DNA from: Candidatus Kuenenia stuttgartensis
GTDB lineage: Bacteria > Planctomycetota > Planctomycetia > Pirellulales > UBA1268
DNA: 36,054 nt
Assembly (NCBI GenBank): GCA_945890755.1
Contig: CAMDDA010000010.1
Span: 1 to 36,054 of the forward strand
Direction of reading: 5' to 3'
Shown: positions 1 through 36,054 of the stretch, piece by piece
How the letters are laid out: every line of letters begins with the position of its first letter
Numbering within the stretch: the stretch's first letter is position 1
The notes under the pieces: generated by a model
Told to the model about the DNA's origin: nothing
The model's database searches: none
The model's input: the letters and a program-made list of their open reading frames with translations, nothing else
Position numbers and translations under genes: made by a program

Positions 1-4
1 GGGC

Positions 5-793
5 CTACGGATTTCCCAGCAGCGCCGCGGCGGCCCGGCCGGGATCGGGCTGTTTGAGGAGCGACTCGCCCACGAGCATCGCGCCGATGCCCGCCGCCTC
101 CAGCCGCTCGACGTCGGCCCGCGTCTTGATGCCACTCTCCGCCACGAGCACGACGTCGTCGGGCACCCGCTCGCGAAGCCGCAGCGCGTGGTCGAGATCG
201 GTCGTCATCGTCTTGAGATCGCGATTGTTCACTCCGACGAGCGTGGCGCCGAGATCGAGCACCCGCGGCAGATTCTCCTCGTCGTGCAACTCCACGAGCG
301 GCGTCATGCCAAGGTCGAGAATGTCGCGATACAGACTCCGGAGATGACAGTCGTCGAGGCACTCGGCGATCAAGAGCACCGCATCGGCACCGTGAGCCCG
401 CGCCTCGAGCACCTGATAGCGATCGACAATGAACTCCTTGCGCAACACGGGCAGCGGCACCGCCACCCGCGCCGACTCCAGATCGACGAGGCTGCCGCCG
501 AAGCCCCAGGCATCGGTGAGCACCGAGAGACAGGCCGCGCCGGCCGCCGCGTAGCCACGCACGACATCCTCGACCGTGGCACCCGGGCGGATCTCGCCTG
601 CCGACGGGCTCTTCCGCTTGAACTCCGCAATCAGCCGGATCGGCCCGGGGGCCGCGAGAGTCCCGAAGAAATCCCGCACCGGCCCCGCCGTGGCCAGCCG
701 CCCTTCGAGCGCCGCCGTCGGCACCCGCTCCCGCGCGAGCTGCACCTCCGTGCGTTTCCGGGCCACGATTCTGTCGAGCACTGTCGGTTGCAT
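5..793 (-). CDS. trpC: Indole-3-glycerol phosphate synthase
   Basis: This enzyme closes the indole ring in tryptophan synthesis, converting carboxyphenylamino-deoxyribulose phosphate to indole-3-glycerol phosphate in the cytoplasm. The 262-residue product has the normal length for a stand-alone TrpC TIM barrel. Visible family motifs are EFKRKSPS near residue 58 (catalytic Lys and phosphate site), LRKEFIVDRYQ near residue 118, GVNNRDLKT near residue 189 and the C-terminal phosphate-binding ESGI and VGESLL. The start MQPTVLDRIVARK matches the family N-terminus. It begins 6 bp after the purH stop, so the two are probably cotranscribed. The stop lies four bases from the window edge, so the gene is complete. 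No other trp gene is adjacent; the trpG-like gene is about 34 kb away. Confidence 0.97.
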   Translation of the reverse strand: MQPTVLDRIVARKRTEVQLARERVPTAALEGRLATAGPVRDFFGTLAAPGPIRLIAEFKRKSPSAGEIRPGATVEDVVRGYAAAGAACLSVLTDAWGFGGSLVDLESARVAVPLPVLRKEFIVDRYQVLEARAHGADAVLLIAECLDDCHLRSLYRDILDLGMTPLVELHDEENLPRVLDLGATLVGVNNRDLKTMTTDLDHALRLRERVPDDVVLVAESGIKTRADVERLEAAGIGAMLVGESLLKQPDPGRAAAALLGNP

Positions 794-799
794 CGGTGC

Positions 800-2440
800 C
801 TAGTGCCGGAAGTGCCGGCGACCCGTGAACAGCATCGGGATCCCGGCCGCGTCGGCCGCCGCGATCACATCCGCGTCGCGCTTCGAGCCACCGGGTTGCA
901 CGATCGCCGCGATGCCGGCCTTCGCGATCAATTCGATCGAATCGGGGAACGGGAAGAAGGCATCGGAGGCGAGCACGCCGCCGCGGGCACGTTCGCCCGC
1001 CTTTTCCAGGGCGATCCGCACCGAGTCGACCCGGCTCGTTTGGCCGATGCCGGCGCCGGCGAGGCTCGTGCCGTGGCAGACGGCGATGGCGTTGCTCGTC
1101 AGCCGCCGCACCACCGTGAAGGCGAACTCGAGGCCGCGCGACAGCGGCGCGGCCGGTGCCGTCTGCGTGACGACCTTCCAGGTGGCCGGGTCGTCGGCCG
1201 CCACGTCGGGCCGCTGGGCCAGGATGCCGCCGGCCACGCTCCGCAGTTCGAGGCCGGCCGTCGCCGCCCAGGGGTCACCGGCGGGCAACTCGACGAGCCG
1301 CACGCTCGCCTTCCACGTGGGCCGTGTGGTCAGCAGTTCGACCGCCTCCGGCGCGAAGGCCGGCGCCGCGATCACCTCCACGAACAATCCCGGCGTGAGC
1401 AACAATTCGGCACAGCCGCGGTCGAAGGGACGGTTCACCGCCACGACCGAACCGAAGGCACTCGTCGGATCGGCAGCCATCGCCGCGGTGAGCGCGTCGG
1501 ACACGGTGCCCGCACTGGCCGCGCCACAGGGGTTCGTATGCTTGACGACGACGGCCGCTGGCTCGGCGACGAGGTTCGCGAGCCGCGTCGCGCCGTCGAG
1601 GTCGAGCAGGTTGTTGTAGGAAAGCTCCTTGCCACAGAGCTGCCTCAAGCCGGCGAGGCCGGCGTGCGTGCCTGCGGGCGCATAGAGCGCCGCCGCCTGA
1701 TGTGGATTCTCGCCGTAGCGGAGCGCGAGGCGGCGGTCGAGCGGCAGCGGCACCAGCGCCGGCAGCGAGGCCTCTTCACCCCCCTCCGCGGAGTCGCCTG
1801 ACGCCCCCGCATGCCGGGCCATCCAGGCCGCGATCACGGTGTCGTAGCCGGCGGTGTGCTCGAAGGCCCGGGCCGCGAGTTGCCGCCGCTCGGCGAGCGA
1901 CGTGCCGCCCCGCCGAACGGCGGAGAGAAAGTCGTCGTATTGATCGGGGTGCGTGACGATCGCCGCAAACGCATGGTTCTTGGCCGCCGCGCGGACGAGG
2001 CTCGGCCCACCGATGTCGATCAGCTCGATCGCCTCGGCAGGCGTGCAGTCGGGCTTCGCGATCACGCTCTCGAAGGCGTAGAGGTTCACGATCACGGCAT
2101 CGAACCGCTCGATCCCGTGCGTGGCGAGCACCTCCAGGTCGTCGGGGCGATCACCGCGGGCGAGAATCCCGGCGAAGATGTTCGGATGCAGCGTCTTCAC
2201 GCGGCCATCGAGCACCTCGGGAAAACCGGTGATCGCGGAGACGTCGTCGACCTCCAGACCGTGGGCGGCAAGGGCCGTCGCCGTGCCCCCCGTGCTGGCG
2301 ACCCGCACGCCGGCCGCCTTCAGGCCGGCAGCCAGCCGGTCGAGGCCGGTCTTGTCGAACACGCTGACGAGCACGCGACGGACGGGCACGACGTCGACCG
2401 CGGGAGAGGTGGCCCGGTGGGCCTGATGGGTGTGGCTCAT
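800..2440 (-). CDS. purH: Bifunctional AICAR transformylase / IMP cyclohydrolase
   Basis: PurH carries out the last two steps of purine synthesis: formylation of AICAR with 10-formyl-tetrahydrofolate, then ring closure to IMP. The N-terminal MGS-like cyclohydrolase domain is recognisable from VLVSVFDKTGL, STGGTA and GFPEVLDGRVKTLHP. The C-terminal transformylase domain shows LRYGENPHQAA, KELSYNNLLDLDGA, VVKHTNPCG and the terminal GGSKRDADVI region. The start at 2440 (MSHTHQAH) leaves 19 residues before the conserved RRVLVS, close to the family norm and giving 546 residues. An in-frame ATG at 2506 overlaps the upstream kinase stop (ATGA) and would add 22 residues; it has no clear ribosome binding site, so I prefer 2440, but translational coupling from 2506 cannot be excluded. 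Confidence 0.96.
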   Translation of the reverse strand: MSHTHQAHRATSPAVDVVPVRRVLVSVFDKTGLDRLAAGLKAAGVRVASTGGTATALAAHGLEVDDVSAITGFPEVLDGRVKTLHPNIFAGILARGDRPDDLEVLATHGIERFDAVIVNLYAFESVIAKPDCTPAEAIELIDIGGPSLVRAAAKNHAFAAIVTHPDQYDDFLSAVRRGGTSLAERRQLAARAFEHTAGYDTVIAAWMARHAGASGDSAEGGEEASLPALVPLPLDRRLALRYGENPHQAAALYAPAGTHAGLAGLRQLCGKELSYNNLLDLDGATRLANLVAEPAAVVVKHTNPCGAASAGTVSDALTAAMAADPTSAFGSVVAVNRPFDRGCAELLLTPGLFVEVIAAPAFAPEAVELLTTRPTWKASVRLVELPAGDPWAATAGLELRSVAGGILAQRPDVAADDPATWKVVTQTAPAAPLSRGLEFAFTVVRRLTSNAIAVCHGTSLAGAGIGQTSRVDSVRIALEKAGERARGGVLASDAFFPFPDSIELIAKAGIAAIVQPGGSKRDADVIAAADAAGIPMLFTGRRHFRH

Positions 2441-2502
2441 GGAGCGGATTAGACCACTCCCGCCCGACTCGAAAAGCCCCGGCGCTGAAAACGCTTTGGC
2501 CG

Positions 2503-3420
2503 TCATGCTGCCGGCAGTTCGAGTTCGAACACGGTGCCCGGGGGGGGCAGCCGGCCGCGAACGCTCACCTTCCCGCGCATCTGCTTCACGAGCGCCTTGA
2601 CGAGAAACAGGCCGAGGCCCGTGCCCTGGGTCGATCGCTCCAACTCGCTCCCCAGCCGCACGAATCGCCGAAAGATACGCGGCCGCTGCGACACCGGGAT
2701 GCCCGGCCCGTTATCGGCGACGGACATCCTCACCCGCCCCCGCTGCGGCTCCGCCAACGTCACCTCCACATCTGGGTCGGGCAGCGAATACTTCACTGCG
2801 TTGTCGATGAGATTCCGGAGCACGATCTCGAGGTCGGTCGCGCGACCACGCACGACAGGACCGGGGGCAGCGGGCATCTCGATCCTGATCCGCCCGGGAT
2901 CGATGCCATGTCGCTGGGCCACGGCCGCGCACACCTGCCGCAGTACCGGCTCGACGGAGGACACCTCGCGGCCCTCACGCAGCCGACGTTGCAGCGTCTT
3001 GGCGGCGTCGAGCAGGTGGTCGATGAGCGTATCGAGCCGCTCGATGTCCTGCAGCATGATCCGATGGAAGTCGGCCTGCTGCTCGGCCGGCACGGCCCGC
3101 CGCGTGAGCGTCTGCAGCGAGAGCTTGAGCGAGGCCAGCGGGCTCTTCAGTTCGTGGGTCACGCTGTCGATGAAGTTGCTCTGCCGCTGAGACAGCGCGA
3201 TCGCCTTCACGGTCAGGGCGAGATAGACGATCACGCCCGCGAGCACGAGCACGAGCAGCGCCATGCCCACGCCGAGCAGTGCATAATAGAAGGCGGCATT
3301 CCCCGACCCGAGCGCTGCGGCAATGCTGACGAGCACCCAGCCCACGCCCAGCGCGATGATCGACCCGATGAGCACGACGCCCAACAGAATCGGCCAGCCG
3401 AGCGAACGACGCGGTTCCAT
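2503..3420 (-). CDS. Membrane sensor histidine kinase (HisKA/HATPase_c)
   Basis: This is a transmembrane histidine kinase of about 305 residues. Two hydrophobic segments (about residues 9-36 and 45-70) are separated by only a few residues, so there is almost no extracytoplasmic sensor domain. They are followed by a HisKA domain with the H-box SVTHELKSPL (His89 from the chosen start). The HATPase domain shows the N-box LRNLIDNAVKYS, the G1 box VADNGPGIP and the G2 box GTGLGLFLVK. ATG at 3420 (MEPRRSLGW) puts the first membrane segment right after the start; the longer in-frame reading from 3525 is an unlikely Arg/Cys-rich extension. No response regulator adjoins it, so it is an orphan here. 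It stops just before purH. The signal it senses is unknown; its small periplasmic loop suggests sensing in or at the membrane. Confidence 0.9.
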   Translation of the reverse strand: MEPRRSLGWPILLGVVLIGSIIALGVGWVLVSIAAALGSGNAAFYYALLGVGMALLVLVLAGVIVYLALTVKAIALSQRQSNFIDSVTHELKSPLASLKLSLQTLTRRAVPAEQQADFHRIMLQDIERLDTLIDHLLDAAKTLQRRLREGREVSSVEPVLRQVCAAVAQRHGIDPGRIRIEMPAAPGPVVRGRATDLEIVLRNLIDNAVKYSLPDPDVEVTLAEPQRGRVRMSVADNGPGIPVSQRPRIFRRFVRLGSELERSTQGTGLGLFLVKALVKQMRGKVSVRGRLPPPGTVFELELPAA

Positions 3421-3500
3421 GATGCTCTCCGACAGATATGCTACGCCATCCCCGCAACCGCCATCCTCACAATGACGGAGCCGGGCGGGGGTCGCGCGCA

Positions 3501-3576
3501 GCCGCCGGTGAATTTTGACTGCCATGGTTGACGTACCATGCCCATGGAGCGTGCGACGTCAAAATCCGCCGGCGGC
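3501..3576. promoter_or_regulatory. Interrupted inverted repeat between divergent genes
   Basis: The arms at 3501-3519 and 3558-3576 are inverted copies of a 19-bp sequence, GCCGCCGG then three variable bases then ATTTTGAC, matching at 16 of 19 positions. The 38-bp centre contains two CCATGG palindromes. The dyad sits between the divergently transcribed histidine kinase (start 3420) and the hypothetical gene (start 3635). Each arm carries TTGAC, resembling a -35 element pointing inward, but no convincing -10 box follows on either strand. A paired operator for the divergent genes is an inference; a structured leader or dispersed repeat is the alternative. Confidence 0.4.
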
Positions 3577-3634
3577 GAGCACGTGCCCCCGGCTGGCGGC
3601 GCGACGCCTTTGATCCACGGCCCAGGACCTTCTC

Positions 3635-4144
3635 GTGCCTTTGCATGTCCCGTTCTCTCTCGCAGCCGGCCCGCTCAGCCTCACCTTCGACCGGCGGCAC
3701 GACCGCTGGGCGCACCGCGTGATGCTCGACGGCCGGCCCGTAGCCGAATCGGTCGAAGACTCCGACGACGGGTCGAGCGACCCCCGCTGGCCTGCGTCGC
3801 CCGTGCTCACGGAGGTAATGCCCACGGAGGCCGCCGGCCGGCCGGCCATCGTCGGGGTCGGGCTGGCTGGGCGGTCGCACTTCTCGGCGAGCTTCACGCC
3901 ACATCCGACGCTGGCCGACGGCGTGCTCGTCGAGGTCGCCTGCCGGGTGCAGGAGCCGCCTGGCCGGCTCGGTTCGACCTACCGAACTTCAGACGGCCGG
4001 CTCGTGCGGGCGGTGCCCTGCGGGCAGGCAGACACGGACGCCCTGCCCCGCACGATCCAGTGGTCATACGCGATCGGACCGCGGGGAATCGTGGCGGAGG
4101 CCGGCGCGGCTTGCGATCCCTCCGCCGATGCATCACATTTCTAG
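3635..4144 (+). CDS. Hypothetical protein
   Basis: A 169-residue protein I do not recognise. It starts at GTG with AGGA about 8 bases upstream, and the frame has strong G/C third-position bias while the overlapping frames do not, so it is very probably real. There is no signal peptide, membrane segment or known catalytic motif. The sequence alternates short hydrophobic strands with turns (for example LSLTFDRRHDRWAHRVML near the N-terminus and GLAGRSHFSASF near the middle), suggesting a small all-beta cytoplasmic protein. It is followed 60 bp later by the 4205-4819 gene in the same direction, so the two may be cotranscribed. It is divergent from the histidine kinase across the inverted repeat. 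Confidence 0.75.
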   Translation: MPLHVPFSLAAGPLSLTFDRRHDRWAHRVMLDGRPVAESVEDSDDGSSDPRWPASPVLTEVMPTEAAGRPAIVGVGLAGRSHFSASFTPHPTLADGVLVEVACRVQEPPGRLGSTYRTSDGRLVRAVPCGQADTDALPRTIQWSYAIGPRGIVAEAGAACDPSADASHF

Positions 4145-4204
4145 GCTGAGCCCGGCGATGTTCGGGCCCCGGCCTCGTGTGCATTCAGTCCTGCGGAATC
4201 ACCC

Positions 4205-4819
4205 ATGTTCGACACGATCGAGCGCCTGAAGGCGGAGTGGACCGACAAGTACGTCGTGATCGATTCGTCGGCCCCCGAGCTCGCCCGCTTCGCGAAGACC
4301 ACCGGCTTCGTCAAGACGGTCAACATGAACGGTCGCTGCCTGGTCGAGTTCGATCAGTTCAACAACATCGGCTGGTACGACATCGACCCCTCGGCGCTCA
4401 AGATCGTGCCGCAGCCGCTGCCGAAACCCGCCGAGTCGAAGGCGGCCAAGCCGGCAGCGAAAGAGGCGGCCAAGCCGGCAGCGGCCAAGCCGGCGGCAGG
4501 GGCTGCCAAAAAGCCCTCGACGGCCGACATCCTCGCTGCCGCACGGGCCAAGGCAGGCGCTGCTCCGGCCGCCAAGCCGGCGTCGGGGGCGAAGCTCTCC
4601 ACGGCCGACATCCTGGCCCGGGCCCGCGGCGCGAAGGCCGCTGCGCCTGCAGCGCCACCCGCGCCAGAGGCACCGGCCGAGCCTGTGGCCGAAGCCGCGG
4701 CCGAAGAACCGCCAGCCCCCGTCGCGAAGGCTGCCCCGAAGGCCAAGGCCGGCGGCGCGTTACCCACGACGACCGCAGACAAGATCGCCTGGTGCCGGGC
4801 CAATGACGTGAAAGGCTGA
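4205..4819 (+). CDS. Conserved-type protein with Ala/Pro/Lys-rich tail and triple TAD motif
   Basis: The 204-residue product has two parts. Residues 1-70 look like a compact folded domain (MFDTIERLKAEWTDKY, then KTVNMNGRCLVEFD and GWYDIDPSALKIV), resembling an SH3/KOW-like small beta barrel. Residues 71-186 are low complexity, rich in Ala, Pro and Lys. A short motif occurs three times: STADILAAAR (106-115), STADILARAR (132-141) and TTADKIAWCR (189-198, near the C-terminus). At DNA level the tail contains near-repeats of GCGGCCAAGCCGGCAGC at about 4441-4490. There is no export signal. I read it as a cytoplasmic adaptor or scaffold with a flexible linker; the function is unknown. The reading frame is secure from codon bias and its single start. 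Confidence 0.8.
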   Translation: MFDTIERLKAEWTDKYVVIDSSAPELARFAKTTGFVKTVNMNGRCLVEFDQFNNIGWYDIDPSALKIVPQPLPKPAESKAAKPAAKEAAKPAAAKPAAGAAKKPSTADILAAARAKAGAAPAAKPASGAKLSTADILARARGAKAAAPAAPPAPEAPAEPVAEAAAEEPPAPVAKAAPKAKAGGALPTTTADKIAWCRANDVKG

Positions 4820-4895
4820 GCCGGGAGTCGCTTTGCCGTTCATCGGTTTTCTGTTCAGGTTGTCGCTCACGTTTACCGTTCAGGGAGGAACGATC

Positions 4896-5369
4896 ATGCG
4901 TCGCTTCACGATCGCCACCGCATGCTGCGTGGCGCTGCTCGTTCTCGGTGGCGGGTGTCGCCCTCTCGCGCAGCATCCGCTCGTGGCCGAGGCCGTGGAT
5001 GAGGTGACGCAGAACGAGCGGGTCGCCGCTGCGCTCGGCGCCCCGGTGACGTGTAGCACGGCTGTCCGCGGCACGGCCAACGAGACCGACGGGATCGCTT
5101 CGCTCCAGTTCGACGTGGCGGGCGCCAAGGCCAAGGGCATCGTGGCCGTGGAGGGCAAGAAGACCCGCGGCCAGTGGGGCGTGACCCTGCTCGAACTGCG
5201 ACCGGAAGCGGGCGGCGAGCATCTCCATCTGAGCCGGGATCTCGTCGCCCGCACCGGCACCGACACACCGACGTTCGATCCCACGGCACAGCCCGCCGCG
5301 GCAGCGACGCCCGCCCCGCCCCCTGCCGACGTCGAGATCACGCTGCCCCCCGGCCCGCCGGGACAGTAG
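4896..5369 (+). CDS. Exported Coa1-like protein (possible lipoprotein)
   Basis: ATG at 4896 is preceded by GGGAGGA at a good distance and opens a signal sequence (MRRF, then a hydrophobic stretch ending LVLGGGC). Cys21 follows three glycines; this is an imperfect lipobox because the usual Leu at -3 is displaced by one, so lipidation is possible but not certain. The central part, from AALGAPV through TDGIASLQFDVAGAKAKG to RGQWGVTLLEL, matches the general pattern of the cytochrome-oxidase-assembly-factor Coa1/Tim21-like fold: LGxPV, a conserved Gly, an Ala-rich strand, GxKxxG, then a Gly-x-Trp strand. The last 35 residues are Pro/Ala-rich and probably disordered. No oxidase genes lie nearby, so a role in oxidase assembly is family-level inference only. 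A longer reading from 4833 is unlikely. Confidence 0.7.
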   Translation: MRRFTIATACCVALLVLGGGCRPLAQHPLVAEAVDEVTQNERVAAALGAPVTCSTAVRGTANETDGIASLQFDVAGAKAKGIVAVEGKKTRGQWGVTLLELRPEAGGEHLHLSRDLVARTGTDTPTFDPTAQPAAAATPAPPPADVEITLPPGPPGQ

Positions 5370-5379
5370 CGTCGGCGTT

Positions 5380-5563
5380 GTAGGCCTGTTGCTCCGCAAC
5401 GGGCTGCCCGTCCTCCCGTAGGCCTGTTGCTCCGCAACGGGCTGCCCGCCCCCCGTAGGCCTGTTGCTCCGCAACGGGCTGCCCGTCCTCCCGTAGGCCT
5501 GTTGCTCCGCAACGGGCTGCCCGTCACGGAGTGACGGGCCTACAACTCCGTGACGGGCCTACA
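5380..5563. repeat. Cluster of tandem hairpin repeats (4 units plus 2 variants)
   Basis: Four near-identical units of 37-38 bp begin at 5380, 5418, 5455 and 5493. Each opens with GTAGGCCTGTTGC and contains a TCC loop between the TTGC and GCAA arms, then GGGCTGCCCG and a C-rich tail. The fourth unit runs into a different hairpin, GCCCGTCAC / GTGACGGGC around GGA at 5519-5539, and a further CCGTGACGGGCCTAC copy ends at 5563. The cluster fills the gap between the convergent Coa1-like gene and ktrA and could act as a bidirectional terminator or be a REP/BIME-like mobile repeat. The same family recurs at 17654-17739. It is not a CRISPR array because there are no unique spacers. Confidence 0.9.
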
Positions 5564-5571
5564 CCGTATCC

Positions 5572-6237
5572 CTACGGCATCTCCCGCAGCGCGGCGATCT
5601 CCTTCTCCCGGCCGACGACGAGGAGCACCTGGTCCTCGAGAAGTCGCGTCTTGCCGTCGGGGAACATCTCGAACTTCCCTCGCATCACGTCCTTGATGCC
5701 CATGATGTGGATCCCGATGCGGCTCCTCAGGTTCGCCTCCGCGAGCGACTTGCCGGAGAGCGACGACGGCATCGCGACTTCCGCCACGCTGTACTCCGGA
5801 TCGATGGGGAGGTAGTCGAGCACGTTGGGCCAGGTCATCCGGTCGGCCAGTTCGCGGGCCACCTCCTCCTCGGGAAACACCACGCGATCGACGCCGAGAT
5901 GCTCGAGAATCTTGCCGTGCTCCTTGGTGACCCCCTTCACGATCACGTTGCGGGCGCCGAGTTCCCGCACGTGGAGCGTGGCCAGGAGCGACTGCGAAAT
6001 CGTCTCCCCGAGCGAGATGAAGACGGCGGTGGCGTCGCGGATCGGCAGATTCTCCAGCACCTCGCGGTCGGTCGAGTCGCCGATGACCGCCTCGTGCAAC
6101 ACGTTCTTGAGCAGGTCGAGCCGCTCACGCCGCTGGTCCACGCCCGTCACCTGGCAGCCGTTGGCAGCCAGCTTCGTGGCGAGGGCCGAGCCGAACGTGC
6201 CCATGCCGAGCATGATGAACTTCTTGACGGGGGGCAT
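5572..6237 (-). CDS. ktrA: Potassium uptake regulatory subunit (KtrA/TrkA-like, RCK)
   Basis: A 221-residue cytoplasmic RCK protein that gates the KtrB/TrkH-type channel next to it. The N-terminal Rossmann fold shows GMGTFG at residues 11-16 and the nucleotide-binding acidic residue in VTGVDQ. A TrkA_C domain follows (VAEVAMPSSLSGKSLAEANLRSR through LLEDQVLLVVG). Its length fits single-RCK KtrA rather than the double-length TrkA of enterobacteria. ATG at 6237 (MPPVKKFIMLG) is the natural family start and lies 4 bp after the stop of the channel gene, so the two form an operon. A longer in-frame extension upstream lies over the end of the channel gene and is not used. The gene ends just inside the repeat cluster boundary. 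Confidence 0.93.
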   Translation of the reverse strand: MPPVKKFIMLGMGTFGSALATKLAANGCQVTGVDQRRERLDLLKNVLHEAVIGDSTDREVLENLPIRDATAVFISLGETISQSLLATLHVRELGARNVIVKGVTKEHGKILEHLGVDRVVFPEEEVARELADRMTWPNVLDYLPIDPEYSVAEVAMPSSLSGKSLAEANLRSRIGIHIMGIKDVMRGKFEMFPDGKTRLLEDQVLLVVGREKEIAALREMP

Positions 6238-6241
6238 GCGA

Positions 6242-7612
6242 TCAGCCGACGAGCGGCTCCTCCTCGGGGTATTCGGGCTGGTAGGGCCGCCGCGGCCGCG
6301 ACAGGGCGACGGCGGCCGTGATCGGGCCGAGCCGGCCCACGAACATGAGTGCGATGAGCACGAGCTTGCCGGGATCGGACAGGGCCGGCGTGATGCCCGT
6401 GGAGAGCCCCACCGTGGCCAGCGCCGAGATGCACTCGAAAAGCGCCTCGAGAAACCAGCGGGGTCGGGCCGCGAGGCTGCCGTTGCTCTCCACGACGAGC
6501 AGGGCCACGAGCGCCGCGATGCCGACCGCGACGAAGAGCAATGCCGCGGCGGCCGCCCGCTCCGTGGCGGCATGCGGAATCGTACGCCGGAAGAAATTGA
6601 CCCGCTGGCAGCCATGAAACTTTGCCCAGCTGTTGACGACGAGCGTCATGAACGTGCTCACCTTGAACCCACCCCCCGTCGAGCAGGGGCCGGCGCCGAT
6701 CGCCATGAGGATGATCGCCAGAAACAGGGTCTCACTCGTGAGCGCAGCGTAGTCGACCGTATTGAAGCCCGCCGTGCGACAGGTGGTCGAGTGGAAGAGG
6801 CCCATGAGCAGCCGCTCGATCAGCGGCCGGCCCATCAGCGCCTCCTCCCACTCGAAGGCCCAGAACGTAGCCGCCCCGAATGCAAGCAGTCCGACCGTGC
6901 CGATCAGCATCATCTTCGACTGCGTATGCAGCCGCTGCCAGAACGGCTCGCGGGCCCGGAGCCGCGAAACCACGTCGAAGATCACGGGAAACCCGATGCC
7001 CCCCACGATGATCAGCCCGCAGATGACGAGGTTGATCGACACGGCGCCCGCCTGGGGCATGAGGCTTTGGTCGTGGAGCGCGAAGCCCGCGTTGCAGAAG
7101 GCCGACACGGAATGAAAGAGGGATGTCCAAAGCACCTCCCGCGCCGGGGCGGTGCCCCAGTTCGCCCAGCAGAGCCCGATGCAGCCGATCGCCTCGGCCA
7201 TGAGCACGGTCGCGAGGAGCGCTCCGGTCACCCAGCGGAGATCCCGGCCCGATTTGACCCCCAGCGTGTCGGCGATCACGGCCCGCTGCCGGAGCGTGGC
7301 CTGGCCACCGGCCTGGAACGTGATCAGGGTGGTGATCGTCATGATCCCGAGACCGCCGAGCTGGATGAGCAGCAGGATGAGACCCTGCCCCAGCAGCGAG
7401 AAGTCGTTGGGCGTCGAGCGGACGGTGAGTCCGGTCACGCAACAGGCGCTGGTGGCCGTGAACACGCCGTCTACGAACGACACGGCGGGCCGATCGGGCT
7501 GGCGGCAGGCCGGGAGCGTGAGCGCGAAGCCGCCCAGCAGGATCGTGAGCACATAGGCCGCGAACGACACCCGAGCGGGATAGGTGACGAGCGATCCGGT
7601 GAACTGGGGCAT
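6242..7612 (-). CDS. ktrB: Potassium uptake channel subunit (KtrB/TrkH family)
   Basis: This integral membrane protein of about 456 residues conducts K+ and works with the RCK subunit encoded directly downstream. Four pore repeats are visible, each with its selectivity-filter glycine: TSACCVTGLTV, SVSAFCNAGFAL, STTCRTAGFNT and CISALATVGLSTG. The conserved GPCSTGGGFKVSTF segment follows the third repeat. ATG at 7612 (MPQFTGSLVTYP) places the first membrane helix about 10 residues in, as in the family. An alternative ATG at 7708 would add 32 Arg/Pro-rich residues and is less likely; neither start has a strong ribosome binding site. The C-terminus (PEYPEEEPLVG) is acidic and cytoplasmic. All filter glycines are present, so it should be functional. 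Confidence 0.92.
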   Translation of the reverse strand: MPQFTGSLVTYPARVSFAAYVLTILLGGFALTLPACRQPDRPAVSFVDGVFTATSACCVTGLTVRSTPNDFSLLGQGLILLLIQLGGLGIMTITTLITFQAGGQATLRQRAVIADTLGVKSGRDLRWVTGALLATVLMAEAIGCIGLCWANWGTAPAREVLWTSLFHSVSAFCNAGFALHDQSLMPQAGAVSINLVICGLIIVGGIGFPVIFDVVSRLRAREPFWQRLHTQSKMMLIGTVGLLAFGAATFWAFEWEEALMGRPLIERLLMGLFHSTTCRTAGFNTVDYAALTSETLFLAIILMAIGAGPCSTGGGFKVSTFMTLVVNSWAKFHGCQRVNFFRRTIPHAATERAAAAALLFVAVGIAALVALLVVESNGSLAARPRWFLEALFECISALATVGLSTGITPALSDPGKLVLIALMFVGRLGPITAAVALSRPRRPYQPEYPEEEPLVG

Positions 7613-7794
7613 CAGTGCCGGCCACGGGTGGGAGCCCGCCGCCGACCGCGGCCCGCTCCGAACGGGCGGGCGGCTCCAGCCGCGCCGGCATCCCGGGAAC
7701 GATGCCATGATGGTAATTCGGGCCGATCGTGACGGACAATCCGAGGGCGAATCAGGCCGGATTTTCCGCATGTTTTCCGCCGCCGGCGAATTGT

Positions 7795-7822
7795 TTGACT
7801 CGCGTGTGGCCGGGCCCATAAT
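7795..7822 (+). promoter_or_regulatory. Sigma-70-type promoter for the small gene at 7982
   Basis: TTGACT (7795-7800) is separated by 16 bp from CATAAT (7817-7822), each matching five of six consensus positions. Transcription would start near 7829 and give a leader of about 150 nt before the start codon at 7982. The box lies in the 369-bp gap between ktrB and the small gene; I saw no other clear element in that gap. Confidence 0.5.
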
Positions 7823-7981
7823 GGCACTGTCACGTTCGTCACGCAGCGACCCGCCGCGGCTCCCCAGCCGTCCCATCCGCGGGTTCGAAAACCCAGGGCA
7901 CCGGGGCCGTCCCGCCGGCTTGATGGGTGACGATCACTGTTTCTACACCCAACTTTGCAGACAAGGAGTCGTTCGTTCCCG

Positions 7982-8209
7982 ATGGCACGGATTCGCAACG
8001 TTTTTGAGATTATCGAACTCTACGGCCACGATGAGAATTTCGAGCCCCAGTGCACGTCGGAATTCATTCCCACGCACGCACCGGCCGGATCGAAGCAGAA
8101 GATCGACGTGCTCGCGGAGCGCATCCAGCGCGGCATGCCGCTCTGGCACCCGGAAGATTCGACCGAGTCGTCCGAAGCCCTGCTCGCCGGTAGCGGCGCC
8201 GGTCGCTGA
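7982..8209 (+). CDS. Small conserved-type hypothetical protein (75 aa)
   Basis: A 75-residue soluble protein beginning MARIRNVFEIIELYGHDENF, followed by a segment with QCTSEFIPTH and then KQKIDVLAERIQRGMPLWHPED. The N-terminal half looks like one helix plus a short loop and the second half another helix; the tail is Ser/Gly/Ala-rich. There is no signal peptide. AAGGAG at 7963-7968 lies 13 bases before the ATG, which is rather far, and an in-frame TTG at 7955 precedes it. A good promoter upstream and a strong terminator hairpin downstream make it a monocistronic gene. It resembles small proteins I associate with planctomycete genomes, but no function is known to me. Confidence 0.8.
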   Translation: MARIRNVFEIIELYGHDENFEPQCTSEFIPTHAPAGSKQKIDVLAERIQRGMPLWHPEDSTESSEALLAGSGAGR

Positions 8210-8236
8210 GCCGCCGGTCAGCCTGTCGTCAGCACA

Positions 8237-8767
8237 TCACCGCCCTTCGCGGCCTCGGCCGCGGAGGGCGGTTTCCATTTCACGCTTGGCGGTGGCGGCC
8301 TTGAGTTTCTGCCGCTTGTCGTGGGTCTTGCGACCGCGGCCGATGCCCAGCAGCACCTTTACCCGGCCGTCCTTGAAGTACATCTTCAGGGGCACGAGCG
8401 TGAGGCCTTTCTCGAACGCCTGCCCGGCGAACTTCGCAATCTCGCGGCGGTGCAGGAGGAGTTTGCGGGGCCGCTTGGGCTGGTGATTGAGCCGGTTGGC
8501 CTTCTCGTACTCGGGAATGTCGCAGCCGATCAGCCAGACCTCGTTACCGTCGATCCGACCGTAGGCCTCGTCGAGTGACATCCGCCCCGCCCGCAGGCTC
8601 TTCACCTCGCTGCCGACCAGGGCAATCCCGCATTCCAGCGTGTCGATGATCTCGTATTCGTGCCGGGCCTTGCGGTTCTCGGCCACGACCCGCTCGGCGG
8701 GCTTCTCGTCTCGCTTTTTCGCGGCGGGCTTGCCGGCGGCGGACTGGGTGGGTTTGGGTGCGACCAC
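8237..8767 (-). CDS. smpB: SsrA-binding protein SmpB
   Basis: SmpB binds tmRNA and delivers it to stalled ribosomes for trans-translation. After a Lys/Ala/Pro-rich extension (residues 1-32), the core begins RVVAENRKARHEYEI. Family motifs follow in order: LECGIALVGSEVKSLRAGRMSL, WLIGCDIPEY, RPRKLLLHRREI, GLTLVPLKMYF and VKVLLGIGRGRKTHDKR. At 176 residues it is slightly longer than the typical 150-160 because of the N-terminal extension. Translation starts at GTG (8767); no ATG precedes the conserved core, so this is the only reasonable start. The last codons are formed by the terminator hairpin of the convergent gene, giving the basic tail RGRGREGR. The tmRNA gene itself is not in the window. 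Confidence 0.95.
   Translation of the reverse strand: MVAPKPTQSAAGKPAAKKRDEKPAERVVAENRKARHEYEIIDTLECGIALVGSEVKSLRAGRMSLDEAYGRIDGNEVWLIGCDIPEYEKANRLNHQPKRPRKLLLHRREIAKFAGQAFEKGLTLVPLKMYFKDGRVKVLLGIGRGRKTHDKRQKLKAATAKREMETALRGRGREGR
8240..8271 (+). terminator. Rho-independent terminator overlapping the end of smpB
   Basis: The arms 8240-8254 and 8257-8271 pair along 15 positions with a single G-U wobble, closing on a TC loop that in practice would open to four bases. The hairpin is followed by TTTCCATTT. It lies 31 bp after the stop of the 7982-8209 gene and would end that transcript. On the other strand the same bases encode the basic C-terminal tail of SmpB. Confidence 0.7.
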
Positions 8768-8852
8768 GGGACTCGACCGGCGGTTGGGCGGAGGTGAAGC
8801 GACACATTACACTTTACGGATTCGTTCGGTCTGCTGCGCTGATTCCTCCTCG

Positions 8853-10088
8853 ATGCCCACCCGCGGAACTACCACGCCCATGCCCCACCTGTCGTCGACG
8901 CTCGCCGCCGTCCTCTCCTGCCTCGCGATGACGGCGGCGGCCGCAAACCCCGGCTTCGTCGCCGGAGAATCCCGGCCGGCAGGCGACGCCCCGGCAATCC
9001 AGGTGCCGGGTGGCTGGATGGTGGCCTACGACGAGACGATCCCGGGCACCGACGTCACGTTTCGGATGATACCGGTGCCGGGGGGGCGGTTTCGCATGGG
9101 CTCGCCCGACGCCGAAGCCGACCGATCGGCCGACGAGGGGCCGGCCTTCGAGGTCGAAGTCGCGCCGTTTTGGATGGGCCGGTGCGAGGTCACCTGGGCG
9201 GAATACAAGCAGTACATGGCCGCCTGCGACCTGTTCATCGCCCTGCAGTCGGCGGGCGTCCGCCAAGTGGCCGCCGGGGCGGAAGCCGACGCAGTCACGG
9301 CACCATCGAACCTCTATGACCCCACCACGACGTTCACGAACGGTGAGGATCCGAGCCAGCCCGCCGTCACGATGACGCCGTTCGCGGCCCGGCAATACAC
9401 GAAGTGGCTCAGCGGCCTCACGGGCCGGTTCTATCGACTGCCCTGCGAGTCGGAGTGGGAGTATGCCTGCCGCGCGGGCTCGTCCGCGCCCTGGCATGCG
9501 GGAGACGACGCCGCGGCCCTCGCCGACGTCGCGTGGTTCACCGATAATTCCGACGACACGACCCACCCCGTCGGCACCAAAGAGCCCAACGCCTGGGGCC
9601 TGCACGACATGCACGGCAACGTCGCTGAATGGGTGATCGATGAGCTCGTGGACGACGGCTACGCCCGGCAGGCGGCGTTGCCGCAGCCCGTTGCCGCAGC
9701 CGACGCCATCACCTGGCCGGCGCGGCTCTACCCGCGGGTGCTGCGGGGCGGTGCCTACTACGACGAACCGGCCGCCTGCCGCAGCGCCGCCCGCCGCGGC
9801 TCCCGCGACGCCGGCGGCACTGCCGACGATCCCGACTGGAAGGACGTCGATCCCAACCTGCCGAAGAGCCCGTGGTGGTACACGGAGGCGCCGGCGCTCG
9901 GCGTGGGCATGCGGCTCGTGCGGCCGCTCGCCGAACCCGATGTGGCTGCCCGGGGCCGCTGGTGGGATGCCGACATCGACAGCATCCGCGAAGATGTCGC
10001 CAGCCGATTGACCGAAGGCCGCGGCGCCCGGGCCATCGTCGATCTCCAGTTTCCCGCCGACGTGAAGGCCGCTGGCCTCGGTGACTGA
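8853..10088 (+). CDS. Exported formylglycine-generating-enzyme-like (SUMF1/FGE-sulfatase domain) protein
   Basis: The 411-residue product has a signal peptide (about residues 1-31, ending TAAAA) and then an FGE-sulfatase-type fold. Domain hallmarks are MIPVPGGRFRMGSPDAEADR, EVTWAEYKQYM, RFYRLPCESEWEYACRAGS, PNAWGLHDMHGNVAEWV and RVLRGGAYY. In true formylglycine-generating enzymes two cysteines lie five residues apart after the RGGSY strand; here the first position is Asp and only the second Cys (DEPAAC) remains. It is therefore probably not a canonical sulfatase-activating oxidase but an exported member of the wider family. ATG at 8853 gives an Arg-containing n-region; ATG at 8880 is an alternative. 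It leads a five-gene run of exported proteins and is divergent from smpB. Confidence 0.85.
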   Translation: MPTRGTTTPMPHLSSTLAAVLSCLAMTAAAANPGFVAGESRPAGDAPAIQVPGGWMVAYDETIPGTDVTFRMIPVPGGRFRMGSPDAEADRSADEGPAFEVEVAPFWMGRCEVTWAEYKQYMAACDLFIALQSAGVRQVAAGAEADAVTAPSNLYDPTTTFTNGEDPSQPAVTMTPFAARQYTKWLSGLTGRFYRLPCESEWEYACRAGSSAPWHAGDDAAALADVAWFTDNSDDTTHPVGTKEPNAWGLHDMHGNVAEWVIDELVDDGYARQAALPQPVAAADAITWPARLYPRVLRGGAYYDEPAACRSAARRGSRDAGGTADDPDWKDVDPNLPKSPWWYTEAPALGVGMRLVRPLAEPDVAARGRWWDADIDSIREDVASRLTEGRGARAIVDLQFPADVKAAGLGD

Positions 10089-10112
10089 CAGCCCGCTTGT
10101 GGAGCCGAGCCG

Positions 10113-12494
10113 ATGCTGCTTCGTCGTTCAACCTTCCCCCTGCTGCGATCGCTGATCAGCGCCGCCTGGGCACTCACGGCCTGCGCGACGGCATCGGCTG
10201 CCGACTGGCCCGACTGGCGCGGCCCACAGCAGAACCGCCACTACGCCGGTCCGCCGCTCGTCACGACGTTCGATCCGGAGAAGAACACGAACGTCGTCTG
10301 GACGAACGACGAGGCGGGGGGCATCTCGACGCCCGTGATCATGGGCGGCAAGCTGTTTACGATCGTGCGGCACAAGCCCGGCACAGTCGAAGAGGCCGAG
10401 AAAGTGCTCTGCCTCGATGCCGCGACCGGCACAAAGCTCTGGGAGAACGTGTTCAACGTCTATCTCTCCGACGTGCCGGCCGAGCGGGTCGGCTGGTCGG
10501 CCGTCGTCGCCGATCCGGCATCGAACACCGTCTTTGCCCACGGCGTATGCGGCGTGTTCACGGCGATCGACGCGGCGACCGGCACGGCGAAGTGGCAGCG
10601 GTCGCTGCACGAAGAGTTCGGCTTTCTTTCCACCTATGGCGGCCGCACGAACATCCCCGTGGTGTTCGAGGATCTCGTCATCGCCAGCGCCGTCGTGACC
10701 GGCTGGGGCGACACGGCCCGCCCGGCGCATCGCTTCCTGGGGATGGACAAGGCCACGGGCGTCGTCCGCTGGATGAATGGCACGAAGGAACTACCCGAAG
10801 ACACGACCTACAGCACGCCGTCACTGGCCGACTTCGACGGCACAGCTGCCCTTGTCTTTGGTTCGAGCGACGGCAGTGTCTGGAACTTTCAGCCGCGGAC
10901 GGGCAAGGCCGTCTGGAACTTCAAGCTCTCACGCCGTGGCATCAATACCGCGCCGCTCATCGACGGCGACACGGTGATCGTCTCGCAGTCGGAAGAGAAC
11001 CTCGACAACACCTCGATGGGCTCGGCGACCGTGTTCAAGGCGGCCGGCATGGGCGACATCACCGCCACGGCCGCGATCTGGCAGAAGAAGGCCGTGATGG
11101 ACGGCCGATCGATGCCCGTCGTGCTCGGCGACCGCATCTATTTTGTGGATGACGGCGCGAAGGTCTACGCCTTCGACAAGGCGACGGGCTCGGCAGTCGG
11201 ACGGCCGCAGAAACTACTCGGCACGATCGTCCGCGGCAGCCCGCTCGTGGCGGATGGCAAACTCTACGTCTGCTCGACGAGCGGCTGGCACGTGCTCGAG
11301 CCGACGGCCGAGGGCGTGAAGTTCGTGAACCGGATGCGGTTCGACGAGGAGGACGAGGTGACGGCCTCGCCGATCGCCGCCAATGGACTGCTCTATCTGA
11401 CGACCGGCACCCGCCTCTACTGCCTCGGCACGCGGGCACTGCCGGATCAGAGCGGACCTGCCGCCTCTGCTCGGCCGGAAACAGTCTCGGCGGCCACGAA
11501 AGATCCGGCAGACGAGCCGGCCTGGGTGCAGATCGTTCCCGCCGAGGCGCAGATCGCCGCGGGCGAAACCCTGCAGCTCAAGGCGAGGCTCTTCGACGCC
11601 GCGGGCCGGTTCGTGAAGGAATCGCCGGCTGAGTTCGCGACGACGGTCGGCACGGTGTCAAGCGACGGCACCTACACGGCACCGGCCGGACAGCATGCGG
11701 CGGCGATCGTCACCGCGAAGGTCGGCAGCCTCGCGGGCAGGGCGCGGATCCGGTCGATGCCGCCGCTGCCGTGGCAGTTCGACTTCGAGGAGATCCCGCT
11801 CGCGGCCGACCCGAAGACGGGCGTCGTCAAAGGCGAGCCGCCGCTGCCGTGGATCGGCATGCGGTATCGCCACGTCGTCCGCGAGGTCGATGGCTCGAAG
11901 TGCCTCGTGAAGGTGACCACGATCCCCAAGGGCACTCGGAGCCAGGGCTGGATCGGGCCGATCGGGCTGCACGACTATTGTGTCCGGGCCGATGTCCGGG
12001 CCCGGGAGACGGGCGTGGGCAAGCCGGGCGATCCAGCTTCAGTCACGCAGAAGCCGGCCTCCACCGCATCGCAACCCCGCACCACCGACGCCGATGCCTT
12101 CACGAAGGCGTTCGGCAATCCGGCGGCGCTCGAGAAGGCCCGGATGCCCGACATCGGACTCATCGCCCAGCGGTATACGCTCGACCTGATGGGTGCGGCG
12201 CAACAGTTGCAACTGCGATCGTGGCCGCCGCAGGTGGCGACGCACTTCTCGAAGACGATCCCGTTTGCCTGGGAGGCCGGCCGCTGGTACTCCATGAAGC
12301 TCGAGGCCCGCACGTCGGGGCAGTCGGCGGTGCTTCGCGGCAAGGTCTGGCCACGGGGCGAGGCGGAACCCGAGGCCTGGACTATTCATGCCACGCATGC
12401 CGCGGGCAATCTCCAGGGCAGCCCCGGCTTCTTCGGCAACTCGAAAGACTCCGAGATTTACATCGACAACGTGTCCGTGGAGGCTGTGGAATGA
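10113..12494 (+). CDS. Exported PQQ-type beta-propeller protein with Ig-like and C-terminal beta domain
   Basis: This 793-residue protein has a signal peptide (residues 1-30, ending TASA) and begins DWPDWRGPQQNR, the W-x-x-W-R-G-P opening typical of planctomycete PQQ-repeat (BamB-like) propellers. Propeller strands such as TPVIMGGKLFTIV, GSPLVADGKLYVCS and ASPIAANGLLYLTTG recur to about residue 455. Residues 469-548 look like a bacterial Ig-like domain (WVQIVPAEAQIAAGETLQLK to GTYTAPAG). The remaining 245 residues contain a lectin-like/LamG-type beta region (WIGPIGLHDYCVRADVRA, WYSMKLEART, SEIYIDNVSVE). No catalytic quinoprotein-dehydrogenase disulfide motif was noticed, so structural or binding roles are as likely as enzymatic. 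GGAG 10 bases upstream supports the start. The TGA stop overlaps the next start as ATGATGA. Confidence 0.88.
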   Translation: MLLRRSTFPLLRSLISAAWALTACATASAADWPDWRGPQQNRHYAGPPLVTTFDPEKNTNVVWTNDEAGGISTPVIMGGKLFTIVRHKPGTVEEAEKVLCLDAATGTKLWENVFNVYLSDVPAERVGWSAVVADPASNTVFAHGVCGVFTAIDAATGTAKWQRSLHEEFGFLSTYGGRTNIPVVFEDLVIASAVVTGWGDTARPAHRFLGMDKATGVVRWMNGTKELPEDTTYSTPSLADFDGTAALVFGSSDGSVWNFQPRTGKAVWNFKLSRRGINTAPLIDGDTVIVSQSEENLDNTSMGSATVFKAAGMGDITATAAIWQKKAVMDGRSMPVVLGDRIYFVDDGAKVYAFDKATGSAVGRPQKLLGTIVRGSPLVADGKLYVCSTSGWHVLEPTAEGVKFVNRMRFDEEDEVTASPIAANGLLYLTTGTRLYCLGTRALPDQSGPAASARPETVSAATKDPADEPAWVQIVPAEAQIAAGETLQLKARLFDAAGRFVKESPAEFATTVGTVSSDGTYTAPAGQHAAAIVTAKVGSLAGRARIRSMPPLPWQFDFEEIPLAADPKTGVVKGEPPLPWIGMRYRHVVREVDGSKCLVKVTTIPKGTRSQGWIGPIGLHDYCVRADVRARETGVGKPGDPASVTQKPASTASQPRTTDADAFTKAFGNPAALEKARMPDIGLIAQRYTLDLMGAAQQLQLRSWPPQVATHFSKTIPFAWEAGRWYSMKLEARTSGQSAVLRGKVWPRGEAEPEAWTIHATHAAGNLQGSPGFFGNSKDSEIYIDNVSVEAVE

Positions 12495-14311
12495 TGAAGC
12501 CGCGAATGGAAAAGCAGCCGACTCGTTGGATGAGCGGGGTTGCCCCTACCGGTGAGCCGGCGTTGGCGGCAAGCGAAGGCAGGATGCCGAGAGCGCAGCC
12601 GCCATCGAGCGAGCGAAGGACAGGATGTCCGAAGCGAGCGTCCGGCGAGACGGTAGGGGCAACCCCGCGCGCGGCGCCAGCCAAGGTGGCTCTTGCCTTG
12701 ATCCTGACTGCGCTGCCGCTCACGGCAAGCGCGAGCGACTGGAATCAGTGGGGGGGCTCACCGGTCCGCAACAATGTGTCGCCGGCGAAGAACATCCCGG
12801 CCGAGTGGACGCCTGGCGACTTCGACCCCTCAACCGGCGCCTGGAAACCCGAGACGAGCCAGAACGTGGCCTGGGTGGCGGCGCTCGGCAGCCAGAGTTA
12901 CGGCAATCCGGTCGTCGCCGGCGGCAAGGCCTACGTCGGCACCAACAATGGCAAGGGCTGGCTGAAGCGGTATCCCCCCGAGGTCGATCTCGGGTGTCTC
13001 GTGGCCTTCGACATCGAGGATGGCTCGTTCCTGTGGCAGGATTCGAGCGAGAAGCTGCCGACAGGCCGCGTGCACGATTGGCCGCTCCAGGGCATCTGCT
13101 GCGCGCCGCTCGTGGAGGGAGACCGGCTCTGGTACGTGACGAGCCGAGGCGAGGTGAAGTGCCTCGACACCGAGGGCTTCCGCGATGGCGAGAACGACGG
13201 GCCGTTCACCGCCGAGAAGGTCCAGCAGCAGGACGAGGCCGACGTCGTCTGGGTGCTCGACATGATGAAGCAGCTCGGCGTCTCGCAGCACAACATGTGC
13301 TCGTGCAGCGTGACGACCGCGGGTGACTTCCTGTTCGTCAACACGAGCAACGGCGTGGACGAGGGGCACATCAATTTGCCCAACGCCGAGGCCCCGAGCT
13401 TCCTCTGCATCGACAAGCGCGACGGCACGGTGCTGTGGGCCGACAACACGCCCGGCGCCAACGTGCTCCACGGCCAGTGGTCGAGCCCGGCCTACGCCGA
13501 GCTCGGCGGCGTGCCGCAGGTGATCTTCGGCGGTGGCGACGGCTGGATCTACGCCTTCGACGCCCGCGGCGAGAACGGCCGGTCGAAGAAGCTCTGGGAG
13601 TTCGACTGCAACCCGAAGGAATCGAAGTACACGCTCGGCGGCCGGGCCGATCGCAATCACATCATCGGCACGCCCGTCGTGCACGACGGGCTCGTCTACG
13701 TGGCCGTGGGCGAAGATCCGGAGCACGGCGAGGGCGTGGGGCACCTGTGGTGCATCGATCCGACGAAGCGGGGCGACGTGTCGAGCGAACTGGCCGTGAG
13801 CCTGAAGGATCCGACGCAGCCCCTGCCCCGCCGCCGCGAGCAGGCCGTGATCAAGGAGCAGGGCGAGGTGACCAGGCCCAATCCTGCCTCGGCCGCCGTC
13901 TGGCACTATCCCGGCTTCGACGCCGACAAAAACGGCAAGCTCGACTTCGAGGAAACGATGCATCGCACGTGCGGCACCGTGGCGATCGCCGACGGGCTCT
14001 TGTTCGTGGCCGACTTCAGCGGCCTCTTCCACTGCCTCGACCTGAAGACGGGCAAACCGCTCTGGACCCACGACATGCTCGCCGCCAGCTGGGGATCGCC
14101 CCTGATCGTGGACGGCAAGGTCTACATCGGTGACGAGGACGGCGACATCTCCATCTTCAAGCTCGCGCGCGACAAGGACCTGCTCGCGGAGATCAACATG
14201 GGCAACAGCGTCTACTCCACGCCGATCGTCGCCGGCGACACGCTCTACATCGCCAACAAGAGCCATCTCTTCGCCATTCGGGCCGGAGCCACTCCGGTCG
14301 CCGTGCCATGA
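12494..14311 (+). CDS. Exported PQQ-type beta-propeller protein with EF-hand loop and repeat-derived N-terminus
   Basis: The start overlaps the previous stop (ATGs at 12491 and 12494), indicating coupling. The 605-residue product has an odd N-terminus: 13 basic residues, then 45 residues encoded by the palindromic element at 12534-12668, then a normal signal-peptide core (VALALILTALPLTASA, residues 65-80) and the propeller, which opens SDWNQWGGSPVRNN. Propeller strands include GNPVVAGGKAYVGTNNG, CAPLVEGDRLWYVTSRG, GTPVVHDGLVYVAVG and GSPLIVDGKVYIGDEDG. A canonical EF-hand calcium loop, DADKNGKLDFEE, occupies residues 476-487 between blades. If the element disrupts export from the early start, GTG at 12686 could start a short signal peptide, but it has no ribosome binding site and no basic n-region. 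The downstream gene overlaps it by 4 bp. Confidence 0.87.
   Translation: MKPRMEKQPTRWMSGVAPTGEPALAASEGRMPRAQPPSSERRTGCPKRASGETVGATPRAAPAKVALALILTALPLTASASDWNQWGGSPVRNNVSPAKNIPAEWTPGDFDPSTGAWKPETSQNVAWVAALGSQSYGNPVVAGGKAYVGTNNGKGWLKRYPPEVDLGCLVAFDIEDGSFLWQDSSEKLPTGRVHDWPLQGICCAPLVEGDRLWYVTSRGEVKCLDTEGFRDGENDGPFTAEKVQQQDEADVVWVLDMMKQLGVSQHNMCSCSVTTAGDFLFVNTSNGVDEGHINLPNAEAPSFLCIDKRDGTVLWADNTPGANVLHGQWSSPAYAELGGVPQVIFGGGDGWIYAFDARGENGRSKKLWEFDCNPKESKYTLGGRADRNHIIGTPVVHDGLVYVAVGEDPEHGEGVGHLWCIDPTKRGDVSSELAVSLKDPTQPLPRRREQAVIKEQGEVTRPNPASAAVWHYPGFDADKNGKLDFEETMHRTCGTVAIADGLLFVADFSGLFHCLDLKTGKPLWTHDMLAASWGSPLIVDGKVYIGDEDGDISIFKLARDKDLLAEINMGNSVYSTPIVAGDTLYIANKSHLFAIRAGATPVAVP
12534..12668. repeat. 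135-bp palindromic element inserted in frame within a coding sequence
   Basis: The termini are perfect 18-bp inverted repeats: 12534-12551 begins GCGGGGTTGCCCC, and 12651-12668 is its exact complement. Inside are two related segments, 12573-12595 and 12613-12636, each a small hairpin around AGGAT with arms GGC/GCC in one and GGAC/GTCC in the other. The element is 135 bp, a multiple of three, and contains no stop in the frame of the PQQ-type gene, so it adds 45 codons. It lies between the start codon and the signal-peptide core. No target-site duplication is evident. It looks like a small non-autonomous palindromic repeat. Confidence 0.8.
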
Positions 14312-15969
14312 CCGCCCACGATGTGTTCCGTGTCGTGCTCGTCGTGACGGTCGCCATTGCGGCCACCACGGTGACGCTCGCCGCCGACCTCGTCGCCGCA
14401 CCGTTCCGGGTGCGGCCCTACTTGCAACATCCCGCCCCCGACGCGATGACGGTCCGCTGGCTTTCGGAGGCGGCGGACCCCGGCACCCTCACCTGCGACA
14501 GCCGCACGTTTACCTCCGCACCGGTCCTCGCCCGCGATCTCGACTACCAGATGATGGAACCTGCCGACATGCAGCATGGCTCACCGCCATTTTTGCATTC
14601 GGTGCGGGTGACCGGCCTCGAGCCGGCGACCAGCTATCCCTATGTGGTCGAGCAGTCAGGCGAGACGGCGAAGGCAGTGCTCACGACCGCTCCGCGGCCG
14701 GGAGAGGTGGGCCGCGGCGGCGGCGTGCGACTCTTCTTCTACGCCGACGCGAAGGCACGGCCGGCTTCCCGTGAGTCGCGGGCGGAATGGGTCGCCTCTC
14801 CGTCATTGCCCGGCGGGCTACGACCGCGATGGGTGGGCGATCGCTACGTGATCGACGAGACGGCCGCCTATCGCACCAACCTCGCCCTGATCGCGGCCCG
14901 GGCGGCCGAGAGCCTCCGGGCGGGCAACCCCGTGCTCTGCAGCATCGTGGGCGATCTCGTGGAGAGCGGTGGCGAGCAGCGGCATTGGGACGAGTTTTGG
15001 CGGCACAACGCCGGTACGTTCGGCACGCTCGCCTCCCGCGTGCCGCTCGTCGCCGTGCCGGGCGACCACGACATCTTCGGCGGCCCCCCCAGCGACGACC
15101 GCCTCCGGGATCTCGGCGGCTACAAGGGTCCCGTCACGCTCCTCGCCTCCCGAAAGTTTCTCACCTATTTCGAGCATCCGGAGAACGGCGCCTCGGACGA
15201 GCGGCACATCGGCCGCTACCACCGGATCGATTTCGGCCCGGTCACGCTGCTCTCGCTCGACACGACGAATGGCGGCTCCGACGACGGCCCCGACGACACC
15301 AACCACGACCTCGATCGCAAAGACGCCCCGCACATCCCCGACTACGCCCCGGGGTCGGAGCAACACACATGGCTGACGCGCGAACTCGTCGCGGCCCGCG
15401 ACCGCAACGCCGTGGTCTTCGTGCAGTTCCACCACGCGCCCTTCTCGGCAGGCGTCCACGGCCGCCCGCCGGGTGACGGCGACGGCACGGACATGCATTC
15501 CGGGCGGCCGCTCCGAGGGCTCACCGGACTCTTCAAGGAGCACGGCGTGCGGGCCGTGTTCTGTGGCCACGATGAGATCTACGAGCATTCGTTCGCCGAC
15601 GGGGTCCATTACTACACCGTCGGCATCGGCGGCGACCTGCTGCCCGGCCCCGCCCTCGACCATGTGAATGAGCGGCAGATCTTCCTGGCCCACGACCATG
15701 CGCCGGAGCGCTGGCAGCGGGACGTGCTCGAAGCGGGCGGCAAGCATTACGGCCACGTCGAGGTCGATGTGAGCCGCCGCGAGGATGGCCCCGGATTCAT
15801 CGTGTCGATCACGCCCGTGCACGTGTTCCCCGTCCTCGACCCCCAGAACCCAGGCACGGTCCTCGACTGGGAGCGCCGCACCTACGACGACATGCTGACC
15901 TTCGACGTGATGCCCTTGCCGGCGGCCGATCTCGACGTCGAACCCGCCCCTCCCGCGGAGACTCCCTGA
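14308..15969 (+). CDS. Exported purple-acid-phosphatase-like metallophosphoesterase
   Basis: The 553-residue product carries a signal peptide (about residues 1-26), then a fibronectin-III-like domain (residues about 34-130: RVRPYLQHPAPDAMTVRWLSE, LEPATSYPYVVEQ). This is the usual N-terminal module of purple-acid-phosphatase-type enzymes. The calcineurin-like metallophosphoesterase domain follows. Metal-site motifs are FYADAKA (about residue 143), GDLVESGG (215), PGDHDI (251-256, in place of the usual GNHD), FHHAP (374-378) and CGHDEIYEH (419-427). The first motif lacks the usual His or Gly after Asp and the Asn of GNHD is replaced by Asp, so metal binding may be altered. Substrate is unknown. 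It overlaps the preceding gene as ATGA, and the next gene begins two bases after its stop. Confidence 0.88.
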   Translation: MTAHDVFRVVLVVTVAIAATTVTLAADLVAAPFRVRPYLQHPAPDAMTVRWLSEAADPGTLTCDSRTFTSAPVLARDLDYQMMEPADMQHGSPPFLHSVRVTGLEPATSYPYVVEQSGETAKAVLTTAPRPGEVGRGGGVRLFFYADAKARPASRESRAEWVASPSLPGGLRPRWVGDRYVIDETAAYRTNLALIAARAAESLRAGNPVLCSIVGDLVESGGEQRHWDEFWRHNAGTFGTLASRVPLVAVPGDHDIFGGPPSDDRLRDLGGYKGPVTLLASRKFLTYFEHPENGASDERHIGRYHRIDFGPVTLLSLDTTNGGSDDGPDDTNHDLDRKDAPHIPDYAPGSEQHTWLTRELVAARDRNAVVFVQFHHAPFSAGVHGRPPGDGDGTDMHSGRPLRGLTGLFKEHGVRAVFCGHDEIYEHSFADGVHYYTVGIGGDLLPGPALDHVNERQIFLAHDHAPERWQRDVLEAGGKHYGHVEVDVSRREDGPGFIVSITPVHVFPVLDPQNPGTVLDWERRTYDDMLTFDVMPLPAADLDVEPAPPAETP

Positions 15970-15971
15970 CC

Positions 15972-17657
15972 ATGCGACTGCGTCATGCGTTCCTCGCCGC
16001 CCTCATAGCCTACGGTGCCTTCATCACTGCCGCAGCGGCGGCCGACACCGTGCCCGCCGACACGCTCCTGAAGGCCCAGCGAGTCGCCGTGCTCGGCGAC
16101 TCGATCACGTATGGCGGCGACTGGGTTGCCGAACTCATCGCCTGGATGGAACGAAACGGAACCGCAGCCCAGGTGATCGACGTGGGCCTGCCGAGCGAGA
16201 CGGTGTCGGGACTGTCCGAGGACGGGCATGCGGGTGGAAAGTTTCCGCGGCCCGATCTCTTCGAGCGGCTCGATCGCGTGCTGCGGGTCGTGCGGCCCGA
16301 CGTGGTGCTCGCCTGCTACGGTATGAACTGCGGCATCTACCAGCCACTCGACGACGAGCGATTCGCGCGGTTCAAGGCGGGCATCGAGCGGCTGCACGAC
16401 ACCGTGGCGAAGACCGGGGCCACGATCATCCACCTCACGCCTCCGGTGTACGACAAGCGGCCCGACAAGCCGGGGCCGGCCGGTGACGCCGACTACGACG
16501 CCGTGCTCGACACCTACTCGAACTGGCTCGTGTCGAAGCGGGCTGACGGCTGGCTCGTGATCGACGTGCATGGACCGATGCGGGAGATGCTGGCCGCGGC
16601 CCGGGCGAAGGACGCGGGCGTTGTGTTTGCCCCCGATACAGTGCATCCCAATCCGCAGGGCCACTGGGCGATCTGCCGTGCCGTCCTCCGCGGCCTCGGC
16701 GACGATGCGATGGCTGCCGCCGACACACCCACGGCTCTCGATCCCTTCCTGCCCGAGGTCACCCAGCGGATGCAGCTGCTTCGCGACGCCTATCTCTCGG
16801 CAGCCGGCCACCAGCGGCCCGGCATGAAGGTCGGCCTGCCGATCGCCGAAGCGGAGGCGAAGGCCCGAACGCTCACCGATTCAATTCGCTCCCGGCGGCT
16901 CCAGCTCAGTGGCACGAAGCACCCCAGCGGCGAGTGGCGGATCCCGATCGAGTGGCCGCGGCCCAAGGCCGTCGATCCCGGTCCCCCGCCGAGCGGCCCC
17001 GTACCCGCACCCGCCGATGCCGTCGTGCTCTTCGACGGCACGAATCTCGACCAGTGGAACGGGGCCGGCGATTGGAAGGTCGCCGATGGCGTGGCGACGG
17101 TCGGCAAGGGGGCGATCTCCACGAAGCAGCCGTTCGGCGACTGCCAGCTGCACCTCGAATTCCGGATGCCGAGTCCGGCACGGGGCAAGGGCCAGGGCCG
17201 CGGCAATTCCGGCGTCTTCCTGATGGGCGAATACGAGATCCAGGTGCTCGACTCCTACGAGGACGGCACCGACGGTCCGCTCACCTATCCCGACGGCCAG
17301 TGCGGCGCCCTCTACAAGCAGCAGCCACCGGCCGTGAACGCCTGCCGCAAACCGGGCGAATGGCAGACGTACGACATCCTCTTCACACGACCGCGGTTCC
17401 ATGCCGACGGCTCGCTCGCCGCGCCGGCCCGCGTGAGCATGCTCCACAACGGCATCGCCATTCACTCAGACACCGTGATCAAGGGCAACACGTTCTGGCA
17501 TGCACCGCCCGGCTACACGAAGCACGCCGACGCCCTGCCGATCACGCTGCAGGACCACGGCAACCCGGTGCAGTTCCGCTCGATCTGGGTGCGGCCCTTC
17601 GAGCCGGTCAGGCCGCGATTGTCTTCCGTCACACCCGGTTCCGTCACCGCCCCGTAG
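15972..17657 (+). CDS. Exported SGNH hydrolase fused to a 3-keto-disaccharide hydrolase (DUF1080) domain
   Basis: A 561-residue two-domain exported protein. After a signal peptide (residues 1-24) comes an SGNH/GDSL esterase-type domain with the nucleophile motif GDSIT (Ser44), the block III region CYGMNCG (Asn119) and the catalytic DTVHP (Asp222, His225). Residues about 349-551 form a DUF1080 / 3-keto-disaccharide-hydrolase-type lectin-like domain: VVLFDGTNLDQWNG, GNSGVFLMGEYEIQVLDSY, CGALYKQQPPAVNACRKPGEW and ITLQDHGNPVQFRSIWVRP. Both halves look intact, so the protein may deacetylate or de-esterify and then bind or cleave a polysaccharide; the substrate is not evident. It is last in the five-gene exported cluster. 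The TAG stop is part of the first hairpin repeat that follows. Confidence 0.9.
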   Translation: MRLRHAFLAALIAYGAFITAAAAADTVPADTLLKAQRVAVLGDSITYGGDWVAELIAWMERNGTAAQVIDVGLPSETVSGLSEDGHAGGKFPRPDLFERLDRVLRVVRPDVVLACYGMNCGIYQPLDDERFARFKAGIERLHDTVAKTGATIIHLTPPVYDKRPDKPGPAGDADYDAVLDTYSNWLVSKRADGWLVIDVHGPMREMLAAARAKDAGVVFAPDTVHPNPQGHWAICRAVLRGLGDDAMAAADTPTALDPFLPEVTQRMQLLRDAYLSAAGHQRPGMKVGLPIAEAEAKARTLTDSIRSRRLQLSGTKHPSGEWRIPIEWPRPKAVDPGPPPSGPVPAPADAVVLFDGTNLDQWNGAGDWKVADGVATVGKGAISTKQPFGDCQLHLEFRMPSPARGKGQGRGNSGVFLMGEYEIQVLDSYEDGTDGPLTYPDGQCGALYKQQPPAVNACRKPGEWQTYDILFTRPRFHADGSLAAPARVSMLHNGIAIHSDTVIKGNTFWHAPPGYTKHADALPITLQDHGNPVQFRSIWVRPFEPVRPRLSSVTPGSVTAP

Positions 17658-17739
17658 GCCCGTCACTCCGTGATGGGCACTCTTCTCCGGTCACGGCATG
17701 ACGGGCTCCTTGCTGCCCGTTGCGGAGCAACGGGCCTAC
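17654..17739. repeat. Second hairpin-repeat cluster, downstream of the SGNH/DUF1080 gene
   Basis: Two hairpins face each other. 17654-17678 opens GTAGGCCCGTCAC, has a TCC loop and closes GTGATGGGC. 17715-17739 has perfect 9-bp arms GCCCGTTGC and GCAACGGGC around GGA and ends CCTAC. They belong to the same family as 5380-5563 and include both stem versions (TTGC/GCAA and TCAC/GTGA). A run of six T follows at about 17750. The first unit supplies the stop codon of the upstream gene. The cluster may serve as a transcription terminator for the long exported-protein operon. The rest of the gap to 17915 shows nothing I recognise. Confidence 0.85.
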
Positions 17740-17915
17740 AACGACGAGATTTTTTCGATTTCGCGTAACCGCTTGCGACGGCGGCGGTTGATCGCATCGT
17801 GAAGCGACGTAAGTCGAGATACGCCGTCGGCTCGCACCAGCCGACCACTTGCAGCCGACGCGTCCCGGCCATTCAATCGGCACCTCGTTCCCTTCACTTA
17901 CGGATGAGGTGCAGC

Positions 17916-18821
17916 ATGTTCATCACGAACACCAGCCGGTGCGATCGTATTCGACTGTCCCTGACGATCATGGCGGCAATTGCCGCTGTCGTCATATGCA
18001 ACACGCACGCTGTCGCCGCCACACCCGTGCCGCGCATCGCGGCGGCACCGCAGGGCGTGCAGCGAATCGACGACTACGCTGCAGCGATCGAGGCTGCGCA
18101 GGCCTCCGGCGCGATGCTACTGGTGTCGGTGGAGCCGCAGTCGGGGAATCCGGGTGACGCCGTGGGGCAGCACCTCGAACGGCCCGACGTGCAGGAGCGA
18201 TTCAGCCGCTCGGGCACGCCCTGGGTGTTCTGCCGGCTGGGCATGGCCGAGGCGGCCGGTCTCGTGGCCGATCCGAGCCTCGTCGAGATGCGACGCGGCA
18301 GCGGTGTCTTCGTCGTCGATCACGCGCATCCTCGCTACGCTGGGCGGATCGTCTCGGTCCTCCCACGGACGCCGGGCAAGTACTACCGCTTTGCCACGTC
18401 GCACGTCGACGAACTGGCGGTGCTCCCGGAAGGCTCGCTCACACAGCGGTCGCTGATCCTCGCCGTGCGGGTTCACCCGGAGAACCCGCTGAGCACGCAG
18501 GGCAGCTGTGATCCGTCGCTTTGCGCCGAGGCCGAGAGTCACTCCGCACACCAGGCCCGTATCCGCCGGCAGGGGCATCACGGTTGGGACGTGCGGTCAC
18601 AGCGGATCGCCGGCCGCATGGGCGCGGGATCGGCGTCAGAGGTCTGTGCCGAGAGCTGGGAGAACCAGGATCTGCTCGACTCCTGCGTCGACTGCGTCGC
18701 CAGCTGGCGGCAGTCATCCGGCCACTGGAACGCCGTCCGCAGCCCGCAGGCCGCCTATGGCTACGACATCCGCCGCGGCGGCAACGGCATCTGGTACGCC
18801 ACCGGCGTCTTCCTCAAGTGA
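17916..18821 (+). CDS. Exported protein with thioredoxin-like N-terminus and CAP-like C-terminus
   Basis: ATG at 17916 follows GAGGT and opens a signal peptide ending at about THAVAA (residue 40). The next 150 residues begin DDYAAAIEAAQASGAMLLVSVE, the layout of thioredoxin-fold proteins, but lack a CxxC redox pair, so a thiol-redox role is unlikely. The C-terminal 100 residues contain QGHHGWDVRSQRIAG, EVCAESWENQD and SWRQSSGHWNAV, ending GYDIRRGGNGIWYATGVF. This matches the CAP (SCP/PR1) pattern of an early His, an acidic-Trp segment, a WxxSxGH motif and a final strand. Several cysteines in this part could form disulfides after export. Function is unknown. An in-frame ATG at 17904 is an alternative. 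The 3' end overlaps the convergent P-II gene by 8 bp. Confidence 0.72.
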   Translation: MFITNTSRCDRIRLSLTIMAAIAAVVICNTHAVAATPVPRIAAAPQGVQRIDDYAAAIEAAQASGAMLLVSVEPQSGNPGDAVGQHLERPDVQERFSRSGTPWVFCRLGMAEAAGLVADPSLVEMRRGSGVFVVDHAHPRYAGRIVSVLPRTPGKYYRFATSHVDELAVLPEGSLTQRSLILAVRVHPENPLSTQGSCDPSLCAEAESHSAHQARIRRQGHHGWDVRSQRIAGRMGAGSASEVCAESWENQDLLDSCVDCVASWRQSSGHWNAVRSPQAAYGYDIRRGGNGIWYATGVFLK

Positions 18822-19134
18822 CCGCTGACCGGATGGCGGCCTCGACGGCGGGAAGAACGAAGATCTTGCCGTCGCCCATGCGGCCCGTGCGGGCGACGGC
18901 GGTGATGCGCTCGATGACCTCGTCCACGCGGGCGTCATCCACCCACACCTGGATCTCCACCTTCGGGAGAAACGCGAGCGAATACTCGCTGTCACCGTAC
19001 TGATCGAGATAACTCTTCTGCCGTCCGTAGCCCTTCACCTCCCGAACGGTGCACGACTCGAGCGGCGCCAGCGCGAGTGCCTCGAGCACCTTCTCCGCCA
19101 GGAACGGCTTCACAACCGCAATCACTTCCTTCAT
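18814..19134 (-). CDS. glnB: P-II family nitrogen regulatory protein
   Basis: P-II trimers bind ATP/ADP and 2-oxoglutarate and signal nitrogen status to targets such as ammonium transporters and glutamine synthetase adenylylation. The 106-residue product begins MKEVIAVVKPF and shows VREVKGYGRQK, the T-loop ending in Tyr51 (the uridylylation site in enterobacterial GlnB), FLPKVEIQVWV, and the C-terminal signature TGRMGDGKIFVLP. The C-terminus is a few residues shorter than E. coli GlnB. No amtB or glnA is adjacent, so glnB versus glnK cannot be decided from context and the symbol is used at family level. It converges with, and overlaps by 8 bp, the CAP-like gene. The same strand continues upstream with the ferredoxin gene across a 130-bp gap with no recognised feature. 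Confidence 0.93.
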   Translation of the reverse strand: MKEVIAVVKPFLAEKVLEALALAPLESCTVREVKGYGRQKSYLDQYGDSEYSLAFLPKVEIQVWVDDARVDEVIERITAVARTGRMGDGKIFVLPAVEAAIRSAVT

Positions 19135-19264
19135 TCAAGTGACACAATAAACGAGGAGGCGAAGGGGTCGGCGTGAGGATCCCGAGCGTTAGGCCGCCGC
19201 GGCCTTGGCGAGGGAACTCATGCCGTCCCGGAGCCGGCGCAACGTCATACGGCCTGACCAATAT

Positions 19265-19612
19265 TCAGCTGAAAAAATTCTCACCGAAGAGGTTGAGCGG
19301 CGGGCAGGTGGTGACGGTGATGTCGCCATTGACGCGGGTCTGGCAGGCCAGCCGCATCGTCTTCTCGTTGCCGATGTAGGCGAGCGAAACGCCCAAGCGT
19401 CCGGCCTCCAGGAGCCCCTTCGGACTCGTGTTCTCCATGCCCTTGGTGACCAGCACCCGGCAGCTGCCGCACGTGCCGAACCCGTGGCAATTGGCCACCT
19501 TGTGGATGCCAGGATAGAGCTGCACGCCCGCGGCGAGCGCCTCCTTGCGGAGGTTGGCCCCCTCTGGCACCTGGATTTCCTTTTTCTCGTTGGTGAAAGT
19601 GATCGTGGGCAT
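19265..19612 (-). CDS. 2Fe-2S ferredoxin
   Basis: A 115-residue plant/adrenodoxin-type ferredoxin carrying one [2Fe-2S] cluster for single-electron transfer. Cluster ligands are Cys42, Cys48 and Cys51 in the CHGFGTCGSC motif, with Cys90 in MRLACQT; spacing C-x5-C-x2-C plus a distal Cys fits the family. Strands MPTITFTNEKKEIQVPEG and the terminal GDITVTTCPP also fit. ATG at 19612 is the natural start; a longer in-frame reading runs across the divergent neighbour and is not used. It is divergent from the 19697-19957 gene with 84 bp between. No reductase or partner enzyme adjoins it, so its electron donor and acceptor are unknown. Confidence 0.92.
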   Translation of the reverse strand: MPTITFTNEKKEIQVPEGANLRKEALAAGVQLYPGIHKVANCHGFGTCGSCRVLVTKGMENTSPKGLLEAGRLGVSLAYIGNEKTMRLACQTRVNGDITVTTCPPLNLFGENFFS

Positions 19613-19696
19613 CGGAATCTCTCGAAGAAAACGGCCGTTTCGACCGATACTGTAGCCGGCTCGGGTGACTCCTTCCAGCAGACGAGGCGGACGATT

Positions 19697-19957
19697 ATGG
19701 CGGAACTCACGAAATACCAGCAGTCGATCGTCAAAAACTACTACGAGAACCTCGACACGGCCCTGCTGCAGCGGGTCGGCGAACAGGTGACCGACCTCTA
19801 CCTCGCCGAGGGCAAGAAGCGGGAGAAGCTCTGGACCAGCATCACCGGCTCGCTCGCCAAGCTCGGGGTGCCGAAGTCGCGGATCGACCAGGTTCACAAG
19901 TCCGACGATGCCCGCAAGCTGGCCGGTCTGTTGCAGGAACTTCTCGCGAAGGATTGA
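19697..19957 (+). CDS. Small conserved-type helical hypothetical protein (86 aa)
   Basis: An 86-residue soluble, probably all-helical protein. It begins MAELTKYQQSIVKNYYENLD and continues with LLQRVGEQVTDLYLAEGKKREKLW and a C-terminal DDARKLAGLLQELLAKD. The charged, heptad-like pattern suggests a small helical bundle. ATG at 19697 follows GAGG at about 8 bases. The longer in-frame upstream reading lies antisense to the ferredoxin gene and is a shadow. It resembles small proteins I associate with planctomycetes but I know no function. It lies 58 bp upstream of thyX in the same direction and may be cotranscribed with it. Confidence 0.8.
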   Translation: MAELTKYQQSIVKNYYENLDTALLQRVGEQVTDLYLAEGKKREKLWTSITGSLAKLGVPKSRIDQVHKSDDARKLAGLLQELLAKD

Positions 19958-20015
19958 CCGTCGCCGGCCCGTGCCCCATCCTGTGGGCTTTGCAGCCCGC
20001 AGGATCCGCCCGGCA

Positions 20016-20930
20016 ATGACAGCGACAGCCCCCTCCACCGACCGTGCGGCGCTTCTGGAGTCGCTGCGTTGGAAGAAACTCCCGGTGCTCGACGACGGCT
20101 TCGTGGCCCTCGTGGACTGCATGGGAGACGATGGCTCCGTCGTGCAGGCGGCCCGCGTGAGCTATGGCGAGGGCACCCGCCGCGTCAGCGACGACCGCCA
20201 GCTCATCCGGTATCTGCTCCGGCATGCCCACACCACGCCCTTCGAGATGGCGGAACTCAAGTTCGTCGTCCGCGTGCCGATGGACTGCTGGCGACAATGG
20301 ATTCGCCACCGCACCGCGAGCGTCAACGAATACTCGACCCGGTATTCGCTGGCCATCGACGCGATGCAGACGACGACCGACGACGAGTGGCGGAGCCAGG
20401 CTGCCACGAACCGCCAGGGCTCGGGTGACTTCGTGCCGGCCGACAAAGGCCACCTTCTCACGCAGGCGGAGCAGGAACTGCAGCGTCTGGCCCGACGGGT
20501 GTACGAGGAGCGGCTCGAGGCGGGCATCGCCCGCGAGCAGGCCCGCAAGGATCTGCCGCTCTCCACCTACACCGAGGCCTACTGGAAGATCGACCTCCAC
20601 AATCTGCTTCACTTCCTTGCCCTGCGGATGGACACCCACGCGCAGTTGGAGATTCGTCGCTACGCCGAGACGATTGGCCGCGAGATCGTGGCGCCGCTCT
20701 TCCCGCTCGTCTGGGAGGCCTTCCTCGATTACCGCGTGCAGGCCCTGAGGCTCACGCGGCTCGACCAGGAAGTGATCCGGCGGCTCGCCGCGCGGACGAG
20801 CGGCAGGCTGCCCGCCTCCCAGGCGGAGTTTCTCGCCGCCCAGGATCCCGCCTGGTCGGGTCTCGAACGCTGCCGCGAGCGGGACGAGTGCCTCGGCAAG
20901 CTCATCTCACTCGGACTCGTCTCCCCGTAG
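20016..20930 (+). CDS. thyX: FAD-dependent thymidylate synthase ThyX
   Basis: ThyX makes dTMP from dUMP using methylene-tetrahydrofolate with FAD and NADPH. The signature RHRTASVNEYSTRY (residues 97-110) is a perfect RHRxxSxNxxSxRY motif. Flanking family segments are also present: AARVSYG, LLRHAHTTPFEMAELKF, REQARKDLPLSTYTEAYWKIDLHNLLHFLALR and the HAQLEIRRYAE region. At 304 residues it is longer than minimal ThyX proteins (about 220-250), with a C-terminal extension after about residue 240. ATG at 20016 follows AGGA at about 12 bases; the longer upstream reading overlaps the previous gene. Presence of ThyX suggests the organism may lack the classical ThyA, though that cannot be seen here. 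Confidence 0.97.
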   Translation: MTATAPSTDRAALLESLRWKKLPVLDDGFVALVDCMGDDGSVVQAARVSYGEGTRRVSDDRQLIRYLLRHAHTTPFEMAELKFVVRVPMDCWRQWIRHRTASVNEYSTRYSLAIDAMQTTTDDEWRSQAATNRQGSGDFVPADKGHLLTQAEQELQRLARRVYEERLEAGIAREQARKDLPLSTYTEAYWKIDLHNLLHFLALRMDTHAQLEIRRYAETIGREIVAPLFPLVWEAFLDYRVQALRLTRLDQEVIRRLAARTSGRLPASQAEFLAAQDPAWSGLERCRERDECLGKLISLGLVSP

Positions 20931-20969
20931 ACCACTCCCGCCGAAGTTCACCGCAGAGGATTCATCTTG

Positions 20970-21371
20970 ATGACCGCATTCCCAACCGTCGAAGCGGAGC
21001 TGCTCGATCTATCCAGGCAACTCCTGGTCGCCGTCGCCGCCGGTGACTGGAAGGCCTACCACCGGCTCGTGGCGGAAGACATCACCTGCTTCGAGCCGGA
21101 GGCCCGCGGCCAGCTGGTCGAAGGCCTCCCCTTCCACGAGTTCTACTTCAAGCTGCCCGCCGGCACCCCCAAGCCGGTCACCAACACGATGGCCTCCCCC
21201 GTCGTGAAGCTCCTCTCCGACACCGTGGCCCTCGTGGCCTACACCCGCCTCACGCAGACGCTCGACGACGCCGGCCGGCCGGTGACGAAGCCATGCGAAG
21301 AGACGCGGATCTGGCAGAAGATCGGCGGCAATTGGAAGCACGTCCACTTCCACCGCAGCCTCCCGAGCTGA
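20970..21371 (+). CDS. CaMKII association-domain-like (SnoaL/NTF2-fold) protein
   Basis: A 133-residue cytoplasmic protein of the NTF2-like superfamily, best matching the calcium/calmodulin-dependent kinase II association domain as found in bacteria. Visible features are an N-terminal helix with LLVAVAAGDWKAYHRLVAEDITCFEPEA, the motif GLPFHEFYF, then strands TNTMASPVVKLLSDTVALVAYTRL and the terminal EETRIWQKIGGNWKHVHFHRS. Such proteins form oligomeric barrels and often bind small molecules; no catalytic residues can be assigned. ATG at 20970 has AGAGGA at 9 bases. It follows thyX by 39 bp and may be cotranscribed. Confidence 0.88.
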   Translation: MTAFPTVEAELLDLSRQLLVAVAAGDWKAYHRLVAEDITCFEPEARGQLVEGLPFHEFYFKLPAGTPKPVTNTMASPVVKLLSDTVALVAYTRLTQTLDDAGRPVTKPCEETRIWQKIGGNWKHVHFHRSLPS

Positions 21372-21427
21372 ATGCCAGCTGTGGCCATTTCCCCGGCATA
21401 CAATGAGAATGTCAGGGGAAACATGAC

Positions 21428-23197
21428 GTGCGGCTCATACATGGCCACCGAATCTGGATGACGGCAGCGTTGATCGCCAGTTGGGCGATCAACGTGTCAG
21501 CTGGCGTGCGGATCGACCGAATCGTTGCCGACGGACGGGAGCTTGCCGTGCCCAAGCTGCCCGCCGCGCGGGAGAGCGAGCGGAGTGTCGGCTCTGCCCC
21601 TGTGCACATCCCGTGGGGGACGAAGCGGGTCGAGTTTCATTTCTCCGGTGGCTGGGGCATCGACGCTCCCGATGCGACGGCGGAGAGCGCGCCAGCGATG
21701 GCCCGCGGGATGCGGCTCCGGCACCAGCTCGATCGGGTCGATGATGGCTGGCGCGATGCTGCCGCAAAAGCCCGCTTGTTCATGCAATTCCACGACGCCA
21801 AAGGCCGCGTGCTCGACACCGCGGAGACGGCCCTCGACGGCGAATCAGTGGGCTGGGAGGGCCGACCCGAACGAGCGGCCTTCCACCCGCATCGCCTGCT
21901 GGCGACGGCACCTCCCGGATCGGCCCGCGTCACGGCGCACTTTCTCTCGCACGGCGGCCCTGAGGTCATCGGCTGGATCGGCATCGACGACATCGCGTTC
22001 GCGATCTCTCCCCGCGATGGCGGACCCACGAGGCATCAGCCGCTCTCGCTCACCGTTGCATCCAGTCCGCTGAAGCCGCTCGACACGCCAGAGGGGTGGG
22101 CCCGTCGTGGCAGCCGCTCGGCCATCGCGCAGCTCCGCCTGCGGCCGGTGCCCGAGCCGCATCCGATCCTCGTGCTCCTCGACGACGCTCCCGATGACTA
22201 CGCCGGTTGGTCGTTGTTGCAGGGCCAGCCCGTCGCCCCTGGAGACCGCGTGCAGCTCACGTGGACGGCCGCCCACAGCCTCGGCATCGGTGGATCAAGC
22301 GTCGCCCGCTACACGGACCTGCGGCCGGGCAGCTATACGTTTCGCGTCGGGGCGTTTCGGCCGGGCGGGGAGCCGACTGGGCGGGAGACGAGCCTGTCAC
22401 TCGACATCATCTTGCCATGGTATCGACGTCCGGAGACATGGGCCGCCGCGGCGACACTGGGCATCGGGCTCGCCGTCGCGATCGGCCGCACGGTCGCCTT
22501 GAAACGTGTGAAGCGTCGCCTCCAGGAAGTCGAGCGGGCCCACGCCCTCGAGCGGGAGCGCACCCGCATCGCCCGCGACCTTCACGACGAGGTGGGCGCC
22601 GCCCTCACGGAGATCGCGATGCAGCACTACTGGGTGCAGAAGGAAATCACCGGCCTCGCCGGTCCGGCGACGCTCGATCGTGTGGAAAAAGCCCGACAGT
22701 CGGCGGTCGATCTCGTGCGCAGCGTCGATGCAATCGTCTGGGCGGTCAATCCGGCCAACGACACGCTCGATCGATTTGTGCCCTATCTCACACACTCCAT
22801 CGAGCAGTTCGCGGAAGCGGCGGGCGTGCGGCTGGAGCTCGATGTTTCGGATCAGGTGCCCCCGGAGCCGATCGACGGCGGCACACGGCACAGCCTGTTC
22901 CTCGTCGTCAGGGAGGCAGTGAACAACGCCGTCAAGCACGGCGGGCCGTCACGCCTGCTATTTCACCTGCGGCTGCTGGAATCAGGGCCGGGATCCCGGC
23001 TGTCGATCACGATCGCCGACGACGGCCAGGGATGCGATCGTGCTGCGCTGACTGCAGGGGAGCGGTCGGGCATCACCAACATGCGTCGCCGGATCGACGA
23101 ACTCGGGGGTAGGTTTTCGATCACGTCGGTCCTGGGAGAAGGCACTCGGGTCGAGATCGATGTGCCACTGTCGGCGGAGGCCGGCGTGTCGTTATGA
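21428..23197 (+). CDS. NarL-type sensor histidine kinase with large extracytoplasmic region
   Basis: A 589-residue transmembrane kinase. After an N-terminal signal or anchor segment (residues about 9-25), some 300 extracytoplasmic residues contain beta-rich sequence of unknown type. These end in a Y_Y_Y-like strand region (RYTDLRPGSYTFRVGAFRPGG) just before the membrane helix at about 335-358. The cytoplasmic part has a HisKA_3 domain, RTRIARDLHDEVGAALTEIAM with phospho-acceptor His386, and a HATPase domain with REAVNNAVKHGG and IADDGQGCD. Start is GTG at 21428 with AGGGGA about 10 bases upstream; the nearby ATG at 21423 is out of frame. The response regulator gene follows directly. The extracytoplasmic part could sense a carbohydrate or other exported ligand; that is inference. 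Confidence 0.9.
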   Translation: MRLIHGHRIWMTAALIASWAINVSAGVRIDRIVADGRELAVPKLPAARESERSVGSAPVHIPWGTKRVEFHFSGGWGIDAPDATAESAPAMARGMRLRHQLDRVDDGWRDAAAKARLFMQFHDAKGRVLDTAETALDGESVGWEGRPERAAFHPHRLLATAPPGSARVTAHFLSHGGPEVIGWIGIDDIAFAISPRDGGPTRHQPLSLTVASSPLKPLDTPEGWARRGSRSAIAQLRLRPVPEPHPILVLLDDAPDDYAGWSLLQGQPVAPGDRVQLTWTAAHSLGIGGSSVARYTDLRPGSYTFRVGAFRPGGEPTGRETSLSLDIILPWYRRPETWAAAATLGIGLAVAIGRTVALKRVKRRLQEVERAHALERERTRIARDLHDEVGAALTEIAMQHYWVQKEITGLAGPATLDRVEKARQSAVDLVRSVDAIVWAVNPANDTLDRFVPYLTHSIEQFAEAAGVRLELDVSDQVPPEPIDGGTRHSLFLVVREAVNNAVKHGGPSRLLFHLRLLESGPGSRLSITIADDGQGCDRAALTAGERSGITNMRRRIDELGGRFSITSVLGEGTRVEIDVPLSAEAGVSL

Positions 23198-23280
23198 TTC
23201 CAAGCGGTGCGGTGGGAAGGCGCGGGGGAACGACAATGGACGGGCGACGAAAACAGCCACGTGATCAGGAACCCCTGCCG

Positions 23281-24018
23281 ATGTCCACACACACCCCCCG
23301 GCCGACCGGTACCGCGCAGCCCACCCCGCCCCGCATTCGCGTCGCCGTGGTGGAGGACGACGCCCGTCTGCGCCGGGCCTTTCTCGAAGCGCTCGAGACC
23401 TCCCCCGACTGCCTCCCCATCGGCGCGTGTGCGACGGCCACCGAGGCGGTCCGTGAGATCCCTGCCCTGCGGCCCGACGTCGTGATCGTCGATGTCAACC
23501 TGCCCGACTCCACCAGTGTCGAGCACATCGCCGCCCTTTCGACGCGGATCCCCACGGCTCAGATCCTGATCGTGACCGTCTATCAGGATCCGGAGACGAC
23601 GTTTCAGGCGCTGGCCGCGGGCGCCCACGGCTATCTCGTGAAGCCCGTGATGCCGGACCGCCTCCTGGAGGCGATCCGCGAGGTCCGCGAGGGGGGCGTG
23701 CCGATGACGCGGACGATCGCCCGCAAGGTGATCCAGGCGTTCCGCGATCACGAGACGGGCATCGCTCCGCCATCGGCAGACGTGCAGGCCACCGCCGCCA
23801 CTGCCGCTGCCCGAACGGCGGTCGAGGCGGCGCTTGCACCACGGGAGCAGCAGGTGCTCGAACTGCTCTGCGAGGGCTGTTACTACAAGGAGATCGCCAA
23901 GAGGCTGGGCATTTCGATCTCCACCGTCGGCACCTACGTGAAGCGGATCTACGAAAAGCTCCACTGCACGAACCGTTGGGAAGTGTTGGAGAAATCCCGT
24001 GGCGGCCATGTGCGCTGA
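23281..24018 (+). CDS. NarL/FixJ-family response regulator
   Basis: A 245-residue DNA-binding regulator that should be phosphorylated by the preceding kinase. The receiver domain shows acidic Asp26-Asp27, phospho-acceptor Asp71 (VVIVDVNLPD), Thr99 and Lys121 (GYLVKPV). The C-terminal LuxR-type helix-turn-helix reads LAPREQQVLELLCEGCYYKEIAKRL, ISISTVGTYVKRIYEKL. An Ala-rich linker of about 30 residues joins them. An in-frame ATG at 23194 overlaps the kinase stop (ATGA), but the 29 codons from there to 23281 lack the strong third-position G/C bias of the gene, whereas codons after 23281 have it. ATG at 23281 also has AGGA nine bases upstream, so I choose it. The gene ends 14 bp from the convergent sulfatase. 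Confidence 0.92.
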   Translation: MSTHTPRPTGTAQPTPPRIRVAVVEDDARLRRAFLEALETSPDCLPIGACATATEAVREIPALRPDVVIVDVNLPDSTSVEHIAALSTRIPTAQILIVTVYQDPETTFQALAAGAHGYLVKPVMPDRLLEAIREVREGGVPMTRTIARKVIQAFRDHETGIAPPSADVQATAATAAARTAVEAALAPREQQVLELLCEGCYYKEIAKRLGISISTVGTYVKRIYEKLHCTNRWEVLEKSRGGHVR

Positions 24019-24032
24019 CTTGCGGCCGACCG

Positions 24033-25667
24033 CTACCTCGGAGCGCCGGTGCGGGCCGCCCACTCCCGCCATGCAGCGGCCATTCGCTCCACCCGCCGTG
24101 GATCCCTGTCAGCGAGATCATGGCTTTCCGTCGGGTCGTTGGTGATGTCGTAGAGCTCCCACGGGCAGCCCTTGATACAGACGAGCTTCCACTGACCGTC
24201 GCGAATCGTACGGTGGCCTTCGTGCTCGATGCAGAGCTGCCTGGGCGGTTGCGGCTCGCCGGCGAAAGCCGGCAGCAGGCTCACTCCTTCGACGGGCGTG
24301 ACGTCTTTGCCGCCGCGGTATCTCGGGTAGTTCGCGGCCGTCGCTCCGCAGATCGTGGGCATGAGATCGGCGATGAAGCCCGGCGCATGGCAGAGCGACC
24401 CGGGCGGTGCTTTCGCGCCGGCGGGCCAGTGCACGATCAGCGGCGTGCGGATGCCCCCCTCGTGCATGTAGTGCTTGAAGAGCCGCAGCGGCGTGTTCGA
24501 CGCGTTTGCCCAGCCACTCCCACAGCTGATGTAGGTATCGCGGCCGCCGACCTTCGCGAGCGACGCTCCGGAATGCAGCGTGTTCTTCGGGCCGCTCGCG
24601 TCATCGAACCCCCACGGATCCCACTCCGCACAGGCGCCGTTGTCGCTCAGAAACAGGATCAGCGTGTCGTCCAGTTGGTCCGTCCGCTTCAGAAGGTCGA
24701 CGATCCTGCCGACGACACGGTCGAGATGGTCCACCATCGCCGCGTACACGCTCATGCGGCGGGTGAGGTCGGCTCGGCGGTCTTCCGGAAGTGAATCCCA
24801 GGCGGGAATCGGCCTGTCAGCCCAGTCTGTCCGCTCGTTGAACTTGTTCTTCGGCGTCGTGCCGCGCGAGGGCAGGTCAAGGTCTTTCGGCACGATGCCG
24901 AGGGCTTTCTGCCGGGCCAGCCGTGCTGCTCGAATCTTGTCCCAACCCTGCGTATAGATCGGCTCGTATTTTGCGATGGTCTCAGCCGGCGCGTGGAGCG
25001 GGAAATGGGGTGCGTTGAAGGCCAGGTATAAAAACCACGGCCGCCCCTCGGCTGACGGCTGGCGAGCCTGCTCCAGGAACTCGACGGCGTAATCACCGAA
25101 GACATCGGTCGAATAGAATCCGTCGGGGGGATATTCTCGCTTTGGCCGATCCTGGGGCCAGCGGGTGTAGTGGGGCTTCTCCTGCCAGCAGGTGTTGTAG
25201 CCGCCGAGCATCCCGTAGAACTCGTCGAAGCCGCGCTCGATCGGCTTCGTCTTCTCGTTCAGGTGCCATTTGCCGACCATGTACGTGCGGTAGCCGGCGG
25301 CCCGCAGCACCTCGGGAATCGTCACGCATGTCGGCGGCAGCATGCCGAAAAACTCGGGAAAGCCAGCCTGAGCCGGATGAAGCCCGGTGAGGATCGACGC
25401 CCGGCTCGGGCAGCATCGCGACGAGTTGTAGAACTGCGTGAACCGCAGGCCGCTCCAGGCGAGGGCGTCGAGATGGGGCGTGTCGATTTCACCACCGTAG
25501 CAGCCGAGATCCGACCAGCCCAGGTCGTCGGCGAGGACCAGCAGCACGTTCGGCCGACCCACCGCCTCGGCGGGCATGGCTGTACACGGCGCGACGACGA
25601 TCGCCACCGCGAAGGCGATCAGTCGCGTCTTCACCGTTTCGATGGTTGTGGATGCCACGGCGTGCAT
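24033..25667 (-). CDS. Secreted type I sulfatase
   Basis: A 544-residue arylsulfatase-family enzyme that hydrolyses sulfate esters, probably on polysaccharides. A signal peptide (about residues 1-36) is followed by NVLLVLADDLGWSDLGCYGG, where Asp47 and Asp48 are calcium ligands. The sulfatase signature SRCCPSRASILTG gives a CxPSR site at Cys85, which must be converted to formylglycine for activity. Further motifs are YMVGKWHL, FLYLAFNAPHFPLHAP, LFLSDNGACAEWDPWG and the C-terminal RDGQWKLVCIKG. Specific substrate cannot be assigned. The gene is convergent with the two-component pair and divergent from the PEP-CTERM gene. The FGE-like protein at 8853 lacks one key Cys and is probably not its activator. 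Confidence 0.95.
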   Translation of the reverse strand: MHAVASTTIETVKTRLIAFAVAIVVAPCTAMPAEAVGRPNVLLVLADDLGWSDLGCYGGEIDTPHLDALAWSGLRFTQFYNSSRCCPSRASILTGLHPAQAGFPEFFGMLPPTCVTIPEVLRAAGYRTYMVGKWHLNEKTKPIERGFDEFYGMLGGYNTCWQEKPHYTRWPQDRPKREYPPDGFYSTDVFGDYAVEFLEQARQPSAEGRPWFLYLAFNAPHFPLHAPAETIAKYEPIYTQGWDKIRAARLARQKALGIVPKDLDLPSRGTTPKNKFNERTDWADRPIPAWDSLPEDRRADLTRRMSVYAAMVDHLDRVVGRIVDLLKRTDQLDDTLILFLSDNGACAEWDPWGFDDASGPKNTLHSGASLAKVGGRDTYISCGSGWANASNTPLRLFKHYMHEGGIRTPLIVHWPAGAKAPPGSLCHAPGFIADLMPTICGATAANYPRYRGGKDVTPVEGVSLLPAFAGEPQPPRQLCIEHEGHRTIRDGQWKLVCIKGCPWELYDITNDPTESHDLADRDPRRVERMAAAWREWAARTGAPR

Positions 25668-25945
25668 CGCTTGGGCGGCGACTCAAGGCACATCCGAAGT
25701 CTATTCCCGATGGTGCTCGTCCTCATGTCGGTACCGTTTCGATGGATGACCCTTGGCACCTACCCTCTTTAAGGGGACCCGCTCCGAACAGTTCGAAATC
25801 GCTTTCGCAGGAAACATTTCGACAGCCCGTGTCAGAATCATTACGACATCGCCGGGGGGCGATTCGCTCTATGATTCCGTGGTCGAACTCGGCGCGAGCG
25901 GGGGGTGATGAGCCTGCCGCTCGGCTCTCGTCTCGGGGCGGTTTC
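25668..25945. other. Intergenic region between divergent sulfatase and PEP-CTERM genes
   Basis: This 278-bp gap separates two divergent genes and is less G/C-rich than its surroundings in places. It contains a short imperfect palindrome CCCTCTTTAAGGGG near 25764. I found no convincing paired -35/-10 boxes on either strand. It presumably holds both promoters. Confidence 0.5.
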
Positions 25946-27997
25946 ATGAACACGACAAGCCGGCTGACTCGCGCGTGCCTGATCGTCGCCGCAATCCTCG
26001 CATCGGCGAGCGAGGCAACGGCGATTCGTGCCCAGGACGTCGTCAAGGCGAACAACACCAACGCCTTGAATCTCGGCTCCAGCTGGGTCGGCGGCGTGGT
26101 GCCCGGCTCCGCCGATACGATCGTGTGGAACAGCACCGTGACGGCGGCCAACACGGTGCTGCAAGGGGGTAACCTCTCCGTCGCCGGAATCCGGATCGAG
26201 AATCCGGGCGGCCTCGTGCGGATCGACGGCGATGCGGCACAGACGCTCACCGTCGGCGCCGGCGGCATCGATCTCACCAACGCCACGCAGAACCTCAACC
26301 TCGCGTCGTCCGTTTCGCTTGCCGTGCAGCTCGCGTTGGGGGCGGCGCAGACCTGGAACGTGCAAAGCGGCCGGTCGATCACGTCGGGGAACGTCAATAC
26401 CCTGGGCGTCGTGGTCACCAACAACAATGGCCATGCCCTCACGATCGACGGTGGCGGCGCGGTCTACCTCGGCGGTTATGCAGGGAGCGGCAGCCTGACC
26501 GTGCGGGGGGGCAGCAACCTCCAGATTCGCGACGTGGGCCTGTACGACTATTCGGGCGGCCTCAGCGTCACCAGCGGCACAGTCGGCATTCGCGGGACCT
26601 TCAATCAGAGCGGTGAAAAGCCTCTCGGCTCCGGCAGCCTGACCACGCATGACGCGAGCTTCAGCCTGGCGGTGGGCAACTCCTCATTCGTGCACGGTAA
26701 TAACGTCACGATGAGCGGCAACCTGAGCATCGCCAACTCGAGCATCAGCAACGGCAATCCGGCCCGCGACCAGACCTTCGGGACGCTCGCGATCAGCGGC
26801 GACGGCACGCTTTCCGTCACGGCCACGGGCACCAACGACGCGAGCATCATCTTTGGCGCCACGACGCTCACCGGGAACCCCACCTTCGACGTTGGCAGCC
26901 GCATCGGCAACGGCCTCCAGTTTGGTGCCGTCGGCGAGAGCGGCGGCGCTCGCGGCTTTACGAAGACCGGCGTGGGCACGCTGCGGCTTACTGGGGCGAG
27001 CACCTACACCGGCACGACCACGATTTCAGGCGGGGTGCTCGAATTCACCGGAGCCGGCACCCTGCCGACGGGCGGTGCCGTGGTCAACGACGCGTCGCTC
27101 AACGTCAGCGGCATCACGGCCTCCGGTATCACGATCGGCTCCCTCGCCGGCTCTGGCGGCGTCTCACTTGGAGGGAAATCCCTTTCCGTTGGCAACGACG
27201 CCAACACGCTCTTCAGCGGTGAGCTGACCGGCGTCGGGGGATCCCTGGTCAAGCAGGGCGGCGGCACGCTCACGCTTTCGGGTTCCAACAGCTATTCCGG
27301 CGGCACGACGATTTCCACCGGCATGCTCACCGCCGCAAATGCCGCCGCGCTCGGATCTGCCGGCACGATCACGATCGGCGGCTCTGGGGTGCTCGGCATC
27401 GCCGACGGGGTCACATTCTCACGCGACCTCACCATCGACGCGGGCGGCCGCGTGCGAACCGGTAACGGCTCGAGCGTGGTGCTGCCGAGCGTGGCCTCGG
27501 TTGCAGCCTGGGAGAGTATCAGCACCGCCGGGGCCGGAAGCCTGGCCGACATCCTCTTCGCTACCGGTGGCTCGGCTGGCGAGCGGACACTGGCGTCGAG
27601 CTGGGCTGCAGGGACCGGCGCAGGCCAGTTCTCCGACATCCTCGGGCTCACCGGCACCGGCGACAGCACGTTCGTGCTCGCGATGGAGTATTCCGGATCG
27701 CCCGAACTCGCCCTGCTCAATATCGGCTACCGCTCCACGCCGGCGGCCGAATTCACCCCCTTGGGTGTCGACTTTGTCGGCCTCGAAGCCTGGAATACAT
27801 CATTTCAGACGGTGGGTCAGTATGGCGTCGATTCGCAGACCAACACCGTGTGGGTCGTCGCCGACACCAATAGCCAGTTCGTCGTGATGGCCATCGCCGT
27901 GCCCGAGCCGGCCACGGTCGTTCTGGCGGCACTGGGCCTGCTCGGCGTCGTGCGGATGGGCCGTCGACGCACGCGCGCAGCGCGATCGCCTGCATGA
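25946..27997 (+). CDS. PEP-CTERM-sorted surface protein with autotransporter-type strand repeats
   Basis: A 683-residue exported protein: signal peptide (residues 1-30), a long Gly/Ser/Thr/Asn-rich beta-helix-like region and a PEP-CTERM sorting tail. At least two autotransporter-associated beta-strand repeats are clear: [19 protein letters not shown] with [10 protein letters not shown], and [19 protein letters not shown] with [10 protein letters not shown]. The C-terminus reads [18 protein letters not shown] followed by the Arg-rich [22 protein letters not shown] tails are recognised by exosortase-type machinery in exopolysaccharide-producing bacteria. No beta-barrel autotransporter domain is present. 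ATG at 25946 gives the proper signal peptide. The last codons overlap the DUF1559 gene start as ATGA, so the two are translationally coupled. The ligand or surface role is unknown. Confidence 0.92.
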
Positions 27998-28971
27998 ACG
28001 CCCTCCGCCGACGTGCCGCGTTCACCTTGGTCGAGCTCCTGACGACGATCGCGATCATCGCGGTGCTCGTCGGGCTGCTCCTGCCGGCGATCCAGTCGGC
28101 CCGCGAGGCTGGGCGGCGGACCTCGTGCGTGAATAACCTCAAGCAGCTCGCCCTAGGCTGCCTGGCCTACACCGAGTCGCAGGGGCATTTTCCGTCGGGC
28201 GGCTGGGGCTTTCAGTGGACCGGCGACCCCGATGCGGGCCTGGGGCAGGCCCAGCCCGGAGGCTGGTCGTACCAGATTCTGCCGTTCATCGAGCAGCAGC
28301 CCACGTTCGCGATGGGCACCGACGGCGTCGTGCCGCGGACGGAGCCGCCCGCCACCAATGGGAGCACGACCGCCCAACGGAACGCCGCCCGCGACCGGGG
28401 CGGCGTCTCGGTCCCGATCTTCGTCTGCCCGACCCGGCGCGGCCCCGGGGTTCTGCCCTGCACGAACCCCTCGGGATACCTCAACATGACTCCGCCGACC
28501 CAGTCAGCCGGTATCGAGTATGCCGGGAGTGGCGGCACCGCCTCACCCCAAAACACCTTCAGTGGCGTGAACGGGGGGAGCAACGGCTTTCCTCTCCTCG
28601 CGACCCTCACCACGAACGCCACGGGCATCATCTACGGTGCCTCGCGGGTCACGCCGGCCCATGTCCGTGACGGTCTGTCCGTCACCGTGCTGCTCGGGGA
28701 GTACAACCGCAATCCCGACTACTACAGCCAGGCGATCGCGAGCATGTACGGCGGGAGCAGCCTCGTCGTGGCCCTCAATGGCCTCGCCCAGGATCAATCC
28801 GGTGTCGGCAACCAGGGGACGGGCAACTTCGGCAGCGCCCACGCCACGAACTGCTTTTTCGCCTTCTGCGACGGGGCCATCCGGCCCGTGCGCTACGACA
28901 TCCCGACCGGGGTTCGGACTTCGCTTTTGCATCGCAACGACCGTGCGCCCCTCACGCTCGAGGACCTCTGA
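27994..28971 (+). CDS. DUF1559 pseudopilin-like exported protein
   Basis: A 325-residue member of the large planctomycete DUF1559 family. The N-terminus is a type IV prepilin/pseudopilin signal: a basic leader (MNALRRRAA), then [18 protein letters not shown] with Glu at position 5 of the mature protein. The residue before the cleavage point is Ala instead of the usual Gly. The segment [23 protein letters not shown] and the C-terminal [21 protein letters not shown] are characteristic of the family. The protein is probably processed by a prepilin peptidase and assembled or anchored in the cell envelope. It starts inside the last codons of the PEP-CTERM gene (ATGA), which suggests joint production. 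No other secretion genes are adjacent. Confidence 0.95.
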
Positions 28972-29105
28972 GCGACGATCCGCCAGGCGGTTGCGATCGG
29001 CTGTCGTGAACTTTCCGACACGGGCGATCCAGGCACAGTGCCACCGCTACAGTTGAACTTGACCGATTCGCAATGATCTCTCGGCATTTCTCCCGGACTC
29101 GCACC

Positions 29106-30394
29106 ATGCACCTCCACCGCCGCACCTTTCTCCGTGGCTCCGGGGCAGCCGTCGCCCTCCCCTTTCTCGAGGCACTTGCGCCGACAGGGCCGCGGGCGCG
29201 AGGCGTTGTCCAGGGAGCCGCAGCGACCGTAGCCCCGCCCAAGCGGATGCTCTTGATCATGTCCAACATGGGCGTGATCCCGAAAAATTTCTTCCCCGAA
29301 ACTCCGGGCCCCGACTACGAGGCCACGCCCTACCTGGAGATTCTCGCGAGGCACCGCGGGCGGTTCACCGTCTGCAGCGGGCTCTCGCATCCCGAGGTCG
29401 GCGGCGCCCATGCCACCGAGAAGAGTTTTCTCAATGCCGCCCCTCATCCGGGGCGCAGCACATTCAAGAACACGATCTCGATGGATCAGTTCGCCGTCGA
29501 GCAGACGGCCACCGTCACACGGTTTCCATCGCTCGGGTTGATCGTGGGCTACAACACGGGCGGGATGCCATCCACGACCCGCGACGGCGTGCAGATTCCA
29601 CCGGAGCGGGATCCCGCAGTGATCTACCGAAAGCTCTTCGTGCAGGGCACGCCCGAGGAGGTGAAGCAACGGATCGAGGAACTCTCCCGCGGCGCCAGCA
29701 TCCTCGACTTCGTCCTCGACGACGCCCACCGCCTGGAGAAACATCTGCCGAGCCGCGATCGGCAGCGGATCGAGCAATACTGCAACAGCGTCCGCGAACT
29801 GGAGGTGCGGCTCGGCCAGTCGCAGGCGTGGGAGCAAAAGCCCAAACCTGCCGTCGACCTGCAGCTGCCCCGCACGCTGCCCGACGACTCGGAGATTCAG
29901 GCCCAGACGGACCTGATGTATGACATCACCCGCCTGGCGCTCGAGACCGATGCCACGCGGATCGTGAGCATCTTCCTGGCACCGCTGCGGGTGAAGCCGA
30001 AGCTGCCCGGGATCACCGGCGAGACTCACGGCCTCACGCACCACGGCGGCGATCCCACGAAGCTCGCACTCCTGCAATCCGTCGAAGAGATCATCTACGG
30101 CTCGTTTGCCCGCCTTCTCGACGGCCTGGTCGCCGCCCCAGAGGCCGGCGGCACGCTCCTCGACAACACGGCCGTGCTCTTCGGCTCGAACCTCAGCAAC
30201 GCCAACTCGCACGACACCACCAACCTGCCGATCCTCCTTGCCGGCGGCGGGTTTCGACACGGCCACCACCTCGCCTTCGACCGGAAGAACAACACGCCCC
30301 TGGCCAACCTCTTCGTGTCGATGCTCCAGGACTACGGACTCGAGGTGGAGCGGTTTGCCTCGAGCACCGGCACGCTCACAGGACTCGAACGGGC

Positions 30395-30398
<4 letters not shown>
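29106..30398 (+). CDS. DUF1552 family exported protein (Tat-type signal)
   Basis: A 430-residue protein of the DUF1552 family, which in planctomycetes and related bacteria is found beside large DUF1592-type cytochrome-like proteins, as here. The N-terminus HRRTFLRGSGAAVALPFLEA is a twin-arginine signal. Family segments include RMLLIMSNMGVIPKNFFPE, GLSHPEVGGAHATEKSFLN, SMDQFAVEQ, THHGGDPTKLALLQ, LFGSNLSNANSHDTTNLPILLAGGG and the terminal NLFVSMLQDYGLE. The pattern resembles DUF1501/alkaline-phosphatase-like folds, but no assay-based function is known to me. ATG at 29106 is preferred over the in-frame ATG at 29073 because the Tat motif then lies at the usual distance. The stop overlaps the next start (ATGA). 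The 134-bp gap upstream shows no clear promoter. Confidence 0.92.
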
Positions 30399-32986
<2,588 letters not shown>

Positions 32987-34278
32987 TCCCGTCCCGGACG
33001 AGCACGCTCACCTCCGCGCCCGCCGCCACGAGGCCTGCGCCGGCGGAGAGGGCGATCAGTCCGCTCGCACCCGCCATGCCGCGGAGATCGGAGGAGCCCG
33101 TCCAGGGCAGCGGCTCGATCTCGAGTCTGCCGGCGAGAGACCTGCTGGTCACAGGCGCACCCGCCGCTGCGCGGAGCCGCCCCGGCAGATAGACCGGCCG
33201 ATCCGGTGCCGCGTTGCAGGGAGCAAGGAGCCGCGCACGCCCCTGCGGCAGGTGCCACTGATCTCGAGCACGCCCGGCGAGGATCTGAAACGCGGGCCGG
33301 ACGAACAGTTCGAAACACACGAGGCTGCTCGCCGGATTGCCCGGCAGGCCAAACACGAGTGTGTCGGGCTCGCCACCGCCACGGCCGAGCCGCCCGAACC
33401 AGACGGGCTTGCCCGGCTTGAGCCGCACCTTGTGAAACACCTTCTCGACCCCGCACTGTCGGAAGATCTCCGGCACGAGGTCGAGGTCGCCGGCCGACAC
33501 GCCCCCGGACAAGAGCAGCATGTCGGCGGCAAGGCCCTGGGCCACCGCGGCCCGAATGGCCTCGGGCTTGTCGGCCGCGAGCCCCAGCGGAATCGGCTCG
33601 CCGCCGAGCAGGCTCACCGCCGCGGCGAGCATCGGCCCGTTGGAGTTGCGGGTCTGGCCAAAAGCCGGCTCGCGATCGCACTCGACGAGCTCGCTGCCCG
33701 TGGAGAGCAGCGCCACCCGCACCCGCGGCGTGGCGACGACGTGCGTCGCCCCGGCCTCCGCCGCCAGACCGATCTCGGCCGCGCGGAGCACCGTGCCGGC
33801 CGTGAGCACCTCCTGGCCGCGGCGAAACGCCGCCCCTTGCCGGGCTACGTGCTGGCCGGCGCGAAACCGCGGGTCGGCCAGCCGCACGCGGGCTCCTGCA
33901 TGTGCGGCAGCCGTGCCATCGACGGCACACTCGATCGGCACCACGGCCTCGGCTCCCGCCGGGATCGGCGCGCCCGTCATGATCCGGGCGCACGTGCCGT
34001 CACGAATCACGAGTTGCGTCACGTCGCCTGCGGCCAGATCGACCATGACGTCGAGTTCGACGGCGGTCCGGGAGGCCCCGCTCTCGTCGGCGAGATCCGC
34101 GTTGCGGACGGCGAAGCCATCCATCATCGCCCGATCCCACGGGGGCGAGTCGCAGTCGGCAATGACACCCGCCGCGAGGGGCCGGCCGCAGACGTCGAGC
34201 AGCCGCTGCCGTCGTGGCGGCAACGCCGCCGCCGTCGCCTCCACCAATGCGAGTGCCTCGGCGAGTTCGATCATCGGA

Positions 34279-34881
34279 TCAGGCCGCCGGCGTGCACGGG
34301 GCGGTGGCGAGAAAGGCCCGCAAGAGGTCGTAGCCGGCGGGCGTGAGAAAGCTCTCGGGGTGGAACTGCACTCCGTAGACGGGCAGCGTCTGGTGGCGGA
34401 TCGCCATGATCTCGCGGGAGCCATCGGGGGCGGTGGACCAGGCATCGACCTCGAAGTCGCGGGGCAGCGTGGGGGGGTCGATCACCAGACTGTGATACCG
34501 CGTGGCCTCGATCGGTGTCGGCAGCCCGGTGAAGAGCCCCCTGCCCGCGTGCTCGATTCGATCGACCTTACCGTGCATCAACTGTTTGGCCCGCACGATC
34601 GTGCCGCCGAACACCTGGCCGATCGACTGGTGGCCGAGGCAGACGCCGAGAATCGGCATCCGGCCGGCGAACCGCCGCACCGCGTCGCACGAGATGCCCG
34701 CCTCGTCGGGCGTGCACGGCCCCGGCGAGACGACCAGGTGCGTCGGCGCCTTTTTCACTATCTCATCCCCCGTGATCTGATCGTTGCGATGCACCTCGAC
34801 CGGCACATCGGGCGCGATCTCCCCGAACCGCTGAACGAGGTTCCAGGTGAACGAGTCGTAGTTGTCGATGAGGAGGATCAT
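34279..34881 (-). CDS. trpG: Anthranilate / aminodeoxychorismate synthase glutamine amidotransferase subunit
   Basis: A 200-residue class I glutamine amidotransferase that supplies ammonia to the large subunit (TrpE or PabB). The N-terminus MILLIDNYDSFTWNLVQ is diagnostic. The triad is Cys81 in GVCLGHQSIGQ plus His174 and Glu176 in QFHPES. Other family segments are VVSPGPCTPDEAG, LMHGKVDRIEH and RYHSLVID. The TrpG/PabA distinction cannot be made from sequence alone and many bacteria use one protein for both. ATG at 34881 is the family start; a longer reading to 34920 overlaps the upstream gene. No trpE, pabB or trpD is adjacent. The gene lies between the monooxygenase-like gene (1-bp gap) and moeA. 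Confidence 0.95.
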   Translation of the reverse strand: MILLIDNYDSFTWNLVQRFGEIAPDVPVEVHRNDQITGDEIVKKAPTHLVVSPGPCTPDEAGISCDAVRRFAGRMPILGVCLGHQSIGQVFGGTIVRAKQLMHGKVDRIEHAGRGLFTGLPTPIEATRYHSLVIDPPTLPRDFEVDAWSTAPDGSREIMAIRHQTLPVYGVQFHPESFLTPAGYDLLRAFLATAPCTPAA

Positions 34882-34882
34882 T

Positions 34883-35170
34883 TCACCCCAGGAGTTCTGC
34901 GGGATGCCCCTCGCGGTCAACGAGCGGCATGACCTGTGGCTTGTAGATGGTGGTGTAGGCCTCGGCGAGCCGGTGGGCGTCGATCGCCGCTTGATCGGCC
35001 CAGTGCTCGACGAGCGTGAACCGCCGCGGCTCGGCCGTCGAGTGATAGACGTCGAATCGCAGGCAGCCCGGCTCGGCCCGGCTCTTCCGCATCGCCTGCG
35101 TGAGCAGGTCGCGGATCTTCGACACGTCGGCGGCGTCTTTGGCGGTCAACAGGATGGTGAGGCAGATCAT
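34883..35170 (-). CDS. Antibiotic biosynthesis monooxygenase (ABM/YgiN-like) domain protein
   Basis: A 95-residue dimeric ferredoxin-like-fold protein of the ABM family. The pattern is a first strand MICLTILLTAK, a helix DVSKIRDLLTQAMRKSRAEPGCLRFDVYHS, the strand RFTLVEHWADQAAIDAHRLAE and a C-terminal helix and strand. Members act on quinones or aromatic polyketides, or have no known activity; no substrate is evident here. ATG at 35170 gives the usual family N-terminus. An in-frame ATG at 35221 shares one base with the stop of the methyltransferase gene (TAATG), a coupling arrangement, and would add 17 residues with weaker codon bias; it remains possible. The gene is followed by trpG after one base. 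Confidence 0.85.
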   Translation of the reverse strand: MICLTILLTAKDAADVSKIRDLLTQAMRKSRAEPGCLRFDVYHSTAEPRRFTLVEHWADQAAIDAHRLAEAYTTIYKPQVMPLVDREGHPAELLG

Positions 35171-35220
35171 GGGGAAAAAATTCGAGACGGGAACGAATGG
35201 TTGCGGCGTGAGCGATCCCA

Positions 35221-36048
35221 TTATGGCGGCGTGGGGAGAAAAATCGCTCCCGTCCCCAATTTTCGGGCAAGGATGCGGATGTAGGGGGGCACGAATGCCG
35301 CGCGGTGGGCGAACGAGCCGACCGCGGCCTCGGGCTGCGTGTGATCCGGCTCGCAGACATCCTCGACCGTGAAGCCAGCGGCACAGATACCCCCGAGCAG
35401 GGCGGAGACGGAGTGGATGAACTCGTGAGTGCCGGCCTCACGGAGTCGCGACGGTGGCTCGGGCGGCAGCGGCTCGAGGCGAGTCACGGGAAATCGGAGT
35501 TCGTAGCTGCCGTTGGGGCCGGCCGCGAGCGCCGCCTGCAGGCTGGCCGGGGCCTTGTGCTGGCTCACGTAGAGCCCTCCGGCCTTCGTCACGCGGGCCA
35601 CCTCGCGAAATACGCGGCCTACATCGGGCACGTAGCAGGTGCTCACCGGGTGGATGACCAGGTCGAACCGACCGACGCCGAGCATCGCGAGGTCGTCCAT
35701 CGAGCCCAGCACGACTGCGAGATCGATCCGGCGCTCGCGAGCCACCTGCCGGTCGAGGTCGAGCATGGCGGGCGAGAGATCGACGACGGTCACCTTCGCG
35801 CCAGCCGCCGCGTAGAGCGGCCCGTGCTTGCCGCCCCCGGCCGCGAGGCAGAGCACCTCCAGCCCATCGAGCCGCTGGGGCAGCCACGATCGTCCGCGCA
35901 CGCCCGCGCCACCGAGCCAGCCGCGGGGATCGGCGAACGCATGGTCGGCCGCCGGCTGCGCGAGCGCCGCCCTGTTCGCCGCCAGCCGATCCCAGGCCCG
36001 CGCGTTGTGATCGAGGATCGCCTCGCGGGATCGCCCGGTCTCGCTCAT
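35221..36048 (-). CDS. Class I SAM-dependent methyltransferase
   Basis: A 275-residue methyltransferase of the Rossmann-like class I type. Motif I reads LEVLCLAAGGGKHGPLYAAAGAKVTVVDLS, with the acidic VVDLS end typical of strand 2. The next segments are GSMDDLAML and FDLVIHPVSTCYVPDVGRVFREVARVTKAGGLYVS, the motif pattern of small-molecule methyltransferases. The glycine-rich loop begins with Ala-Ala instead of the usual acidic-x-Gly, but the fold signature is intact. The acceptor substrate is unknown. The start MSETGRSREAILDHN lies six bases from the window end; the gene appears complete. Its TAA stop shares one base with a possible start of the next gene, so this gene probably leads the operon with the ABM-like gene, trpG and moeA. 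Confidence 0.9.
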   Translation of the reverse strand: MSETGRSREAILDHNARAWDRLAANRAALAQPAADHAFADPRGWLGGAGVRGRSWLPQRLDGLEVLCLAAGGGKHGPLYAAAGAKVTVVDLSPAMLDLDRQVARERRIDLAVVLGSMDDLAMLGVGRFDLVIHPVSTCYVPDVGRVFREVARVTKAGGLYVSQHKAPASLQAALAAGPNGSYELRFPVTRLEPLPPEPPSRLREAGTHEFIHSVSALLGGICAAGFTVEDVCEPDHTQPEAAVGSFAHRAAFVPPYIRILARKLGTGAIFLPTPP

Positions 36049-36054
36049 GCCGCC

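Follow-up and report, generated by a model that had tools for sequence, protein, structure and literature searches.

A palindromic repeat in the leader of an exported protein in the analyzed window belongs to a non-autonomous, high-copy family that is confined to one family of uncultured planctomycetes. In this leader, the selfish-looking DNA appears to be tolerated as translated filler ahead of an export signal, to judge by the reading frame that runs through it. By window we mean the whole stretch of DNA that was analyzed, contig C10 (36,054 nucleotides); the draft genome to which it belongs, 3.44 Mb in 309 contigs, is referred to as the source genome (G000).

The element and its host gene

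The sequence-only reading had described an element with perfect inverted arms and two internal hairpins, inserted in frame and free of stops behind a start codon coupled to the previous gene. On recheck, position, length and arms proved correct, both hairpins were found where expected, the start codon does overlap the upstream stop, and the host frame is open over its entire length (Table 1). The hydrophobic core (VALALILTALPLTASA) comes after the element, which therefore lies ahead of the signal peptide, as had been proposed, and the mature part of the protein follows in frame from about position 12740. Translation through the element would yield peptides such as MPRAQPPSSER and GVAPTGEPALAASEGR. 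The leader comprises about 83 codons, versus about 22-30 in uninserted orthologues. The idea that removal of the element would leave a normal n-region held in part: uninserted orthologues do have ordinary short leaders, but the window leader is still somewhat long when the 45 codons are subtracted.

Table 1. Coordinates of the repeat, its substructures and the flanking coding features in the window
Feature	Position	Strand	Remarks
Palindromic repeat, 135 bp in window copy	12534..12668	+	family core 131 bp = 12536-12666
Left arm, perfect 18-bp inverted repeat	12534..12551	+	
Right arm, perfect 18-bp inverted repeat	12651..12668	+	
Internal hairpin 1, GGCAGGATGCC, in-frame ATG inside	12578..12588	+	stem covaries, loop conserved
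Internal hairpin 2, GGACAGGATGTCC	12618..12630	+	stem covaries, GGATG conserved
Host ORF, exported PQQ/BamB-type beta-propeller protein, 45 leader codons from element	12491..14311	+	PF13360, E 1.8e-20
Upstream PQQ-type gene, stop codon overlaps host start codon	10113..12494	+	
Signal-peptide hydrophobic core and cleavage region, VALALILTALPLTASASD	12686..12739	+	judged by eye

The minimum free energy of the window element is -89.6 kcal/mol, compared with -54.7 +/- 3.5 kcal/mol for shuffled sequences (z -10), and both internal hairpins present GGA loops. The conserved unit of the family measures about 131 bp (GGGG...CCCC), with copies of 131-135 letters and termini that read GTGAGGGGYTGCCC. The outer GC/GC pair is limited to the window copy and its orthologue in genome G008; the flanks differ in other copies.

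Copy number, taxonomic range and location

A DNA search of the source genome recovered the repeat in about 40 places and in both orientations, often at contig ends. With a covariance model derived from 22 of the copies, 64 matches were obtained at E<=1e-3 in the same draft, so the repeat is dispersed and the concern that the sequence might be found nowhere else in the genome falls away. The model matched 34 of 60 genomes sampled, every one of them in a single taxonomic family (f1, 34 of 37 members), in which copies per genome reach at least 56. It found nothing in 23 genomes from other families of the order, nor in 147 genomes outside family f1 in a class-wide sample. Among the matches listed, the named GTDB contigs come from MAGs whose labels give planctomycetes or merely "bacterium". 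Viral contigs did not contain the exact pattern of the repeat and plasmids did not contain a similar sequence, which speaks against carriage by phages or plasmids. Rfam at gathering score returned no match within the window, so we also dismissed a known RNA family as the identity of the repeat. Like a MITE, the repeat combines a short unit, terminal inverted repeats and many copies with the absence of a transposase of its own. Filled and empty orthologous sites were both found, with flanks and leaders too diverged for a target duplication to be read. A limited literature search found no published description of this repeat family.

When genes were called with a simple dicodon gene finder, 171 of 175 copies turned out to be intergenic. 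The gaps that hold them are strongly biased toward convergent gene pairs (55 convergent versus 6 divergent, compared with 63 versus 62 for control gaps of at least 150 bp; p 4e-8), and copies are nearer to neighbouring 3' ends (median 57 nt) than to 5' ends (117 nt). Between tandem genes, the GGA strand is sense in 21 and antisense in 36 of 57 settings (p 0.06). Elsewhere in the sample we saw no clear case of a gene with the repeat in frame. Where the frame of another copy does stay open into the adjacent gene, an ATG or GTG start codon is mostly available downstream of the copy; a general coding habit of the repeat was rejected.

Some copies have company. A conserved module (CCACAGGAGGTCGACCCGCGGAGGAATAGACGGGCCTGCGG..., with the extended right flank CCACAGGAGG...) adjoins 20 of 104 copies, for example at L221, L225 and L258, which suggests that the right-flank sequence CCACAGGAGG... 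is a second repeat module outside the core and that composite repeat mosaics exist. Partial tandem duplicates of the left arm lie beside full copies in the left flank of L213 and in the G009 leader (L156), where the duplicate is also in frame. In genome G008, another repeat, about 90 bp long (ATTTTGACGTCGCACGCTCAACTGATGTGGTCCGCC...GTCAAAAT), is dispersed over about 15-20 places.

Insertions in orthologous leaders

Of 60 family genomes, 57 have an orthologue of the host gene, as do 13 of the 14 genomes in a second set that adds members of the genus. Most of these orthologues lack the element, and indeed any insert; their leaders are short, often 22-30 residues, with an ATG that typically overlaps the upstream stop, and precise boundaries of the insertion are blurred because leaders diverge fast. 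The element is present in the leader of five orthologues, in + orientation in G000, G008, G076 and G009, and in - orientation in G014. In the gene tree, G000/G008, G076, G009 and G014 occupy four separate branches, with neighbours that are uninserted or differently inserted. At least four independent insertions, one of them reversed, are suggested by the placement in this one gene tree, for which no support values were reported, together with the opposite orientation in G014.

None of the five element-bearing leaders has a stop within the element, and in each of them the element continues the frame set by the ATG that overlaps the upstream stop; among the orthologues examined none carries it out of frame. 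With the stop codons of other copies taken into account, the chance that four insertions would all be in frame and free of stops is about 0.004. In G016 (L174) and G021 (L176), a different, unrelated palindrome (AAAAAGGTGCCAGCCACCTTTTGCCG...AAAAGGTGGCTGGCACCTTTTT) resides in the same leader, also in frame; in G021, its left part (AAAAAGGTGCCAGCCACCTTTTGCCG...) is duplicated.

Differences among the three + copies are evenly spread over the codon positions (9/6/7, 12/11/10 and 6/9/6), which led us to reject a coding constraint on the element peptide. The peptide looks like a translated spacer with no visible sequence conservation. Protein-level conservation in distant orthologues, a finding that would have spoken against an inserted element, was not seen: the copies in G076 and G009 are apparently separate insertions with this same even spread of differences. 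The leader can thus be regarded as a natural replicate experiment, with about four independent in-frame insertions in both orientations to be set against many uninserted orthologues.

Fold and exchange between copies

The copies of the repeat have a common Y-shaped fold, for which RNAalifold analysis of 22 copies found 44 consensus pairs, 11 of them with two-sided compensation. A pair census over two species, with 103 unique copies, counted 4322 Watson-Crick, 103 G-T, 8 A-C and 46 other pairs. As G-T and A-C pairs represent one kind of change viewed from opposite strands, the 13-fold asymmetry between them (103:8) points to folding of the + strand, the strand with the GGATG loops. Judged by this composition, the + strand would be the folded form of the repeat, which fits RNA and single-stranded DNA alike.

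The source genome and G008 have 18 repeat sites in common, with flanks that are about 91.5% identical overall. The pair changes at these sites comprise 48 double-compensated, 17 wobble and 18 broken pairs, and 9 of the 18 broken pairs fall in one decayed copy. At 12 of the 18 sites, the orthologue is less close than other copies are, in both directions of comparison, while the flanks are about 90% identical. One further site (L004/L273) has a different repeat variant between well conserved flanks. Copies thus seem to be exchanged at fixed genomic places, with the proviso that draft MAGs often break at the repeat, so that assembly chimeras are possible. The window copy is a contrary case, with 148 identical bases (12528-12675) between the source genome and G008 and flanks that are about 90% identical.

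Explanations for the insertion and the fold

Our data suggest a model that we consider probable, in which a non-autonomous, family-restricted repeat that normally resides behind gene 3' ends survives in this leader only when in frame, and is translated from the coupled start as a tolerated n-region filler. The repeat would normally settle just behind the 3' ends of genes, perhaps after its single-stranded + strand form has been recognised or copied, as the strand-specific folding suggests. Because the start codon of the host gene overlaps the stop of its neighbour, the spot just past the upstream gene falls within the leader codons of the next protein, and an element landing about 40 nt past the stop would become part of that leader. 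Only insertions that are in frame and free of stops would survive, because ribosomes presumably initiate at the coupled start codon and read on through the element. The 45 residues that it encodes would then lengthen the n-region by a mildly basic stretch, which is presumably removed together with the signal peptide.

Alternatively, the true start could lie within the element or beyond it, for instance at GTG 12686 or the ATG of hairpin 1, the element being an ordinary intergenic copy and the open upstream frame a coincidence. The almost exclusively intergenic location elsewhere agrees with such a downstream start, as does a codon-usage gene model that begins after the element, and in-frame starts are indeed available. 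We nevertheless think it unlikely, since each of the five orthologues with the element has a frame that stays open from the stop-overlapping ATG through the insert, at the low chance given above for four events, and since in G076 the sole start between element and core is a TTG at -42 that would leave almost no n-region. An identity of the repeat as a regulatory RNA element, with the GGA-loop hairpins as putative CsrA binding sites, draws on loops that read CA(N)GGATG, covarying stems, an excess of G-T pairs on the GGA strand and four CsrA genes in the source genome (on contigs C288, C137, C28 and C39). The missing sense bias between tandem genes argues against an mRNA element that acts upon read-through, such as a CsrA site, and against a CsrA sponge; we hold the regulatory reading to be highly improbable. 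Mobilisation as a REP/REPIN by a RAYT-type Y1 transposase fares hardly better and is very unlikely in our opinion. The hairpins are strand-specific and two Y1-like ORFs exist in the source genome, but the repeat shows no GTAG/CGTC tag, the RAYT-like one of the two, on contig C105, was inspected closely and has a different, GTAG-tagged repeat on either side but no copy of the 131-135-bp repeat nearby, and copy number is uncoupled from Y1 matches (Spearman 0.12 over 34 genomes): several genomes without a Y1 match have at least 56 copies, and G022, with four Y1 matches, has none.

A further alternative concerns the fold and is compatible with translation from the coupled start. The compensatory changes might stem from copy-to-copy conversion, re-insertion or hairpin-templated repair of the DNA palindrome, and not from selection on a folded molecule. 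The 12 shared sites at which other copies are closer than the orthologue, between flanks that remain similar, are what such processes would leave behind, and at L004/L273 the exchange is directly visible; conversion alone does not, however, explain the strand asymmetry of G-T over A-C pairs, and we regard this alternative as plausible without quite calling it probable. The 18 shared sites, the compensatory changes and the asymmetry together constitute a data set with which fold selection can be weighed against inter-copy conversion. More speculatively, and with considerable doubt on our side, the leader might be a standing, recurrent acceptor of unrelated palindromes that enter in frame, independently and in either orientation, while the members of the repeat family are maintained in a one-strand fold at fixed sites as they exchange sequence; this would imply an active, strand-specific homogenising machinery that has not yet been described.

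Relation to known repeats

The sequence-only reading had likened the element to the palindromic elements of Rickettsia (RPEs), multi-copy palindromes of about 100-150 bp that are found in frame in protein genes and are apparently translated (PMC10969869, PMC2229807). Compared by description, the planctomycete repeat is likewise palindromic, multi-copy and in frame in a protein gene, and the likeness stands for an in-frame repeat ahead of a signal peptide at one gene, apparently on recurrent occasions. It does not extend to the family as a whole, since RPEs occur in frame in many unrelated genes and the planctomycete repeat clearly does so in one gene only. In size, palindromy and intergenic location, the repeat resembles descriptions of ERIC, a long imperfect palindrome with tens to hundreds of intergenic copies that is limited to certain bacterial families (PMC10969869), but it has another host lineage, a three-way fold and two conserved GGATG hairpins. 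At one gene, a repeat that is otherwise intergenic and ERIC/MITE-like behaves like an RPE. A precedent in an export leader is YPAL/RU-2 of Yersinia, a 168-bp palindromic repeat that in one copy is part of the signal peptide of exported YPO1552 (PMC2229807). In that case the signal peptide is itself built partly from the repeat, whereas the planctomycete repeat precedes an existing one and has seemingly been inserted recurrently in several species. Repeats that enter coding sequence have so far been best known from Rickettsia and enterobacteria, and the family described here adds a planctomycete example.

REP/REPIN sequences are also high-copy hairpins between genes, but the planctomycete repeat lacks their tag tetranucleotide, is about four times longer and has no Y1 gene association here. 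GTAG repeats have been reported for Planctomycetes (PMC3733652) and also occur in the source genome. In the window, clusters of GTAG-tagged, REP-like hairpins (GTAGGCCTGTTGCTCCGCAACGGGCTGCCCG) are located at 5380-5561 and 17641-17749, and a GTAG-type repeat as in the window flanks the RAYT-like Y1 gene of contig C105 on both sides (L209, about 1185-1430 and about 2205-2290).
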